From contig CALUNH010000006.1 in the NCBI GenBank assembly GCA_944321965.1, forward strand, positions 35,791-99,790: DNA of 64,000 nt. The letters are read 5' to 3'. The stretch's first letter is position 1. Every line of letters begins with the position of its first letter. Source of the stretch: an uncultured Alistipes sp. Lineage in GTDB: Bacteria; Bacteroidota; Bacteroidia; Bacteroidales; Rikenellaceae. Under the pieces are notes generated by a model. That model was given only the letters and a program-made list of their open reading frames with translations. It did no database searches and was not told the DNA's origin. Shown here piece after piece: positions 1 through 64,000 of the stretch. The position numbers were made by a program, and so were the translations under genes.

Positions 1-626
1 ACCGCGACATCATCCTGCGCACGCTCTGCATCGTGGCCGTCTATACCTTCTTCACCGGCGCCTCGGCCCGCATGGAGGACCACACGCTGCTCGCCGTGAA
101 CGCCCTGCTGCTGGAGCTCTTCACGCTCTTCTCCTACATGAACGACGGCTTCGCCTACGCCGCCGAGGCCCTCACCGGACGCTTCATCGGGGCCCGCGAC
201 CGGGTGTCGCTCGGCGCCTGTCTGCACCGCTGCCTGCTCTGGGGCACACTCGTATCGGTGGTGTTCGTAGGGATCTACCTCGTGTGGTGGCGCGACCTGG
301 TGGGGCTCTTCGTCGACCACTCGGCGCCGAACGCCGCGCAGATCGTCGAGTTGGCCGGGCACTATATCGTCTGGATCATCCTGATCCCCATCGCCTCGGC
401 CATGCCCTTCATCATGGACGGCATCATGGTCGGCGCCACCGAGACGCGCGTCATGCGCAACTCGATGTTCGGGGCTACGGCCGCCTATTTCGCCATCTTC
501 TACGCCCTGCGGCCGTGGATCGGCAACAACGCCCTCTGGCTGGCCTTCACGCTCTACATGTTCCTGCGGGGCGTGCTCCAGTACCTGATGACCCACCGCC
601 TGCGGACCATCCGCGAAAAGGCATAA
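1..626 (+). CDS. MATE family efflux transporter, C-terminal part (5' end outside window)
   Basis: The frame is open from the left edge to a TAA at 624-626, so only the last 207 or so residues are seen. They contain several hydrophobic helices separated by short loops and the late-MATE pattern in which a helix ending IILIPIASAMPFIMDGIMVGAT is followed by a short basic loop and another helix. MATE proteins export cationic drugs or metabolites across the inner membrane in exchange for Na+ or H+; the substrate cannot be read from the sequence. The gene is followed at once by a strong terminator and is not co-oriented with the galacturonate cluster, so I see no functional link to it. Confidence 0.82.
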   Translation, partial: RDIILRTLCIVAVYTFFTGASARMEDHTLLAVNALLLELFTLFSYMNDGFAYAAEALTGRFIGARDRVSLGACLHRCLLWGTLVSVVFVGIYLVWWRDLVGLFVDHSAPNAAQIVELAGHYIVWIILIPIASAMPFIMDGIMVGATETRVMRNSMFGATAAYFAIFYALRPWIGNNALWLAFTLYMFLRGVLQYLMTHRLRTIREKA

Positions 627-645
627 AGCCCGCCCCTCCACACAA

Positions 646-688
646 AGGACCGGTCCCTCCGCAGTTCGGAAGGACCGGTCCTTTTTTC
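646..688 (+). terminator. Rho-independent terminator after the MATE gene
   Basis: Perfect 11-bp inverted repeat AGGACCGGTCC (646-656) and GGACCGGTCCT (672-682), followed by a run of T. The arms and T-run fit termination of the plus-strand MATE transcript. Confidence 0.85.
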
Positions 689-706
689 GGCATCTCCGGC
701 CAGCGG

Positions 707-1726
707 TCATTGCAGCGCCCCGGCATCCCCGCCTTTCTCCGGAAGCGCCTCCGCAGGCAGCCAATCATCACGAAAAGCCTCCGAACCGGTCTTCCGGGCG
801 AAGATCCGCCCCGGCGTACAGGCCGCAGCTTCATCATCGGTCAACTCCCGCGACCACGCCACACGTCCCGAGCGGTCGGCTCCCGGCCCCGTACAGCCAT
901 ACTCGGCGTAATAGACATCGCCCTTGCGGGCCGCATCGTGCCAGTCGCGCCACCCTTCGGGGCGGATCGCCGCCGGCAGATCGCAGCGGATCCACACCGT
1001 CCGGGCCGTGGATTTCCACGGACGCCCGAGGTAAACCCGCGTCACGCCGTCGGCCACGCTCACACGGCAGTCGCGGAAGACATAGCCGTACAGGTTGCGC
1101 TCGGTGGTCGACGCGGCGGTCAGGAAACTGTCGGCCTTGGCGTGAATCCGGCAGCGGTCGAAGAGGACGATCGACGGGCCAAAGATGAAATCGGTCGTCC
1201 CTTCGATCCAGGAATCCGTGACGTAGATGCGCGAGACGTAACCCTTCGTGAAGAAGGTGTCCTGATCGCCAACCAAACGGCAGCCGTCGATCCAGATGCG
1301 GTCGCCGCGGGTTTCGAGCGCCACGGCCTGCCCCACCCTTCCGGCATCGTTCTCGACGGTGACGCCCTCCAGCACCACGTCGTCGGCCTGGATCGACATC
1401 GTCCAGGTGTCGTAGGTGGTCATCTCATGGCCGTCGACGACCTTCCCCGTATGGTCGTTCCAGACGATGCGGACCTTTTCAGCCCCACCCGTACCGACGA
1501 TCCGCACACGGTCCTTATAGACATCCAACGTCACCTTCTCGCGGTAGGTGCCGGGCAGGATGCGGACGGTGCGCCAGCCGTCGGGTTTCGAGGGCAGGGC
1601 GTCGAAGCACTCCTGCACGGTGCGGAAATCACCCCCGCCGTTGCAGTCGACCGTATAGACGGGCTCCCCGGCAAAGGCCCGGACCGCGAAAAGGAAGCAG
1701 AAAATTCCCCAAACAAGATGTTTCAT
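707..1726 (-). CDS. Secreted pectinesterase (CE8 pectin methylesterase)
   Basis: 339 aa. Pectin methylesterase removes methyl groups from homogalacturonan, exposing it to lyases and hydrolases. Residues 1-20 form a cleavable signal peptide (hydrophobic core, then AFAG), so the enzyme works in the periplasm or outside. The CE8 right-handed beta-helix signatures appear in order: GQAVAL (132-137, with the active-site Gln), QDTFF (155-159, with the acid/base Asp156), DFIFG (179-183, with nucleophile Asp179) and YLGRPW (232-238). It is the last gene of the minus-strand galacturonate cluster, 173 bp downstream of uxaA, which fits a role in releasing the galacturonate used by that cluster. Length and motif set are complete. 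Confidence 0.93.
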   Translation of the reverse strand: MKHLVWGIFCFLFAVRAFAGEPVYTVDCNGGGDFRTVQECFDALPSKPDGWRTVRILPGTYREKVTLDVYKDRVRIVGTGGAEKVRIVWNDHTGKVVDGHEMTTYDTWTMSIQADDVVLEGVTVENDAGRVGQAVALETRGDRIWIDGCRLVGDQDTFFTKGYVSRIYVTDSWIEGTTDFIFGPSIVLFDRCRIHAKADSFLTAASTTERNLYGYVFRDCRVSVADGVTRVYLGRPWKSTARTVWIRCDLPAAIRPEGWRDWHDAARKGDVYYAEYGCTGPGADRSGRVAWSRELTDDEAAACTPGRIFARKTGSEAFRDDWLPAEALPEKGGDAGALQ

Positions 1727-1898
1727 AACATTTGCGTGTAATTTGTTTGCCTTTCAGCACCCTTCAAGTCGCGTTTAAATTCAAGCCCCCTCCGAGGAGG
1801 GGGTTTGGGGAAGGGTCAGGCCTGCAAACAACGCCGCAAGCGGCGGGCAACAACCGGAAGAAGGCAGCTACCTGCCGATCCCGGAAGTCCACAAGCCC
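1727..1898. other. Intergenic region uxaA-pectinesterase with GC hairpins
   Basis: No ORF of note. It contains an 8-bp hairpin CCCCCTCC-GA-GGAGGGGG (1786-1803) followed on the plus strand by TTTGGGG, and a smaller GCCGC-AA-GCGGC hairpin near 1831-1843. The first resembles the caps of the modular repeats at 13.0-13.5 kb (stem, then TTT, then G-run) but does not share their AAG loop. No clear promoter was found for the pectinesterase. Confidence 0.5.
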
Positions 1899-3386
1899 CT
1901 ACAACGTTACGCCCGACTTGAAGATGGCAATCTCCTTGAAGCCCGTGCGTTCGTGTTTCAACGGTTCGCCGTCGGCCGTGGCGAGGATCTTCCCGATCAG
2001 CCGCTCCAGCACGGCGTGCGGCTCCTCATCCTCGACAAGCGTCCCGGCGTTGAAGTCGATCCAGTTGGCCTTGAACTGCGACAGCGGCGTGTTGGTGGCG
2101 ATCTTCATCGTCGGGACGAACGACCCGAAGGGCGTGCCGCGCCCCGTGGTGAACAACACCAGCTGACACCCCGACAGGGCCAGCGCCGAAGCGGCCACCA
2201 GGTCGTTGCCCGGCGCCTGCAGCAGGTTCAGACCCGGCTTCACGATCGGCTGCGCATAGCCCAGCACGTCGACCACGGGCTGCGCCCCGCCCTTCTGCAC
2301 ACACCCCAGCGACTTCTCTTCGAGGGTCGTGATGCCGCCCTTCTTGTTCCCCGGCGAGGGATTTTCATAGATCGGCTGGCCGTACTTGCGGAAGTAGCCC
2401 TTGAAGTCGTTGATCAGATGCACCGTGCGGTCGAAAATTCCGCAATCCGTGGCGCGGTCCATCAGGATCGTCTCGGCGCCGAACATCTCCGGCACTTCGG
2501 TCAGCACGGTCGTGCCGCCCTGGGCAATCAGCCAGTCGGAGAACAACCCCACCAGCGGATTGGCCGTAATGCCCGAAAAACCGTCCGAACCGCCGCACTT
2601 CAACCCCACCTTGAGGTAAGACAACGGCAGCGGCTGACGCCGATCGGCTTTCGTGCGCTCGACCAGCTCGCGGCAGATCTCGAAACCCGTCTGGATTTCG
2701 TCCTCGACCTCCTGCGCGATAAGGAACTTCACACGCTCGTCATCCCATGTGCCGATCTCCTCCTTGAGGGCCGCAACCTGGTTGTTCTCGCACCCGAGTC
2801 CCAGCACCAGCACCGCACCCGCATTCGGATGCCGCACCAGTGCGGCCAGCGCCCGCCGCGTGTTGGCGTGGTCGTCACCCAGCTGCGAACAGCCGTAGTT
2901 GTGCGTATAGACGCGCACGTCGTCCAGATGCGAGCAGTCGCACTCGCGGCGCACCCGCTCGGCAATGGCCTGCGCCTGCCCGTTCACGCACCCCACCGAC
3001 GGCACGATCCACAGTTCGTTGCGGATGCCCATTTGCCCGTTGCGGCGCAGGTAGCCCTGTACCGTGACGTCGCGCTTCGGAATGTCGAGCGGATAGACCC
3101 GCGGCGTATAGGTGTAGGTGAGGTCGTCGTGCAGGTTGGTTTTCAGGTTGTGCGAATGGATCCACGTCCCGGCCGCCACGCTGCAGGTGACATGCCCGAT
3201 CGGATAGCCGTACTTGACGACGTTCTCCCCCTCGGAGAGATCCCGCAGGGCGAATTTATGTCCCCGGGCCACCGCCTCACGCAACGTTACCACCCCGCCG
3301 TCGATCTCCACACACTCGCCCGCAGCGAGATCGGCCAGCGCCACGGCCACGTTGTCCGCGGCATTGATTTTCAAGAATCGTTTCAT
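1899..3386 (-). CDS. uxaA: Altronate dehydratase UxaA
   Basis: 495 aa. UxaA removes water from D-altronate to give 2-keto-3-deoxygluconate (KDG), the third step of galacturonate breakdown. The protein has the two-part layout of the family: an N-terminal SAF-type domain (about residues 1-100, with DLSEGENVVKYGYPIG) and a long C-terminal catalytic domain beginning near GYLRRNGQMGIRN, with the conserved NNQVAALKEEI and LKCGGSDGFSGITANPL segments; the CGGSD region is typical of the iron-dependent altronate/galactarate dehydratases. It lies 85 bp downstream of uxaB on the same strand. Gene order and full length make the assignment firm. Confidence 0.95.
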   Translation of the reverse strand: MKRFLKINAADNVAVALADLAAGECVEIDGGVVTLREAVARGHKFALRDLSEGENVVKYGYPIGHVTCSVAAGTWIHSHNLKTNLHDDLTYTYTPRVYPLDIPKRDVTVQGYLRRNGQMGIRNELWIVPSVGCVNGQAQAIAERVRRECDCSHLDDVRVYTHNYGCSQLGDDHANTRRALAALVRHPNAGAVLVLGLGCENNQVAALKEEIGTWDDERVKFLIAQEVEDEIQTGFEICRELVERTKADRRQPLPLSYLKVGLKCGGSDGFSGITANPLVGLFSDWLIAQGGTTVLTEVPEMFGAETILMDRATDCGIFDRTVHLINDFKGYFRKYGQPIYENPSPGNKKGGITTLEEKSLGCVQKGGAQPVVDVLGYAQPIVKPGLNLLQAPGNDLVAASALALSGCQLVLFTTGRGTPFGSFVPTMKIATNTPLSQFKANWIDFNAGTLVEDEEPHAVLERLIGKILATADGEPLKHERTGFKEIAIFKSGVTL

Positions 3387-3471
3387 AAACTCCTGTGGTC
3401 TGAAAAAAGCGGAGCCGGACCCTCCGTCATCCGGCTTCCGGCCCGTCCGCTCCGCCTTTTCGGAAAAAATG

Positions 3472-4926
3472 CTATTTCGTCAAAAATTTGTCCAGCGCGC
3501 CCTTCATGCCCAGCGCCTCGATGTCACCCACATAGCCCGCAACGGCCTCCACGAAGCCCGGAACCTCCGAGAAATCCACCGTGAAGATGCCGCTCTCGCG
3601 CACGATCTTCGAGATCGTACCCACGAGGTCCTCCGAATTCCAGTTCGTGCGGATGTAGTCGACAAACTCCTTCGTGTCGTCGGGTTCGAAACCGCTCTTC
3701 GGGCCGTACAGCGACATCAGCGCCGCAAAGGTGAAGCACTCGCGTGCGGCCAGTTTCCCGGCCTTGAACCAGTTGTCCTTCACGGTCGGATAGTTGCGCG
3801 CCTCCCACTTCGACAGCGAGTTGAGCGAGATCGACCGCAGCATGTGCTTGATGTAGGGGTTGTAGAAACGTTCGAGGATCCCCGCGGCGAACTGCTTCAG
3901 CTCCTCCTGGTCCTCCTCGATCATCGGGATCACCTCCTCGGCCACCATCTCGTTGATGAAACGCTCGATCGCCGGGGTGTTGAAGGCATCCATCACCGTC
4001 TCGCAGCCCATCTGCAGGGCAATGGGCACCATACCCGTGTGCGAGCCGTTTAGGATGCGGACCTTCTTGTCGCGGAACTGCTTGATCGACGGCATGAAGA
4101 TCACGTGCAGGCCCGCCTTGTCCAGCGGCAGCTCCTTCATCACCTCCTTGTAGCCCTCGCCGCCGATCGCCCACAGGTGGTACAGCTCGGCCTTCACCAC
4201 CAGGTTGTCGTCGTAGCCCAGCTCCTCCTTGATCTCACCGATCGTGTCGCGCGGGAAGCCCGGCACGATGCGGTCGACCAGCGTGTCGCAGAAGTGGCAG
4301 TGGCGCTCCACCCAGTCGATGAAGTCCGCCCCCAGGCCGTTGTACATCGCGTGGCGGATCACATACTCGTGCAGCGTCGAGCCGTTATTCTCGATCAGCT
4401 CGCAGCAGATGATGCAGAGGCCCTTCGTCGGATCGCCGTTGAAGTGCTTGAAGCGCTTGTAGAGCAGCGCCGTCATCTTCGCCGGGTAGGACTTCGGCGG
4501 ACGCGCCTCCAGATCGTCGCCCTCCTCGTAGCGGATTCCCGCCTCCGTGGTGTTCGAGATCGTGATCTTCAGCTCCGGCGAGAGGAAGTATTGCTTGTAC
4601 TTCTCGTAGTCGACATAGGGGTTGAACGAATCCATGACACTCTTCACCAGCCGCACGTCCTTCTTCGGCTGACGGTTCTCGATACCCTCCAGATAGACGT
4701 GGTAGAGGTTGTCCTGCCGGTGCAGCAGGTCGATCATGCCCAGCACCTTGTGCTCGGGATCGATAATCGGCTGGCAGATGGCCACGCCCGAATTCATGAC
4801 GCCCTTCTCGTTGGCGATGTCGATCTGCCAGTCCACGAAGGCCCGCAGGAAGTTGCCCTCGCCGAATTGCAGGATACGAACGGGGCGGTCGACCGTTTCG
4901 ACGGTCGACTTATTGAGTTGTTTCAT
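3472..4926 (-). CDS. uxaB: Tagaturonate reductase (altronate oxidoreductase) UxaB
   Basis: About 484 aa from the ATG at 4926; the open frame continues 16 codons upstream, but MKQLNKSTVETVDRPVRILQFG is the usual family N terminus. UxaB reduces D-tagaturonate to D-altronate with NADH. The N-terminal Rossmann segment (VRILQFGEGNFLRAFVDWQ) and the later mannitol-dehydrogenase-type C-terminal domain (RVLNGSHT-like stretch VRILNGSHTGMVPIALQMG) match the polyol-specific long-chain dehydrogenase family. It sits between exuT and uxaA in the cluster, between the isomerase and dehydratase steps of the pathway. Confidence 0.95.
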   Translation of the reverse strand: MKQLNKSTVETVDRPVRILQFGEGNFLRAFVDWQIDIANEKGVMNSGVAICQPIIDPEHKVLGMIDLLHRQDNLYHVYLEGIENRQPKKDVRLVKSVMDSFNPYVDYEKYKQYFLSPELKITISNTTEAGIRYEEGDDLEARPPKSYPAKMTALLYKRFKHFNGDPTKGLCIICCELIENNGSTLHEYVIRHAMYNGLGADFIDWVERHCHFCDTLVDRIVPGFPRDTIGEIKEELGYDDNLVVKAELYHLWAIGGEGYKEVMKELPLDKAGLHVIFMPSIKQFRDKKVRILNGSHTGMVPIALQMGCETVMDAFNTPAIERFINEMVAEEVIPMIEEDQEELKQFAAGILERFYNPYIKHMLRSISLNSLSKWEARNYPTVKDNWFKAGKLAARECFTFAALMSLYGPKSGFEPDDTKEFVDYIRTNWNSEDLVGTISKIVRESGIFTVDFSEVPGFVEAVAGYVGDIEALGMKGALDKFLTK

Positions 4927-5007
4927 CTTTGTAAGGACTTGGTTGTGAGTTCGGAGAGAACCGACGGCGGCCATTCTGCCGGCCGCCGTCGGTCCGGACC
5001 CGAAAAA

Positions 5008-6498
5008 TTATTCGATGACGATAGGCTTGTACTTCGGAACCAGCGTCTTCATGATCGCCCATGCCACCAGATAGGCCACGGCGCAGATGCAGAAGATGAT
5101 CATGTAACCGGCCTCCTTGCCGTCGAAGCCCATGAAGCGGAACGCATCGCCCATCTGCTCCGAGTGGGTGAAGAGCGCTCCGGCTCCCTTGTTGATCAGG
5201 AACGAACCCACACCCCCGGCCATGCCGCCGATACCCGTAATGGTCGCAATGGCCGATTTGGGGAACATGTCGCCGATCGTCGAGAAGAGGTTCGCCGACC
5301 ACGCCTGGTGTCCGGCGCCGGCCAGACCGATGATGATCGCGGGCCACCATACCGAGTAGGTTCCGGCACCCTGCGCGAAGAGCGCGGGCAGCGGCAGGAA
5401 CGCAAAGATCAGCATCGCCAGCATACGGCCCGCATAGGGGTTCATGCCCTTGCGGTCAACGAAGAGCTTCGGAAGGTAACCGCCGAAGATCGACAGCACC
5501 GTCACAATGGCGTAGAGCGTGAAGATCAGTGCAATACCCATTCCCGAGCTGGACGAGTAGCCGTACTGGTCCGAGAAGTAGGCCGGAGCCCAGAAGAGGT
5601 AGAACCACCATACGCCGTCGGTGAAGAACTTGCCGGTGATGAACGACCAGGTCTGCCGGTAGGTGAAGCAGCGCCAGAACGGAATGACCTTTTCGGGTTT
5701 CTCCTCCTGCGCCTTGATCTCGGCAGCCGGCATCTCGGCATCGTCCTGATGGATGTAGGCCAGCTCGGCGGCGTTCACGTGCTTCGATTTCTCGGGTTTC
5801 TCGTACATGAAGACCCAGAAGCCCATCCAGAGGAAGCCCAGGGCTCCGATGATGATGAAAGCCATCTCCCAGCCGCCGCCAATGCCCTGGTCCTTGAAGT
5901 ACTGGGCCAGCAGCGGAATCGAGGCCGGAGCCACCAGTGCACCCACCGATGCACCGGCATTGAAGATCGACGTGGCGAAGGCCCGGTCCTTCTTCGGGAA
6001 GTACTCGGCGGTCACCTTGATGGCTGCGGGGAAGTTGCCCGCCTCACCCAGCGCAAGGATGCAGCGCGCGGCGAGGAACAGCCAGACACTCGTCGAAGCG
6101 ATGGCGAACGCCACAGCCGTTCCGGCCTCCACGGAGGTCATGGCCTTGACCGACTCGAAGCCCTCGATGTGCATCGTGGCCCAGCCGCAGGCCGCATGGA
6201 GGCAGGCGCCGAGCGACCATACGCCGATCGCCCACAGATAGCCCTTCTTGGTGCCCATCCAGTCGATGAAGCGGCCCGCGAAGAGCATGCAGAGCGCGTA
6301 AACGAGCGAGAAAACAGCCGTAATGGTTCCGTAATCGGCGTCGGTCCAGTGGAATTCGGGAGCGATGAAGTCCTTCCAGGTCAGCGACAGCACCTGACGG
6401 TCCAGGTAGTTCACCGTCGTGGCCACGAAGAGCAGCACGCACATCCACCAACGCCAGTTGGTCATCAGTTTGGTTGAAGTTGATGTGGTATTTGTCAT
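5008..6498 (-). CDS. exuT: MFS hexuronate transporter (ExuT-like)
   Basis: 496 aa, about 12 hydrophobic helices, with the anion:cation symporter signature NYLDRQVLSL near residue 30 and the MFS loop GRFIDWMGTKKGYLWA after helix 2. The family imports galacturonate, glucuronate or related sugar acids with protons across the inner membrane. A hydrophilic loop rich in acidic and basic residues (about 225-265) separates the two six-helix halves. It lies between eda and uxaB in a same-strand cluster, which points to galacturonate as the substrate; glucuronate transport is also possible. The chosen ATG is the first in frame and gives a short polar N terminus. Confidence 0.9.
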   Translation of the reverse strand: MTNTTSTSTKLMTNWRWWMCVLLFVATTVNYLDRQVLSLTWKDFIAPEFHWTDADYGTITAVFSLVYALCMLFAGRFIDWMGTKKGYLWAIGVWSLGACLHAACGWATMHIEGFESVKAMTSVEAGTAVAFAIASTSVWLFLAARCILALGEAGNFPAAIKVTAEYFPKKDRAFATSIFNAGASVGALVAPASIPLLAQYFKDQGIGGGWEMAFIIIGALGFLWMGFWVFMYEKPEKSKHVNAAELAYIHQDDAEMPAAEIKAQEEKPEKVIPFWRCFTYRQTWSFITGKFFTDGVWWFYLFWAPAYFSDQYGYSSSSGMGIALIFTLYAIVTVLSIFGGYLPKLFVDRKGMNPYAGRMLAMLIFAFLPLPALFAQGAGTYSVWWPAIIIGLAGAGHQAWSANLFSTIGDMFPKSAIATITGIGGMAGGVGSFLINKGAGALFTHSEQMGDAFRFMGFDGKEAGYMIIFCICAVAYLVAWAIMKTLVPKYKPIVIE

Positions 6499-6529
6499 GT
6501 GATAAGGTTTAGGTCGATGGGATTACTTA

Positions 6530-7204
6530 CTACTTGTTTTTCACACCGGCAATAACATCCAGTGCGAAGCGGCATTTTTCCGTGATGGCCTTCCAGTCCT
6601 TCGCCGCGATCACGTCTTTGGGGAAGAGCTGCGAGCCCATGCCCACGCAGTAGACGCCGGCCTTGATCCAGGCCGTGAGATTCTCCTCGGTGGGTTCCAC
6701 AGCGCCCGTGGCCATGATGTTCGACCACGGCAGCGGAGCCTTGACGTTCTTGACGAACGACGGACCGCCGACATTTCCGGCCGGGAAGATCTTGGTCAGA
6801 TCGCAGCCCAGCTCCTGGGCGATGCCGATCTCCGTCACCGAACCGCAGCCCGGCGTATAGGGCACCAGGTGGCGGTTGCAGACCTTCGCAACCTCGGGGT
6901 TCAGGTAGGGACCCACGACGAAGTTCGCTCCGTACTGGATGTACATGGCGGCCGTCGGGGCATCGACGATCGTACCGACGCCCAGCACCATCTCCGGGCA
7001 CTCTTTCGCCGCGAACTTGATCACCTCGATGAAGACCTCCGAAGCGAAATCGCCGCGGTTCGTGAACTCGAACGCCCGCACTCCGCCCTCATAGCAGGCC
7101 TTGACGACCTGTTTGGCGATTTCGGCGTCCGAGTGGTAGAAGACGGGGACCATACCGGTCTTGCCGATGGCCTCCATGACTTGCATTTTTGAAAAACGTG
7201 CCAT
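6530..7204 (-). CDS. eda: 2-keto-3-deoxy-6-phosphogluconate (KDPG) aldolase
   Basis: 224 aa. KDPG aldolase splits 2-keto-3-deoxy-6-phosphogluconate to pyruvate and glyceraldehyde-3-phosphate, the last step of the pathway. The class I aldolase features are visible: FEFTNRG with catalytic Glu46, the loop [11 protein letters not shown], and [13 protein letters not shown] in which Lys138 is the predicted Schiff-base lysine followed by the phosphate-binding PAG segment. It lies 86 bp downstream of kdgK and just upstream of exuT. The Bacteroidales proteins are often annotated as bifunctional with 4-hydroxy-2-oxoglutarate aldolase; the sequence alone does not tell the two activities apart. Confidence 0.94.
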
Positions 7205-7289
7205 TTTCAGAATTTGTTTTTACGTATATCGAAACCGGCGGAGGAGAGAAGCGGCTTTTGCCGCCGCCTCCCGCTCCGTCCATTATACA

Positions 7290-8309
7290 TCAGCGCTGTA
7301 CGCGGCCGCTGGCGTTTCCGCCTGCCAGCGACTCGACCTCCTCGGCCGAAACGAGGTTGAAGTCGCCGTTGATCGTGTGCTTCAGGGCCGAAGCTGCCAC
7401 GGCGAATTCGAGGGCCTCGCCCTGCGTCGGTTTCGTCAGCAGGCCGTGGATGATGCCGCCCGAGAAGGAGTCGCCGCCACCCACGCGGTCGATGATCGGG
7501 TTGATGTCGTAACGCTTCGACTCGTAGAACTCCTGACCGTTGTAGATCATGGCCTTCCAGCCGTTGTGCGTGGCCGAGAAGGACTCGCGCAGCGTCGAGA
7601 TCACATACTTGAACCCGAACTCTGCGGCCATCTGGCGGAAGATGCCCTTGTAGCCTTCGGCATTGGTCTCACCGCCTTCGACATCGGCGTCGGGCTTGAA
7701 GCCCAGGCACAATTCGGCGTCCTCCTCGTTGCCGATGCAGACGTCGACATACTGCATCAGCGGCTTCATGATCGACTGGGCCTTCTCCTTGGTCCAGAGC
7801 TTCTTGCGGAAGTTCAGGTCCACCGAAACGGTCACGCCGTGACGCTTGGCGGCCTCGCAGGCCAGTTTCGTCAGTTCGGCAGCCTTGTCCGAGATGGCGG
7901 GCGTGATGCCCGACCAGTGGAACCAGTCGGCACCCTCCATGATGGCGTCGAAATCGAAATCCGAAGCGTCGGCCTCGGCGATAGCCGAATGGGCGCGGTC
8001 ATAGATCACCTTCGAGGGGCGCATCGAGGCGCCGGTTTCGAGGTAGTAGATACCCACGCGGTCACCGCCGCGGGCGATGAAGTCGGTCTTCACGCCGTAC
8101 TTGCGCAGGGCATTCACGGCCGACTGTCCGATCTCATGCTTCGGGAGTTTCGTCACGAAGTAGGCGTCGTGGCCGTAGTTGGCGCACGAAACTGCTACGT
8201 TGGCCTCGCCGCCGCCGTACACGACGTCGAACGAATCGGATTGTACGAAACGGGTGTTCCCCGGCGTCGAGAGACGCAGCATGATTTCTCCTAAAGTTAC
8301 GATTTTCAT
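7290..8309 (-). CDS. kdgK: 2-keto-3-deoxygluconate kinase
   Basis: 339 aa, PfkB/ribokinase family. It phosphorylates KDG to KDPG with ATP. The first signature YGGGEANVAVSCANYG (31-46) and the C-terminal anion-hole motif DRVGGGDSFSGG (274-285), with Asp280 as predicted catalytic base, are intact. The segment HWSGITPAIS (131-140) is typical of KDG kinases. Only 20 bp separate it from the uxaC stop, so the two are almost certainly co-transcribed. A paralogue lies on the other strand at 11290-12339. Confidence 0.93.
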   Translation of the reverse strand: MKIVTLGEIMLRLSTPGNTRFVQSDSFDVVYGGGEANVAVSCANYGHDAYFVTKLPKHEIGQSAVNALRKYGVKTDFIARGGDRVGIYYLETGASMRPSKVIYDRAHSAIAEADASDFDFDAIMEGADWFHWSGITPAISDKAAELTKLACEAAKRHGVTVSVDLNFRKKLWTKEKAQSIMKPLMQYVDVCIGNEEDAELCLGFKPDADVEGGETNAEGYKGIFRQMAAEFGFKYVISTLRESFSATHNGWKAMIYNGQEFYESKRYDINPIIDRVGGGDSFSGGIIHGLLTKPTQGEALEFAVAASALKHTINGDFNLVSAEEVESLAGGNASGRVQR

Positions 8310-8329
8310 GTTGTTATCCTATGGATTGT

Positions 8330-9742
8330 TTAGAATTTGAAGAAATTTTTCGCATTGCGGTAGCAGATTCCCTCGATGATTTCGCGACCGATGAAATCGA
8401 TCTCCGAGGCGGGCAGCAGGCCCTGTTCGATATCGTTGCCCACGAGGTTGCAGAGCGTGCGGCGGAAATACTCGTGGCGCGGGTACGAGAGGAACGAGCG
8501 CGAGTCGGTCAGCATCCCCACGAAGCGGCTCAGCAGGCCCAGCGTCGAGAGGGCATTCATCTGCTTCTCCATGCCGTCCTTCTGGTCGAGGAACCACCAG
8601 CCCGAACCGAACTGGATCTTTCCGGCGCCGTAGCGGCCGTCCTGGAAGTTGCCGAGCATCGTGGCGACGAGTTCGTTGTCGCGCGGATTGAGGTTGTAGA
8701 TGATCGTGCGGGTGAGCTTGTCCTCGCGGTCGAGCATGTCGAAGAATTTCGACATCGCCTTGCCCACCGTGAAGTCGCCGATCGAGTCGAAGCCCGTATC
8801 GGGCCCCAACTGCTTGAACATCCGCGAGTTGTTGTTGCGGATGGCGCCGTAGTGGAACTGCTGTGTCCAGCCCGTCTCGTGGTCCATGACGGCGAACTCG
8901 ACCATCATCGCGGTCTTGTACTTGCGGATCTCCTCCGGCGTGAGCTCCTGCCCGCCGTACACCTTATTAAAGATGGCGTCGATTTCGGCCTGCGTGTAGT
9001 CTTCGGCGTAGAACTCCTCGATGCCGTGGTCCGAGAGGCGGCAGCCCACCGACTCGAAGAACTTGTGCCGCACGCGCAGGGCGTCGATCACGTCGGCGAA
9101 TTTCGAGATCGAGACCCCCGAGACCTCGGAGAGTTTTTCGATGTAGGCCCTGAAATCGGCGGCCGATTCGACAGCCATCGCCTTGTCGGGGCGCCACGTC
9201 GGGAGCATCTTCACCGCAAAGCCGTCCTCGCGGACCTTGATGTGGTGCTCCAACGAATCGACCGGGTCGTCCGTCGTGCAGACCACCTCGACGTTGTAGT
9301 GCTGCATGAGGCCCCGGGCGTAATACTCGGGCTGCTGCAGCAGCGCCGTACAGTGGTCGTAGATCTCCCGCGCGGTCGACGGGTTGAGGAGTTTCGTGAC
9401 ACCGAAAGCCGTCTTCAGCTCCAGGTGGGTCCAGTGGTAGAGCGGGTTGCGCATCGTATAGGGCACCGTTTCGGCCCACTTTTCGAACTTCTCCCAGTCG
9501 GTGGTATCCTTGCCCGTGCAGTAACGCTCCTCCACGCCGTTCGTGCGCATCGCGCGCCACTTGTAGTGGTCGCCTTCGAGCCAGATCTTCGACAGGTTCT
9601 CGAAGCGGTGGTCCGAAGCCACGTACTCCGGGATCAGATGACAATGGTAATCGATGATCGGCTGGTGAGCCGCATGTTCGTGGTAAAGCCGTTGCGCCGT
9701 CTCGGTCTGCAACAGGAAATTCTCGTCGTTGAACGCTTTCAT
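8330..9742 (-). CDS. uxaC: Uronate (glucuronate/galacturonate) isomerase UxaC
   Basis: 470 aa. UxaC interconverts D-galacturonate and D-tagaturonate (and D-glucuronate and D-fructuronate). The protein opens with the family pattern FLLQTETAQRLYHEHAAHQPIIDYHCHLIPE, where HCH supplies metal-site histidines of the amidohydrolase fold, and later carries CTTDDPVDSLEHH and GWWFLDQKDGMEKQM. It is the first gene of the minus-strand cluster, followed after 20 bp by kdgK. No uxuA or uxuB for the glucuronate branch is in the window, so the cluster as seen serves galacturonate. Confidence 0.95.
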   Translation of the reverse strand: MKAFNDENFLLQTETAQRLYHEHAAHQPIIDYHCHLIPEYVASDHRFENLSKIWLEGDHYKWRAMRTNGVEERYCTGKDTTDWEKFEKWAETVPYTMRNPLYHWTHLELKTAFGVTKLLNPSTAREIYDHCTALLQQPEYYARGLMQHYNVEVVCTTDDPVDSLEHHIKVREDGFAVKMLPTWRPDKAMAVESAADFRAYIEKLSEVSGVSISKFADVIDALRVRHKFFESVGCRLSDHGIEEFYAEDYTQAEIDAIFNKVYGGQELTPEEIRKYKTAMMVEFAVMDHETGWTQQFHYGAIRNNNSRMFKQLGPDTGFDSIGDFTVGKAMSKFFDMLDREDKLTRTIIYNLNPRDNELVATMLGNFQDGRYGAGKIQFGSGWWFLDQKDGMEKQMNALSTLGLLSRFVGMLTDSRSFLSYPRHEYFRRTLCNLVGNDIEQGLLPASEIDFIGREIIEGICYRNAKNFFKF

Positions 9743-9884
9743 TGTATCGTTTAATATTTAGGCCAACATTCGCAGAATCGGAACGATCTGCCAGAAAATC
9801 GTCCCTTTTCACCACGTAAAATTAGTAACTTTCCGCGAGAGATACTACGAAAAATCACCAAATTAAATAGAATATTTGCCATTC

Positions 9885-9894
9885 TGGTTGACCA
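9885..9894. promoter_or_regulatory. Candidate GntR/UxuR-type operator TGGTTGACCA
   Basis: TGGT-TG-ACCA is an inverted repeat of the TGGT-N2-ACCA form bound by FadR-subfamily GntR regulators; E. coli UxuR and ExuR sites share that core. Here it overlaps the -33 element of the DUF4861 promoter and lies between the divergent uxaC and DUF4861 genes. No regulator gene is in the window, so the link is inference from site shape and position. Confidence 0.4.
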
Positions 9895-9918
9895 ATATAC
9901 GGAAAAATCGTAAATTTG
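9888..9918 (+). promoter_or_regulatory. Bacteroidota promoter for the DUF4861 gene
   Basis: -33 element TTG at 9888-9890, spacer of 20 nt, -7 element TAAATTTG (TAnnTTTG) at 9911-9918. Transcription would start near 9925, about 28 nt before the ATG at 9953. Confidence 0.75.
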
Positions 9919-9952
9919 CCAAACCAAACATCGAAAAAACTTCAGTTTCCGT

Positions 9953-11077
9953 ATGATGAAAAACACACTCTTAGGATTTGCCGCCATGCTGGCAGCCTCC
10001 TGCACTCCGGCTTTGAAAGTCGAAGTCGCCAACCCCACGCAGCTCGACCGCGACGACGAGACCGTCGAAATCGCCTGGTCCGAGGTTTCGGCACTCCAGG
10101 GCGTGACGCCCGAAAACGTCGTCGTGCTGAACGACGACAAGGAGCAGGTTCCCTCGCAGGTCCTCTACCGCGGCGAGGCCGAACCCCAGGCGCTGATCTT
10201 CCAGACCGACGCCGATGCACTGGAGACCAAACACTTCCAGATCGTCACCGGCACGCGCGAGGCCTACCCCGCCGAGGCATTCGGACGCCAGGTTCCCGAA
10301 CGCTACGACGATTACGCCTGGGAGAACAACAAGGTGGCCTACCGCCTCTACGGCCCGGCCCTGGAGACCTCGCCCGAGAAGCTCGTCACGCCGGGTATCG
10401 ACGTCTGGGTGAAGTGCACCGAGAAACTCGTCATCGACGAGTGGTATGCCAAGGGTGACTACCACCACAACTACGGCGACGGCATGGACTGCTACAAGGT
10501 GGGCGTGACGCTCGGTTCGGGTGCTTCGGTGCCCTTCGTCGACGGCAAGTTCTGGTACATGGACCACAACTACGCTACGGCCCGCACGCTCGACAACGGT
10601 CCGATCCGCACGACCGTCGAGTTGACCTACGCCCCGTTCGACGTAAACGGCACGCAGGTGTCGCTCGTGAAGACCATCTCGCTCGATGCCAACCAGCGCT
10701 TCAACCGCATGGACAACCTCTACGAGGGTGATTTCACCGAACTGCCCATCGCCGCAGGCTTCGTGCGCCACGACGTGAAGCGGGTCATGAACGGCGACGA
10801 CTGGATGGGCATGTGCGAGGCGACCTCGGATACGAAGGATCCCGTCCGCGACGGAGACATCTACCTCGGTGTGATCCTCCCGGGCGGCGAGATGATCGCC
10901 GACACGCTGGGACACGCCGTAGCGGTCAAGAGCGTGAAGTCCGGCGAGACGCTTACCTACTATGCCGGTTCAGGCTGGAGCCAGGGCGGCGTGGAGGATA
11001 TGGGCGAATGGGTCGAGGAGATCACGGCTGCCCAGGCTGCCGCCACCCAGCCGCTGACGGTCACCGTCCGCAAATAG
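9953..11077 (+). CDS. DUF4861 family lipoprotein
   Basis: 374 aa. The N terminus MMKNTLLGFAAMLAASC ends in a lipobox (AASC, Cys at 17), so the protein is a periplasmic or surface lipoprotein. The rest matches the DUF4861 family by its GWSQGGVEDMGEW-type C-terminal segment and the WKCTEKLVIDEWY and YHHNYGDGMDCYKVG blocks. DUF4861 proteins are common in pectin and other acidic-polysaccharide loci of Bacteroidota; their exact activity is not something I can state. It is transcribed divergently from the galacturonate operon and has its own promoter and terminator, which points to co-regulation with pectin use. Two ATGs are adjacent (9953, 9956); either could be the start. Confidence 0.85.
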   Translation: MMKNTLLGFAAMLAASCTPALKVEVANPTQLDRDDETVEIAWSEVSALQGVTPENVVVLNDDKEQVPSQVLYRGEAEPQALIFQTDADALETKHFQIVTGTREAYPAEAFGRQVPERYDDYAWENNKVAYRLYGPALETSPEKLVTPGIDVWVKCTEKLVIDEWYAKGDYHHNYGDGMDCYKVGVTLGSGASVPFVDGKFWYMDHNYATARTLDNGPIRTTVELTYAPFDVNGTQVSLVKTISLDANQRFNRMDNLYEGDFTELPIAAGFVRHDVKRVMNGDDWMGMCEATSDTKDPVRDGDIYLGVILPGGEMIADTLGHAVAVKSVKSGETLTYYAGSGWSQGGVEDMGEWVEEITAAQAAATQPLTVTVRK

Positions 11078-11132
11078 GTCCGGATATACGCCGCGGAGGT
11101 TCCCGAACGGGGCTCCCGGCAACAAAAGGAAG

Positions 11133-11161
11133 CCCCTGACACTGCCGGTGTCAGGGGTTTC
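11133..11161 (+). terminator. Terminator after the DUF4861 gene
   Basis: CCCCTGACAC (11133-11142), TGCC-type loop, GTGTCAGGGG (11148-11157), then TTTCT. The stem is extended by A-T pairs on both sides, so it could work in either direction. Confidence 0.8.
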
Positions 11162-11258
11162 TCATTCCGCGCCGCCAAGCATTCCGACAAATGGGGAACC
11201 GCCCGAAAAAGCCTCGCGAAAAATAGCGGAATCGGAACAATCGGTTCCTTTTTTTTAC

Positions 11259-11266
11259 TATCTTTG
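11259..11266 (+). promoter_or_regulatory. -7 element TATCTTTG upstream of the second kinase gene
   Basis: A perfect TAnnTTTG lies 24 nt before the ATG at 11290. No clear TTTG is found 19-21 nt upstream; the region is T-rich, so the -33 may be degenerate. Confidence 0.6.
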
Positions 11267-11289
11267 TTCTGTATAGCGACACAGAAACC

Positions 11290-12339
11290 ATGGATACGAA
11301 GAAAAAGATCGTCACCTTCGGGGAGATCATGCTGCGGCTCACACCGCCCGAACGACTGCGTTTCAACCAGACGAAACTCTTCCAGGTCAGCTACGGAGGC
11401 AGCGAAGCCAACGTTGCCGTGGCCCTGGCCAACTACGGACTGCGGAGCGAATTCGTCACCTGCGTGCCCGACAACCGCATCGCCGATGCCTGTCTGGACG
11501 ACCTGCGCAGTTACGGCGTGGAGACCGGCGACGTGCTGCGCTGCGGAAACCGGCTCGGGCTCTACTACATGGAGGAGGCCGCGGCGATGCGTTCGTCGCA
11601 CGTGGTCTACGACCGGGCCGGGTCGTCGTACGACCTGCTGCGCCCGGGGATGATCGACTGGGCATCGATCTTCCGCGATGCCGCGTGGTTCCACTGGTCG
11701 GGGATCTCGGCCGCCGTCAGTGCCTCGGCCGCCGAGGCGTGCGCCGAAGCCATCGCCGCGGCCCGCGCTGCCGGACTGGTGGTTTCGTGCGACATCAACT
11801 ACCGCAAAAACCTCTGGAAATACGGCAAAACCCCGCAGGAGGTCCTGCCGCCGCTTATGGCGCAATGCGACTTCTTCTTCGGCACGGACGACGAATACGA
11901 ACGGATTCTCGGGCTGCAACTCCCGAAATTCGAGGCCCGGGATGCCTCCTACCAGCCCGATACGGCGGGTTACGAAGCAGCCTCGCGGCAGGTGGCGGAG
12001 CGTTTCCCGCACTGCCGGGGCATCGTCTTCGGGCTGCGCAGCGTGCTGAGTGCCAACCATCACCTGATTTCCGGAACGCTCTACACCGACGGTCGGCTCT
12101 ACACGTCGCGGGTTTACGACATCGACTGCGTGGTGGATTGCGTCGGTGTGGGCGACGCCTTTGTCGGCGGGTTGATCTACGGGTTGGCCCGGCACGCCGG
12201 GGACATGCAGTTCGCACTGGATTTCGGCACGGCGGCGTGTGCAATCAAGAACACCGTACCGGGCGACTACGGGCAGTTCACGGCCGAAGAGACCGCCCAA
12301 CTGGCCCGGGGTCCCATTACCGGCCGCATCGCCCGCTAA
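11290..12339 (+). CDS. PfkB-family carbohydrate kinase, KDG kinase paralogue
   Basis: 349 aa. It aligns along its whole length with the KDG kinase encoded at 7290-8309: KIVTFGEIMLRLTPP, VSYGGSEANVAVALANYG, HWSGIS, and a C terminus ending GRIAR, as against GRVQR in the paralogue. The anion-hole motif is DCVGVGDAFVGG (283-294), with Val287 where most PfkB kinases have Ala and the paralogue has Gly; the catalytic Asp289 is kept. The likely substrate is KDG or a similar keto-deoxy sugar acid, but this is inference. It has its own promoter and follows the DUF4861 gene. Its last 23 bp overlap the convergent lipoprotein gene. Confidence 0.82.
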   Translation: MDTKKKIVTFGEIMLRLTPPERLRFNQTKLFQVSYGGSEANVAVALANYGLRSEFVTCVPDNRIADACLDDLRSYGVETGDVLRCGNRLGLYYMEEAAAMRSSHVVYDRAGSSYDLLRPGMIDWASIFRDAAWFHWSGISAAVSASAAEACAEAIAAARAAGLVVSCDINYRKNLWKYGKTPQEVLPPLMAQCDFFFGTDDEYERILGLQLPKFEARDASYQPDTAGYEAASRQVAERFPHCRGIVFGLRSVLSANHHLISGTLYTDGRLYTSRVYDIDCVVDCVGVGDAFVGGLIYGLARHAGDMQFALDFGTAACAIKNTVPGDYGQFTAEETAQLARGPITGRIAR

Positions 12340-12781
12340 CCCGCTGCAGCCACTCCCCGGCATCGGGTTCGAGAACCTCCCAGGGCGGCGGATAATCCCG
12401 GTAGATGAAGGGCATTTCGGCATCGTTGAAGCGCCGCGTCAGCCGGGCTCGCAGTGCCATGCACTCCACCAGTTGTTTCACCCGCCGTCGGTCGCAGAAG
12501 CGCACCATGCGCTCGATGAGGCGCCCGGCCTCCTCATCGAGCGATTCGAGCAGGGCGAACGTCCCGTCGCGCATATAACCGGCATTCAGAGTCCCGAACT
12601 TTTCGGGACCCTGGGCCGCGTAGGAGGAGAGCACCTCGCCAAGCAGCTCCGATTGCAGGTCGGTCACACGGCGGAACTCCTGTTCGGCCAGATCGAATTG
12701 CAGTTGCCGGTCGCATCCCGTCAGAAACAGCACCGTCAGAAGCGCTCCCCAAATCGGGGAAAAGATTTGCCGTTTTTTCAT
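12317..12781 (-). CDS. Small hypothetical lipoprotein
   Basis: 154 aa. The N terminus is a signal peptide with a lipobox (MKKRQIFSPIWGALLTVLFLTGC, Cys at 23), so it is a predicted lipoprotein. The mature part is predicted mostly helical and highly charged, with no motif I recognise. It overlaps the 3' end of the convergent kinase gene by 23 bp with no terminator between. Its ATG (12781) directly abuts the T-run that ends the predicted 6S-like RNA, so any transcript of this gene would either read through that RNA or start within it. Function unknown. Confidence 0.72.
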   Translation of the reverse strand: MKKRQIFSPIWGALLTVLFLTGCDRQLQFDLAEQEFRRVTDLQSELLGEVLSSYAAQGPEKFGTLNAGYMRDGTFALLESLDEEAGRLIERMVRFCDRRRVKQLVECMALRARLTRRFNDAEMPFIYRDYPPPWEVLEPDAGEWLQRVSGRCGR

Positions 12782-12980
12782 AAAAAAAGCACGGGTCAGT
12801 TACTTACCGGCTGACAAGGTACGGCAATACCCGCAAAATACGATAAATAAAAGCCCGCGCAAACGCGCGAGCATTACATTTATCGTTCCCTATTTTGCCA
12901 AAATTTGCCGTTTTTGTCAGCAAGAACAATAACGTAACGCTTACGTTAAACAAAATGTCATGCGGCGGATGCACCCGCCC
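12782..12980 (-). ncRNA. Predicted 6S-like small RNA (about 199 nt)
   Basis: The minus strand carries a full promoter (see 12987-13017) that would start RNA near 12980 and a run of seven U at 12788-12782. In between, the sequence folds into one long interrupted hairpin: CTGACAA (12920-12914 on minus) pairs with TTGTCAG (12817-12811), CGGCAA with TTGCCG, GCAAAATA with TATTTTGC, CGATAAAT with ATTTATCG, and an apical GCTCGCGC / GCGCGGGC stem. A basal pairing GCGGGT with ACCCGT can close the structure, leaving a large central bubble that contains a local hairpin (TAACGTAA / TTACGTTA). Length, promoter, U-run and the stem-bubble-stem form fit 6S RNA (the Bacteroidales-1 type) that mimics an open promoter and binds RNA polymerase. 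The apical stem contains a G-U pair only on the minus strand, supporting this direction. Identity is inference. Confidence 0.58.
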
Positions 12981-12986
12981 ACAAGG

Positions 12987-13017
12987 CAAAGATACGAATT
13001 TTTGGAAAAGAATCAAA
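12987..13017 (-). promoter_or_regulatory. Strong Bacteroidota promoter for the 6S-like RNA
   Basis: Reading on the minus strand: TTTG (13017-13014), 19-nt spacer, TATCTTTG (12994-12987). Both elements and the spacing match the primary sigma consensus exactly. The next gene in this direction is the 6S-like RNA, then the lipoprotein. Confidence 0.8.
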
Positions 13018-13020
13018 TCC

Positions 13021-13166
13021 CCGGCTTAAGAAGCCGGATTTAGGGGCGAAGGGATGTTGAAAGGATCGGAAGCAAATCACCGCTCCCGACGGTCGGTCGT
13101 ATGCGGGTAAAGGCTTCGGAAACCGCTAAAGGTTCAGCAGCCCCTAAAACCCGGCTCTTAGCCGGG
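13021..13166. repeat. Modular hairpin-capped repeat, copy R1
   Basis: 146 bp. It opens with the cap CCGGCTT-AAG-AAGCCGG (13021-13037) then TTTAGGGGC, and closes with the inverted form GCCCCTAAA followed by CCCGGCT-CTT-AGCCGGG (13150-13166). The ends are thus inverted repeats about 27 bp long, each holding its own hairpin. The inner part shares a 53-bp block (13044-13096) with R3 and a 30-bp block (13095-13124) with R2. No ORF with coding character is inside. It begins three bases beyond the -33 element of the 6S-like promoter. Confidence 0.8.
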
Positions 13167-13190
13167 CACCTTTTGCTGTCAAAAGGTGCC
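13165..13190. repeat. Hairpin between repeat copies R1 and R2
   Basis: Ten-bp perfect stem GGCACCTTTT / AAAAGGTGCC around the loop GCTGTC. It overlaps the last two bases of R1. The remaining 13191-13345 stretch has further nested inverted repeats (GGTTTGC / GCAAACC near 13260-13275; ACGGGGCC / GGCCCCGT) and no gene. Confidence 0.65.
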
Positions 13191-13345
13191 ACCAAAACCA
13201 TCCGCAAGTTGCTTTTTACGGGGCCGCAGTTTGGCGTCGCGGAAACGGGCGCCTGGCGCGGGTTTGCAAGCAAACCGGCCCCGTTTCTTATCGCGCCGCC
13301 TGCGCTGCGTCCTCTTTCCGCAAAAAGCAAAGTGCGGCAGCAAGG

Positions 13346-13489
13346 CCCTCCTAAGAGGAGGGTTTTAGGGGCGATGGGGCAAGTGACGTGTTTCCGATCC
13401 GGTTCTGCGCTTCGACGGTCGTATGCGGGTAAAGGCTTCGGAAACCCCAATAAGGCCCAGCAGCCCCTAAAACCCGGCTCTTAGCCGGG
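13346..13489. repeat. Modular hairpin-capped repeat, copy R2
   Basis: 144 bp with the same design as R1: left cap CCCTCCT-AAG-AGGAGGG (13346-13362) then TTTTAGGGGC; right end GCCCCTAAAA then CCCGGCT-CTT-AGCCGGG (13473-13489). A 30-bp inner block (13417-13446) is identical to R1 13095-13124. The left stem sequence differs from R1 at most positions yet remains fully paired. Confidence 0.8.
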
Positions 13490-13499
13490 CGGTTTTTGC

Positions 13500-13527
13500 G
13501 GGGCTTTTTGACGATGCAAAAAGCCCC
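13500..13527. repeat. Hairpin GGGGCTTTTT / AAAAAGCCCC
   Basis: Ten-bp perfect inverted repeat with an 8-nt loop, just after R2. It could act as a bidirectional terminator, but nothing is transcribed toward it from the left. Confidence 0.55.
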
Positions 13528-13530
13528 TCT

Positions 13531-13567
13531 AAAAAAAGGGCCCGGCCTCACAGATGTGGAGCCGGGC
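13531..13567 (-). terminator. Terminator of the gyrA-TPR transcript
   Basis: On the minus strand GCCCGGC (13567-13561) and GCCGGGC (13546-13540) form a stem, followed by seven T (13537-13531). It lies about 28 bp after the TPR gene stop. Confidence 0.8.
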
Positions 13568-13594
13568 TTCCCGTGTTTTCGATTCCGAAATCGA

Positions 13595-14941
13595 TTATTC
13601 GATACCCTTGGCCTGCTTGTAGAGGGCATTATAGGTATTGTACTTGTCCATGACGCCGGGTTCGTCGCGCAGACGGAAGCACAGCGACTTGAGGAACTCC
13701 AGCGTATCGACATCCTCGGGTTTGATCTCGTGAGCCTTCTCGAACCAGGGCACGGCAGCCAGATAAACCTCGTTGACAGCCTTCAGATCGGCATCGTAAG
13801 CCGACTGGCTGCTGTACTGCTTCTCGTTCATCACCTTGTTGAGCTCATCGCCCTTGATCGTGTAGAAGACTCCCAGATAGTAGTTGCCCTCGAAGAGGTC
13901 GGGCTTCAGTTCCACGACCTTCTTGAACGACTCGATGCTCTTGTCGTAATCCTTCAGGGCGTAGAAGATCCGGCCGCGGCCGAACCACAGGTCGACATTC
14001 GACGGGTTGTCGGCAATAGCCTTGTCGATCAGTGCCACGAGGTCGGCGGGGTCTCCGACACCCTCTTCCGAGGTGTAGAGCTGCATCAGGCCGTCGAGAA
14101 TCCGCTCGTTCTTCGGGAACTTCTCGATACCGGTCAGCAGGGCCTGCTTGGCCTTCATGACGTTCTCCTTGTCGGCAGCCTTCTGGCCGTAGAAGCAGTG
14201 GAAGAGGTAGTAGTAGATGTTACCCTCCTCGTCGGCATAGTTCTTGGCAATAGCCTCCTGGAGATACTTCCCGCCGCGGACGAACGACTCGACATTGTTC
14301 GAACCGTCGACCGTCAGCAGATAACCCGCATAGTAGAGCAGTGCGGGATCGGCCTCGCCGTAAGCCGGGCTCGACTGAGCCTCGTAAGCCGTGGCGTAGG
14401 CATTCGCAGCTCCCACATAGTCGCCCGAGTCGATGCCGGCATTGCCGACCTGCGAGCAGAAGTCGCTGATCTGCTTCAGACCCTCCTTGACCTTGTCGGC
14501 GCTCTTGGGATCGAGCTCATAGGCCTTGTTGTAGGCCTCGATAGCCTTCTGCGGGGCATCCTTGACCACCCATCTGGTCTGCTTCCACGTGGCGACCTTG
14601 TTGTCCTTGATGTAGGCCGTAAACCAGGAGTAGACCCAGGCCGTGTACTGCACGCCGTTGAGGGTCTCCTGCGAGGTCGATTTCGGCTCGCCGACCGTAA
14701 GTTTGAGCATCGTGGACTCCATGTTGACGAAGAGGTTCTTCGTCGGCTCGACAGCCACCTCATAGAATGCCTTGCCGCGGTTGATCCACGTTGCGGCCTT
14801 CGCAGCCTTCTTTTCGTTGGCGATGTCGGCATCGCTCTTCTCGATCTTGGCGAGGAGAGCCTCCTTGTTCACCTTCTGGGCCTGCACGGCGGGAACTGCC
14901 ACGAGCAGCGCCGCGAGAGCCGTCAAAATCGTCTTTTTCAT
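13595..14941 (-). CDS. Periplasmic tetratricopeptide-repeat protein
   Basis: 448 aa. Residues 1-21 (MKKTILTALAALLVAVPAVQA) are a signal peptide. The rest is helical, with TPR-like repeats most evident at AIEAYNKAYELDPKSADKVKEGL, NPSNVDLWFGRGRIFYALKDYDKSIESFKKVVELKPDLFEGNYYLGVFY and AAVPWFEKAHEIKPEDVDTLEFLKSL. Such proteins act as scaffolds; the partner is unknown. It starts 46 bp after the gyrA stop with no terminator between, so it is probably co-transcribed with gyrA, as in other Bacteroidales. The ATG has only a weak purine-rich site upstream. Confidence 0.85.
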   Translation of the reverse strand: MKKTILTALAALLVAVPAVQAQKVNKEALLAKIEKSDADIANEKKAAKAATWINRGKAFYEVAVEPTKNLFVNMESTMLKLTVGEPKSTSQETLNGVQYTAWVYSWFTAYIKDNKVATWKQTRWVVKDAPQKAIEAYNKAYELDPKSADKVKEGLKQISDFCSQVGNAGIDSGDYVGAANAYATAYEAQSSPAYGEADPALLYYAGYLLTVDGSNNVESFVRGGKYLQEAIAKNYADEEGNIYYYLFHCFYGQKAADKENVMKAKQALLTGIEKFPKNERILDGLMQLYTSEEGVGDPADLVALIDKAIADNPSNVDLWFGRGRIFYALKDYDKSIESFKKVVELKPDLFEGNYYLGVFYTIKGDELNKVMNEKQYSSQSAYDADLKAVNEVYLAAVPWFEKAHEIKPEDVDTLEFLKSLCFRLRDEPGVMDKYNTYNALYKQAKGIE

Positions 14942-14986
14942 ACGAACTGGAATTAAAAAGTTTTTCGGTTATTTCGTGTTCCTTGC

Positions 14987-17569
14987 CTATTCCTCCGCGG
15001 GGCTGTCGGTCCCGGGAGCCGGAGTTGCCGACTCCGCATTTACGGAGTTCACACCCGCTTCGGCGCCCTCGGCGCCCTCGACGGCCGCGGAATCCTCCTC
15101 ACCGGCGGCCGGGACGGCCATCACCGAAGCGATGGCATCGCCTTCGCGCAGGTTGATGATCCGCACGCCCTGCGTGGCGCGTCCTGCGAGCCGGATCTGC
15201 GATACCGCGGTGCGGATCGTGAGGCCCGAGCGGTTGATGATCATCAGGTCGTTGTCGTCCGTCACGGCCTGGATCGAGATCAGCTTGCCGGTCTTCTCCG
15301 TGATGTTGATCGTCTTGACGCCCTTTCCGCCGCGGTTCGTGATGCGGTACTCGTCCAGATCGGTACGCTTGCCGTAGCCGTTCTCGCTCAGCACCAGCAC
15401 GTCCTGCTTCGAGTCGGGCTCCACGCAGATCATGCCGACCACCTCGTCGCCTTCGTCGATCGAGATGCCGCGCACCCCGGCGCCGACACGCCCGATCGGG
15501 CGGACCGTATTCTCGTTGAAGCGGATGGCCTTGCCTTCGCGGGCGGCGATCAGCACCTCGGCCTGGCCGCTCGTCAGTTTGGCCTCGATCAGCTGGTCGC
15601 CCTCGCGGATCACGATGGCGTTCACACCGTTCTGGCGCGGCCGCGAGTAGGCTTCGAGCTTCGTCTTCTTGATCGTACCGTCCTTCGTGCACATGATGAT
15701 GTAGTTGTTGTTCACATACTCCTCATCATTGAGCCGTTTGACATTGATATAGGCGCGGACCTTGTCGTCGGGTTCGATCTGGATGACGTTCTGGATCGCA
15801 CGGCCCTTCGACGAACGGGTCCCTTCGGGGATTTCGTAGACCTTCAGCCAGTAGCAGCGGCCCTTCTCCGTGAAGAAGAGCATCGTATTGTGCATCGAGG
15901 CCACGTAGATGTGTTCGATGAAATCCTCGTCGCGTGTGGCGCTGCCCTTGGCTCCCACGCCGCCGCGGTTCTGCGTGCGGTATTCGGCCAGCGGCGTGCG
16001 CTTGATGTATCCCATGTGCGAGATGGTGATCACCATGTCGTCGTCGGCGTAGAAATCCTCCGGATTGAACTCCTCCGAAGCGTAGACGATCTCCGTGCGG
16101 CGTTCGTCGCCGTACTTCTCCTTGATCTCCAGCAGTTCGTCCTTGACGATCTGCATCTGCATGGCCACGCTGGCCAGCACCTCCGTGAGGTGCGCGATCA
16201 GGGCCGTCAGTTCGTCACGCTCGGCCACGAGCTTGCCGCGCTCCAGGCCGGTCAGGGCCCGCAGGCGCATCTCGATGATGGCCGAAGCCTGCAGCTCGGA
16301 CAACTCGAAGCGCTCCATCATGGTCTGCTTGGCGGCATCGGGCGTCTGCGACGAGCGGATGATGTGCACGATCTCGTCGATGTTGTCCTGGGCGATCAGC
16401 AGACCGAGCACGATGTGCAGGCGCTCCTCGGCCTTGCGCTTGTCGAAGCGTGTGCGGCGAACCACCACGTCGTGGCGGTGGTCGATGAAGTGCCGGATCA
16501 GGTCGCGCATCGACAGCAGCTGCGGGCGTCCGTTGACCAGTGCGATGTTGTTCACGGCGAACGACGTCTGCAGCGGCGTATTCTTGAAGAGCGTGTTGAG
16601 CACCACGCTCGCCACGGCGTCGTGTTTCAGGATGATAATGATCCGCAGGCCGTTGCGGTCCGATTCGTCGTTGATGTAGGAGATGCCGTCGATCTTCTTG
16701 TCGTTGATCAGGTCGGCGATCTTCTTGATCATCTCGGCCTTGTTGACCATGTAGGGGATCTCCGTGACGACGATGCACTCGCGGCCGCTGGGCGTATGTT
16801 CGATCTCGGTCTTGGCGCGCATGATCACGCGGCCGCGGCCCGTCAGCATCGCCTCCTTGACCCCTTCGTAGCCGTAGATGAGGCCGCCCGTGGGGAAATC
16901 GGGGCCCTTGACGTAGTGGAGCAGCTCCTCGCCCGAAATCTCGGGGTTGTCGACATAGGCGCAGCAGGCATCGACGACTTCGCCGAGGTTGTGCGGGGCC
17001 ATGTTCGTGGCCATACCGACGGCGATACCGCTGGCACCGTTGACGATCAGCAGCGGGATTTTGGTCGGCAGGACCGTAGGTTCGGGGATCGTATCGTCGA
17101 AGTTCAACGTCCAGTCGACGGTCTCCTTGTCGATATCGGCCATCACCTCGTCGGTGATCTTCTTCATGCGGGCCTCGGTGTAACGCATGGCCGCAGGCGA
17201 GTCGCCGTCCATCGAGCCGAAGTTACCCTGGCCGTCGACGAGCGGGTAGCGCATCGACCAGTCCTGAGCCAGACGGACCATGGCGTCGTAGACCGACGAG
17301 TCGCCGTGGGGGTGGAACTTACCGAGCACGTCACCGACGATACGGGCCGACTTACGGGTAGGTTTGTCGGAGTAGAGGTTGAGCTCCGCGCTCATATCGT
17401 AGAGGATGCGTCGGTGTACGGGTTTCAGGCCGTCGCGCACGTCGGGCAGGGCCCGGGAGACAATGACCGACATCGAGTAGTCGATGTAGGCCGACTTCAT
17501 CTGCTCTTCGATATTGATGGGGATGATCCGCCCCACCAAACCGGCATTTTTTTCTTCTTCTGTAAGCAT
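14987..17569 (-). CDS. gyrA: DNA gyrase subunit A
   Basis: 860 aa. With GyrB it introduces negative supercoils. The N-terminal breakage-reunion domain contains the active tyrosine in AMRYTEARM (Tyr130). The region equivalent to the quinolone-resistance determining region reads [10 protein letters not shown], with Ser91 and Asp95 at the positions of E. coli Ser83 and Asp87, that is the sensitive-type residues. The C-terminal beta-pinwheel includes NRGGKG, the GyrA box that separates gyrase from topoisomerase IV. The tail (about 825-860) is acidic and rich in Ala, Glu and Pro. gyrB is not in the window. The promoter at 17631-17661 drives it, and the TPR gene follows. Confidence 0.96.
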
Positions 17570-17630
17570 CTATCTCTTCTGTATAACCGGATTTTCGTGC
17601 GGGCCGACTCACGACCCGCCTAATAACGAA

Positions 17631-17661
17631 CAAAAATAGTAATTTCTTGCGATCCGGGCAA
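17631..17661 (-). promoter_or_regulatory. Promoter of gyrA
   Basis: On the minus strand a TTG (about 17661-17659), 20-nt spacer and TATTTTTG (17638-17631). Transcription would start near 17624, leaving a leader of about 55 nt. The rest of 17570-17835 holds only this promoter and the terminator of the gene to the right. Confidence 0.7.
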
Positions 17662-17745
17662 CTTTGCAGGGGTAAAATCGCGCGTGCGTGCGCGATATTT
17701 TTCCGGAAGGGGTTGTTTTTGGCCCTTTTCGGGCGATCTGAGGGC

Positions 17746-17774
17746 AAAAAAAATTTCTCCCGACCCCCTGTCGG
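17746..17774 (-). terminator. Terminator after the LolA-like gene
   Basis: On the minus strand CCGAC-AGGGG-GTCGG (17774-17760) is followed by GAGAAA and eight T. A second hairpin CCGGGGA / TCCCCGG lies just before it near 17798-17817. Confidence 0.7.
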
Positions 17775-17835
17775 AAGAAATGGGTCCATTTCCCGGGGAG
17801 AATATTCCCCGGCAAGGCCGCAGACGCGGGAACCG

Positions 17836-18444
17836 CTACCGGAAGTCGATGAATTCGTAGCCTTCGCAGCTTTTCCGGTCGAAGGTCCGCAGCGGACCGC
17901 CGAGCGGTGCCACCCGGCCGATCGTGATCCGCACCCGCTCACCCTCGTAGTCGTAATCCAACACCTCGGGGCGCATCGCGGCGGTCGAGACCGTCACCGT
18001 AACCGTTCCCGCCGGGGAGCTGTTCTCCGCCGTGGGGGTCAGCCGCACGACGGCCCGGCCCTCCGTCTCGGAGAGGAGTTCCGGGAGGTATTCACTGTCC
18101 AGAAAATCGAACGCCCGGACGGGATTGTTCAGGATATTGCGGCTCGCGGTATCGACTCCGACGATCGTCACCTCGCGGCGGGCATGGTCCACCTCGTAGC
18201 GGACCGTACCGTCGCAAAAGACCTCGGCATCGCCCAGCGTCAGGAAGTAGCCCTGTCCCTCGACGGCATAACGGCCAGCGGCACGGTACTCCCCGGCTTC
18301 GACCGCAAAGTCCACCTCATACCCCTTCATGGCGCGGAATCCTGCGGCAAGACCTTCGAGAATCTCCCCGGCACGTCCGGCAGCCGTTCCGGCCATTGCC
18401 GACGTCCCGGCCAGCAGGAGCGCAAAAAGCAGCAATCGTTTCAT
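17836..18444 (-). CDS. LolA-like outer-membrane lipoprotein carrier protein
   Basis: 202 aa from the ATG at 18444 (MKRLLLFALLLAGTSAMAG, a signal peptide). The mature protein has the half-barrel pattern of the LolA family: short alternating beta strands such as YEVDFAVEAGEYRAAGRYAVEGQGYFLTLGDAEVFCDGTVRYEVDHARREVTIVGVD. LolA ferries lipoproteins across the periplasm to the outer membrane. Bacteroidota LolA-like proteins are weakly conserved, so this is a family-level call. It is downstream of ftsK on the same strand with a 161-bp gap, an arrangement (ftsK next to lolA) found in many bacteria, which supports the assignment. Confidence 0.72.
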   Translation of the reverse strand: MKRLLLFALLLAGTSAMAGTAAGRAGEILEGLAAGFRAMKGYEVDFAVEAGEYRAAGRYAVEGQGYFLTLGDAEVFCDGTVRYEVDHARREVTIVGVDTASRNILNNPVRAFDFLDSEYLPELLSETEGRAVVRLTPTAENSSPAGTVTVTVSTAAMRPEVLDYDYEGERVRITIGRVAPLGGPLRTFDRKSCEGYEFIDFR

Positions 18445-18508
18445 AATTGGATCCGTTTTTTCGATACTTCCACCCTTTCGTCCGGCCTCTGCCGAAATTA
18501 CGACAGCC

Positions 18509-18581
18509 CATCCCGGCCGCCCCGGTCTCAACAGTCCGGCCGCCCTAATCTACAACACCACATCCCGGCCGCCCCGGTCTC
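18509..18581. repeat. 21-bp direct repeat in the ftsK-lolA gap
   Basis: An identical 21-bp G/C-rich sequence beginning CATCCCGG and ending GGTCTC occurs at 18509-18529 and 18561-18581, 52 bp apart. No gene lies here. Cause unknown; probably a small local duplication. Confidence 0.6.
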
Positions 18582-18605
18582 TCCGGCCCCGGCCCGGGGT
18601 TCCAC

Positions 18606-21600
18606 CTACGACACCCCCAGTTCCTGCAGCTTGGCCTCCAGCGAGGGCAGGTCGTAGAAGAGAATGTCGCGGGGTTTGGCCCCCTGCTGACGGCCGACAA
18701 TCCCGGCCCTTTCGAGCTGCATCATGATGCGCCCCGCACGGTTGAATCCCACCTCGTAGTTGCGCTGAATCATCGACGTCGAGATCTGGCCGCTCGACAC
18801 CGCATCGCGGGCAATCTCGGCAAAGAGCGAATCGTACTTCACCGGCGCCGAAGACTCCTCACTGCCCACCTGCCCGCCGCCGTCGCCATTGTCGGGCGTA
18901 TAGTCGGGCAGTTCGTAGGCTTCGGTGTAACCCTGCTGTTTGGAGATATAGTCGACGATGCGTTCGACCTCCCGGGTCTCGACCAGCGCACACTGGATAC
19001 GGGTCAGTTCGCCGTCCTTCGAGATGAGCATGTCACCCCGGCCGATCAGCTGGTCGGCACCCGGGCGGTCGATAATCGTCCGCGAGTCGATCATCTGCAT
19101 CACGCGGAAAGCGATACGGGCCGGGAAATTGGCCTTGATCTTTCCCGTGATGACGTCGACCGACGGACGCTGCGTGGCGATAATCAGGTGGATACCGATG
19201 GCGCGGGCCTTCTGTGCCAGGCGCGTCACGGGCGTTTCGACCTCCTTGGCCGTCATGATCAGGTCGGCGAACTCGTCGATCACCACCACGATATAGGGCA
19301 GGTAGCGGTGCTTGTGCTGGGGGTTCAGACGTCGGGCGACGAATTTCGCATTGTATTCCGAGATGTTGCGCACCTCGGCCTTCTTGCAGAGTTCCAGCCG
19401 CTCGTCCATCTCCACGCACAGCGAGTTGAGCGTATAGACCGCCTTTTTGGGGTCGGTGACGATCGCCTCCTCCTCGGACTGCATCTTGGCCAGGAAGTGG
19501 CGTTCGATCTTGGCGTAGAGCGAGAACTCCACCATCTTGGGGTCGATCATCACGAATTTCAGCTGCGCGGGGTGCTTGCGGTAGAGCAGCGACGTGATGA
19601 TGGCATTCAGCCCGACGGACTTGCCCTGTCCCGTGGCACCCGCCACAAGCAGGTGGGGCATCTTCGTCAGGTCGAAGACGTAATTTTCATTCTGGATCGT
19701 GCGCCCGATGACCACCGGCAGCTCGGCCTTCGACTCCTGGAAGCGCAGCGAACGGATCGCCGAATACATCGAAACGATCTGCTTGTGACGGTTCGGGACC
19801 TCGATACCGATCGTTCCGCGGCCCGGGATCGGCGCGATGATGCGGATGCCCGATTCAGCCTTGAGGCTCTGGGCAATATCGTTCTGCAGACCCTGAATCT
19901 TCGAGATCTTGACCCCCTGGGCCTGGACGATCTCGTAGAGCGTCACCGTGGGGCCCACCGTGGCCTTGATCCGCTGGATCGGAATGCCGAAATACTTGAG
20001 CGTCTCCTCGATGCGGGTCTTGTTCTCGTAAATCTCCTCGTCCGAGACCTCCGAATCCGAGACATAGTCCTCCAGCAGCGTTACGGGCGGTTTGCGGTAG
20101 TTCACCAGGTCCTTCAGCGGGTCGTAGCTCTCCGTGGGGATCGACTTCGCGTCGACGAGCTTCGCCTCGTGCTCCTCGACCGTCACCACAATCCCCTCCG
20201 CCGGGGCTCCGCTCCCCGCGGCACCGCCTGCCGGAAGCGCCTCCCGACCCGCAGCCGCGGCGTCATGCTCCGCCGTCGTCTCCGCATCCGAAGCGTCCAC
20301 CAGTTCGATCGCCTCCGCATCGTGCCGCAACTCTTCCGCGCCTTCGGCGCCGGGTTCCCCGACAAACGGGTACTCCCCCACAACCTCCTCGTTGCCAACG
20401 GGCTCCTCGTCGTCGCCGACCGTGATTTCGATAAACGGATCGTCCGGATTGCCGACCACTCCGCCCGGAGCACCTCCCCGGCGCTGCGGACGTTCCAGTT
20501 CGACCAGTCCGCCGCGGCCCATCACCACACGCCCTTCGGGGCGCGAGAGGTCCACTTCGGTGAATGCCCCCGCCTCCCCGGATTCGGGGGCGGAAGCCGC
20601 GACCTCCGTCGGCGGCGCAATGGGACGTCCGTCGGGCGTCAGCTCCACGAAGGGGCTTTCGTCCGCCGCCGGACGCCGGAGGTTCTCCCGCTGTGCCGCC
20701 GACGCGGAACCGGCACGCCCCGGCTCTCCGCCACGCGGCCCGGCCGGGCGCTCGACCTGCAGCCCCGCCGTCGCGGATCCCGCACCCTTCGCATCGGCCC
20801 CCTCCGCACGCCGCATTCCCGGCTCCCGGAGCTCCGCACCCTTCGCTTCCCCGTCCCGGGCTTCCGCGCCCGGCCGGGCCGCCGCATCGGCATTCCGCGA
20901 CGCCGGTTCCGGAGTCCGGGGCGCTTTTGCCGCAGCGGAGGCTGCGGCGCGCCCCTCCGTCGCGGCATCCGCCAGCGGAGCGGGCCCGTCGAGCGGCGTA
21001 TCCTCCTCACCATGAGGACGGATCACCTTGTTGCGGACCGTATCGACGATCTTTTCGCTCTGATCCACCAGGACATTTCCCGCCCGGTTGACCTTGTTGA
21101 TGAAGTTGCGGTTGATGAAGACGCCCGTGAGGATCCAGCCTCCGACGAGCAGGATCAGCGTCCCGAGCGACCCGATGGCCCCGGGCAGCAGCCCGATCGC
21201 CTCACCGCCGCCATAGGGATGGCGGCTGGCCATGAGGTTTCCGAAGGCTCCGCCCCAGCCCGTACTCGAACAGAGGCTCCAACGCATGTCGAAGAGGTAT
21301 CCCAGGGTCATCGACCCGAGGATCATGATGAAGAAGAGCGAGAGGATCGACTGGTTGAGCCGCAGGGGCTGCTGACGGATGATCCGCACCCCGATGAGGA
21401 TCAGCATCACGGGGATCAGAATCCCGAAGATGCCGAACGAACCGTCGACCAGCAGGCGACCCAGACGGGCGCCGAGGGGCCCGCAGGGGTTTTCGATCTC
21501 GGCACCGAGCAACTCGCGGTCCTCGGCGGTTTTTTGCAGGACGCTCTGGTCCGCGGCCCAGCTGAAAAAGGAGAAGAAAACCGCCGCGGCGGCGAAAATC

Positions 21601-21701
21601 CCCACGCACAGGAGCAGCAGACCCGCAATCCAGCGGGCGCTGTCCCGGTTCGAGCGCTGGACGTTCTGCCGGGAGTTGGAGGATGTATTTCGGGATGCCA
21701 T
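18606..21701 (-). CDS. ftsK: DNA translocase FtsK
   Basis: 1031 aa from the ATG at 21701 (MASRNTSSNSRQ). An upstream in-frame TTG at 21734 lies inside the -7 promoter element and is therefore excluded. FtsK pumps DNA at the division septum and resolves chromosome dimers. Residues up to about 190 hold the membrane helices; a long linker rich in Ala, Gly, Pro, Glu and Arg follows (about 210-490); then the RecA-like motor with VAGATGQGKSVGLN (Walker A) and YIVVVIDEFADLIM (Walker B), and a C-terminal winged-helix gamma domain (SSGQISTSMIQRNYEVGFNRAGRIMMQLERAGIVG). Upstream of lolA on the same strand. Confidence 0.95.
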   Translation of the reverse strand: MASRNTSSNSRQNVQRSNRDSARWIAGLLLLCVGIFAAAAVFFSFFSWAADQSVLQKTAEDRELLGAEIENPCGPLGARLGRLLVDGSFGIFGILIPVMLILIGVRIIRQQPLRLNQSILSLFFIMILGSMTLGYLFDMRWSLCSSTGWGGAFGNLMASRHPYGGGEAIGLLPGAIGSLGTLILLVGGWILTGVFINRNFINKVNRAGNVLVDQSEKIVDTVRNKVIRPHGEEDTPLDGPAPLADAATEGRAAASAAAKAPRTPEPASRNADAAARPGAEARDGEAKGAELREPGMRRAEGADAKGAGSATAGLQVERPAGPRGGEPGRAGSASAAQRENLRRPAADESPFVELTPDGRPIAPPTEVAASAPESGEAGAFTEVDLSRPEGRVVMGRGGLVELERPQRRGGAPGGVVGNPDDPFIEITVGDDEEPVGNEEVVGEYPFVGEPGAEGAEELRHDAEAIELVDASDAETTAEHDAAAAGREALPAGGAAGSGAPAEGIVVTVEEHEAKLVDAKSIPTESYDPLKDLVNYRKPPVTLLEDYVSDSEVSDEEIYENKTRIEETLKYFGIPIQRIKATVGPTVTLYEIVQAQGVKISKIQGLQNDIAQSLKAESGIRIIAPIPGRGTIGIEVPNRHKQIVSMYSAIRSLRFQESKAELPVVIGRTIQNENYVFDLTKMPHLLVAGATGQGKSVGLNAIITSLLYRKHPAQLKFVMIDPKMVEFSLYAKIERHFLAKMQSEEEAIVTDPKKAVYTLNSLCVEMDERLELCKKAEVRNISEYNAKFVARRLNPQHKHRYLPYIVVVIDEFADLIMTAKEVETPVTRLAQKARAIGIHLIIATQRPSVDVITGKIKANFPARIAFRVMQMIDSRTIIDRPGADQLIGRGDMLISKDGELTRIQCALVETREVERIVDYISKQQGYTEAYELPDYTPDNGDGGGQVGSEESSAPVKYDSLFAEIARDAVSSGQISTSMIQRNYEVGFNRAGRIMMQLERAGIVGRQQGAKPRDILFYDLPSLEAKLQELGVS

Positions 21702-21731
21702 TTTCCTGAATTTCGTCTTGATTCTATCGAA

Positions 21732-21739
21732 CAAAGATA
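21732..21739 (-). promoter_or_regulatory. -7 element of the ftsK promoter
   Basis: TATCTTTG on the minus strand (21739-21732), 31 bp before the chosen ATG. A TTTG at the -33 distance is not evident. Confidence 0.6.
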
Positions 21740-21793
21740 GGGATTTTTTCCGAGATTCCGGGTCTCGGAGGGGTGAAAATGGGGAATGCGCGG

Positions 21794-22567
21794 TTACAGG
21801 GATTCGAAAGCCTTCTGTTCGAGGCGCCGACGATAGGCTTCATCGGCAAAGGTCCGGAAGGCGAACTCCGGGCGGTGCTCCGCAGCGGACCGCAGGCCGT
21901 CCCGGTCGAGCAGCTGCACGACCCGCCGCGCCACGGCGGGCGACGGATCGACGATCGTCACGCCGCGCCCCGCCACGACCCGTTCCAGGACGGGCAGCAG
22001 GAAGGGATAATGCGTGCACCCCAGGACGATCTGGTCGGCACCCCGCGCCAGCATCGGCTTCACGGCGGCCCGCACGCACGCTTCGGCCTCGGGCGCCGCC
22101 TCACGGTCGCCCTCGACCAGCTCCACGAAACCGCGCCCAGGCACCATCAGCACCTCGATTCCCTCGCCGTACTTCGCGGCCGTGCGGCGGAACAGGTCGC
22201 CGTCGAGGCTCCGCTCCGTGGCCAGCACCCCCACCACCCGGCTCCGGGTGGCCAGGCAGGCGGGCTTCACCGCCGGTTCCATGCCGACAATCGGCACCCC
22301 TGCGTATTTCGCACGCAGGAAGTCGATCGCCGCGGCCGTCGCCGTATTGCAGGCCACGACGACGAGCTTGCAACCCTCCGCCACAAGCCGCCCGACCGCT
22401 TCGTCGGCCAACCGCCGGATCTCCTCCCGCGGGCGCGAACCGTAGGGGCAGTTCTTCCCGTCGCCCAGGTAGAGAAGCGACTCCCCGGGCAGCGCGCGCC
22501 GGATCTCGCGCCAGACGGTCAGACCGCCCAGCCCCGAATCGTAAACGCCTATGGGTGCATTGTTCAC
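21794..22567 (-). CDS. murI: Glutamate racemase
   Basis: 257 aa from a GTG at 22567. The open frame extends much farther upstream but that part is an out-of-frame reading of aroK. MurI makes D-glutamate for peptidoglycan. Both catalytic cysteines are present: VVACNTATA and GCTHYPFL; the N terminus APIGVYDSGLGGLTV is the conserved substrate-binding start. GTG lies 20 bp after the aroK stop. ATG is not available near the conserved start, which supports GTG use. Head of a same-strand series with aroK upstream. Confidence 0.93.
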   Translation of the reverse strand: MNNAPIGVYDSGLGGLTVWREIRRALPGESLLYLGDGKNCPYGSRPREEIRRLADEAVGRLVAEGCKLVVVACNTATAAAIDFLRAKYAGVPIVGMEPAVKPACLATRSRVVGVLATERSLDGDLFRRTAAKYGEGIEVLMVPGRGFVELVEGDREAAPEAEACVRAAVKPMLARGADQIVLGCTHYPFLLPVLERVVAGRGVTIVDPSPAVARRVVQLLDRDGLRSAAEHRPEFAFRTFADEAYRRRLEQKAFESL

Positions 22568-22587
22568 GGCTGCTTCGCTTTTGAGAA

Positions 22588-23109
22588 TCAGTCTGCGGCG
22601 TGCGTGACGATCCGCTCGACGATTTCGTCGTCCGAACATCCCTCGCACTCGATGATCTGTGCGGCCCGGGCGTAGAAGGGTTCGCGGGAGGCCATGTCCC
22701 GTGTCATGAAGGCGACCAGTTCCTCGTCGTTCAGGCCCCGCAGGCGGGGGCGTTTCCGGCGCCCGTAGGGGCTCAGGCGGCTGGCGATGTTCTCCGCCGA
22801 ACGCCGCAGGTAGACCGTGTGTCCCGCGGCATTCATCCGCGTCATGTTGTCGCCCCAGACGGGCAGTCCGCCCCCCGTGGAGATCACCGCCGAGGGGTAT
22901 TCGGCAATCGAGGCGTCGAGCACCTCCCGCTCGATCTCCCGGAAGCGCCGTTCGCCCTCGTAGCGGAAGAGGTCTGAAACCGAAGCCCCCTCCCGCTCCT
23001 CGACCCGCGAGTCGGTATCGACGAACGGAACCCCCAGGCGCCGGGCCAGCCGTCGCCCCAGGGTGCTCTTGCCGCAACCCATGTATCCGATCAGAAAAAC
23101 AAGTCCCAT
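22588..23109 (-). CDS. aroK: Shikimate kinase
   Basis: 173 aa. It phosphorylates shikimate in the chorismate pathway. Walker A is GYMGCGKST (8-16), the shikimate-binding Asp is in FVDTDSRVEE, and the second conserved block is ISTGGGLPVW. The lid Arg region follows in the NIASRLSPYGRRKRPRL stretch. The ATG is 4 bp after the stop of the topoisomerase IV A gene, so the genes are tightly coupled. Confidence 0.94.
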   Translation of the reverse strand: MGLVFLIGYMGCGKSTLGRRLARRLGVPFVDTDSRVEEREGASVSDLFRYEGERRFREIEREVLDASIAEYPSAVISTGGGLPVWGDNMTRMNAAGHTVYLRRSAENIASRLSPYGRRKRPRLRGLNDEELVAFMTRDMASREPFYARAAQIIECEGCSDDEIVERIVTHAAD

Positions 23110-23113
23110 CGCG

Positions 23114-26107
23114 TCAGAAAAGATTCAGTTGTTCGGGATCGATCGCCTGCTCGGTATCGCCCTTCGGACGCTCGATCTCGAAGGCCACGCCGCCCGCCTC
23201 CGAGCCCGTGCGGGGCAGCCCCGCATCCGAGACGATTCCGCCCGACGGCGACTCCTTCGACGGCTCTTTCGACGGCTCCTTTGCCGAGGCATTCTCCACG
23301 TTATCAACAATTTGCATGTCGTTATCCGTTGTTTCCGACAACATGTCGCCGTCAAGCACCTCGTCCTCAGACGGTTCCGGCTCCGACGGAAGTTCCGGTT
23401 CGATCATCCGCAGCGCATCCACCTCGTAGGTGGTCAGGCGCTTGCCCTTCGCACGGTGGCTCTTCACCCCGACAAACTCGTCGACGTCGATCAGATCCGC
23501 CGGACGCGAGGCGTGCGCCCCCTTATAGGTGATCTCCAGCTTCGCACCGGACCGCTCCGTCACGCAGACGAACCGGTCCTCCGGATCCAGAAAGTCCTGC
23601 ATCCGGTCCGACAGCTCCGCCGTGAAACGCTTCATGTAGTAGTACTGCTGCCCCTGATCGTAGTAGCAGAGGCTGTAGACCCGGTCGGGCGAGTAGCGCC
23701 CCACGTAGGTCGTGTCGTCGGGGAAGTGCTGCCCAAGGTCGTAACCCGTAATGTAGTACTGGTTCTTGGCCGTCCAGACGATCAGCTTGTCGTCGCCCTT
23801 GAATTCGCCCAGCAGGCGGCCCCGCCCGTCGGCGTTCAGCCGCCGCACATCCTCGTCGAACCAGATGTCCTGGCCGCCCAGCGTCGACGTCCCGCGCTCC
23901 TTCAGCACGATCTTGTGGATGCCGTAGCGCGAGAAGAGGTTGCCCTGGCTCTGCCGTCCCTTGATCGCCAGCGTCGAGAAATCCAGGTCCACGATCACCT
24001 TCTTCAATCGCGGACGCGGCTTGAAGTAAACCTTCAACACCTCGGCCTCACCGTTCGGATTCACAGACATATAGAGAATCTCGCTCTTCGGCGTGCCCTT
24101 CGTGATGTCGTACTCCTTGTCGCGCGTGATCCCCTTGATCGCACACCGCTTCATCATGATCGGGCCGTTCTTCCCGTCGCGGTAGAGCACGTTGTAGATC
24201 GTCCGCTCGTCGTTGCGCTTGAAGACCCCGATATAATAGATCCCCTTGTCGAAGAAGGCCTTGTCGCTCACCTTCGTGATGACGTAACGCCCGTCCTTCG
24301 TGAAGACGATCACGTCGTCGATGTCCGAGCAGTCGCACACGAACTCCGCATCCTTCATCGACTTCCCGATCCCGAAGAAGCCTTCGGCCCGGTCGACGTA
24401 GAGTTTCGCGTTCGTCACCGCCACCTTCGTCGCCTCGATCGAGTCGAACTCCCGCAGCTCCGTGCGCCGCTCGCGCCCCTTGCCGTACTTGTCGCGGATC
24501 CGCTCGTACCATGCCACCGTATATTCCGTCAGGTGTTCGAGGTTGTATTGCGTCGTCTTGATGTCCTCCTCGATCTGCCGGATCTCGTTGTCGGCCTTCT
24601 CCGAATCGTAACGCGAAATGCGGATGAACTTCAGCTCCGTGAGGCGCTGCACGTCTTCAAGCGTTACTTCACGTCGCAGCCGTTTCTTAAAGGGTTCCAG
24701 GCCCTTATCCACGGCCGCATAGGCCTCCTCGCGGGTCTTGCAACCCTCGATCAACTGGTAGAGTTTGTTCTCGATGAAAATCTTCTCTAACGATGCCGCG
24801 TGCCACGCCTCGTTCAGCTCCCCGAGGCGGATCTTCAGCTCCAGCCCCAGCAGCGACCGCGTATGCTCCGCCGAGCGGCGCAGGATCTCCGAAACCCCCA
24901 GGAAGTGCGGCTTCTCGTCCCAGATCACGCAGGCGTTCGGCGCAATCGACACCTCGCAGTCCGTGAAGGCGTAGAGCGCGTCGATCGTCTTGTCCGACGA
25001 CTCGTCCGTAGCCACCTGGATGATGATCTCCACCTTGTCCGCCGTATTGTCGTCCACCTTCCGGATCTTGATCTTCCCCTTGTCGTTGGCCTTGATGATC
25101 GAATCCTTGATCGACTCCGTAGTGGTCGTATAGGGAATCTCCGTGATGGCCAGCGTCCGCTTGTCGATCTTCGAAATCTTCGCACGCACCTTCACCGTAC
25201 CGCCCCGCAGGCCGTCGTTGTAGCGGCTCACGTCCGCCATGCCGCCCGTCGGGAAGTCCGGGTAGAGCTGGAACTCGCGCCCCTGCAAATGGGCGATCGC
25301 CGCGTTGATCAGCTCGTTGAAGTTGTGCGGCAGGATCTTCGACGCCAGACCCACGGCGATGCCGTCCGAGCCTTGCGCCAGCAGCAGCGGGAACTTGATC
25401 GGCAGCGTCACCGGCTCCTCCTTGCGGCCGTCGTACGACAGCATCCATTCGGTCGTCTTCCTGTTGAAGACCACCTCCAGCGCGAATTTCGACAGCCGCG
25501 CCTCGATATAACGGCCCGCCGCGGCCTCGTCGCCCGTGAGGATATTGCCCCAGTTGCCCTGGCAGTCGATCAGCAGGTCCTTCTGCCCCAACTGCACCAG
25601 CGCATCCTTGATCGAGGCGTCGCCGTGCGGGTGGTACTGCATGGTCTGCCCCACAAGGTTCGCCACCTTGTTGTAGCGCCCGTCGTCCACCACCTTCATC
25701 GCGTGCAGGATCCGTCGCTGGACCGGCTTCAGGCCATCCTCGACGTGCGGAACGGCGCGTTCCAGGATCACGTACGAGGCGTAATCCAGGAACCAGTTCT
25801 TGTACATGCCCGTCAGTTTGCGCACGTCGCCCTCGTCCTGCGTCAGGCGGTCGAATTTCCCGGGCTTCACCGAAGACGCCCCCGCTGCGGAGCCGCCGGG
25901 CACATCCGCCCCATCGGCCGCATCCGCCGCATCCGCCGCCTCATCTTCCACTCCATCCACCGCCTCGTCCGTCACCTCGTCTGCCGCCTCGTCTGCCGCC
26001 TCGTCCGTCACCTCGTCCGCCGCCTCGTCTGCCGCATCCGGGGTCGGGGCATCTCCGTCGAATGCCTCCTCCGGAATCAGATCGTCTCTATCCTTGTTCT
26101 TTGCCAT
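23114..26107 (-). CDS. parC: DNA topoisomerase IV subunit A
   Basis: 997 aa. With ParE it decatenates replicated chromosomes. The active-site tyrosine is in AAAGRYIEARL (about residue 200), the winged-helix region includes YHPHGDASIKDALVQLGQ, and there is no GyrA box in the C-terminal part, unlike the gyrA product. The first 60 or so residues are an acidic low-complexity run built from DEAADEVT-like units, and the C-terminal tail is rich in Ser, Pro, Glu and Lys. The stop is 4 bp before aroK and the gene starts 6 bp after the parE stop. The Bacteroidales family is often annotated only as gyrase/topoisomerase IV subunit A. Confidence 0.92.
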   Translation of the reverse strand: MAKNKDRDDLIPEEAFDGDAPTPDAADEAADEVTDEAADEAADEVTDEAVDGVEDEAADAADAADGADVPGGSAAGASSVKPGKFDRLTQDEGDVRKLTGMYKNWFLDYASYVILERAVPHVEDGLKPVQRRILHAMKVVDDGRYNKVANLVGQTMQYHPHGDASIKDALVQLGQKDLLIDCQGNWGNILTGDEAAAGRYIEARLSKFALEVVFNRKTTEWMLSYDGRKEEPVTLPIKFPLLLAQGSDGIAVGLASKILPHNFNELINAAIAHLQGREFQLYPDFPTGGMADVSRYNDGLRGGTVKVRAKISKIDKRTLAITEIPYTTTTESIKDSIIKANDKGKIKIRKVDDNTADKVEIIIQVATDESSDKTIDALYAFTDCEVSIAPNACVIWDEKPHFLGVSEILRRSAEHTRSLLGLELKIRLGELNEAWHAASLEKIFIENKLYQLIEGCKTREEAYAAVDKGLEPFKKRLRREVTLEDVQRLTELKFIRISRYDSEKADNEIRQIEEDIKTTQYNLEHLTEYTVAWYERIRDKYGKGRERRTELREFDSIEATKVAVTNAKLYVDRAEGFFGIGKSMKDAEFVCDCSDIDDVIVFTKDGRYVITKVSDKAFFDKGIYYIGVFKRNDERTIYNVLYRDGKNGPIMMKRCAIKGITRDKEYDITKGTPKSEILYMSVNPNGEAEVLKVYFKPRPRLKKVIVDLDFSTLAIKGRQSQGNLFSRYGIHKIVLKERGTSTLGGQDIWFDEDVRRLNADGRGRLLGEFKGDDKLIVWTAKNQYYITGYDLGQHFPDDTTYVGRYSPDRVYSLCYYDQGQQYYYMKRFTAELSDRMQDFLDPEDRFVCVTERSGAKLEITYKGAHASRPADLIDVDEFVGVKSHRAKGKRLTTYEVDALRMIEPELPSEPEPSEDEVLDGDMLSETTDNDMQIVDNVENASAKEPSKEPSKESPSGGIVSDAGLPRTGSEAGGVAFEIERPKGDTEQAIDPEQLNLF

Positions 26108-26113
26108 AGTCGC

Positions 26114-28009
26114 TTAGCTGATTTTCAGATCCTGCTCCACGAGGTCCTCCTCGATGCGCAGGTTGTCGATGATGAAACCCTGCCGTTCGTAGGTGTTCTT
26201 GCCCATGTAGAACTCCAGCAGGTCGTGGATCGGGTCGTCCTTCGTGATGCGCACCTTGTCCAGCCGCATGTTCTCGCCGATGAACTCCCGGAACTCGTCC
26301 GGCGAAATCTCGCCCAGACCCTTGAACCGCGTGATCTCCGCATTCGCCCCCAGTTTCGCAATCGCCCGCTGGCGCTCCTCCTCCGAGTAGCAGTAGAGCG
26401 TCTCCTTCCTGTTGCGCACGCGGAACAGCGGCGTCTGCAGCACGAACAGGTGGCCCTGGCGGATCACGTCCGGGAAGAACTGCAGGAAGAAGGTCATCAT
26501 CAGCAGCCGGATGTGCATCCCGTCGACATCGGCATCCGTCGCAATGACCACCTTGTTGTAACGCAGGTTGTCCATGTCCTCCTCGATGTTCAGCGCCGCC
26601 TGCAGCAGGTTGAACTCCTCGTTCTCGTAGACCACCTTCTTCGTCAGCCCGTAGCAGTTCAGCGGCTTGCCCCGCAGCGAGAAGACCGCCTGCGTGCGCA
26701 CGTCGCGGCTCTTGGTGATCGAGCCCGACGCCGAGTTACCCTCCGTGATGAAGATCATCGACTGCTCGGCCAGCTCGTTGCGGTCCGTGCGGTGGATCTT
26801 GCAGTCGCGCAGCTTGCGGTTGTTCAGCGAAACCTTCTTCGCCGTCTCCCGCGCCTTCTTCTGGATCCCCGAAATCGCCTTCCGCTCCTTCTCGTTCTCC
26901 ACGATCTTCTTCTGCAGGATCTGAGCCGTCTCGGCGTGTTTGTGCAGGTAGTCGTCGAGGTGTTTGCCCAGGAAGTCCACCACGAAGTTGCGGATCGTCG
27001 GGCCCGACTTCGACATCTCCTTCGAGCCGAGCTTCGTCTTCGTCTGCGACTCGAAGATCGGGCTCGAAACCTTGATCGAGATCGCCCCGATGAGCGACGT
27101 GCGGATATCCGACGGGTCGTAGTCCTTGTGGTAGAACTCCCGGATCGTCTTGGCGATCGCCTCGCGGAAGGCCGCCTGGTGCGTGCCGCCCTGCGTCGTG
27201 TACTGTCCGTTGACGAACGAATAGCAGCTCTCGCCGTAGCCCGTGCCGTGGGCGATCACCACCTCGATGTCCTCGCCCGAAAGGTGGATCGGCGGGTAGA
27301 GCGGATCCTCGGACATGTTCTCGTTCAGCAGGTCCAGCAGTCCGTTTTTCGAGGCGTAGCTCTTCCCGTTGAAGCGGATCGTCAGACCCCGGTTCAGGTA
27401 GGTGTAGTTGCGCACCAGCTGCTCGACGTACTCCAGGTTGTAGCTGTAGGGGCCGAAAACCGTCTCGTCGACCCGGAAGCGGATCTCCGTGCCGTTCTTC
27501 TCCGCAAGGCCGCTCTCCCAACGGTCGCTCTGTTCGAGCCCCTGCTCGAAATAGACCGTATGCGCCTCGCCATTGCGGATCGAACGCGCGGAAAAACGGC
27601 TCGACAGGTAATTCACAGCCTTCACACCCACGCCGTTCAGGCCCACCGTCTTCTTGAAGGCCGCACCCTCCTCGTCATCGTCGTACTTGCCGCCCGTGTT
27701 CATCACGCTCACCGCCGCAGACAGCGAATTGAGCGGAATGCCCCGACCGTAGTCGCGCACCGTCACCTCGTTGTCCTCCACCGTGATGTCGATCTGGTGG
27801 CCATAGCCGTTCATGTACTCGTCGATCGAGTTGTCCGTCACCTCCTTGATCAGCACGTAGATGCCGTCGTCGGGCTGCGTCCCGTCGCCCAGCTTGCCGA
27901 TATACATCCCCGGCCGCAGCCGCACGTGCTCACGCGGCGTCAGCGTGCGGATCGCATCGTCGCCGTAATTGTTCGTGTTCGTCGTGTTCGTATTGAGTAA
28001 ATCTGCCAT
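26114..28009 (-). CDS. parE: DNA topoisomerase IV subunit B
   Basis: 631 aa. GHKL ATPase with [44 protein letters not shown] (ATP-binding Asn in EVTDNSIDE) and YGRGIPL, followed by the transducer segment [17 protein letters not shown] and the TOPRIM-type metal site with EGNSASGSI (Glu) and [12 protein letters not shown] (the two metal-binding Asp). The C terminus contains [13 protein letters not shown]. It is 6 bp upstream of parC and 3 bp downstream of the acyltransferase gene, in one transcription unit. Confidence 0.94.
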
Positions 28010-28012
28010 AGT

Positions 28013-28741
28013 CTATCGGTTCTTCCGGATGTCGGCCAGCGCCGCGCACATCGCATCGTACACCTCCGTCATCAGTTCGTGCGGCTCCGTCGCCGCAACA
28101 CGCTCCGCCGGAATCGGCGGAAGCACCCGGATCGTGATCCGGTTGCCCCAGTTGAAGAGCAGGTTCTTCCGGATCAGCGTCCGCGTGCCCTCCAGCACCA
28201 CCGGGAGAATATCGACCCCCGCCTCGCGCGCCAGCGTGAAGGCCCCCGCCTTGAAACGGTGGATCTCCCCGTCCTTCGAGCGCGTCCCCTCGGGGAAGAT
28301 CGCAATCGACGCCCCGCGACCGATCCACATCTTCCCCTTGCGCACCATCTGCTCCAGCGCCTCGGCGGCACGTCCCCGGTCGATGCAGATGTCGCCGTGA
28401 AGAACCAGGTACTGCCCGAAGAACGGAACCCGGAACACCTCGCGCTTCGAAACCCACCGGAAGTTGAGCGGAAGGTAGTAGAGCGTCGGAATGTCGATCA
28501 CCGTATTGTGGTTGATGACGATCACGTACTGCTTCCGGCGGTCGATCAGCTCCCGGCCCTCGACCCGCTGCCGCCACCGCAACGGAATGAAAAAGAAGAT
28601 CCGGACCAGAATCCGCGAGAGTTCGTGCACCGTGCGCCGACCCCGGTCGAACGGGTAGCACACAACCAGCGCCACGGCCGACAAAATCATGAATACGGTG
28701 CACAGCAACACCAGAAAAACATAATACAATGCGCTCAACAT
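28013..28741 (-). CDS. plsC: 1-acyl-sn-glycerol-3-phosphate acyltransferase (PlsC family)
   Basis: 243 aa from the ATG at 28741 (MLSALYYVFLVLLCTVFM); the open frame starts 19 codons earlier but the hydrophobic N-terminal helix and a purine-rich site favour this start. The HX4D motif is NHNTVID and the second motif is FPEGTRSKDG, both needed for acyl transfer to lysophosphatidate in the inner membrane. One or two N-terminal helices anchor it. It is 3 bp from parE and probably heads the parE-parC-aroK-murI unit. Confidence 0.9.
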   Translation of the reverse strand: MLSALYYVFLVLLCTVFMILSAVALVVCYPFDRGRRTVHELSRILVRIFFFIPLRWRQRVEGRELIDRRKQYVIVINHNTVIDIPTLYYLPLNFRWVSKREVFRVPFFGQYLVLHGDICIDRGRAAEALEQMVRKGKMWIGRGASIAIFPEGTRSKDGEIHRFKAGAFTLAREAGVDILPVVLEGTRTLIRKNLLFNWGNRITIRVLPPIPAERVAATEPHELMTEVYDAMCAALADIRKNR

Positions 28742-28918
28742 AATCTCGTCATTTTCAGCCGACAAGCGCAACGAAACCACGCCGGACAGCTCTACCAATC
28801 TGCAAATTTAATCATTATTTCCCGGGTTTCCTACCCCTTCCCGCGGCGATTTTTCAACAAATTTTTCACGCCGAAGCCCCCTTTATACATAGGTCTAAAA
28901 CTTTTTTCAAAAATTTAG

Positions 28919-28960
28919 GTACTATGTATTGCAAAGTACAAACGTTTTTACATATCTTTG
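28919..28960 (+). promoter_or_regulatory. Promoter with overlapping palindrome before the barrel protein gene
   Basis: -7 TATCTTTG at 28953-28960 and a TTG at 28929-28931, 21 nt apart. Centred on the TTG is the inverted repeat GTACTATG (28919-28926), TATTG, CAAAGTAC (28932-28939), 7 of 8 positions paired. A repressor bound there would block the -33. Regulator unknown. Confidence 0.6.
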
Positions 28961-29005
28961 CGGCGTAAAATAAACAGCACCTCAAACCCAAAATCCAGAC
29001 CCAGC

Positions 29006-31375
29006 ATGAAAAAGTGGATACTCCTGATCGTAGCGCTCGCCGCGGCCACCGCCTCGGCACTGGCCGCAAGACTCTGCCCCGCTGTCGGGCGCGTCGTCGA
29101 CGAACAGGGAAAAGCCGTCGAATACGCTACCGTCGTCCTCCTCAAGGGCGACCAGCAGGTCGTCGGCATGGCTACCGATGCCGACGGCCGCTTCGAACTG
29201 AAGGTCGCCCCCGGAGAGTACACCCTCCAGATCCAGTACCTCGGGCTCGAACCCGTCAAACGCCCCGTCCGCGTCGAACAGAACAACGACCTCGGCGAGA
29301 TCGTCATGCACAACGCCGAAAACCGGATCGAAGGCGTCGTCGTCTCCGCACAACTCGTGCGACGCGAGGCCGACCGATTCGTCGTCGACGTCGCAAACGC
29401 CCCCTCAGCCATCGGAAAGGACGGCATCGAACTCCTCGAACACGCCCCAGGCGTCTGGATCGACGGCGAAAAGATCTCCATCAACGGAAAAAGCGGCTCG
29501 AAAGTCTACATCAACGACCGCGAACTCCGCATGGACAACGAACAGCTCCTCACCTACCTGCGCTCGCTGCGCGCCGAGGAGATTCAGAAAATCGAGGTCG
29601 TGCCCACAACCGGCGCCGACTACGATGCCGACTCCGCGGCCGGCATCATCCGAATCACCCTCAAGAAACGTCGCGAAAACGGACTCAACGGTTCCGTCGC
29701 ACTCTCCACCACCCAGAGCAGCTACACCGGGACATACAACCCCTCGGCCAATATCAACATCCACTCCGGGCGTCTCGACGTCTACGCCTCGGCCTGGGGA
29801 TACCTCGGCAAAAACACGATGATCTCCAACGAAAACACCAGCTACAACACCGCGGACAAGAGCCTGAAAGCCCGATCCGAGGCTACTAACAACAACCGGA
29901 ACTACGGGATCAACGCCGGAAGCGTCTTCGAAATCAACGACAAAAACAGCGTCGGCGCCGAATTCGAATACTGGCGGAACGGCTCCTGGGGACCCACCGA
30001 CACCTCAACCGACCTGGGCGACGAACTCCTGTCCACCAATACCCGAAGCCGGTTCGACAACCACGATTACGGAAACAACTATGCCGTGACGTTCAACTAC
30101 ATCCACAAATTCGACACCCTCGGCTCGACCTTCAAGGTCCTGGCCGACTACACCCGCCGCAACTCCGACTCCGGAAACGACAACTCAAGCCGCATCACCT
30201 CGCCCGGAGCCGCCGATATCGACTCCGTCTACCGCGACGCCGCCACAAGCATCTACGACGTCGCCACGGCAACCCTCGCCCTCGAAAAGAACTTCTCGCC
30301 CCGCTGGTCGTTCAAGGCCGGGGCCAAGTACACCTTCAACGACATGCGCAACGACGCCCTCTACGAATATCAGAAGAGCGGCGCCTGGCTCCGGAACAAC
30401 GACCAGAGCTACACGGTCAACTACACCGAGAACATCGCTGCGGCGTATGCCATCGCCTCCGCGCAGCTCGGCCGCTGGAGCCTCGTGGCCGGCCTGCGCG
30501 GCGAGTACACCTTCACCCACGGCAAAAGCGGGAACGTCCGCCAGAACTACTTCTCGCTCTTCCCCAACGCCAACCTCTCCTACGCATTCTCCCAGGAGAA
30601 GGGTTATTCGATGATCCTCCAGTACGCCCGCACGATCGAACGGCCCCGCTTCTGGTGCCTCAACCCCCAGCGGTCGCAGATCTCCGACTACACCTATCAG
30701 ACCGGAAATCCGTCGCTCGATCCCGCTTTCCAGAACAACCTGAGCCTCACCGTCGTATTCGCGCACAAGTACACCCTCACGGGCGGCGTGCAGATCGTCG
30801 ACGGCGAGATTCAACAAACCATGCTCGCCGACCCCGACGATCCCGACATGCTCAGCATCAACTGGGTCAACTTCGACGCGACATCCAACTATTTCGCCTC
30901 GGCAAACCTCCCCTTCCAGTTCACCAAATGGTGGCAACTGAACATCAATGCCATCTACATGCGCCGCGGACAGCGCATCGAACAACACGGCAACCAGCAA
31001 CACTTCAACTGGACGTTCGTCAATGCCTCGACCACCTTCAACCTCCCCGCCAGGTTCTTCATCGACTGCTCCTATTTCTATCAGGGGCGAATCGATCTGG
31101 GGAACATCTGGATCCTGCCCACACACATGCTGCAGGCCGGAATCAAGAAGCGTTTCGACGACCGTTTCGTCCTCTCCTTCTCGGTCCGCAACATCCTCGA
31201 CCGCGGACAGCAGGTCGGAGCCTCGGGCGACGGGTTCGTCCGAACGGTCCGACTCCGCCAGGCCTGGGACACGATTCAGTTCCGGTTCGGTGCGACCTGG
31301 AACTTCAAGAGCGGAAAGGCCTTCCAGAAACGGTCCGTCGAGGCCGGTTCCGAAGAGGAGAAGAAGCGGCTGTAA
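29006..31375 (+). CDS. Outer-membrane beta-barrel protein with carboxypeptidase-regulatory-like domain (TonB-dependent receptor-like)
   Basis: 789 aa from the ATG at 29006 (MKKWILLIVALAAATASALA, signal peptide); 16 codons upstream are in frame but lie inside or next to the promoter. Order: CarboxypepD_reg-like domain (about 25-105, GRVVDEQGKAVEYATVVLLKG), plug domain (about 110-210, GIELLEHAPGVWIDGEKISINGKSGSKVYINDRELRMDNEQLLTYLRSLRAEEIQKIEVV and YDADSAAGIIRITLKK), then a barrel of alternating strands to the end. This is the second type of TonB-dependent outer-membrane protein common in Bacteroidota, not SusC itself; no SusD neighbour. It has a promoter with an overlapping palindrome. Cargo unknown. 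Confidence 0.88.
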   Translation: MKKWILLIVALAAATASALAARLCPAVGRVVDEQGKAVEYATVVLLKGDQQVVGMATDADGRFELKVAPGEYTLQIQYLGLEPVKRPVRVEQNNDLGEIVMHNAENRIEGVVVSAQLVRREADRFVVDVANAPSAIGKDGIELLEHAPGVWIDGEKISINGKSGSKVYINDRELRMDNEQLLTYLRSLRAEEIQKIEVVPTTGADYDADSAAGIIRITLKKRRENGLNGSVALSTTQSSYTGTYNPSANINIHSGRLDVYASAWGYLGKNTMISNENTSYNTADKSLKARSEATNNNRNYGINAGSVFEINDKNSVGAEFEYWRNGSWGPTDTSTDLGDELLSTNTRSRFDNHDYGNNYAVTFNYIHKFDTLGSTFKVLADYTRRNSDSGNDNSSRITSPGAADIDSVYRDAATSIYDVATATLALEKNFSPRWSFKAGAKYTFNDMRNDALYEYQKSGAWLRNNDQSYTVNYTENIAAAYAIASAQLGRWSLVAGLRGEYTFTHGKSGNVRQNYFSLFPNANLSYAFSQEKGYSMILQYARTIERPRFWCLNPQRSQISDYTYQTGNPSLDPAFQNNLSLTVVFAHKYTLTGGVQIVDGEIQQTMLADPDDPDMLSINWVNFDATSNYFASANLPFQFTKWWQLNINAIYMRRGQRIEQHGNQQHFNWTFVNASTTFNLPARFFIDCSYFYQGRIDLGNIWILPTHMLQAGIKKRFDDRFVLSFSVRNILDRGQQVGASGDGFVRTVRLRQAWDTIQFRFGATWNFKSGKAFQKRSVEAGSEEEKKRL

Positions 31376-31390
31376 ACCCTGCCCGGAAAG

Positions 31391-31432
31391 AGATGGCGGC
31401 CGTCGGGATCAATCCCGGCGGCCGTTTTTTTT
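31391..31432 (+). terminator. Terminator after the barrel protein gene
   Basis: Inverted repeat around CGGGATC / AATCCCG, extended by GGCGGCCG-type arms, then a run of eight T at about 31423-31430. Confidence 0.7.
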
Positions 31433-31436
31433 GGGA

Positions 31437-31644
31437 GGGGGGGGGCAGTTCCGGGCAAAGCGGCCGGACGGGCAGGGCGGAACTGGCCGGATCGGGGCAA
31501 GCCGGGCGGCTGGTCGGGGCCGGGTGACAGGACGCGGCAGGACAGGATCGGCAGCGGGCTGGGCTGAGCAGGTCGGGGCTGATGGCGAGGGCTGGCAGGA
31601 GTTGGCCGGATCGGAGCAAGCCGGGCAGCTGGTCGGGGCCGGGT
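31437..31644. repeat. G-rich intergenic repeats: G9 tract and 55-bp direct repeat
   Basis: 31437-31445 is a run of nine G. A 55-bp G/C-rich sequence at 31471-31525 recurs imperfectly at 31590-31644 (119-bp period; about 48 of 55 matches). The 285-bp gap 31376-31661 holds no gene beyond this and the terminator. Confidence 0.65.
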
Positions 31645-31661
31645 CGCTTCCTCCGGACCCC

Positions 31662-32651
31662 TCAGGCCCGGTGCCGCAGACGCGGAAGCGGCAGCCGGTG
31701 CGCCCACCGGACCGCCCAGCGCGGCAATCGCGGACGGCGCATCCAACGCGCCAGGTGCGTCACCGAGTTGGGAACATGCAGCGACTGCCCCGCAATGATC
31801 AGCGTCACGGCTACCAGAATCAGCAGGACCCCCGTGCCGATGCGCAGCGTGAAGGCTTCGCCGAAGACCACAACCCCGAAAAACAGCGCCGTGACCGGCT
31901 CCAGTGCCCCGAGGATCGCCGTCGGCGTCGAACCGATGCGCCGGATCGCACCGGCCATCGTCACCAGCGAGACAATCGTCGGAAACAACGCCAGCGAACC
32001 CGCATTCACCCACAGGGCCGCCGTCGGAATCGACTGCAGCTCCGTACACCCCCGGAGCCGCACCACGTAGACCAGCGATCCGAAAACCAGGCAGTAGAAG
32101 GTCAGCTTCTCGGTCGGAAGGTTTTTCAGCGACGAGCGGTTGATCCCCACGATATAGACCGCATACGACAGCGAGGAGACAAAAACCAGCAGGACACCCG
32201 TCAGGCTGAGCGTCGTGCCGTCGCCGCCCTTGTAGAGCAGCGAAATCCCCGTACACGCCAGCACGATCGAGAGCACCGTCGCCACCGTGACCCGCTCGTG
32301 AAATCCCACGGCCATGATCACCGCCACCATCACCGGATAGACGAACAGCAGCGTCGAGGCGATCCCCGCGTCCATGTAGTTGTAGCTCTCGAAGAGCGTC
32401 AGCGACGACACCGAAAAGAGAAGGCCCATTCCCGCCAGCGGAAGCAGATCCCGACGCGAAAGCGCAAACGACTGACGCCGCACAAGCATCAGCGCACCCA
32501 GCATCAACACCGCCAGCACGTAACGGTAGAAAAGCACGGAATCCGCCCCCAGACCCGCCCCGTAAAGCGGCAGGGCAAAGAGCGGATTCAATCCGTAACT
32601 GACTGCAGCCACACTCCCGAGAACGTAGCCGCGCGCTCGTTCGGAAAGCAT
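31662..32651 (-). CDS. EamA/DMT-family permease
   Basis: 329 aa with about ten hydrophobic helices in two EamA halves (about 5-140 and 155-290). The second half ends in the family pattern TPTAILGALEPVTALFFGVVVFGEAFT. Drug/metabolite transporters of this kind export amino acids or other small metabolites; the substrate is not predictable. The C-terminal tail (about 305-329) is strongly basic (ARWMRRPRLPRWAVRWAHRLPLPRLRHRA) and not part of the fold. It begins one base after the LemA stop and may be translationally coupled to it. Confidence 0.85.
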   Translation of the reverse strand: MLSERARGYVLGSVAAVSYGLNPLFALPLYGAGLGADSVLFYRYVLAVLMLGALMLVRRQSFALSRRDLLPLAGMGLLFSVSSLTLFESYNYMDAGIASTLLFVYPVMVAVIMAVGFHERVTVATVLSIVLACTGISLLYKGGDGTTLSLTGVLLVFVSSLSYAVYIVGINRSSLKNLPTEKLTFYCLVFGSLVYVVRLRGCTELQSIPTAALWVNAGSLALFPTIVSLVTMAGAIRRIGSTPTAILGALEPVTALFFGVVVFGEAFTLRIGTGVLLILVAVTLIIAGQSLHVPNSVTHLARWMRRPRLPRWAVRWAHRLPLPRLRHRA

Positions 32652-32652
32652 C

Positions 32653-33228
32653 TCAGAACGTCACCTGAGGAGCACTCTCCGTACCTTCGGCAGCCTCGAA
32701 ATAGGGCTTGCGCTCGAAACCGAACATCCCCGCAACCAGATTCGTCGGAAAACGCCGGACTGACCTGTTATACGTCTCCGCGGCCCGGTTGAAATCCTGA
32801 CGCGCCACCGAAATCCGGTTCTCCGTACCTTCGAGCTGCGCCTGCAACTCCAGGAAATTCCGGTTCGCCTTCAGGTCCGGGTAGTTCTCCGCCACGGCAA
32901 TCAGACGCCCCAGGGCCGAACGGACCCCCGCCTGCGCCTGCTGGTATTCGGCCAGCCGCTCCGGAGTCAGATCATCGGCCGAAAGGTTGATCGATGTCGC
33001 CCGCGTCCGCGCCTCGGTTACCTCCTGAAGCGTCTGCGACTCATGGGCCGCATACCCCTTGACCGTATTCACCAGGTTCGGAATCAGGTCCGCTCGCCGC
33101 TGGTACTGCGTCTCCACGTTCGACCACGCACTCCGGACCCGCTCCTCCTTGCCGACCAGCCCGTTGTAGCTCGCATACAAGAAAATCGCAACTACGGCAA
33201 CTACGCCGATCCAAATCCATTTTTTCAT
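32653..33228 (-). CDS. LemA family protein
   Basis: 191 aa: one N-terminal helix (MKKWIWIGVVAVVAIFLYASYNGLV), then a long coiled-coil-like helical domain with the LemA core EERVRSAWSNVETQYQRRADLIPNLVNTVKGYAAHE. LemA proteins are membrane-anchored with the helical domain outside the cytoplasm; the molecular role is unknown. It is next to a TPM-domain gene, a common pairing in Bacteroidota, which suggests a shared task at the envelope. Confidence 0.93.
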   Translation of the reverse strand: MKKWIWIGVVAVVAIFLYASYNGLVGKEERVRSAWSNVETQYQRRADLIPNLVNTVKGYAAHESQTLQEVTEARTRATSINLSADDLTPERLAEYQQAQAGVRSALGRLIAVAENYPDLKANRNFLELQAQLEGTENRISVARQDFNRAAETYNRSVRRFPTNLVAGMFGFERKPYFEAAEGTESAPQVTF

Positions 33229-33325
33229 CGTTCTGTTCCTTATTTTTCTTTGTTAAACGTCTCTTTTTCTCCGGCCTCTCCGGTTCTTTCCTCGGGCCCC
33301 TCCGGACTCTCAGGCCACTCCGGGA

Positions 33326-34219
33326 TCACCACCGCGAGCCCGCTCCGCCGCCCCCGAACGAACCGCCGCCGAAGCCGCCCCCGCCGAAGCCGCCAAAACC
33401 CCCGCCGCCGATGATCATCCCGCCGCCCGAACCGCCGAAATGGTCGTTCCGAGGGCTGCGGAACCGGCGGCGATAGCGTTTGCCGCAATGCGGGCAGAGG
33501 TATTCACACTCCTCGATCCGATACTCCGGCGTAACGCTCAAAACCGCTCGCGAAACCTGTTTCATGGCGCGTTTCCCGCAATTCGGACAGCGGTGCCGCC
33601 CGTAGCGGTTGCCCAGCCACAGCAGCAGCGGCATCACCACGAAGACACTCCCGACCAGCGCAAGAACCGCCCACCACGGAAGATCATCCGCATCATCCAC
33701 GCCCAGATCCGGTTCGCCCCCTTCGAGCACCGCGGCCGCGGCTTCGAGGCCCGCGACCATCCCCGCACTGTAGTCCCCCTCGCGGAAGAAGGGCAGCATC
33801 TGCTGCATCTGGATCCGTTTGCACAGCGCGTCGGGAAGGATGCCTTCGAGACCCCCGCCCGTCACGAAACGGATCTCGTGCAGATCCTTCACCAGCAGCA
33901 CGCCCAGTCCGTTGCTGCTCCGCGCCGAACCCACACCCCACGACCGGAAGAGTTCGATGGCGAACGAAAACGGATCACCGCCCGCAATATCCTCCACGGC
34001 AACCACCGCCACCTGCGCCAGCCCCCGCTCGCGCAGCGAACCGCAGATCGAATCGATCCGCCGGACCGCCTCCGCGGTGAGGATGCCGTCGGGATTCGAC
34101 ACATAGTGCCGTGCGTCCCGCAACTGTACGTTGGGAATCTCCCCGACACGATAGGTGCGCGCCGTCGCCGTGCCGAGCACCGCAACCAGCAGCAGGCTGA
34201 GTAGAAAAATTCGTTTCAT
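33326..34219 (-). CDS. TPM-domain membrane protein (YgcG-like)
   Basis: 297 aa from the ATG at 34219 (MKRIFLLSLLLVAVLGTATA, signal peptide); 73 in-frame codons upstream precede the promoter and are excluded. Residues about 25-165 are a TPM domain (RHYVSNPDGILTAEAVRRIDSICGSLRERGLAQVAVVAVEDI), then one membrane helix (WWAVLALVGSVFVVMPLLLWLG), a zinc-ribbon-like pair CPNCGK and CPHCGKRYRR, and a Gly-rich tail of FGGGG units. The pattern matches YgcG-type proteins found beside LemA. Promoter -7 at 34236-34243. Confidence 0.88.
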   Translation of the reverse strand: MKRIFLLSLLLVAVLGTATARTYRVGEIPNVQLRDARHYVSNPDGILTAEAVRRIDSICGSLRERGLAQVAVVAVEDIAGGDPFSFAIELFRSWGVGSARSSNGLGVLLVKDLHEIRFVTGGGLEGILPDALCKRIQMQQMLPFFREGDYSAGMVAGLEAAAAVLEGGEPDLGVDDADDLPWWAVLALVGSVFVVMPLLLWLGNRYGRHRCPNCGKRAMKQVSRAVLSVTPEYRIEECEYLCPHCGKRYRRRFRSPRNDHFGGSGGGMIIGGGGFGGFGGGGFGGGSFGGGGAGSRW

Positions 34220-34235
34220 ATCCGTAACGTCGGGA

Positions 34236-34266
34236 CAAAGATAGAAAAATATCCGATCACCGCAAC
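34236..34266 (-). promoter_or_regulatory. Promoter of the TPM-LemA-EamA unit
   Basis: Minus-strand TTG (about 34265), 19-nt spacer and TATCTTTG (34243-34236), 17 bp before the ATG at 34219. Confidence 0.7.
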
Positions 34267-34329
34267 CTCGACCGCAAATCGAATGCCCGGCCACCGGGAA
34301 AACAACCGTCCGACCCCTCCCCCCGCCGC

Positions 34330-34361
34330 AAAAAAACGGCCCGCAAAGCCTGCGGACCGTT
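34330..34361 (-). terminator. Terminator after the barrel protein at 34387
   Basis: Minus strand: ACGGTCCGCA (34360-34351), GGCTT loop, TGCGGGCCGT (34345-34336), then seven T. Confidence 0.85.
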
Positions 34362-34386
34362 CGATCGTTTCGCTTCCTGCGGATCG

Positions 34387-35178
34387 TCAGAACCGGAAAC
34401 CGATATAGAAACGGACGGATTTCGTCTTGAACTTGCACTCCCCGGCCGACATCTTGTCCATCACATCGTCCATCGTGACATCCTCGTCACCGTAGGAGTC
34501 CTCGTCGAAGGCTTCGCCGAACGTCAGGCCGTCGTACTTCGCCGTTCCCCAGCGCCATTCGACGCCCACCGAAATCACCTTCCAGGCTATGCTGCAGCCC
34601 GCACTCCACATCGATACGTAGTTGTGGTAGAACGTGTCGTCCATATAAAGACCCGAATACGAAGGCGCAAAGTGGAAATAACCGCCAACCTTCAGGTGAT
34701 GAACCGGATTGATCGCCACCGATGGCCCGACCCGCATACCGATCTCGGCCTGGTGCATGTCCATCGAGTAGATCTCGCCCAGATCGGCATCCTCCACGTC
34801 CCATGCCGACTTCGCATAGTTGATGTCCAGCCACGTCCAGTCCAGCCCGAACTTGATCATCCCCACGATCGGCTTTTTGTGCAGGTAGTAGGTCTTACCG
34901 CTGCTCAACGATACACCGAAATCGCTCTTGATCTCCCCTCCGAAGGTCTTGTCCGTGACCGTCTGGTTCACGTAACCGATGTTGAAGTACTTCGCACGGT
35001 CCTTCCAGATCGCCTGATTCAGATTATCCTTCTCAAGCGTCTCCACGTTCGTCGTCAACCGGTTGACAACCTGCTGCAACGAATCCAGACGACGGGACGT
35101 ATCGTCCTGTCCCTGCTCCTGGGCCCGGACTCCGCTCACTACCAGCAAAAGGCCCATCAAAATGTAAATCTTCTTCAT
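34387..35178 (-). CDS. Outer-membrane beta-barrel protein, hypothetical
   Basis: 263 aa from the ATG at 35178 (MKKIYILMGLLLVVSGVRAQ, signal peptide). After a short coiled-coil-like stretch (RRLDSLQQVVNRLTTNVETLEKDNLN, about 30-55) the protein is made of amphipathic strands with aromatic girdle residues and ends in VRFYIGFRF, a terminal aromatic typical of outer-membrane barrels. No enzyme motif is visible. The coil followed by a small barrel recalls proteins that contact both periplasm and outer membrane. The -7 TATTTTTG is at 35258-35251. Confidence 0.7.
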   Translation of the reverse strand: MKKIYILMGLLLVVSGVRAQEQGQDDTSRRLDSLQQVVNRLTTNVETLEKDNLNQAIWKDRAKYFNIGYVNQTVTDKTFGGEIKSDFGVSLSSGKTYYLHKKPIVGMIKFGLDWTWLDINYAKSAWDVEDADLGEIYSMDMHQAEIGMRVGPSVAINPVHHLKVGGYFHFAPSYSGLYMDDTFYHNYVSMWSAGCSIAWKVISVGVEWRWGTAKYDGLTFGEAFDEDSYGDEDVTMDDVMDKMSAGECKFKTKSVRFYIGFRF

Positions 35179-35250
35179 ACTTATTTTTATTTGGGATTTT
35201 CCGATCTGTCGCATCCGCGGCGAAGCGCCCGAATCCAACATGAACCGGAA

Positions 35251-35258
35251 CAAAAATA
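35251..35258 (-). promoter_or_regulatory. -7 element TATTTTTG of the barrel protein gene
   Basis: Minus strand; 73 bp before the ATG at 35178. A TTTG at -33 is not clear. Confidence 0.55.
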
Positions 35259-35289
35259 GGAAAAATTCCGAAACGGTGTTCTCTTTACC

Positions 35290-36573
35290 CTATTTTATCA
35301 ACAATCGGTAACTCCAGGGGGCCATCACCTCCTCAACCCGGCCCCGGAACTCCCGGGGACAGCCCGTAAAGGCATCCCGGTACATCCCCGCATAGATCCC
35401 CGTATAGTAGTCGCATTGGATCGTGTACGGCGAGAGGTTCATCACCGCAATCACCCGGTCGCCGCCATCCTCGCGGACCAGAATCATCAGGCAATCCTCC
35501 GCATTGTTCCGGATCTCGGTCAGCTCGCCGCCTCGGCCCCCGCTCGCCAGCGCCGCATGGCTGTGCCGGAGCTCCGACAAACGACGGTAAAAATGCGTAT
35601 ATTCGTTCACACGGTAGCGATCCGACGGTATCGGGTCCCGGTCGAAAAACGAAAACGAATGGTCGTAACCCACCTCCTGACCCGTATAGATCAGCGGAAG
35701 ACCCCGCGGAACCACAAACGTGAAGAGCGTCATGATTTCACGAGCCGCGCCCATGCGCGAAAACTCCGTGCCGTTCCACGAATTCTCGTCGTGGTTCGAC
35801 GTGAAGGCCAGCCGCAGAGCCCACTCCGGATAACGGTCCAGGTCCGCATACAGGTAGTCCCGAAGGGCCGTGACCCGCGTCCGCTGCTGCGCCACGTCGT
35901 TCAGCAGATGGTGCATCTCCCACGCATAGCACGCATCGAAAGCCCCCTCGTCGAAAAGATTCCGCTCCTCGGCCTCCGCAAGCAGAAACAGATCCGGTTT
36001 CAAGGCCCGCAGGCGCCGGGCCGTCTCGTTCCAGAACGCAACGGGAACCAGCATCGCCATGTCGCACCGGAAACCGTCGACCCCATGCTCGCGAATCCAG
36101 AACATCATGGCTTCGGCCTGCCCCTCCCAGACCTCATGATTCGCATAGTTGAGTTTCGCCGTATCGGTCCAGTCCCACGGGACGGCCGCAACCCCCGACG
36201 AATCCCGCTCGTACCATGAGGCCGGTTTCTCCGTCAACCACCGCGCATCCCGAGACGTATGGTTCGCAACCCAGTCCAGCAGCACCTTCAGCCCCAGACG
36301 GTGCGCTTCCTCCACAAACGCATCGAAATCCTCCAGCGTCCCCATCTCGGGGTTCACCGCGCAGTAGTCCCGGATCGAATAGTACGATCCCAAGGCCCCC
36401 TTGCGCGACTCCCGGCCGATCGGATAGACCGGCATCAGCCAAACCGCATCAACGCCCAACTCCTTCAAAAAGGGAAGTTTCGAAGCCGCAGCCCGCAACG
36501 TCCCCTCCGGCGTCATCTGACGCACGTTCATCTCATAGATCACCGCTCGATAGCTCCATTCGGGATGTATCAT
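35290..36573 (-). CDS. GH13-family alpha-glucan hydrolase (alpha-amylase-like), cytoplasmic
   Basis: 427 aa, no signal peptide. The (beta/alpha)8 motifs are complete: VDAVWLMPVYPIG, DWVANHTS, GFRCDMAM (nucleophile Asp), LLAEAEE (acid/base Glu) and FTSNHDEN (third Asp). It probably acts on short alpha-glucans taken into the cell. There are no other glycan genes next to it, so substrate is inference from the family alone. The upstream gap is long (see 36574-37053). Confidence 0.88.
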   Translation of the reverse strand: MIHPEWSYRAVIYEMNVRQMTPEGTLRAAASKLPFLKELGVDAVWLMPVYPIGRESRKGALGSYYSIRDYCAVNPEMGTLEDFDAFVEEAHRLGLKVLLDWVANHTSRDARWLTEKPASWYERDSSGVAAVPWDWTDTAKLNYANHEVWEGQAEAMMFWIREHGVDGFRCDMAMLVPVAFWNETARRLRALKPDLFLLAEAEERNLFDEGAFDACYAWEMHHLLNDVAQQRTRVTALRDYLYADLDRYPEWALRLAFTSNHDENSWNGTEFSRMGAAREIMTLFTFVVPRGLPLIYTGQEVGYDHSFSFFDRDPIPSDRYRVNEYTHFYRRLSELRHSHAALASGGRGGELTEIRNNAEDCLMILVREDGGDRVIAVMNLSPYTIQCDYYTGIYAGMYRDAFTGCPREFRGRVEEVMAPWSYRLLIK

Positions 36574-36659
36574 GACTCTGACTCTTTTCTGCCGGCCTCT
36601 TCCGGACGGCTGTATCCTTCATTTTCTTGAATCCTTTTCCTTAACAAATCTCCGCTTCT

Positions 36660-36668
36660 GGGGGGGGG
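36660..36668. repeat. G9 homopolymer tract
   Basis: Nine G followed by TGA. It is one of four tracts of exactly nine G in the window (others at 31437, 40713 and 40800). Confidence 0.7.
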
Positions 36669-37032
36669 TGACAGGCGGAAGCATCCCCGCCCCTCCCCAA
36701 AAACGCTCGGGGAAACGACGGAAACATTCCCGCATCCCCGGAAATCCCGCTTCGGGAAACAAACCGAGGCATCCATCCCCCAAAAACGGGTGGCCGCCCG
36801 GAAAAAAACGGACGGGAACGACCCCGGGACCCGAAAAACACTTCGGAAGGCCAGCCACGGCACCACACATCCTGCAAAAATGGCAGGACCGACGGCTCAG
36901 CCCATCCTGTTTCTCGTTTTTTGGTCACCAAAGATACGATTTTTTTCCAACATACGCTGCTCCCGGGAAACCTTTGCATACATACTTGTGAAATAGACTC
37001 GAAAATTATGACGGAAATCCCGGAATTTTCAT

Positions 37033-37040
37033 TACCTTTG
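37033..37040 (+). promoter_or_regulatory. -7 element TACCTTTG of the export operon
   Basis: It lies 26 nt before the ATG at 37066. A TTTG at the usual -33 spacing is not seen. Confidence 0.55.
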
Positions 37041-37065
37041 TCCCCATATAATAATGTTTTTCCTC

Positions 37066-37860
37066 ATGAATCAACTCTGCCGTCTCGCCGGGATCGCAAT
37101 CCTGGGCTTTTTGCTCGTTTCGTGCTCCGCACAGAAGCGCGTGTGGTACTTGCAGGACGTTCAACCCGCCACTCCGGAACAAATCGCCCAAAACGGGCAG
37201 ATCAGAATCAAACCCCTCGATCGCCTGACCATCGTCGTAAACTCCAAGGACCCCGAACTCGCCGTGCCCTTCAACTCCTCCACGTCGCTGAACTCCCTGT
37301 CCGGAATGCCGACGGCAAGCTCAACGGCCCAGTCTCTCCAGGTCCGGACCGTCGATGAAAACGGATTCGTGGAGATGCCCATCATCGGAGCCATCCAGTG
37401 CAAGGGACTCACCCGGAGCGAACTCGCCAAGGTCATCGCCGACAAGATCGTCGAGGGCGGATACATCAACGACCCCACCGTCAATGTCCAGTTCTCCGAC
37501 ATGAAGATCTCGGTCATCGGAGAGGTCGCGCGCCCCGGATCGTTCGACATCGACCGGGACCGCATCACCATCTTCGACGCCCTGGCCATGGCCGGAGACA
37601 TGACCGTATACGGTGTCCGCAGCGAGGTTATCGTAACCCGCGAAACCGATGGGAAAAGAACCATCGAGGTGCTCGACCTTACCTCGAAAGAGCTCTTCAA
37701 CTCCCCGGCCTTCTACCTCCAGCAGAACGACGTCGTCTACGTCAAGCCCAACAAGTACAAGGCGCAATCGGGTGAAATCAGCCAGAACCGGAGCTTCTAC
37801 CTCTCGCTGGTCAGCACCGCCGTCTCCGTTGCCACGCTTATCGTAACCCTCACCAAATAA
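37066..37860 (+). CDS. Polysaccharide export lipoprotein (Wza-like)
   Basis: 264 aa from the ATG at 37066; an in-frame ATG at 37054 is only 14 nt after the -7 element and is less likely. The N terminus MNQLCRLAGIAILGFLLVSC is a signal with lipobox (VSC). The Poly_export and SLBB-type segments follow (RIKPLDRLTIVVNSKDPELAVPFN, ISVIGEVARPGSFDIDRDRITIFDALAMAGDMTVYG) and a C-terminal membrane helix (SLVSTAVSVATLIVTL). Wza-like proteins form the outer-membrane channel for capsule or exopolysaccharide. It is 9 bp before the Wzc-like gene; the two act as a pair. Confidence 0.9.
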   Translation: MNQLCRLAGIAILGFLLVSCSAQKRVWYLQDVQPATPEQIAQNGQIRIKPLDRLTIVVNSKDPELAVPFNSSTSLNSLSGMPTASSTAQSLQVRTVDENGFVEMPIIGAIQCKGLTRSELAKVIADKIVEGGYINDPTVNVQFSDMKISVIGEVARPGSFDIDRDRITIFDALAMAGDMTVYGVRSEVIVTRETDGKRTIEVLDLTSKELFNSPAFYLQQNDVVYVKPNKYKAQSGEISQNRSFYLSLVSTAVSVATLIVTLTK

Positions 37861-37869
37861 ACCCGAATC

Positions 37870-40314
37870 ATGACAGAGCAGCAGTCCAACATACAGACCC
37901 CGATCAGCAACGACGAACTCTCCGGGACGATCAACCTCCACGACATCATCCGAATGGTCGTCGTGAACTGGTACTGGTTCGTACTCTCGGTGCTCGTCTG
38001 CGTCGGCGCCGCCTATTACTACCTGGCCAAAACCCCGAAAATCTACAGCCGTACGGCCACCATTCTCGTCAAGGATACCCGAAAGGGCGGAGACATCGAT
38101 CTCTCGGCCTTCAGCGACCTGGCCGGATTCCAGACCCAGCGCAGCGTCGACAACGAGGTGTTCGTCCTCCAGTCACGCAGACTCATGACCGAAGTCGTCC
38201 GCAGACTCGACCTCACCGTCAACTACTCCATCGAAGAACGACTCCGCGACAAGGACCTCTACGGACAGGCCCCCATCGACGTCACCTTCATCAATGACAA
38301 CGACAACCAGAATCTCTCGCTCTCCGTCACTCCGGTCGGCGACGAGCAGATTCAACTCACCGAATTCCACGACGGATTCGTTACCAAACAGGAGAGCCGA
38401 AGCGTTATCACCGCTCAATACGGAGACACCATTCCAACGCCCGTCGGACAGATCGTCGTCCACAAGACCCTCTACATGAACAACGCATACAACGGTGTGC
38501 CCATTCAGGTCAGCAAAAATTCCCTCAAGGCAACGACCGACGCATACCGGAATGCCGTCAAATGCGACGTCGCAAACAAACAGGCCTCCGTCGTCACCAT
38601 CTCGATGAACAACTCCGTCCCGCAACGGGCCGAAGATGTCCTCAATACCCTGATCGACGCCTACGAAAAGGATGCCATCAATGACAAACGCCGCGTATCC
38701 GTCACCACGGCGGAATTCATCAAGGCCCGCCTCGAAGTAATCGGACGCGAACTCGGTGACGTGGACAAGGACATCGAGGACCTCAAAAAGGACAACCAGA
38801 TGGTCGATATCTCCTCGGAAGCCGCCAGAAGCGTCACGGAAAGCTCCCAGTACAAGGCCGAAGGTCTCTCACTCGACAACCAGATCAACGTCGCGGAGTT
38901 CATCCGGAGCTACCTCAACGACCCCTCCAAGGCCGGAGAACTCATCCCAGCCATGGCTTCCGTCACCAATACGGCCGTCGCCGCGCAGATCGAAGAGTAC
39001 AACGCATCGATCCTCCAGCGCGAAAAACTCCTCGAAAACAGCTCCGAAAACAGCCCCGTCATCCGGGACCTCGACAACCTCCTGGCGGCCGTCAGACGAT
39101 CCATCATCGCCTCGCTCGACTCTCACATCTCGACCCTGGAGATCCAACGCGATGCCATGCGCAGGGAAGAGGAGAGCGCAAACCGCAGAATATCCACCAT
39201 GCCTTCCCAGGAGAAGGTCATCCTCGGAATCACCCGACAGCAGAAAATCAAGGAGGAACTCTTCCTCTACCTGCTCAACAAACAGGAGGAGACCCAGCTC
39301 AACTACGCCATCGCCGAGAGCAACTCCCGGACCATCGACCTCGCATACGGAAGCTCCATCCCCGTATCGCCCCGTCCGATGATGATTATGGCCGTGGCGC
39401 TGATCGTCGGTCTCGCAATCCCCTTCGGACTCCTGTTCCTGATCGGAATGCTCGACACGACCATCCGCGGAAGAAAGGATGTCGAGGACAACCTCAGCGC
39501 CCCGTTCCTCGGCGACATCCCCTATGTCGAGGGCGAAACGGAGGGAGTTGCCGTTCGCGAAACAGGACGCGACGCCCTCTCCGAAGCATTCCGAATCCTC
39601 AGGTCAAACATGTCGTTCATGGGCGTATCCGCAGGTAACAAACTGAAAACCATCCTGTTTACCTCCTCGAACCCCCACGCCGGGAAGACCTTCGTCGCCA
39701 TGAACCTCGCCATGACATTCGCCATGGCCGGAAAGCGCGTCGTCCTGATCGACCTCGACCTCCGCAGACACGCCCTCTCGACACTCTTCGGACACGGGAA
39801 AAGCAGAAACGGGGTTACCGGATACCTCGCCGGAGCCGTCACCGACATCAACTCGCTCATCTCGAAAACGCAATACCACGAGAATTTCGACGTGATCTAT
39901 GCCGGAGTGCAACCCCCCAATCCGACCGAAATGCTCCTCTCCGAGAAACTCGACAAACTCATCGCAGAGCTGCATGCCAGATACGACTACATCTTCCTCG
40001 ACAGCACCCCCGCCATGTCGGTCGCCGATGCCGTCATTACAGACCGACTCTCCGACCTCTCCATCTACATCGTGCGAGAAGGCGTCCTCGATCGCAGGCA
40101 GCTCCCCGATATCGAACGGCTCTACCGTGAAAAGAAACTGCACAACATGTGCATCGTACTCAACGGCTCCCGGACCCGCCGCCACGGATACGGATATGGT
40201 TATGGATACGGGTACGGGTACGGGTATGGATACGGCGACGATTATCACGACGAAAGCTACCGGAGACGGATCAAGAACTTCTTCCTGTCGCTGACCCGCA
40301 AGGTTAAACGTTAA
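37870..40314 (+). CDS. Polysaccharide co-polymerase / tyrosine autokinase (Wzc-like)
   Basis: 814 aa. Two membrane helices (about 33-55 and 498-520) flank a Wzz domain with a long coiled coil. The cytoplasmic BY-kinase domain has Walker A (SSNPHAGKTF, near 600), Walker A' (VVLIDLDLRRHAL, near 625) and Walker B (YIFLDSTP, near 707). Wzc sets chain length and autophosphorylates on a C-terminal tyrosine cluster. Here that cluster is eight tandem Gly-Tyr units (40186-40233) followed by DDYHDESYRRR. No glycosyltransferases, flippase or polymerase are near, so the pair must serve a locus elsewhere. Confidence 0.92.
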   Translation: MTEQQSNIQTPISNDELSGTINLHDIIRMVVVNWYWFVLSVLVCVGAAYYYLAKTPKIYSRTATILVKDTRKGGDIDLSAFSDLAGFQTQRSVDNEVFVLQSRRLMTEVVRRLDLTVNYSIEERLRDKDLYGQAPIDVTFINDNDNQNLSLSVTPVGDEQIQLTEFHDGFVTKQESRSVITAQYGDTIPTPVGQIVVHKTLYMNNAYNGVPIQVSKNSLKATTDAYRNAVKCDVANKQASVVTISMNNSVPQRAEDVLNTLIDAYEKDAINDKRRVSVTTAEFIKARLEVIGRELGDVDKDIEDLKKDNQMVDISSEAARSVTESSQYKAEGLSLDNQINVAEFIRSYLNDPSKAGELIPAMASVTNTAVAAQIEEYNASILQREKLLENSSENSPVIRDLDNLLAAVRRSIIASLDSHISTLEIQRDAMRREEESANRRISTMPSQEKVILGITRQQKIKEELFLYLLNKQEETQLNYAIAESNSRTIDLAYGSSIPVSPRPMMIMAVALIVGLAIPFGLLFLIGMLDTTIRGRKDVEDNLSAPFLGDIPYVEGETEGVAVRETGRDALSEAFRILRSNMSFMGVSAGNKLKTILFTSSNPHAGKTFVAMNLAMTFAMAGKRVVLIDLDLRRHALSTLFGHGKSRNGVTGYLAGAVTDINSLISKTQYHENFDVIYAGVQPPNPTEMLLSEKLDKLIAELHARYDYIFLDSTPAMSVADAVITDRLSDLSIYIVREGVLDRRQLPDIERLYREKKLHNMCIVLNGSRTRRHGYGYGYGYGYGYGYGYGDDYHDESYRRRIKNFFLSLTRKVKR
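40186..40233 (+). repeat. In-frame (Gly-Tyr)8 coding repeat in the Wzc-like gene
   Basis: Eight consecutive GGN TAY codon pairs. The codons are mixed (GGA, GGT, GGG; TAC, TAT), so the repeat is not a pure DNA slippage product; the protein pattern itself seems kept. Confidence 0.9.
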
Positions 40315-40320
40315 TCGAAT

Positions 40321-40710
40321 ATGGCAATCCACGATGCTGTCATCGCCGTCGACTTCGACGGTACCGTAGTAACCCATGCCTATCCCGAAATCGGAGAGGA
40401 TGCAGGGGCCGTGCCCGTACTCAAGGAGCTCACGGCAAACGGTTGCAGGTTGATTCTCTACTCCATGCGGCACGGAAAACTGTTGGATCAGGCCGTAGAT
40501 TGGTTCCGGACCAGGGGGATTCCACTCTATGCCGTCAACGAAAACCCCGGACAGAAGCGTTGGACTTCCTCCCCGAAAGTACACGCCGACCTCTATATCG
40601 ACGACAGCAATCTGGGCTGTCCCCTGCGGTTCATCGATGGAGAAAAGCGCCCCGTAGCCGACTGGAAGCGGATTCGCGAGCAGCTCGTCCGGGAAGGATT
40701 CCTCGACTGA
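40321..40710 (+). CDS. HAD-superfamily phosphatase, BT0820 type
   Basis: 129 aa. Motif I is DFDGT (12-16) and the protein follows the pattern of the Bacteroidales BT0820 group: VTHAYPEIGED near the front, a Thr/Ser in LYSMRHG (motif II) and DLYIDDSNLG (motif IV Asp pair). It is a small cap-less HAD hydrolase; substrate unknown. It begins 6 bp after the Wzc-like stop and is probably co-transcribed, perhaps acting on a sugar phosphate. Confidence 0.82.
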   Translation: MAIHDAVIAVDFDGTVVTHAYPEIGEDAGAVPVLKELTANGCRLILYSMRHGKLLDQAVDWFRTRGIPLYAVNENPGQKRWTSSPKVHADLYIDDSNLGCPLRFIDGEKRPVADWKRIREQLVREGFLD

Positions 40711-40841
40711 CTGGGGGGGGGTGAGTACAGAAGGCTCTCCGAGAACCGCGAACTGGGAGGGGCGAGGTAAGGACAGTAAGCTCTCCGAAAACCGCGAACG
40801 GGGGGGGGTGAGGCGAAGTCTGAAAACACCCCGAAAACCGC
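40711..40841. repeat. Three imperfect tandem repeats of about 40-46 bp
   Basis: Units at about 40711-40749, 40750-40795 and 40796-40841 each run from a G-rich patch followed by GAGG/GAGT to CTCCGA(G/A)AACCGC or CCCCGAAAACCGC. Units 1 and 3 open with a G9 tract (40713-40721 and 40800-40808). No gene in this 418-bp gap (40711-41128). Confidence 0.65.
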
Positions 40842-40873
40842 GAAAAAGGCCGATTCACCCCAGTAACAACGAT

Positions 40874-40906
40874 AAAAAGCGAGACTTTTTCGAAGTCTCG
40901 CTTTTT
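40874..40906. terminator. Bidirectional terminator of the export operon
   Basis: AAAAAGCGAGACTT (40874-40887) and AAGTCTCGCTTTTT (40893-40906) form a 14-bp perfect stem with T or A runs on both sides. A second small hairpin CCGGAAGC-CA-GCTTCCGG follows at about 40912-40929. Confidence 0.85.
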
Positions 40907-41066
40907 CGTATTCCGGAAGCCAGCTTCCGGCATCACAACCGGTATCACAACCAACAATCAACCCGTTACGCCCATCCGAAAGCACCCTCCCGAAAACACC
41001 CTCCCGAAAACACCCCGATCGACAAAAAATCACCGGTTGCCCCGAGGCCCCCCGATCACAAAAATC

Positions 41067-41098
41067 CCCGGAGCAGAGACTTAACTCCACTCCGGGGA
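41067..41098 (-). terminator. Terminator of the nucleotidyltransferase gene
   Basis: CTCCGGGG / CCCCGGAG inverted repeat on the minus strand (41098-41091 and 41074-41067), then ATTTTTG. Confidence 0.75.
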
Positions 41099-41128
41099 AA
41101 ATTCGATGCGGGACTTCCGCCCGACAGA

Positions 41129-42043
41129 CTACTTCTTCCACAGATCGCGCGGATATTTCCCGTCGGCGATCATCTGCTCGATCGCTGCCATCAACGCCGG
41201 TTTGTCCTCCTTGTAGGTCACACCGTGCCACTGCGCACCCGAACGAAGAACACGCATCGTCGCAGTCCCGTCGCCGATCAGCTTGTTCACCATCGTCGGA
41301 ATATAGAACTCCGATTTCAGATTCCCGCAGTTCGCCTCGTACCACGTCTTGAAATAACCCTCCGAATAGGCAAAATAGTCCGGCGTAAATCCGAACAGGT
41401 TCATCGATACCGGCGTATCCTCCGACAACTCCTCATCCGCACCGCCGTCGTGGAAGACGATCTTCCCGTCCGGCATCCGCTCGATCTGCGTTCGTTCCAC
41501 CATCGAGGCAAGGTTGCCCTCGGCATTCACGCCGCACACGCCGCGCGATACCGTTCCGTTCTCCGAAAGCGTCTTGTTCAGATCGTAGGCCACCATGCAG
41601 TAACGGTTCTTCGAACCCTCAAGCTGCGTCAGATAGGACGCTATCGTCTTGTAAGCCTCCGCACCGTAGAAATCGTCGGCATTGATCACCGCAAACGGCT
41701 CATGAATCGCCTCTGCGGCCATCATCACCGCGTGGTTCGTACCCCACGGCTTCACCCGACCCTCCGGAACCGAAAGACCCTCGGGAAGATACTCCAACTC
41801 CTGGAACACAATCTCAACATCAATCTTTCCCCCGAAACGCTCCGGCGTGAAAATCTCCCGGAATTCCTGCTCGAAATAGTGACGGATCACGAACACGACC
41901 TTCCCGAAACCGGCCTGAATGGCATCATAGATCGAATAGTCGATGATGGCTTCGTTGTTCGGTCCGACGCCGTCCATCTGCTTGAGCGACCCGTAACGGG
42001 ATCCCATGCCCGCTGCGAGTACCAATAATGTGGGTTTTACCAT
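41129..42043 (-). CDS. Sugar-phosphate nucleotidyltransferase
   Basis: 304 aa. The N terminus KPTLLVLAAGMGSRYGSLKQMDGVGPNN is the NDP-sugar pyrophosphorylase signature (GxGxRxxxLK-like) that binds the nucleoside triphosphate; INADDFYG carries the metal-binding Asp. Such enzymes activate a sugar-1-phosphate (or phosphocholine) for polymer synthesis; the specific sugar cannot be read. It is a single-gene unit with its own promoter and terminator, close to the polysaccharide export genes. Confidence 0.85.
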   Translation of the reverse strand: MVKPTLLVLAAGMGSRYGSLKQMDGVGPNNEAIIDYSIYDAIQAGFGKVVFVIRHYFEQEFREIFTPERFGGKIDVEIVFQELEYLPEGLSVPEGRVKPWGTNHAVMMAAEAIHEPFAVINADDFYGAEAYKTIASYLTQLEGSKNRYCMVAYDLNKTLSENGTVSRGVCGVNAEGNLASMVERTQIERMPDGKIVFHDGGADEELSEDTPVSMNLFGFTPDYFAYSEGYFKTWYEANCGNLKSEFYIPTMVNKLIGDGTATMRVLRSGAQWHGVTYKEDKPALMAAIEQMIADGKYPRDLWKK

Positions 42044-42085
42044 AACTTTTATTGTTGATTGTGACGTTTAGGTTCTCTATCCAGG

Positions 42086-42116
42086 CAAAGATAAACATTT
42101 CGGACCGAATCGCCAA
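42086..42116 (-). promoter_or_regulatory. Promoter of the nucleotidyltransferase gene
   Basis: Minus strand TTG, 20-nt spacer, TATCTTTG (42093-42086). Leader about 36 nt. Confidence 0.75.
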
Positions 42117-42178
42117 GCTTTTTCCGATTTTCAAGCCATAAATCAAACCGGAATCCTGCCCCCGAATCCGCAAATAAA

Positions 42179-42210
42179 TTTGGCAGTCCCGGCCGCTTAT
42201 GTTATATTTG
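42179..42210 (+). promoter_or_regulatory. Promoter of the M23-dxr-rseP run
   Basis: TTTG (42179-42182), 20-nt spacer and TATATTTG (42203-42210), a near-perfect consensus. Transcription starts about 42217, so the in-frame ATG at 42180 cannot be used and the M23 gene starts at 42315. Confidence 0.8.
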
Positions 42211-42314
42211 CAAGGTTAAACACCCGCCGGAAAATGCCCGGAACGCCCCATCCGAAAAACGGATCGCTCCGAAAACAGATTCCCTGCGGGTGCCGGAACA
42301 AACCCCCTCCGAAC

Positions 42315-43184
42315 ATGAGCCTGACGAAAAAAATACGGAACTGGTGGCGCGGATTCTTCCGAAAACGAAGATTCAACATGCTCAATGCCACCGACTTGTC
42401 TGAAGAGTGGCACGTACATATCTCTCCCGCCAGCATCCTCGCAGGACTCGTCGCATTCCTGCTCATCCTCTTCATCATCACCCTCTCGCTCGTCGCATAC
42501 ACCCCCGTGCTGGAGTTCCTCCCAGGATACCGCACCGAAGCCGACCGCTCCCGCGAAAGCCTCATCCAGAATATCATCCGGCTCGACTCCATGGAGCGCG
42601 TCATGAACGACATGATGACCTACAACGAGAATATCGCGCTCATCATGGAGGGCCGCACGCCCGTTGCCCGGGTCCTCGCTCCGGCCGATTCGTCGCGCAT
42701 CTCCAAGGTCCTCGTCGTACCCTCGCGCGAAGACTCCCTGCTCCGGGCCCAGATGGAGGGAACCGGTGAGTATGCGCTGGCGGGGCAGAATGCCGGGTCA
42801 CGCAAAAAACTCCGCGAGGCCATCGAACTGACCGCCCCCATCGAAGGGATCATCACCGCACATTTCGACCTCAAACAGGGCTCCTACGGCGTGAAAATCG
42901 CGGCCGCAGCAGCCGACCGCGTGGCCGCAATCGACAACGGAACCGTCATCCAGAGCCTCTGGACTCCCGAAAACGGATACACCATCGTCATCCAGCACGC
43001 CGCAAACCTCATCTCCATCTACCGAAACCTCTCCCAGTCCCTCGTCGCAACAGGCCAGACCGTCCGGCCCGGCGAACAGATCGGATACAATGCCGAAGCC
43101 GAAAACGGAGAGGTCAAACTCTTCGAATTCGAACTCTGGAACAACGGAAAACCCGTCGATCCCGAACGATACATCGTCTTCTGA
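42315..43184 (+). CDS. M23-family peptidase-like protein, catalytically degenerate
   Basis: 289 aa from the ATG at 42315 (MSLTKKIRNWWRGFFRKRRF). A basic N terminus is followed by one membrane helix (41-62), a helical stalk, and a LytM-like domain (about 175-289: PIEGIITAHFDLKQGSYGVKIAAAAADRVAAIDNGTVI). Compared with the HxGxD and HxH metal site of active M23 peptidases, the positions read Ser190, Lys194 and Asn238; only His228 remains. It is therefore likely a regulator or scaffold at the envelope rather than an endopeptidase, like EnvC or NlpD. It leads a tight plus-strand run and is 8 bp before dxr. Confidence 0.82.
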   Translation: MSLTKKIRNWWRGFFRKRRFNMLNATDLSEEWHVHISPASILAGLVAFLLILFIITLSLVAYTPVLEFLPGYRTEADRSRESLIQNIIRLDSMERVMNDMMTYNENIALIMEGRTPVARVLAPADSSRISKVLVVPSREDSLLRAQMEGTGEYALAGQNAGSRKKLREAIELTAPIEGIITAHFDLKQGSYGVKIAAAAADRVAAIDNGTVIQSLWTPENGYTIVIQHAANLISIYRNLSQSLVATGQTVRPGEQIGYNAEAENGEVKLFEFELWNNGKPVDPERYIVF

Positions 43185-43192
43185 CCCGGACC

Positions 43193-44371
43193 ATGAAACA
43201 ACGACTCGCCATCCTCGGATCCACAGGCTCCATCGGCGTGCAGACGCTCGACATCGCTCGCGAAAACCCCGAACGCTTCGAGGTCCGCATCCTCACCGCT
43301 CACCGCAACTGGGAACAACTCGCCCGGCAGGCCCGGGAATTCGATGCCGATACCGTCGTCATCGCGGAAAAACAACTCTATAAACCCTTGTGCGAGGCGC
43401 TCGAAGGCACCGATACGAAGGTATATGCCGGAGAGGAGGCCGTAGCGCAGGTCGCCGCGGGCGGAGATTCCGACGTCGTGGTCAACGCCCTGGTCGGATA
43501 CGCCGGCCTGGCGCCCACCGTCGCGGCCATCGAGGCCCGCAAAAAACTCGCCCTGGCCAACAAGGAGTCGCTGGTCGTCGGAGGCGCCTGCGTCATGCCC
43601 CTGGCCCGCGAACGAAGGGCGCCGGTGATCCCGATCGACTCGGAGCACTCGGCCATCTTCCAGTGCCTGCTCGGAGAACGCGCCCCGGTGCGGCGGCTCA
43701 TCATCACCTGCAGCGGCGGCGCCTTCCGCGACATCCCCCGCGAAGAACTCGCCCACGTCACCGTCGAACAGGCCCTCCGACACCCCCAATGGCACATGGG
43801 CGCGAAGATCACCATCGACTCCTCGACGCTCGTCAACAAGGGGTTCGAGGTCATCGAGGCACACTGGTTATTCGGAACCCCGGCCGACCGCATCTCCGTC
43901 GTGATGCACCCCCAGTCGATCGTCCACTCGATGGTCGAGTTCGAGGACGGGGCCATCAAGGCCCAGTTGGGATCCCCCGACATGCGGATGCCGATCAGTT
44001 TCGCACTGATGTACCCCGACCGCGCCAAACGTTCGGGAGAACGATTCAGTTTCGTGGAGCACCCCCAGCTCACGTTCGCCGAGGTCGACCGGGAGAAGTA
44101 TCCCGCACTCGGAATCGCCTACGAGTGTCTCCGCCGCGGAGGCACCGCCGCCTGCACGATGAACGGAGCCAACGAGGTGGCCGTCGCGGCGTTCCTCGAC
44201 CGGAAGTGCGCCTGGCTGGATATCGTGCGAACGATCGAACACGCCCTGCAGCACGCCTCGTTCGTCGCCCGGCCCTCGCTCGACGACTATGCCGCGGCCG
44301 ATGCCGAAGCCCGCAGGCTGGCTGCCGAATTCCTGAAAGTCAATCTCCCGGAGAGCAACCCGGCAAAATAG
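43193..44371 (+). CDS. dxr: 1-deoxy-D-xylulose-5-phosphate reductoisomerase
   Basis: 392 aa. Dxr converts DXP to methylerythritol phosphate in the non-mevalonate isoprenoid pathway. NADPH site LGSTGSIGVQTLDI (8-21), metal and substrate sites IPIDSEHSAIFQCL and SGGAFRDIP, and EHPQLTF-like loop are all intact. It starts 8 bp after the M23-like gene and 51 bp before rseP. Confidence 0.96.
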   Translation: MKQRLAILGSTGSIGVQTLDIARENPERFEVRILTAHRNWEQLARQAREFDADTVVIAEKQLYKPLCEALEGTDTKVYAGEEAVAQVAAGGDSDVVVNALVGYAGLAPTVAAIEARKKLALANKESLVVGGACVMPLARERRAPVIPIDSEHSAIFQCLLGERAPVRRLIITCSGGAFRDIPREELAHVTVEQALRHPQWHMGAKITIDSSTLVNKGFEVIEAHWLFGTPADRISVVMHPQSIVHSMVEFEDGAIKAQLGSPDMRMPISFALMYPDRAKRSGERFSFVEHPQLTFAEVDREKYPALGIAYECLRRGGTAACTMNGANEVAVAAFLDRKCAWLDIVRTIEHALQHASFVARPSLDDYAAADAEARRLAAEFLKVNLPESNPAK

Positions 44372-44422
44372 ACCCGGAAGTCCGCTTCCGGAATCTCCCC
44401 AAAACGATCAATACCGAAAAAA

Positions 44423-45751
44423 ATGGACATACTCGTCAAAATCATCCAGTTCTTCCTCTGTTTCACGATTCTCGTCGGGATTCACGAATTCGGGCACTTC
44501 ATCATGGCCCGCATCTTCCGCATCCGCGTCGAGAAGTTCTACATCTTTTTCGATCTGGGATTCTCGCTCTTCAAGTTCCGACGCGGAGAGACCGAATACG
44601 GCATGGGCTGGCTCCCCCTGGGCGGCTACTGCAAGATCGCCGGAATGATCGACGAATCGATGGACAAAGGCTATCAGAGTCAGGCCGTCCAACCCTGGGA
44701 ATTCCGCGCAAAACCCGCCTGGCAGCGATTCCTGGTGATGATCGCCGGCGTGATGATGAACGTCATCCTCGCCGTCGCGATCTACATCGGCATCTGCTAC
44801 ACCTGGGGAGACACCTACCTCTCGAACGAGGACGTCAAGTGGGGCTATAACTTCAACGAGGCCGGACAACGCCTCGGATTCCGCAACGGAGACCGCATCG
44901 TCACCATCGACGGCGAGCCGATCGACAACTACGTCGACATCCTCAACGCCATGATCATCACCGACACCGACCGCAAGGTCGTCGTCGACCGCGGCGGCGA
45001 ACAGGTCGAACTCTCGATCCCGCTCGACGACCTGATCGCCATGCGCCAGAACAAGGGATACGAAGGGCTGCTCATACCCCGCCAGCCGTTCGTCATCGAC
45101 AGCGTCGTCGCCCCGACCGCCGCCGCGCTGACCAAGGGCGACGAAATCGTCGGCATGTCCAGCCGCCGAACCGGCGACAGCTACGAAAACATGGAGTTCC
45201 GCGACTACCGCGCCTATCTCGAACTCCACGCCGGGGATACCGTGACACTCGCGGTCCTGCGCAACGGAGAACGCCTGTCACTCGACCTCCCCGTCTCGGA
45301 GGAAGGGACCCTCGGCGTCATCCGCGCGACCTATCCCCTCCGCACCCGGGAGTACACCTTCTGGCAGGCCATCCCAGCCGGTTTCCACAAGGCCGGGAAC
45401 GTCATCGCATCCTACTGGGAGCAGTTGAAGATGATCGTGCAGCCCAAAACCAAAATGTACGAGGAGCTCGGCGGATTCCTCTCCATCGGCAGCATCTTCC
45501 CCTCGACCTGGGACTGGCAGGATTTCTGGCTCAAGACCGCCTTCCTCTCGATCATCCTCGCCGTGATGAACATCATCCCCATCCCCGGTCTCGACGGCGG
45601 GCACGCCATCTTCACCTTCTGGGAGATGGTCACTCGCCGAAAGGTCAGCGACAAGGTCCTCGAAGCCGCCCAGTATGTCGGGCTGGTCATCATCCTCATG
45701 CTGCTGCTCTACGCAAACGGAAACGATATTTACCGCTTCTTCATCAAATAG
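44423..45751 (+). CDS. rseP: Site-2 (RIP) metalloprotease RseP
   Basis: 442 aa. The zinc motif HEFGH (21-25) lies in the first membrane helix and LDGGHAIF (near 390) gives the third ligand Asp; two PDZ-like segments (about 140-300) lie between. RseP cuts membrane anti-sigma factors and cleans signal-peptide remnants. The dxr-rseP neighbourhood is widely conserved. The last helix is followed 11 bp later by the next gene. Confidence 0.95.
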   Translation: MDILVKIIQFFLCFTILVGIHEFGHFIMARIFRIRVEKFYIFFDLGFSLFKFRRGETEYGMGWLPLGGYCKIAGMIDESMDKGYQSQAVQPWEFRAKPAWQRFLVMIAGVMMNVILAVAIYIGICYTWGDTYLSNEDVKWGYNFNEAGQRLGFRNGDRIVTIDGEPIDNYVDILNAMIITDTDRKVVVDRGGEQVELSIPLDDLIAMRQNKGYEGLLIPRQPFVIDSVVAPTAAALTKGDEIVGMSSRRTGDSYENMEFRDYRAYLELHAGDTVTLAVLRNGERLSLDLPVSEEGTLGVIRATYPLRTREYTFWQAIPAGFHKAGNVIASYWEQLKMIVQPKTKMYEELGGFLSIGSIFPSTWDWQDFWLKTAFLSIILAVMNIIPIPGLDGGHAIFTFWEMVTRRKVSDKVLEAAQYVGLVIILMLLLYANGNDIYRFFIK

Positions 45752-45761
45752 GACCCGAAAG

Positions 45762-46331
45762 ATGACCGAACTCGAAAAAATGCTCGCCGGGGAACTCTAC
45801 GACTACACGGCACCCGACGTCGCCGAGAGCCTGCGCCGCAAGCGCGTGAACCTCACCCGCTTCAACGCTACGTCATTCGACGATCACCCGGCTTACGAGG
45901 AGGCACTCACGGCGCTGATCCCCCGCCACGCCCCGACGGCCCGCATCATGCCGCCGTTCCACTGCGACCACGGGCATCCGATCCAACTCGGCGAAGGGGT
46001 CTTCATCAACGCAAACTGCACGTTCCTCGACGGCGGGGGAATCTCGATCGGCGACCATACGCTCATCGGACCCAACTGCCAGCTCTACACGCCGCACCAC
46101 CCGATCGACTACCTCGAACGCCGCAAACCGATCGAAACCGGCAAGGCCATCCGTATCGGCCGCGACTGCTGGCTCGGAGGTGGCGTCATCGTCTGCCCCG
46201 GAGTCACCATCGGCGACCGCTGCATCATCGCTGCCGGAAGCGTCGTCACACGCGACATCCCCGACGATTCGCTCGCGGCAGGGAATCCCGCCGTCGCCAA
46301 ACGCAAACTCGACAACCATGACAAACAGTGA
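45762..46331 (+). CDS. Sugar O-acetyltransferase (maltose/galactoside type)
   Basis: 189 aa from the ATG at 45762 (MTELEKMLAGELYDYTAPDV). After an N-terminal helical maltose-acetyltransferase domain comes a left-handed beta-helix of hexapeptide repeats (HPIQLGEGVFINANCTFLDGGGISIGDHTLIGPNCQLYTPHHPID), with the catalytic His in YTPHHP. It transfers acetyl from acetyl-CoA to a sugar in the cytoplasm. It overlaps the next gene by 14 bp, so the two are translationally coupled. Confidence 0.9.
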   Translation: MTELEKMLAGELYDYTAPDVAESLRRKRVNLTRFNATSFDDHPAYEEALTALIPRHAPTARIMPPFHCDHGHPIQLGEGVFINANCTFLDGGGISIGDHTLIGPNCQLYTPHHPIDYLERRKPIETGKAIRIGRDCWLGGGVIVCPGVTIGDRCIIAAGSVVTRDIPDDSLAAGNPAVAKRKLDNHDKQ

Positions 46332-46953
46332 AAAACTCCATACGTGCGCCGAAGCGCTGCGCCGCCACCATTTCGAGGCGGACGTCGTCGCAACCCCGCA
46401 GGAGGCCTTCGAAAAGATCCGGGCCGTCGTCGGGGCCGAAGCCCCGAAGATCGTATCCTTCGGAGACTCGATGACAATGCGCGAAACTGGAATCATCGAA
46501 TGGCTCCGCTCGAACGGCGACTGGACGCTGCTCGACGGTTTCGACGCCTCGATGCCCCGCCCCGAACGGCTCGAAATCCGCCGCCAGGCCCTGATGTCCG
46601 ACCTCTTCATCACGGGCGTAAACGCAATCACCACCGAGGGAACGCTCCACTGGCTCGACATGGTCGGAAACCGCATCGCTCCCGTGGCGTTCGGACCCCG
46701 GAAGGTCGTCCTCGTCGCCGGACGCAACAAGATCGTCGACTCGCGCGACGAGGCCGAAGAGCGCATCCGGCGCATCGCCGCTCCGCAGAACATCGCCCGA
46801 CACCCGGGATTCCGCACCCCCTGCGCCAAAACCGGCGTCTGTATGGACTGCAACGCCCCGGACCGCATCTGCAATACCCGCATGGAGATGCTGCGCTGCC
46901 ACCCCGCAGGCCGCATCCTCGTTCTTTTGATCGATCAGGATTTGGGATTATGA
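46318..46953 (+). CDS. LUD-domain (LutC/YkgG-like) lactate-utilisation-type protein
   Basis: 211 aa from the ATG at 46318 (MTNSEKLHTCAEALRRHHFEADVV). The DUF162 core is visible: IVSFGDSMTMRETG, DLFITGVNAITTEGTL, GPRKVVLVAGRNKIV, and a Cys-rich tail CAKTGVCMDCNAPDRICNTR that may bind a cofactor or metal. LUD proteins include lactate oxidation subunits but also lone members of unknown use, as here: there is no lutA or lutB. The stop overlaps the ATG of the next gene (ATGA). Confidence 0.85.
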   Translation: MTNSEKLHTCAEALRRHHFEADVVATPQEAFEKIRAVVGAEAPKIVSFGDSMTMRETGIIEWLRSNGDWTLLDGFDASMPRPERLEIRRQALMSDLFITGVNAITTEGTLHWLDMVGNRIAPVAFGPRKVVLVAGRNKIVDSRDEAEERIRRIAAPQNIARHPGFRTPCAKTGVCMDCNAPDRICNTRMEMLRCHPAGRILVLLIDQDLGL

Positions 46954-47570
46954 AAAAGTTCATCACCTGTCTGCTCTGCTCCGCCGCCCTGCTCCTCGCA
47001 AACGGCTGCGGCGACGAATCGGAGATCTTCTACTCGATCTCCTATCCCGTCGTGCGCATCGAGGCCGAAGTGACAATTCCGCAAGACGAGGAGCCTGCAA
47101 CCGGCGACGATTCCGGAACCGACTCGGGTTCGGACAGCACAGCGCCGGACGAAACGGAGGAGCCGGACGGAACAGGGTCCGACAGCACTGAGCCGGACGG
47201 AACGGAGGAGCCGGCCGATCCGCTGGTGGCGCAGATTCAGGCCGAAGCGGAGGCCGAAGCTCTCGTACAGGCCGGAGGATGCTATACACTCGATTTCGCC
47301 CGCTACAACCGCGGGTACCTCACCATCGAGACCGCCACGCAGTCCGGAACCCTCACCGGGGTCTTCTTCAAGGAGCCCGGAGCCTCGGAACTCACCTTCT
47401 TCTATCTCGATACGAACACCTCCTGCACACTCTCCTACTACACCGATACGGACGGTGTACGCAAGGTGCTCCTGCTGTTCGACCGGACCGAAGCGTTTCA
47501 GGCCCGTTACCCCGACGCAGGCCTGACGAAGGTCATCCGACGCGAATACACCTCGACCCCCACAATCTGA
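46950..47570 (+). CDS. Hypothetical lipoprotein with acidic TEPDGT linker
   Basis: 206 aa. Signal peptide with lipobox MKKFITCLLCSAALLLANGC (Cys at 20). Residues 45-90 are low complexity, rich in Asp, Glu, Thr, Ser, Gly and Pro, with two imperfect units around EEPDGTGSDSTEPDGTEEP. The C-terminal half has no motif I recognise (TLDFARYNRGYLTIETATQSGTLTGVFFKE). It shares ATGA with the LUD gene and is 7 bp before radA. Function unknown; envelope location is the only clear clue. Confidence 0.78.
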   Translation: MKKFITCLLCSAALLLANGCGDESEIFYSISYPVVRIEAEVTIPQDEEPATGDDSGTDSGSDSTAPDETEEPDGTGSDSTEPDGTEEPADPLVAQIQAEAEAEALVQAGGCYTLDFARYNRGYLTIETATQSGTLTGVFFKEPGASELTFFYLDTNTSCTLSYYTDTDGVRKVLLLFDRTEAFQARYPDAGLTKVIRREYTSTPTI

Positions 47571-47577
47571 TCCCGTC

Positions 47578-48948
47578 ATGGCTGCCAAGGTCAAAAAAGC
47601 ATACTTCTGCAAAAACTGCGGTTTCGAAGCCCCGAAATGGCTCGGAAAGTGCCCCTCGTGCGGCGAGTGGAACACCTTCACCGAGGAGATCATCGCCCGC
47701 GAAAGCGGCCCCGTAACGGCAAACGTCGCAGGACCCCTCCCCACGTCGCGCCCCCAGCGCGTGCGCGACATCCGCGAAAGCGAACACCGCCGCGTCGATC
47801 TCGGAAATCCCGAGGTCAACCGCGTACTGGGCGGCGGCCTGGTCCCCGGATCGCTGATCCTCCTCGGCGGCGAACCCGGAATCGGAAAATCCACCCTCTC
47901 GCTGCAGATCGCCCTCGCGGCAAACGGGCTGAAAACCCTCTATGTCTCGGGCGAAGAGTCCGCCGAACAGATCAAGATGCGCGCCGCACGCATCGGAATC
48001 GGAAACAACGAGTGCCTGATCTATCCCGAAACGCTGCTGGAAAACATCATCGCCCAGATCGCCGAACAACAGCCCGACCTGGTGGTGATCGACTCCATCC
48101 AGACCATCTACACCGAACTGCTCGACTCGTCGGCAGGCAGCGTCTCGCAGATCCGCGAGTGCGCCGCCTCGCTGCTCAAATACGCCAAGACCACCGGAAC
48201 GTCGATCTTCATCATCGGGCACATCACCAAGGACGGCGCCATCGCCGGTCCCAAAATCCTCGAACACATCGTCGATGTCGTCCTGCAGTTCGAGGGCGAC
48301 AGCAACAACGTCTACCGCATTCTGCGCGGCATCAAGAACCGCTTCGGCGCCACGTTCGAAATCGGCGTCTTCGAAATGCGCGAAGAGGGGCTCCGCGGCG
48401 TGGACAACCCCTCGGAGATCCTCCTGACACACTACGAGGAACCCCTGTCGGGAATCGCCGTCGGTGCCTCGGCCGACGGCGTGAGACCCTATCTGATCGA
48501 GGTCCAGGCCCTCGTGAGCGCCGCAGCATACGGAACCCCCCAGCGCTCGACAACCGGATACGACGCCCGACGCATGAACATGCTCCTGGCCGTACTCGAA
48601 AAGCGCGTCGGCATGAAGATGTTCCAGAAGGATGTATTCCTGAACTTCGCGGGCGGGTTCAAGGTCGCCGACCCCGGGCTGGACCTCGCGGTCGTGGCCG
48701 CCGTGATCTCCTCCTACTACGACCGTCCCATCGCCGAAGGGGTCTGCTGCGCTGGCGAAATCGGACTCTCGGGCGAAGTGCGCCCCGCTCCCCGCACCGA
48801 ACAGCGAATCAGCGAAGCCGCACGCCTCGGATTCCGCCGCATCGTCGTCTCGGGATATCTCCCCAAAGGCGCCAAACGCCCCAAAGGCATCGAGGTCGTC
48901 ACGATCAATAACATCGCTCAGCTCCCGAAGGCCCTCTTCCTGGAGTAG
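47578..48948 (+). CDS. radA: DNA repair protein RadA
   Basis: 456 aa. N-terminal zinc finger (CKNCG ... CPSCG, 11-29), RecA-like domain with Walker A GGEPGIGKST (97-106), the RadA-specific KNRFG motif near 255, and a Lon-protease-like C-terminal domain. It promotes branch migration in recombination. End of the plus-strand run that starts at 42315. No clear terminator follows; the 181-bp gap holds G/C-rich short repeats of the form CCCGGAAAACCG. Confidence 0.96.
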   Translation: MAAKVKKAYFCKNCGFEAPKWLGKCPSCGEWNTFTEEIIARESGPVTANVAGPLPTSRPQRVRDIRESEHRRVDLGNPEVNRVLGGGLVPGSLILLGGEPGIGKSTLSLQIALAANGLKTLYVSGEESAEQIKMRAARIGIGNNECLIYPETLLENIIAQIAEQQPDLVVIDSIQTIYTELLDSSAGSVSQIRECAASLLKYAKTTGTSIFIIGHITKDGAIAGPKILEHIVDVVLQFEGDSNNVYRILRGIKNRFGATFEIGVFEMREEGLRGVDNPSEILLTHYEEPLSGIAVGASADGVRPYLIEVQALVSAAAYGTPQRSTTGYDARRMNMLLAVLEKRVGMKMFQKDVFLNFAGGFKVADPGLDLAVVAAVISSYYDRPIAEGVCCAGEIGLSGEVRPAPRTEQRISEAARLGFRRIVVSGYLPKGAKRPKGIEVVTINNIAQLPKALFLE

Positions 48949-49129
48949 CGTCCGCAAGGTCCGAAACCGGCACCTGCGTCAGAAGTCGGCATCCGGCTCC
49001 CGAAACCCGAAATCGACGCCCGGAAAACCGGCATCCGGGACCGGCGTCCGGAAGGCCTCGCCCGGAAAACCGTCGGCGCCGCAACTTGGAACGGTAATTG
49101 CTCCCTGTTGCGGAAAAAGGATTGCCGTC

Positions 49130-50098
49130 ATGCAAAAGAGAATTGCCGTTATAGGTGGCGTGGGGTTCATCGGCACCCATCTGTGTCTAAAACTCATCGA
49201 GCAGGGGCATGTCGTCTACTGCGTGGACATTCGCGACAAGGCCTGTTCACCGCTTCTGCGGCAGGTGGCCCAGCACCCCCGGTTCCGCTACGTCCGGCAC
49301 AACGTCACAACCCCCTTTGGCGTGCGCTGCGACGAAATCTACAACCTCGCGGCCCCCACTCACGTCTGGTACAGCGAGGCTCTTCCCGCCGAAACGCTCA
49401 AGGTCTGTATGCTCGGGGCCCTCAATGTCCTCGATGCCGCACGGAACAACCATGCAAGGATCCTCTACGCATCCTCCGGAAGCATCTACGGACCGGTTTA
49501 CAGCGACGCCGCATTCTCCGCTGCCGAAGCCTGCTCCACGCACCGCATCCTCGCCGAAGGAAAACGCGCCGCCGAAGCCCTCCACCGCGCCTATCAGGCC
49601 GAATACGGCGTCGATGCACGCATCGCCCGGATCTTCAATACCTACGGGTTCGGGGCCGACCTGATGGATCAGCGGGTCGTGATGAAGATGGTCGTCGCAG
49701 CACTGCTCGGCAGCGACCTGCTCGTAAATGGAAGCGGGGAACAGCTCCGTACATTCTGTTGGGTCGAGGATCTGGTCGACGGTCTGATCCGGCTCATGGA
49801 GGCCCCGACCGTCGGGAATGTCCGCACGGTCAATCTCGGCAGCAGCCACGAAATCGCCATCCGCGCCCTGGCCGAAAAGATCGTGGAGCTCTCCGGAAGC
49901 CGTTCGCACATCGTACACACCGAAGCCCGCATCGACGACGTGCGGCGACGCGCCCCCGACATCTCGGCTGCCCGCCGCGACCTGGGATGGATGCCTCACA
50001 CGCCGCTGGCCGAAGGGCTCAAAAAGATGATCTCCTATGTGGAAACGGCTCTCGAAGAGAAAAAACAGGCCCACATCACGTGGGCCGAAATCAACTGA
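49130..50098 (+). CDS. UDP-glucuronate-decarboxylase-like SDR with altered active site
   Basis: 322 aa. Rossmann motif GGVGFIG (9-15) and the UXS-like blocks DEIYNLAAPTHVWYSEALPAETLKV, NTYGFGADLMDQRVVMKMVVAAL and VNGSGEQLRTFCWVEDLVDGLIRLM place it in the extended SDR group near UDP-xylose synthase. The catalytic YxxxK reads LAEGK: Leu141 in place of Tyr, Lys145 kept. The TSEVYG loop reads SSGSIYG, losing the Glu used by UXS. Unless another residue substitutes, decarboxylation is doubtful. Single-gene unit facing a convergent repair gene. Confidence 0.8.
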   Translation: MQKRIAVIGGVGFIGTHLCLKLIEQGHVVYCVDIRDKACSPLLRQVAQHPRFRYVRHNVTTPFGVRCDEIYNLAAPTHVWYSEALPAETLKVCMLGALNVLDAARNNHARILYASSGSIYGPVYSDAAFSAAEACSTHRILAEGKRAAEALHRAYQAEYGVDARIARIFNTYGFGADLMDQRVVMKMVVAALLGSDLLVNGSGEQLRTFCWVEDLVDGLIRLMEAPTVGNVRTVNLGSSHEIAIRALAEKIVELSGSRSHIVHTEARIDDVRRRAPDISAARRDLGWMPHTPLAEGLKKMISYVETALEEKKQAHITWAEIN

Positions 50099-50102
50099 CC
50101 GG

Positions 50103-50135
50103 GCAGAAGCGACAGAAGCGGCAGAAGCGGCAGCA
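50103..50135. repeat. 9-bp tandem repeat between convergent genes
   Basis: Three to four copies of GCAGAAGCG-like units in the 66-bp gap between the SDR gene and the DNA alkylation repair gene. No terminator hairpin is obvious. Confidence 0.55.
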
Positions 50136-50164
50136 GGCAAAACCCGATGCGGGCCGGGGAGCAA

Positions 50165-50827
50165 TCACTCCTGCGGCTCCAGACGCCAGGCAAGCTCCTC
50201 GTGGACGAACGCTTCGGCAGGGAGCGAGCCCAGAGAACCGACAGCACGAAGAACCGTCTGCCGGTTCTCTTCGTTTCGGGAGCCGACGGCCACAAGCGCC
50301 GCAACGGCCCCCTGTGCGAGCAGGCGGCTCTCGGGGATTCCGGCTTCCGCCGCCCGGCGGAGCGTTTCGACGATTCGCGGGATCCACGCCGCCTGCGGTT
50401 CCGCAGTGCGTCCCACGGCCATCAGGGCGGCATACCGACACAGCGGCTCGGAACCGGTCTCCGTCCACCTTTCGAACAGCGACGGGAACGATTCCGCACG
50501 GCTCAGCAGCGCAAAGGCCCCCTCTTCGGCCATCTCGGAGTTCAACAACCCTTCGCCCCAGAAGGCGGATTCCTCCGGGGTGAGGCGTCCGGGATCGGCG
50601 ATATGGAAGGCCGCGAGGCGCAATTCACGCACATCCTGCCGGTAAAGATAACGGGCAAAGTCGTGGTCCGTCCCCTCGGCCCGCGCCAGGCGGCGGAGCG
50701 TCGGAAGGCTCACGCCGTAGTTCAGTCCGTAGGGGCGGCCGTAGAAGCGCATCGTATCGGCAACGGCGCCGTTCCGCTCGCGGCGGAAAGCCCCGAGCAG
50801 CGCCGTCATGCGGGAAGTGAAATCCAT
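50165..50827 (-). CDS. DNA alkylation repair enzyme (HEAT-like repeat glycosylase family)
   Basis: 220 aa from the ATG at 50827, preceded by a GAAG site; the open frame starts farther upstream but that part overlaps the next gene. The helical repeats (RELRLAAFHIADPGRL, FWGEGLLNSEMAEEGAFALLSR, LCRYAALMAVGRTAE) match the AlkD-like family that removes alkylated bases. It is 14 bp downstream of the DUF4831 gene and likely shares its promoter. The catalytic residues are not certain from the sequence alone. Confidence 0.78.
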   Translation of the reverse strand: MDFTSRMTALLGAFRRERNGAVADTMRFYGRPYGLNYGVSLPTLRRLARAEGTDHDFARYLYRQDVRELRLAAFHIADPGRLTPEESAFWGEGLLNSEMAEEGAFALLSRAESFPSLFERWTETGSEPLCRYAALMAVGRTAEPQAAWIPRIVETLRRAAEAGIPESRLLAQGAVAALVAVGSRNEENRQTVLRAVGSLGSLPAEAFVHEELAWRLEPQE

Positions 50828-50840
50828 CTTCCGGAAGATT

Positions 50841-51737
50841 TTACCTGCGGCGCGGAAGCACCACGTTGATCGTGCGCCCGAATTCGAAGACCGGAAGCAC
50901 CGCACGCGCATACTCGCCGCCCCCGGAGACCACCGTACAGGTCGAAGGATCGGCCACCCGGCACGTCACGACGTTCGTCTCCTTCGGTCCGGCCTCCAGC
51001 TCCGCGGCCACACGCGCCCCCGAAGGCTCGATCTGCAGCAGCACGATGTCGCCCGACAGGTCGTTCTCCGGAAGCAGACCCGCAGCCGGGCTGAAGCGGC
51101 AGACGATATACTGTTTCTTGTCCGATTGCGGATAGACCACGTAGCGGCGCGTCTCGGTCGAGAGGATCCGTTTGCCGAGGAAGAGCTCCAGATAGGACTG
51201 CTCCTGGCGGTCGATCTCCGCCAGGGCGGCATTCAGCCCCTCGCCGAAGACATTCTCGCCCGCTTCACCCGTGATAAGCTCCAGGCGGTGACGGCGCAGC
51301 GAAAAGATCCGCTCGGCAGCCACGCGGGCCGCATCCTCCAGCGGAAGGGTCGTCATGTCGATCTTGTCGGGCTGCAGCCGCGCAAACTCCCCGTCCGAGG
51401 CGCCATAACTCTGGGTCCGCGTCGTCGCAGCGGCCGGGGCCGACGCATTCAGGTATGTGGCACCGTCCAGCAGCGCAATCTGCGCTCCCGTAATGCGCCA
51501 CGACGTCTTGTCCGCCAGCGAGGCCCGCACCCCGAGGAACTTCTGCGCATAACGCGCATAGGGACCCGTGAGGGTCCGGTCGCACTCCACCGTGACGTCC
51601 ACGGCCAGGATCGTCCGCGGCTGCGAGATGCGGATGCCCTCAACCGTCTCGGTGGCGCCCTGAAGGGCGATGTAGGGATTCTGCGCCGAAGCGCCCCCCG
51701 CCAACAGCAGGGCACATGCCAGAAGTTTGAATTTCAT
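50841..51737 (-). CDS. DUF4831 family protein, exported
   Basis: 298 aa from the ATG at 51737 (MKFKLLACALLLAGGASAQ, signal peptide with AQ cleavage site). The segment LTGPYARYAQKFLGVRASLADKTSWRITGAQI is the core of the Bacteroidota family DUF4831. Role unknown; probably periplasmic or outer-membrane associated. A good promoter sits inside the 3' end of trmN6, so this gene and the repair gene form their own unit. Confidence 0.8.
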   Translation of the reverse strand: MKFKLLACALLLAGGASAQNPYIALQGATETVEGIRISQPRTILAVDVTVECDRTLTGPYARYAQKFLGVRASLADKTSWRITGAQIALLDGATYLNASAPAAATTRTQSYGASDGEFARLQPDKIDMTTLPLEDAARVAAERIFSLRRHRLELITGEAGENVFGEGLNAALAEIDRQEQSYLELFLGKRILSTETRRYVVYPQSDKKQYIVCRFSPAAGLLPENDLSGDIVLLQIEPSGARVAAELEAGPKETNVVTCRVADPSTCTVVSGGGEYARAVLPVFEFGRTINVVLPRRR

Positions 51738-51764
51738 GATCCGAAAAATTTTGTGGTGGCAGGA

Positions 51765-51795
51765 CAAATGTAACGTTTTTTCACGGCTTGTCAAA
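51765..51795 (-). promoter_or_regulatory. Promoter of the DUF4831 gene
   Basis: Minus strand TTTG (about 51795-51792, overlapping the trmN6 stop region), 19-nt spacer and TACATTTG (51772-51765). Confidence 0.75.
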
Positions 51796-52531
51796 ATTTC
51801 AGGTAGAAATCCCCGGTCAGGGCCCGGTATTCGGACGTATAGCCTTCGTGTTCGCCCGTGCCGATCACCAGTTCGCCGGTCACCGGCGCGTCGCCCTCCG
51901 CCTCCTCCGTGCGCGCCAGCTCCAGCAGGGTCCGTTTCACCGGACGCCGGGGCGTCGTGCGGACATCCGTGCGCCGGAGCGTCGTCAGACGCCCGCCCGC
52001 CGCCAGCAGGAACCGCCACACCTCGCTATGCGGAAGCACCACCGAAAACCGTCCGCCGGGAGCCAGCAGCCGCAGCACCGCATCGCACAACTCCGTGAAG
52101 CTCAGCGTGACGGTGTGGCGCGCCGTCGTGCGACCCGCATCGGGGCTCGGCAGCGTGGCGTCGAAAAACGGCGGGTTCGAGACAATCCGGTCGAACCGTC
52201 CGGCCGGAGCGAACGCCTGGACCGGAGTCTGCACGAAATGCAGGCGTTCACCCCACGGCGAAGCCGCGGCATTCTCCCGCGCCTGCGACACGTCGTCGAT
52301 GTCGATGCCCGTCACTTCGGCCTCCGGGGCCCGCTGGGCCAGCATCAGCGCGATCAGCCCCGTCCCGGTGCCGATATCGAGCAACCGGAGGTCCGTCGGC
52401 CGGAGCGGGGTCCACGCCCCGAGCAGCACCCCGTCGGTGCCGACCTTCATCGCGCAGCGGTCCTGGTGCACGGTGAAGCGCTTGAAGCGGAAAGCGCCCT
52501 CGATACGTTCGATATGCGATTCGTCACTCAT
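51791..52531 (-). CDS. trmN6: tRNA1(Val) adenine-N6-methyltransferase (TrmN6/YfiC)
   Basis: 246 aa. SAM-binding motif LDIGTGTGLI (51-60) and the N6-adenine motif NPPF (119-122) in IVSNPPFFDATL. The start FRFKRFTVHQDRCAMKVGTDGVLLGAW is typical of the family, which modifies A37 of tRNA-Val. It overlaps the TIGR02757 gene by 8 bp. Confidence 0.9.
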   Translation of the reverse strand: MSDESHIERIEGAFRFKRFTVHQDRCAMKVGTDGVLLGAWTPLRPTDLRLLDIGTGTGLIALMLAQRAPEAEVTGIDIDDVSQARENAAASPWGERLHFVQTPVQAFAPAGRFDRIVSNPPFFDATLPSPDAGRTTARHTVTLSFTELCDAVLRLLAPGGRFSVVLPHSEVWRFLLAAGGRLTTLRRTDVRTTPRRPVKRTLLELARTEEAEGDAPVTGELVIGTGEHEGYTSEYRALTGDFYLKF

Positions 52532-53306
52532 GATTCTTCAGATAACCGTCCACCCCGGCCCCGAACAGGGAGAAATCGTACCGCACGGGGTCTCCGGCAT
52601 TGAACGCCCGGAGTGCCGCGGTGATCTCCTCGACGGCCCGCCAGTCGTTCTGACGCCGTGTCAGCAAACCCAGGGCCCGCCCCATCGCCCCGACATGGAG
52701 GTCCAGCGGCAGGTAGAGCGCCGACATCGGGATCCCCTGCCACTCGCCGAAATCCACGCCCCGGTCGTCACGCCGGACCATCCAGCGCAGGTACATGCAC
52801 AGGCGTTTACAGGCCGCGCCGCGTTCGATGGCCGAAAGGTGTTTCTCGCAGCGCGGGGCGTGCTCCGCGGCAAAGAACTCCCGCCGGAACTCCGCCAGCA
52901 CCGGGCGCAGGTCGTGCGTCGCGGCGTAACGTGCCTCGAAAAAGGCCCCGATTCCGCCGAAACGCTCCTCCAGGCGCCGCAAGGCCAGTATGAAATCCCG
53001 CAGATCGCCGCCGTTGAAGGTGCGGTGGGCGTAGGTGTCCAGCTGCAACAACTCCCGCTCCGAGGCGTGGCGCACGAAATCCGCCGGGGCATCGTCCATC
53101 AGGCGCATCATCCGATGGCCGTTGCGCACGATCGACCGCCGGTTTCCCCAGGCGATCGTCGCCGCAAAGAAACCCGCAATCTCCCGGTCGGCACGCCCCG
53201 CATAGCGGTGCGGCACCGAAATCGGGTCCTCGGGAATGAATTCCGGGCGGTTGTAACGGTCGTAAAGGCGGTCGAGAAGCGCCTGCAGTTCGGGTTTTTC
53301 CATCAT
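52524..53306 (-). CDS. TIGR02757 family protein
   Basis: 260 aa from the ATG at 53306 (a second ATG follows directly at 53303). The pattern DPISVPHRYAGRADREIAGFFAATIAWGNRRSIVRNGHRMMRLMDDAP and ACKRLCMYLRWMVRRDDRGVDFGEW matches TIGR02757, a helical family distantly related to HhH-GPD glycosylases whose function I cannot state. It is common in Bacteroidota next to lolD, as here. Confidence 0.85.
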   Translation of the reverse strand: MMEKPELQALLDRLYDRYNRPEFIPEDPISVPHRYAGRADREIAGFFAATIAWGNRRSIVRNGHRMMRLMDDAPADFVRHASERELLQLDTYAHRTFNGGDLRDFILALRRLEERFGGIGAFFEARYAATHDLRPVLAEFRREFFAAEHAPRCEKHLSAIERGAACKRLCMYLRWMVRRDDRGVDFGEWQGIPMSALYLPLDLHVGAMGRALGLLTRRQNDWRAVEEITAALRAFNAGDPVRYDFSLFGAGVDGYLKNHE

Positions 53307-53414
53307 CTTCCGGGTAGGGAATCCTGGTTGCAACTCAGCGGACGGGCTCCTCAGAATCCGGCCGCCGCCGGAAAAAAAGCCCGGAGAAACCGAAACCGGT
53401 CAGCCTCCGCCGGA

Positions 53415-54071
53415 TCACGGCTGTATGATCACGCCGTCGGACATCGTGATCTTCCGGTCGGCCATCGAGGCCAGGTGTTCGTCGTGCGTCACCACGACGA
53501 TCGTCTGCCCCAGCCGGTCCCGCAGGTCGAAAAACAGCCGGTGGATCTCCTCGCGGTTGTGCGAATCGAGGTTGCCTGAGGGTTCGTCCGCCAACAGCAC
53601 CGTCGGACTGTTGACAAGCGCCCGGGCAATGGCCACCCGCTGCTGCTCCCCGCCCGACAACTGGCCGGGCTTGTGGTCGCGGCGCGACGAGAGACCCATC
53701 AGGTCGAGCAGCTCCGCAGCCCGCCGCTCCACCCCGGCACGCGGACGGCGCCCGATCAGCCCCGGAAGGCAGACATTCTCGAAGGCCGTAAATTCGGCCA
53801 GCAGGTTGTGGAACTGGAAGACAAAACCGATATGTTCGTTGCGGAAAAGCGACAGATCCCGGTCATTCAGGGAAAAGACATCCCGGCCGTCGATCTCCAC
53901 ACGCCCCGCGTCGGGACGCGAAAGCGTGCCGATGATCTGCAGCAGCGTCGTCTTCCCCGCGCCGCTCGCCCCCACGATCGAAACCACTTCGTGCGGAGCC
54001 ACCTCCAGCGAAACGCCCTTCAGCACCTCCAACGTGCCGAAACGCTTGTGTATGTCCGTAATGCGTATCAT
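53415..54071 (-). CDS. lolD: ABC transporter ATP-binding protein (LolD-like)
   Basis: 218 aa from the ATG at 54071, which overlaps the folP stop (ATGA). Walker A GASGAGKT (34-41), signature LSGGEQQR and Walker [13 protein letters not shown] are intact; the family of DevA/LolD/MacB ATPases is indicated by the [19 protein letters not shown]-loop region. LolD powers lipoprotein release from the inner membrane with LolC/E, which are not in the window. Confidence 0.85.
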
Positions 54072-54883
54072 GGTCGGTATGCGTTGAAAAGTTTTACGGT
54101 ATCCGCCGCCTCGCGCACGTCGTGCACCCGCAGGATCCGCGCCCCCTGGCGCAGGCACTCCCAACCCAATGCCACGGTCCCGGCCAGCGATTCGGCCGGC
54201 GTGCATCCCAGCGTCCGGTAGATCATCGACTTGCGCGACAGGCCTGCCAGCACCGGAAAACCCTCGGCACTCAACTCGTGCAGCCCCGCCAGCAATTCGA
54301 AATTCTGCGCCGCGGTCTTCGCAAAGCCAAAACCCGGGTCGAGAATAATCCGCTCGCGCCGGATCCCCGCCGCCAGCATCGCCCCGGTCCGCTCCCGGAA
54401 GTAATCGACCACCTCGGCCGTGATCGCCCGCCGGTAGTCGGTCTGCGACTGCATCGTCTGCGGCGTGCCCTTCATGTGCATCGCCACGTAGGGGACATCG
54501 TGCGCGGCCGCCACCGACCACATCGCCGGGTCAAGCTCCCCGGCCGAGATGTCGTTGACGATCACCTCGCCGAACGTGCGGAGCGTCCGCTCGGCCACCT
54601 CGCTGCGGAACGTGTCGACCGAGACCGGAACCCCCGGAGCAACCCGCCGCGCAACCTCCACACCCAGCGCCACACGCCGCCACTCCTCCTCCACGGAGAC
54701 CTCATCGGCCCCCGGGCGCGAAGAGTAACCGCCCACGTCGAGGATATCCGCCCCCCCGGCAACAGCCTCCCGGATCCGGCGCTCGACGGCCGCGGCATCC
54801 GGCGTGCGGCTCCCGGCGTAGAACGAGTCGGGCGTGACGTTCACGATCGCCATCACCCGCGGCGAAGAGAGGTCCAGGATCAT
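54068..54883 (-). CDS. folP: Dihydropteroate synthase
   Basis: 271 aa from the ATG at 54883. Motifs: [38 protein letters not shown] and GLSRKS, covering the pterin and pABA sites. It joins pterin diphosphate to pABA in folate synthesis. Start and stop overlap neighbouring genes by 4 bp on each side (coaE upstream, lolD downstream), so it lies in one coupled unit. Confidence 0.95.
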
Positions 54884-55476
54884 GATCGTTGGCGGGATTC
54901 GAGGGTGAAACGCCGGTCGAGTTCCGCCACCGCGGGTTCGAGGTCCGATTCGAAGATGTTCACCACCGCATAGTCGGCCCGGTCGCGCAGCGTATCGTCG
55001 TCCAGCTGGGCCGCCATCCGGCGCCGCACCGCCTCCTCGTCGCAGCCGTCGCGGCGGCACGTGCGCGAAAGCCGCAACTCCAGCGGAGCCAGCACCGCAA
55101 CCGTCCGGTCCACGGCATCCTCCAGCCCCGCCTCGAAGAGAATCGCACTCTCCAACACCACGTAGGGGCCCGTCTGCCGTTCGGCCCACGCCGCAAAATC
55201 CGAACGCACCGCCGGATGGACCAGCGCATTCAGATCAGCCAACGCCTGCGCATCCGAAAAGACCCGCCCGGCCAGGTAACGCCGGTTCAGCACCCCGTCC
55301 ACGTAGGACTCCGACCCGAAACGGGCCGTAATGCCCGCACGTAGCGCCCCGTTCTCCGTCATCAGCCGCTTGGCCTCCCGGTCCGAATCGTAAACCGCGA
55401 TGCCCCGCTGTGCGAAAAGGCGGCATACGGTGCTCTTCCCGCTCCCGATACCGCCCGTAATCCCCACCTTCATCAT
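54880..55476 (-). CDS. coaE: Dephospho-CoA kinase
   Basis: 198 aa from the first of two adjacent ATGs (55476), which overlaps the YbbR-like stop (ATGA). Walker A GGIGSGKST, DSDREAKRL (CoA-site Asp) and VLESAILFEAG follow the family. Final step of CoA synthesis. Confidence 0.94.
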   Translation of the reverse strand: MMKVGITGGIGSGKSTVCRLFAQRGIAVYDSDREAKRLMTENGALRAGITARFGSESYVDGVLNRRYLAGRVFSDAQALADLNALVHPAVRSDFAAWAERQTGPYVVLESAILFEAGLEDAVDRTVAVLAPLELRLSRTCRRDGCDEEAVRRRMAAQLDDDTLRDRADYAVVNIFESDLEPAVAELDRRFTLESRQRS

Positions 55477-55901
55477 GACCTCAACTTCGACTTGGAGACC
55501 GTTTCCGACTTCGGCTCCGGACGGTCGATCTCCGGAATATCCTTGATCGAGACGATCTTGATATCGCTGAAACGCGGCGCAAGAGCATCCTGCAACGACT
55601 GCGGATCGATGACCAGTTTCCCTTCGTGACCCTCCTCCTGCGAAGGGTGCGTCTTCAACTCCGACAACGGGATCCGAAGCCGCTTGTTCATGTAGACCCG
55701 GTAGCCGAAAAGGTTCGTGCCGATCCCCTCGACCACGCACGTCACCTCGAAGGGCTGGCCCTCGACACTGACCCGCACCGTCTGTTCCGTCGTATAGGTA
55801 TAACTCAGTTTGGCGATGTACCAGAGAATGAACGACGCCACCAGCAACGCCAGAAAAACCGGCGAAACATAGCGGCGCATCCAATGCAGCAGATTTTCCA
55901 T
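55473..55901 (-). CDS. Short YbbR/CdaR-like membrane protein
   Basis: 142 aa from the ATG at 55901. One membrane helix (MENLLHWMRRYVSPVFLALLVASFILWYIAKLSY) is followed by about 100 residues that resemble the start of YbbR domains (VRVSVEGQPFEVTCVVEGIGTNLFGYRVYMNKRLRIPLSEL). Related proteins beside coaE in other Bacteroidales are usually about twice this length, so one or more YbbR domains are missing. It heads the coaE-folP-lolD unit and has a clear promoter with a palindrome. Confidence 0.72.
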   Translation of the reverse strand: MENLLHWMRRYVSPVFLALLVASFILWYIAKLSYTYTTEQTVRVSVEGQPFEVTCVVEGIGTNLFGYRVYMNKRLRIPLSELKTHPSQEEGHEGKLVIDPQSLQDALAPRFSDIKIVSIKDIPEIDRPEPKSETVSKSKLRS

Positions 55902-55924
55902 ACTATGACCTCTATTTTTGGAGA

Positions 55925-55955
55925 CAAAGGTAAAAAATAAATGCCAATTTGGCAA
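55925..55955 (-). promoter_or_regulatory. Promoter of the YbbR-coaE-folP-lolD unit with palindrome TGCCAATTTGGCA
   Basis: Minus strand TTG (55955-55953), 20-nt spacer, TACCTTTG (55932-55925). Between the two elements lies the inverted repeat TGCCAA-T-TTGGCA (55942-55954). The dnaK promoter has a similar 13-mer. Confidence 0.7.
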
Positions 55956-55983
55956 CGGGATTCCGCGGCGGGAACCCCCGATG

Positions 55984-56472
55984 TCAGAATCCCGTGCCGT
56001 TGGCCGCCAGCACATGGCCGTTCAGGTAGGTCGCGAAGAGCAGCCACACCAGATAGGGAACGAACAGCCAACCCGCAGGACGTTCGTGACGCAACGCCCG
56101 GAACAGGTAGAGCGCCGCCAGAAGATCGAGTATCACGATATCCAGCATCCCCAGCAGCGGATTCCGGAACGTGAAGAACAGCACGCTCCACGCAAAATTG
56201 AAGGCCAGCTGCGCCGTCCACAACCGCAGCAGCGGCCGCCGCAGCGAAGAGTCCGAAGTGGCCGTCAGTCCCCCCGCAACCCCGATACAGAGGTACAGCA
56301 CGCTCCAGGCAATCGGGAAAACAATGCCCGGAGGCGTCAGCGGCGACTTCTCCAGCAGCGGATACCACTCCCGCATGGCCGAAGCCTGCAACAGCGACGA
56401 AACACCGCCCACGGCAAAGCACAACACCGTGAACAGCACACAGGCCCAAAAGCGCCTTTGAGGTCGTTTCAT
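55984..56472 (-). CDS. tspO: TspO/MBR family membrane protein
   Basis: 162 aa from the ATG at 56472. Five hydrophobic helices with the TspO pattern WYPLLEKSPLTPPGIVFPIAWSVLYLCIG in the second helix and loop and LWTAQLAFNFAWSVLFF later. TspO proteins bind porphyrins and may export or break them down. It follows the small membrane protein by 16 bp. Confidence 0.88.
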   Translation of the reverse strand: MKRPQRRFWACVLFTVLCFAVGGVSSLLQASAMREWYPLLEKSPLTPPGIVFPIAWSVLYLCIGVAGGLTATSDSSLRRPLLRLWTAQLAFNFAWSVLFFTFRNPLLGMLDIVILDLLAALYLFRALRHERPAGWLFVPYLVWLLFATYLNGHVLAANGTGF

Positions 56473-56488
56473 AATCGGGAAATCAAAA

Positions 56489-56737
56489 TCACCGGTCGAA
56501 CGAATCGTGTCCCCCGGTTTTGACAATCTTGTTGTAAAGTCCCATAATCAGCAGCGGAGAGGCCAGCTGCCCTACCAGAATCGAGGCCCGTTTGCAGCCT
56601 CCCAGCATCAGCCCCGTCGAAAGCGCCAGGGCACTCATCCCCCCGATCAGATAGGCAATCGACGGAATCCGCGACGTGCGATTCTCAACGGCAACGGTAA
56701 TCGTGCCTTCGTGGCTCTTTTCACTCTTTTCAGTCAT
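56489..56737 (-). CDS. Small two-helix membrane protein
   Basis: 82 aa from the ATG at 56737 (MTEKSEKSHEGTITVAVENRTSRIP). Two hydrophobic segments (IPSIAYLIGGMSALALSTGLMLGG and ASILVGQLASPLLIMGLY) are separated by a short basic turn. No family assigned. It is the first gene of the TspO pair. Confidence 0.7.
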   Translation of the reverse strand: MTEKSEKSHEGTITVAVENRTSRIPSIAYLIGGMSALALSTGLMLGGCKRASILVGQLASPLLIMGLYNKIVKTGGHDSFDR

Positions 56738-56823
56738 GGTCGGAAATTTTTGGTACATCCCCGGTTTCGCAAAAAACATGCCGAGCACCCGCCTCCGGCT
56801 CCATTCCACCCTGACTCCAGGCG

Positions 56824-56872
56824 AGGACAAAGGCCGCTCCCCTGGCAGAGGAACGGCCCTTTGTCCAAACTT
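56824..56872 (-). terminator. Hairpin after secDF
   Basis: GACAAAGGCCG / CGGCCCTTTGTC inverted repeat about 15 bp past the secDF stop. It lacks a long T-run, so termination may be partial. Confidence 0.5.
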
Positions 56873-56885
56873 GGTCCGAAAACGA

Positions 56886-59800
56886 CTACTTCTCGTCGTC
56901 GATCTTCGCACGCTTCGCCATCAGGTCGTAGGCAACCGGCGTGGCGATGAAGATCGTGGCCGCCGTACCGACAATCACACCGATGATCAGCGCGAAGATG
57001 AAGCCGCGGATCGTCTCGCCGCCGAAGAAGACGATCGCCAGCAGCGTTACGAGCGTCGTACCCGACGTATTGATCGTACGCGACAGCGTCGAGTTGATGG
57101 CGTTGTTCACGTTCTCCTTCAGGTTGCGCTTCGGATAGAGACCCAGGTACTCGCGGATACGGTCGAAGACCACCACCGTGTCGTTGATCGCGTAACCGAT
57201 GATCGTCAGGATCGCGGCGATGAACGCCTGGTTCACCTCCAGGTTGAAAGGCAGGATGCCGTAGAACATCGAGAAGATACCGATGATCAGCAGCGCGTTG
57301 ATGGCCAGAGCCAGCGTGGCGCCCGTAGCCCACTGCCAGCGCTTGAAGCGGAACGTGATGTAGAGTCCGATGGCGATCAGCGAGAAGAGCACCGAGTAGA
57401 TGGCGTTCCACGTCATGTCATTGGCGATCGAAGGACCGATCTTGTCGGCCGTCAGAATACCGTTCACGTCGGTCTGCGTGCTGCGGAACTGGTCGAAGGT
57501 GATCGGATACGAGTAGAGCGACTTCAGGGCGTCATAAATGACCTGCTCGACCTCGGCCGTAGCCTCATCCGACATGTCGTCGTAACGGTACTGCGTCACG
57601 ATACGCATCTGGTTCTCGTTGCCGTACTGCTTCACCTCGAAGCTGATCGACGAAGCATCGGCCGTCGGGATCTGCGAGAAGGTCTCCTCCATGTTCGCAC
57701 GGACCGCCTCAGCCGACACGGGCTTGTCGAAACGAACGACATAGGCACGACCGCCCGTAAACTCGGCCCCGAGGTTCAGACCACGCACGAAGAACGATGC
57801 GACCGACAGGACGATCGCCACTACGGAGATCACATAGGCGATCTTGCGCTTGCTGAGGAAGTCGACATGCGTATTGCAGAGGAAGTTCTCCGACCACTTG
57901 TGCGAGAAGGAGATCGAGCCCCACTTGGCAACGATCCACTCGATCAAGAGGCGCGTGATGAAGATCGAGCAGAAGATCGACGTAATGATACCGATGATCA
58001 GCGTCGTGGCGAAGCCCTGCACCGGACCCGTTCCGAAGACAAAGAGCACGATACCCGTGATGATCGTCGTCAACTGTCCGTCGATGATCGCCGAGTAGGC
58101 CCTTGAGAAACCGTCCTTGATGGCCAGCGAGATGCCCTTGCCCTCGCGGAGCTCCTCCTTGATACGTTCGTAGATGATCACGTTCGCATCGACGGCCATA
58201 CCCATCGTCAGCACGATACCCGCGATACCCGGCAGCGTCAGCACGGCGCCGAACGACGCCAGGACGCCCATCAGCAGGAAGACGTTCACCAGCAGCGCAA
58301 TGTCGGCCATCCAGCCCGCCGTCTTGTAGAAGAGGCTCATGTAGAGCAGCACCAGGATGAAGGCGATCACGAACGACAGCATACCGGCGTTGATCGACTC
58401 CTGACCCAGCGACGGTCCGACAACCGTATCCTGAATGATCTTCGCGGGAGCCGGAACCTTACCCGAGTTGAGCACGTTGGCCAGGTCCTGCGCCTCCTGG
58501 ATCGTGAAGTCGCCCGTAATCTGCGACTGTCCCTTGTCGATCTTCGTATTGACGCGCGGAGCCGAGTAGACATAGCCGTCGAGGACGATGGCAATGCACT
58601 TGCCGATGTTCTCGCCCGTCAGGCGGGCCCACTCCTGGGTGCCTTCGGCGTTCATCGTCATCGAGACCTCCGCCGTGGCGCCGCGCTGGGCATACTGCTC
58701 GCGGGCGTCCGTCACGACCGAACCGTCCAGCGGGGCCTTGCCGTCGGGCGTCGTCACCTTGATGGCGTAGAGGTAGTAGCGGCCGTCGATGTGGTCGTCA
58801 CCCTTCACGCCCCACTTGAAGAGGATGTCCGCAGGGAAGAGTTCGAGCACCTCCGGGCGCGACAGATATTCGTTCACCGCAGCCATGTCGGCCTTGTAGG
58901 CGGCTCCGATGGCGGCTCCGCCCGCATAGTTGGGATCCAGCACGGCGAAGAGCGGGTTCTGCTCCCGGTCGAAATGGTCCGTCTGAACCGCATCGGCCGA
59001 AGCCGTGGAATCGGCCCCGATCTCACCGATCAGGCCCTGATCCTCCGTGGCGGCAGCCTCCGCTGCGGGGGTCTCCTCCGCAACCGGCTCCGTCTGTGCG
59101 GCAGCCTGCGTCAACTCATCCTTGAGCAGCTTGTCGGCCGAAACCAGCGCCGGAATCACCTCGTTGGCATCATACGTCAGCCAGAACTCCAGCGATGCCG
59201 TTCCCTGCAGCAGGTCACGGACGCGCTGAGGCTCCTTCACGCCCGGCAGCTCCACCAGAATGCGGTGCGAGTTCGGAAGCCGCATGATGTTGGGCTGCGT
59301 CACGCCGAAATGGTCGATACGGCTGCGCAGTACGTTGAACGACGCGCCGATAGCCGCTTCGGTCTCCCGCTTGAGCACCTTCTCCACATCGGCATCCGTG
59401 CTTTCGAGCGTGATGTCCTGACGGTCCGGGCTCACGAAGATCTCCGCAATGGGACGGCCGTTCGACAGACGCGAATAGGCCTTCACGAAGTCCCCGATAT
59501 AGTCGCTCGACGTACCCTGCTTCATCGCCTCGTTGGCCTCGGCAATCGCCTCCATGAAGGCAGGATCGTTCTGGCTGTCGCCCGCAAGCGCCTTCACCAC
59601 ATCCTCGACCTGCACCTCCAGCATGACGTTCATTCCGCCCTTCAGGTCCAGACCCAGGTTCAGCTCCTTCTCCTTGCACTCCTTATAGGTGAACTTCCGG
59701 ATGCCCAGGTTGTAGACCGACAGGTTCTGAATCGAATCGAGGTAATGCTGTTCGGCCGCCGACTGTTCGTCGATGGGGAACTGTGCGGCGTACTCCGCCG

Positions 59801-59903
59801 CCTTCTTCTCCACGCTCCGCGTCTTGAACGTGAACGAGAGTTGATAAACACATGCGAGGCCCAGCAGGACCGCGATGAGTTTAATGAAACCTTTACTTTG
59901 CAT
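56886..59903 (-). CDS. secDF: Fused protein-export membrane protein SecDF
   Basis: 1005 aa. SecD part: signal helix, the first periplasmic domain with LNLGLDLKGGMNVMLEV, and six helices; SecF part: second periplasmic domain with FVRGLNLGAEFTGGRAYVVRFDKPV and six helices. SecDF uses the proton gradient to pull proteins through SecYEG. A low-complexity segment rich in Ala, Glu, Thr and Pro (about 270-305) extends the first periplasmic domain. The one-gene SecDF is the rule in Bacteroidota. Confidence 0.95.
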   Translation of the reverse strand: MQSKGFIKLIAVLLGLACVYQLSFTFKTRSVEKKAAEYAAQFPIDEQSAAEQHYLDSIQNLSVYNLGIRKFTYKECKEKELNLGLDLKGGMNVMLEVQVEDVVKALAGDSQNDPAFMEAIAEANEAMKQGTSSDYIGDFVKAYSRLSNGRPIAEIFVSPDRQDITLESTDADVEKVLKRETEAAIGASFNVLRSRIDHFGVTQPNIMRLPNSHRILVELPGVKEPQRVRDLLQGTASLEFWLTYDANEVIPALVSADKLLKDELTQAAAQTEPVAEETPAAEAAATEDQGLIGEIGADSTASADAVQTDHFDREQNPLFAVLDPNYAGGAAIGAAYKADMAAVNEYLSRPEVLELFPADILFKWGVKGDDHIDGRYYLYAIKVTTPDGKAPLDGSVVTDAREQYAQRGATAEVSMTMNAEGTQEWARLTGENIGKCIAIVLDGYVYSAPRVNTKIDKGQSQITGDFTIQEAQDLANVLNSGKVPAPAKIIQDTVVGPSLGQESINAGMLSFVIAFILVLLYMSLFYKTAGWMADIALLVNVFLLMGVLASFGAVLTLPGIAGIVLTMGMAVDANVIIYERIKEELREGKGISLAIKDGFSRAYSAIIDGQLTTIITGIVLFVFGTGPVQGFATTLIIGIITSIFCSIFITRLLIEWIVAKWGSISFSHKWSENFLCNTHVDFLSKRKIAYVISVVAIVLSVASFFVRGLNLGAEFTGGRAYVVRFDKPVSAEAVRANMEETFSQIPTADASSISFEVKQYGNENQMRIVTQYRYDDMSDEATAEVEQVIYDALKSLYSYPITFDQFRSTQTDVNGILTADKIGPSIANDMTWNAIYSVLFSLIAIGLYITFRFKRWQWATGATLALAINALLIIGIFSMFYGILPFNLEVNQAFIAAILTIIGYAINDTVVVFDRIREYLGLYPKRNLKENVNNAINSTLSRTINTSGTTLVTLLAIVFFGGETIRGFIFALIIGVIVGTAATIFIATPVAYDLMAKRAKIDDEK

Positions 59904-60108
59904 TGGAATGGAAAATAGTTGTTATTATGTTATTTATTAGTCATTACGCACAATAGCACGCAAAGATAGAAAAAAAAGTATTAATTCATGCGGTTTCCGA
60001 GGCAGAAAATGCCCCCGAAGGCAAAATTATCCCGCCCGACGGCAATCCTCCGTCCCGAAAAACTCGAAGCGATGCTTTTTGCGAAAAAAAACGTATTTTT
60101 GACCCCAC
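59904..60108. other. Divergent promoter region secDF / EamA permease
   Basis: 205 bp without a gene. Minus -7 TATCTTTG at 59968-59961 for secDF; plus -7 TATTTTTG at 60094-60101 only 7 nt before the permease ATG. Confidence 0.6.
60094..60101 (+). promoter_or_regulatory. -7 element next to the EamA start codon
   Basis: TATTTTTG ends 7 nt before the ATG at 60109. If used, the mRNA would begin at or within 2 nt of the start codon (leaderless). A TTTG lies 12 nt upstream, too close for a -33. Confidence 0.4.
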
Positions 60109-60990
60109 ATGCAGCAGACTCCCTCATACCGGTACCACCTCGCGGCGCTCTTCTCCGTCTTCGTCTGGGGCGCGACCTTCGTCTCCACGAAGGTCCTCAT
60201 CGCACACGGACTCAACCCCGCCGAGATCTTCATCCTGCGATTCGCCATGGCCTACCTCTGCATCCTCCCCCTGGCCCGCGGACGCCTCTTCGCCGAAAAC
60301 CTCCGCGACGAAGCCCTCCTGCTCGCGGCCGGAGTCTGCGGAGGCTCGTTCTACTTCCTGACCGAAAACATGGCTCTCGAATTCGCCCCGGCCTCGAACG
60401 TCTCGCTGATCGTCTGCACGGCTCCCGTCTGGACCGCCCTCGTGCTGAGCATCCTCGACCCCGCCGAACGCATGTCACGCCGCCAGATCCTCGGATCGGC
60501 CCTCGCCTTCGCAGGCATGGTCCTCGTGGTCCTCAACGGTCGTTTCGTCCTGCACCTCTCCCCACGCGGAGACCTGCTCGCACTCTGCGCCGCATGGCTC
60601 TGGGTATTCTACTCGATGGCCGTCAAACGCCTCGCAGGGCGCTACCCCGCACTCTTCATCACCCGCAAGGTCTTCTTCTACGGGCTCCTGACCATCCTCC
60701 CGGTCTTCGCGCTGAAGCCCTTCGACGTCCCGTGGCACCTCCTCACACAACCCGCCGTCTGGGGAAACCTCCTCTTCCTCGGAATCGTCGCCTCGATGCT
60801 CTGCTACCTGCTCTGGAATGCCGCCATGCTCCGGCTCGGGGCCGTGCGGACCACCAACTACATCTACCTCAACCCCCTGGTCACGATCCTCACCGCGGCC
60901 CTCTGCATCGACGAACGAATCACCCCCGTGGCACTGGCCGGAGCCGCCCTGATCCTCTACGGCATGTGGCGCGCCGAACGGACTCAGTGA
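60109..60990 (+). CDS. EamA/DMT-family permease
   Basis: 293 aa, ten helices in two EamA halves, with WGATFVSTKVLI in the first helix and TNYIYLNPLVTILTAALCIDERITPVALAGAALILYG at the end, both typical of the family. Substrate unknown. It differs from the permease at 31662-32651 and lacks the basic tail. Its last 7 bp overlap the convergent SMR gene. Confidence 0.86.
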   Translation: MQQTPSYRYHLAALFSVFVWGATFVSTKVLIAHGLNPAEIFILRFAMAYLCILPLARGRLFAENLRDEALLLAAGVCGGSFYFLTENMALEFAPASNVSLIVCTAPVWTALVLSILDPAERMSRRQILGSALAFAGMVLVVLNGRFVLHLSPRGDLLALCAAWLWVFYSMAVKRLAGRYPALFITRKVFFYGLLTILPVFALKPFDVPWHLLTQPAVWGNLLFLGIVASMLCYLLWNAAMLRLGAVRTTNYIYLNPLVTILTAALCIDERITPVALAGAALILYGMWRAERTQ

Positions 60991-61304
60991 GCCAGTTTCA
61001 GCCCCACGATCCCGATGATGACCAGCGACAGAAAAAACATCCGCCAGAAGGTCACCGCATCGTGGAAAAAGAGAATGCCGATGAGCACCGTGCCGATCCC
61101 GCCGATCCCCGTCCATACCAGGTAGGCCGTCCCCATCGGGATTTCACGCTGCGCCCAATAGAGAAACAGCCCGCTCACCCCCATCGAGACGACCGACAGC
61201 AACAGAAACAACACGTGATAACGCGGCGAAAGCCCCGCCAGTTTGAAGCCCAGGGGCCAACCGATCTCGAACAGCCCCGCCAATACCAGGTAAATCCATG
61301 CCAT
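60984..61304 (-). CDS. Small multidrug resistance (SMR) pump, Gdx/SugE subtype
   Basis: 106 aa, four helices. The family Glu is at position 13 (AGLFEIGWPLGFK) and Lys21 follows as in the guanidinium exporter subgroup. GGIGTVLIGILFFHDAVTFWRMFFLSLVIIGIVGLKL is the usual last part. It works as a dual-topology dimer. No guanidine riboswitch is visible upstream. The promoter lies at 61325-61356. Confidence 0.85.
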   Translation of the reverse strand: MAWIYLVLAGLFEIGWPLGFKLAGLSPRYHVLFLLLSVVSMGVSGLFLYWAQREIPMGTAYLVWTGIGGIGTVLIGILFFHDAVTFWRMFFLSLVIIGIVGLKLAH

Positions 61305-61324
61305 ATCCAGTCATTTTGGTGTCG

Positions 61325-61356
61325 CAAAAATAAGAAATATTCCCTCCCGCAACAAA
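61325..61356 (-). promoter_or_regulatory. Promoter of the SMR gene
   Basis: Minus strand TTTG, 20-nt spacer, TATTTTTG (61332-61325). Leader about 14 nt. Confidence 0.7.
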
Positions 61357-61392
61357 TCCCGCCGCCAGGCCCTCGTCCTCCCGGCGCCCCAC

Positions 61393-61428
61393 GAAAAAAG
61401 GACGCATCCCCGTCTCCGGGAATGCGCC
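61393..61428 (-). terminator. Terminator of dnaK
   Basis: Minus strand GGGCGCATTCCCGG / CCGGGGATGCGTCC-type hairpin (61428-61399) followed by six T. Confidence 0.8.
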
Positions 61429-61480
61429 CTTCCTGTTTTCAGGCTTTCGGCCGGCCCCCCCGAAAGGGAACCCTTCCGCC

Positions 61481-63397
61481 TTATTTCACCTCCTCGAACT
61501 CGACGTCCTCGGGCTGGCTCTTGCCGTCCTGCTGACCGGCATTCGACTGCTGCCCCGCATTGGACTGTGCGCCCTGCTGCTGGCTCTGCTGGGCCTGCTG
61601 CGCCGAGTAGATATCCTGCGAAGCGGCCTGCCAGGCGGCGTTCAACTCCGAAATCGCCGTGTCGATGGCTGCCACGTCGGCGTTCTTGTGCGCCTCCTTC
61701 AGCTTGCCGAGAGCCGTCTCGATGGCCGCCTTCTTGTCGGCAGGCAGCTTGTCGCCGTACTCCTTCAGCTGCTTCTCCGTGGCGAAGATGTTCGAATCGG
61801 CAGCATTGATCTTGTCGATACGCTCCTTCTCGGCCTTGTCCTTCGCCTCGTTGGCCTTCGCCTCGTCGCGCATCCGCTGGATCTCCTGCTCGGTCAGACC
61901 CGACGATGCCTCGATACGGATCTTCTGCTCCTTGCCCGTGCCCTTGTCCTTGGCCGAGACATTCAGAATACCGTTGGCGTCGATGTCGAACGTCACCTCG
62001 ATCTGCGGAACACCGCGCGGCGCGGCCGGAATGCCGTCCAGGTGGAAGCGCCCGATCGACTTGTTGTCACGCGCCAGCGGACGCTCGCCCTGGCAGACGT
62101 TGATCTCCACCGAAGGCTGGTTGTCGGCTGCCGTCGAGAAGACCTCCGACTTGCGCGTCGGGATCGTCGTGTTGGCGTCGATCAGCTTGGTCATCACACC
62201 GCCCAGCGTCTCGATACCCAGCGACAGCGGCGTAACGTCCAGCAGAAGCACGTCCTTCACCTCGCCCGTCAGCACACCTCCCTGGATGGCAGCGCCGATG
62301 GCCACGACCTCGTCGGGGTTCACCGACTTGTTGGGCGTCTTGCCGAAGAAATCCTCCACGATCTTCTGGATCGCCGGAATACGGGTCGAACCGCCCACGA
62401 GGATCACCTCGTCGATCTGCGAAGCGGTCAGGCCCGCGTCACGCAGCGCCAGTTTGCACGGCTCGACCGTCTTGCGGATCAGATGGTCGCACAACTGCTC
62501 GAACTTCGCACGGGTCAGCGTCATCACCAGGTGCTGCGGAATCCCGTTCACCGGCATGATGTACGGCAGGTTGATCTCCGTGGTCGTCGACGACGAAAGC
62601 TCGATCTTCGCCTTCTCGGCAGCCTCCTTCAGACGCTGCAGCGCCATCGGGTCCTCCCGCAGGTCGATGCCGTGCTCGGCCTTGAACGACTCGGCCATGT
62701 AGTCGATCAGCACGTGGTCGAAATCATCACCACCGAGGTGCGTGTCGCCGTTCGTGGACTTCACCTCGAAGACGCCGTCGCCCAGCTCCAGAATCGAGAT
62801 ATCGAACGTTCCGCCGCCCAGGTCGTACACGGCGATCTTCATGTCGTTGTTCTTCTTGTCCAGACCGTAGGCCAGTGCAGCAGCCGTCGGCTCGTTGATG
62901 ATTCGGCGAACCTTCAGACCCGCGATCTCGCCCGCCTCCTTCGTAGCCTGACGCTGCGAGTCGGAGAAGTAGGCCGGAACCGTGATCACGGCCTCCGTGA
63001 CCTCCTGGCCCAGATAATCCTCGGCCGTCTTCTTCATCTTCTGCAGGATAATGGCCGAAATCTCCTGAGGCGTGTACTGGCGGCCGTCGATGTCTACACG
63101 CGGCGTGTTGTTGTCGCCACGCACGATCGAATACGGAGCACGCGCAATGTCCGCCGTTACCTTATCATACGTCTCGCCCATGAAGCGCTTGATCGAGAAG
63201 ACCGTCCGCTTCGGGTTCGTAATAGCCTGACGCTTTGCAGGGTCACCCACCTTGCGCTCGCCTTCCGACGTGAACGCTACAACCGACGGAGTCGTGCGGT
63301 GTCCCTCCGAGTTCGGAATCACGACGGGCTCGTTGCCCTCCATCACTGCCACGCAGGAGTTCGTGGTTCCCAAGTCAATACCAATAATCTTTGCCAT
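61481..63397 (-). CDS. dnaK: Chaperone DnaK (Hsp70)
   Basis: 638 aa. Phosphate-1 motif [15 protein letters not shown], phosphate-2 [16 protein letters not shown], adenosine motif [14 protein letters not shown], linker [16 protein letters not shown], then the substrate-binding domain and lid. The C-terminal tail is rich in Gln, Ala and Asn (about 600-630) and ends EFEEVK. Core chaperone. The upstream region carries a palindrome rather than a plain consensus promoter. Confidence 0.97.
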
Positions 63398-63493
63398 AAT
63401 CGTAAATATGTTTTAATTGTTCGTAATTCGTTTTTCGAGCCTCCGGTCCTCCACCCTTCCGGGTCCGGCCGTCGGTTACGTCCCTACCTTACA

Positions 63494-63544
63494 CAAAGGT
63501 CGTACCAATCGATATTCTCTGCCAATTTGTCAGTCCTTTGGCAG
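63494..63544 (-). promoter_or_regulatory. dnaK promoter with overlapping palindrome
   Basis: Minus strand: a TTGG (63525-63522), about 20-nt spacer and GACCTTTG (63501-63494), a promoter in which the -7 departs from TAnnTTTG at the first base. The TTGG is the inner arm of the inverted repeat CTGCCAA (63519-63525), 12-nt spacer, TTGGCAG (63538-63544). The position favours control of the -33. Confidence 0.55.
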
Positions 63545-63595
63545 AAACCACCCTCTTTTCCGCTCCTTCGCCTCCTTTTCCCCGGCATTTTGTCA

Positions 63596-63720
63596 CCCGG
63601 CTAAGAGCCGGGCTCTATGGGCGAAGGGATGTTGAAAGGATCGGAAGCAAATCACCGCTCCCGACCGTCGGACGCGGATTCACGCTGCGGAAACCTCACA
63701 AAGGTTCAGCAGCGTGAATC
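63596..63720. repeat. Modular hairpin-capped repeat, copy R3
   Basis: Left cap CCCGGCT-AAG-AGCCGGG (63596-63612), then CTCTATGGGC and a 53-bp block (63619-63671) that matches R1 13044-13096 with one change. The right half is different: a perfect 15-bp inverted repeat GCGGATTCACGCTGC / GCAGCGTGAATCCGC replaces the standard cap. Confidence 0.75.
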
Positions 63721-63738
63721 CGCATACGAGGGTCGCAC

Positions 63739-63809
63739 ACTCCCCGTCATTCCCCGCTTGACGGGGAATCCATCATAGTGCGACCCGGATTTCCGCTCAA
63801 GGCGGAAAT
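63739..63809. repeat. Hairpins between R3 and R4
   Basis: ATTCCCCG / CGGGGAAT around CTTGA, and GATTTCCGC / GCGGAAATC around TCAAG. No gene. Confidence 0.6.
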
Positions 63810-63930
63810 CGGGCTTAAGAAGCCCGTTTTAGGGGCGAATGGATGTTGAAAGGTTCCGATCCGGTTCCGCACCTCGGCCGTCGAAGCGCGGAACCGGATC
63901 GGAAACCATTCACTTGCTCCCGCGCGGCAG
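63810..63930. repeat. Modular hairpin-capped repeat, copy R4
   Basis: Left cap CGGGCTT-AAG-AAGCCCG (63810-63826) then TTTTAGGGGC and the start of the inner block (GCGAATGGATGTTGAAAGG). The inner part then forms a long inverted repeat of GGTTCCGATCCGGTTCCGC (near 63852) with its complement near 63885-63905. Right boundary not clear; the remaining bases to 64000 show nothing I can name. Confidence 0.65.
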
Positions 63931-64000
63931 TGTTTCAAAAAGTGTGTCTGGATAGGCGCCTTCAGATTCTTCAGATATGCAAATATAGCGATTCTTGGTT

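Follow-up and report, generated by a model that had tools for sequence, protein, structure and literature searches.

The trp leader is a transcription attenuator, in which pairing of segments 1:2 along with 3:4 and pairing of segments 2:3 exclude each other. Riboswitch classes likewise combine a conserved RNA fold before genes with an expression platform. The rod-shaped RNAs of the 6S type, namely 6S RNA (RF00013), 6S-Flavo (RF01685) and Bacteroidales-1 (RF01693), are about 190 nt in length with a promoter motif upstream, features shared by the RNA analyzed here. In Bacteroides, the accessible text of one report describes FopS, a 14-member paralogous family of sRNAs with a single-stranded 5' part and a terminator hairpin, which act in trans on susC mRNAs (PMC11697453). 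Another report, again in its accessible text, presents 3161 candidate structured RNAs, including HMP2_4205, a 132 bp candidate found mostly in Bacteroidetes near TPR genes (PMC8040213).

Here we present a comparative analysis of an RNA encoded on the minus strand of a 64,000-nt stretch of DNA from an uncultured Alistipes sp., the whole of which we term the window. A preliminary description had interpreted this RNA as 6S RNA or a close functional analogue. Our analysis points in a different direction: it is rather probable that the window RNA is a member of a large Bacteroidota family whose RNAs serve as structured 5' leaders, a new cis-acting class that would switch by means of mutually exclusive pairings. 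The fold, the covariation of the competing pairings A:B, B:D and D:E, the leader position and the bias toward exported proteins all emerge from comparison of sequences across loci. Like the riboswitches, the family has a single conserved fold before many genes along with an expression platform; unlike them, its targets share export rather than a known pathway, and there is no Rfam riboswitch match in the stretches scanned. We found no description of this leader RNA in searches of the open-licence PMC literature, and none in the accessible portions of PMC11697453, PMC2864571, PMC9723704 and PMC7366714. Going by the accessible text of PMC8040213, HMP2_4205 or other candidates from that collection could overlap with the family.

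The window RNA and its family

The sequence TTTG (13017-13014), a 19 nt spacer and TATCTTTG (12994-12987) together form, on the minus strand, a putative Bacteroidota-type promoter (12987-13017). Transcription would be expected to start near 12980 and, up to the end of a U7 run at 12782-12788, to yield a leader RNA of 199 nt (12782-12980, minus strand). Within it lies a long rod (12811-12920, minus strand) with three covarying helices, CTGACAA/TTGTCAG (12920-12914/12817-12811), CGGCAA/TTGCCG (12910-12905/12827-12822) and GCAAAATA/TATTTTGC (12898-12891/12840-12833), conserved internal loops and an apical part beyond, where we find the stem block CGATAAAT/ATTTATCG (12885-12878/12848-12841) and the apical hairpin GCTCGCGC/GCGCGGGC (12872-12865/12860-12853). 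The 199-nt RNA has a minimum free energy of -78.5 kcal/mol (z = -5.13), whereas 200 dinucleotide shuffles gave -56.1 ± 4.4, with none equally stable. The promoter, U7 run and nested stem blocks noted in the preliminary description are all present, and the compensatory changes that it had proposed to look for in related genomes were found at 15 of the 53 predicted pairs, which are compensated two-sidedly among five close copies. Its possible basal closure, GCGGGT/ACCCGT, did not fare as well: family-wide there is no covariation between the segment preceding the U-run (segment D, see below) and the 5' region (-7.14, as against -7.13 on permutation, in 92 of 95 loci).

BLASTN searches recovered a second copy in the same genome, 89% identical, and one copy each in 3 of 60 relatives. 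From five close copies we built a covariance model, R1, which matches the window at 12780-12968 with 216.7 bits, the window copy being itself one of the five building sequences. At E <= 0.1 there were matches in 159 of the 250 genomes examined from the same taxonomic family, with scores of 169-217 bits for the eleven top loci and 50-81 bits for those next in rank among the matches listed. Reading the sequences of these second-tier loci, we found that they share AGCGTT, GAAA, A-TTT, GCTCACG/CGTGGGC, GGT, ACCTC and a CC-CGC end before the T run, with variants; on this basis they are to be considered homologues rather than generic hairpins. The best of the listed R1 matches (ten of the eleven best, then lower ones), with one near-duplicate dropped, constitute a set of 95 loci. 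A wider covariance model, R2, matched at E <= 1e-6 at least 118 of the 295 genomes sampled from the order and at least 37 of the 296 sampled across the phylum (the window's genome itself, 1 from the order, 27 from the class and 8 from beyond it), both counts being lower bounds as 8 candidates were scored per genome. Deeper scoring at E <= 1e-4 gave 8 copies in the window's own genome, the window copy included, and 5-21 copies in eight other genomes picked from the matched ones.

A pattern of the apical-hairpin core recovered at least 117 stretches from Alistipes, Rikenella, Odoribacter, Prevotella, Tannerella, Barnesiella, Coprobacter, Muribaculaceae and others. Of 80 such loci tested, R2 confirmed 76, with 77 matches (among the matches listed); leaving out one cut by the locus end and 7 already in earlier sets, 69 of these form a fresh set. 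Core-pattern matches on contigs labelled Gemmatimonadetes and Holophagaceae (L194, L232; also L222, L245) are not members at E 1e-6. Scans of 38 stretches, comprising the window and two groups of 20 and 17 relatives, gave no Rfam 15 match to the RNA. A weak match to DUF805b RNA (L041:1439-1474, 31.1 bits, cut-off 35.6) lies between a leader RNA and a lipoprotein-like gene.

The rod fold is secure. In 61 sequences aligned to R1 (alignment A6, from 61 of the 95 loci) 91.9% of cells are paired, with 845 two-sided changes versus 262 in shuffles, and slid controls collapse. A broader sample of 81 sequences, aligned to R2 (alignment A9, from 80 sources, one row being a partial match), has 89.7% of cells paired, with 1064 two-sided changes versus 341; for helices 4, 5 and 7, within the rod, the paired fractions are 99.2, 100 and 95.7%. 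Both alignments were chosen for diversity and adjusted to fit the structure, and the comparison with shuffles takes no account of relatedness.

Leader position and downstream genes

The promoter motif TAnnTTTG occurs in the 120 nt or so that precede the RNA in 73/83, 23/38 and 48/68 loci of three sets (the first set described below, loci from the order and phylum, and the fresh set), from which loci with an unparsable apical hairpin or U-run had been excluded (2/85, 2/40 and 1/69, respectively). Around the U-run, between 30 nt ahead of it and 50 nt past it, the motif is found in 1/83, 0/38 and 2/68 loci, and its background is 7% of random 135-nt windows from the same loci. The next ORF downstream shares the strand of the RNA at 80 of the 85 second-tier loci that form a first set; the corresponding number for the fresh set is 66 of 69, with the upstream neighbor lying on either strand (33 plus, 30 minus). 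By a crude hydrophobicity rule, a signal-like start is seen in 63 of the 78 close same-strand downstream ORFs of the first set as opposed to 69 of 218 control ORFs from the same loci, and 52 of 64 same-strand ORFs starting within 350 nt look exported in the fresh set, as opposed to 107 of 343 controls. By the same rule, the first gene lacks such a start at 15/78 and 12/64 loci, respectively. The ATG of the fresh set is situated at a median of 56 nt past the RNA. A conserved structure is thus found upstream of genes, on their strand and at a typical spacing, and since the promoter motif precedes the RNA, is rare around the U-run and is followed by same-strand, exported-type genes, the family RNA has the appearance of a 5' leader, its genes being mostly of the exported type.

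The downstream proteins are otherwise diverse: no common Pfam family was detected among 72 of them (71 of the 78 first-set proteins and that of the window), the commonest matches being PEGA (6), DUF6567 (5) and BACON (3). In the window the gene behind the RNA is a 154-aa lipoprotein-like ORF (12317-12781, minus strand) with no Pfam match at E 0.01, and its ATG at 12781 abuts the U7 run, as the preliminary description had stated. A lipoprotein ATG at the U-run was seen at 8 of 10 window-type loci examined, the other two (L020, L024) having no lipoprotein behind the RNA. The unit of RNA and lipoprotein is present twice in the window's genome, with the paralogous unit running from G000:C4:10121-10306 onward (L048). 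This copy has a rarA-like neighbor, as in G023, and none was seen beside the window copy. The genome's copies other than that of the window include three directly before a lipoprotein-like ORF, two with such a gene as the second ORF, and two before other ORFs, the last being a weak match (E 1.2e-5). In distant Bacteroidota (L150, L151, L154, L158) a TonB-dependent receptor gene (Plug + CarbopepD_reg_2, SusC-like) lies 225-373 nt past the RNA. These four loci, along with L157 and L159, have small divergent ORFs upstream; a helix-turn-helix domain was recovered above the cut-off in L157 and weakly in L154, and those of L150 and L159 are without a Pfam match.

Many copies outside the window type also contain a mini-ORF near the RNA start. 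The motif GYYTATG is found there in 69 of 95 family loci (e.g. L034, L030, L050), and an in-frame stop follows within six codons in 68 of the 69, compared with 51/69 for frame +1, where ATGA mostly supplies the TGA, and 35/69 for frame +2. The equivalent values for the fresh set are 28/29, 18/29 and 12/29. The tiny ORF, mostly of 1-7 codons, varies in length and keeps its stop in frame, with no fixed peptide; the motif is absent from the window copy.

These data also bear on whether the RNAs could be a family of trans-acting sRNAs, encoded by genes of their own that end at the U-run and directed at mRNA targets elsewhere, with the exported-type gene being either a neighbor or the recipient of leaky read-through. 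An upstream promoter motif and a terminal U-run would suit such RNAs, and the multiple paralogues per genome are reminiscent of the 14-member FopS family, another multi-copy RNA family of Bacteroidales. However, the rarity of the promoter motif around the U-run, the common spacing and orientation relative to exported-type genes and the covariation of sequence beyond the U-run with segment D all speak against this explanation. Moreover, as far as FopS is described in the accessible text (PMC11697453), its single-stranded 5' seed region followed by a terminator hairpin is unlike a covarying rod placed as a leader, a distinction drawn on the fold. We consider trans action unlikely, though deserving of some weight, and favor the leader interpretation.

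Alternative pairings of segments A, B, D and E

Three segments of the window RNA, all on the minus strand, are at the heart of its predicted switching. Segment A (GCTCGCGC, 12865-12872) is the 5' arm of the apical hairpin and segment B (GCGCGGGC, 12853-12860) its 3' arm, the two retaining a U.G wobble. Segment D (CCCGTGC, 12789-12795) abuts the U-run and is complementary to B (7 pairs, one G.U), such that B could partner with either A or D. Pairing of B with D, followed by the U7 run, would form an intrinsic terminator.

Both pairings covary on one and the same alignment. For A:B 99.1% of cells are paired, with 25 two-sided changes versus 6.7 in shuffles, and for B:D 97.6%, with 27 versus 7.2, neither count being reached in 500 shuffles. 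Coarser measures are less decisive: the number of pairs with a two-sided change is 4 versus 2.1 for A:B (reached by 8/500 shuffles) and 4 versus 2.5 for B:D (29/500), and the number of further pair types was reached by 1/500 and 82/500 shuffles, respectively, which leaves two of the five measures for B:D within the reach of shuffles (29 and 82 of 500). At one pair a U.G wobble joins A and B in 70 of 80 sequences, and the same base forms a G-C pair with D in 71 of 78. In a separate measure of covariation, B:D gave -12.0 against -10.7 ± 0.15 over 93 loci, and -11.72 against -10.77 ± 0.16 and -12.14 against -11.77 ± 0.13 in two locus sets. The signal is small in the fresh set, -11.52 against -11.24 ± 0.08, at least 1 of 300 permutations having reached it (lowest -11.58), in part because the search pattern had fixed much of B. 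D covaries in addition with E, a segment beyond the U-run, in all three locus sets (-9.66 against -8.34 ± 0.22, -10.36 against -8.11 ± 0.36 and, for the fresh set, -8.63 against -7.34 ± 0.24). Of the four segments, A, B and D are present in the window copy; the U-run there is immediately followed by the ATG, which leaves no room for an E ahead of the start codon, and the best partner of D lies inside the coding part. Two members from the window's genome (L163:3030-3248, L164:1900-2122) have a different, larger apical domain, the 3' part of which, judged by eye, is still complementary to the segment preceding the U-run (GTGTGG/CCACAC).

The family thus has mutually exclusive structures, one of which ends in the U-run: A:B together with D:E excludes B:D, as in a classical attenuator, and this set of exclusive, covarying pairs suggests attenuation. 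The likeness to trp-type attenuators extends to the four-segment logic, the U-run, the gene close behind and the tiny ORF near the 5' end of many copies outside the window type. In contrast to them, the U-run of the family follows the third segment rather than the fourth, the tiny ORF is without a fixed peptide and is missing from the window copy, and one leader class stands before unrelated genes.

The location of D:E permits another interpretation, in which the leader acts on translation or mRNA stability: B would release D or allow D:E to form close to the start codon, with the U-run as a protein-binding loop in place of a terminator. D:E indeed brackets the U-run, and at 106 loci with a strong D:E pairing and an ATG, E ends at a median of 25.5 nt before the ATG, albeit with a wide spread (10th-90th percentile -40 to 181 nt). 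A nested B:D alternative would also be energetically poor as a terminator, being a median of 19 kcal/mol worse than the rod over 112 loci and 10.1 kcal/mol worse in the window copy. On the other hand, a U-run right behind a segment that covaries with B has the look of an intrinsic terminator, and we hold control at translation or stability to be improbable. Under the attenuation model, the same energetic cost implies that strand exchange would depend either on a factor able to open the rod or on a pseudoknot in which A:B alone is given up.

Mobile elements, 6S RNA and a proposed mechanism

Dispersed copies of this kind might also be small MITE-like mobile elements with terminal inverted repeats, which insert upstream of genes. 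Consistent with this, an inverted repeat, TACGCAC/GTGCGTA and its variants, closes many copies and covaries, and some matches lie near the contig ends of fragmented genomes. Yet the copies share the strand of the next ORF, as enumerated above (66/69 and 80/85), typically about 55 nt before it, which along with the deep covariation of the RNA fold is at odds with such insertion. Furthermore, the core pattern matched 0 IMG/VR contigs, a single query gave no plasmid match, and a single query gave one partial 67-nt phage match. Mobility is hence a very unlikely explanation.

As for the original 6S interpretation, the covariance searches suggested in the preliminary description, with RF00013 and Bacteroidales-1 (RF01693), left the window RNA unmatched. 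In the Rfam scan no 6S-type family rose above its gathering cut-off in the window, none was among 11 weak Rfam matches up to E 10 for 12500-13300, and RF01693, RF00013 and RF01685 had no match anywhere in the window's genome. In relatives, six of the weak matches to 6S families represent one other type of RNA, with the layout AAACT-AACA ... CAGGCC ... GGA. As a sequence pattern for divergent 6S RNAs matched only 1 of 46 genomes, we built instead a model, R3, from these six divergent RNAs, which resemble Bacteroidales-1 and 6S-Flavo. It matched 36 of 39 genomes at E <= 0.1, with a single match in 34 of these; within the genus, 23 of 24 searched genomes gave a match. R3 coincides with the strong RF01693 match of genome G038 and, in the order, also falls on weak 6S-Flavo and weak RF00013 matches. 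Its one match in the window's genome (G000:C14:55331-55528, E 1.2e-16) is, by homology, that genome's 6S candidate. A Bacteroides 6S RNA with product RNAs is reported in PMC7366714. The three Rfam families and R3 accordingly point away from the window RNA, for which we reject a 6S identity.

Despite the fit of its size, rod shape and promoter motif, it is therefore extremely improbable that the window RNA is a Bacteroidota 6S RNA or a functional analogue binding RNA polymerase, for it matches none of the three Rfam models, is one of 8 family copies rather than a single locus in a genome with a separate, single-copy 6S-like RNA, occupies a leader position before unrelated, mostly exported-type genes, and has a predicted, covarying rod with small internal loops alone in place of one large central bubble mimicking an open promoter.

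We thus return to the leader interpretation, under which the following mechanism can be proposed. The upstream promoter would start a transcript of roughly 190-250 nt, which folds into the rod and reaches the U-run; read-through would extend it into the next gene, which begins about 55 nt further on (0 nt for the window copy) and is usually one for a lipoprotein or other exported protein. In one state A:B would form the apical hairpin of the rod, along with D:E around the U-run and before the start codon, and this would leave the gene on. In the other, B:D would form directly ahead of the U-run and together with it terminate transcription or otherwise shut the gene off. We infer both this control of termination and a sensed cellular factor, which would set the balance between the states by reading the conserved internal loops of the rod. 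In its most general form the proposal is tentative: it is possible that a phylum-wide, previously unnamed class of RNA switches controls scattered exported and surface proteins, with the rod loops sensing a common factor and the exchange of B between A and D, possibly by way of a pseudoknot, deciding between termination and expression.

If this is true, the family would represent a large uncatalogued group of cis-regulatory RNAs, found in Bacteroidales as well as in other Bacteroidota and numbering 5-21 copies in each of the nine genomes for which we counted them. With its covarying segments A, B, D and E, the proposed mechanism is open to direct testing. Given that Bacteroidota dominate many guts, the family would provide a handle on the regulation of many orphan lipoproteins and secreted proteins.
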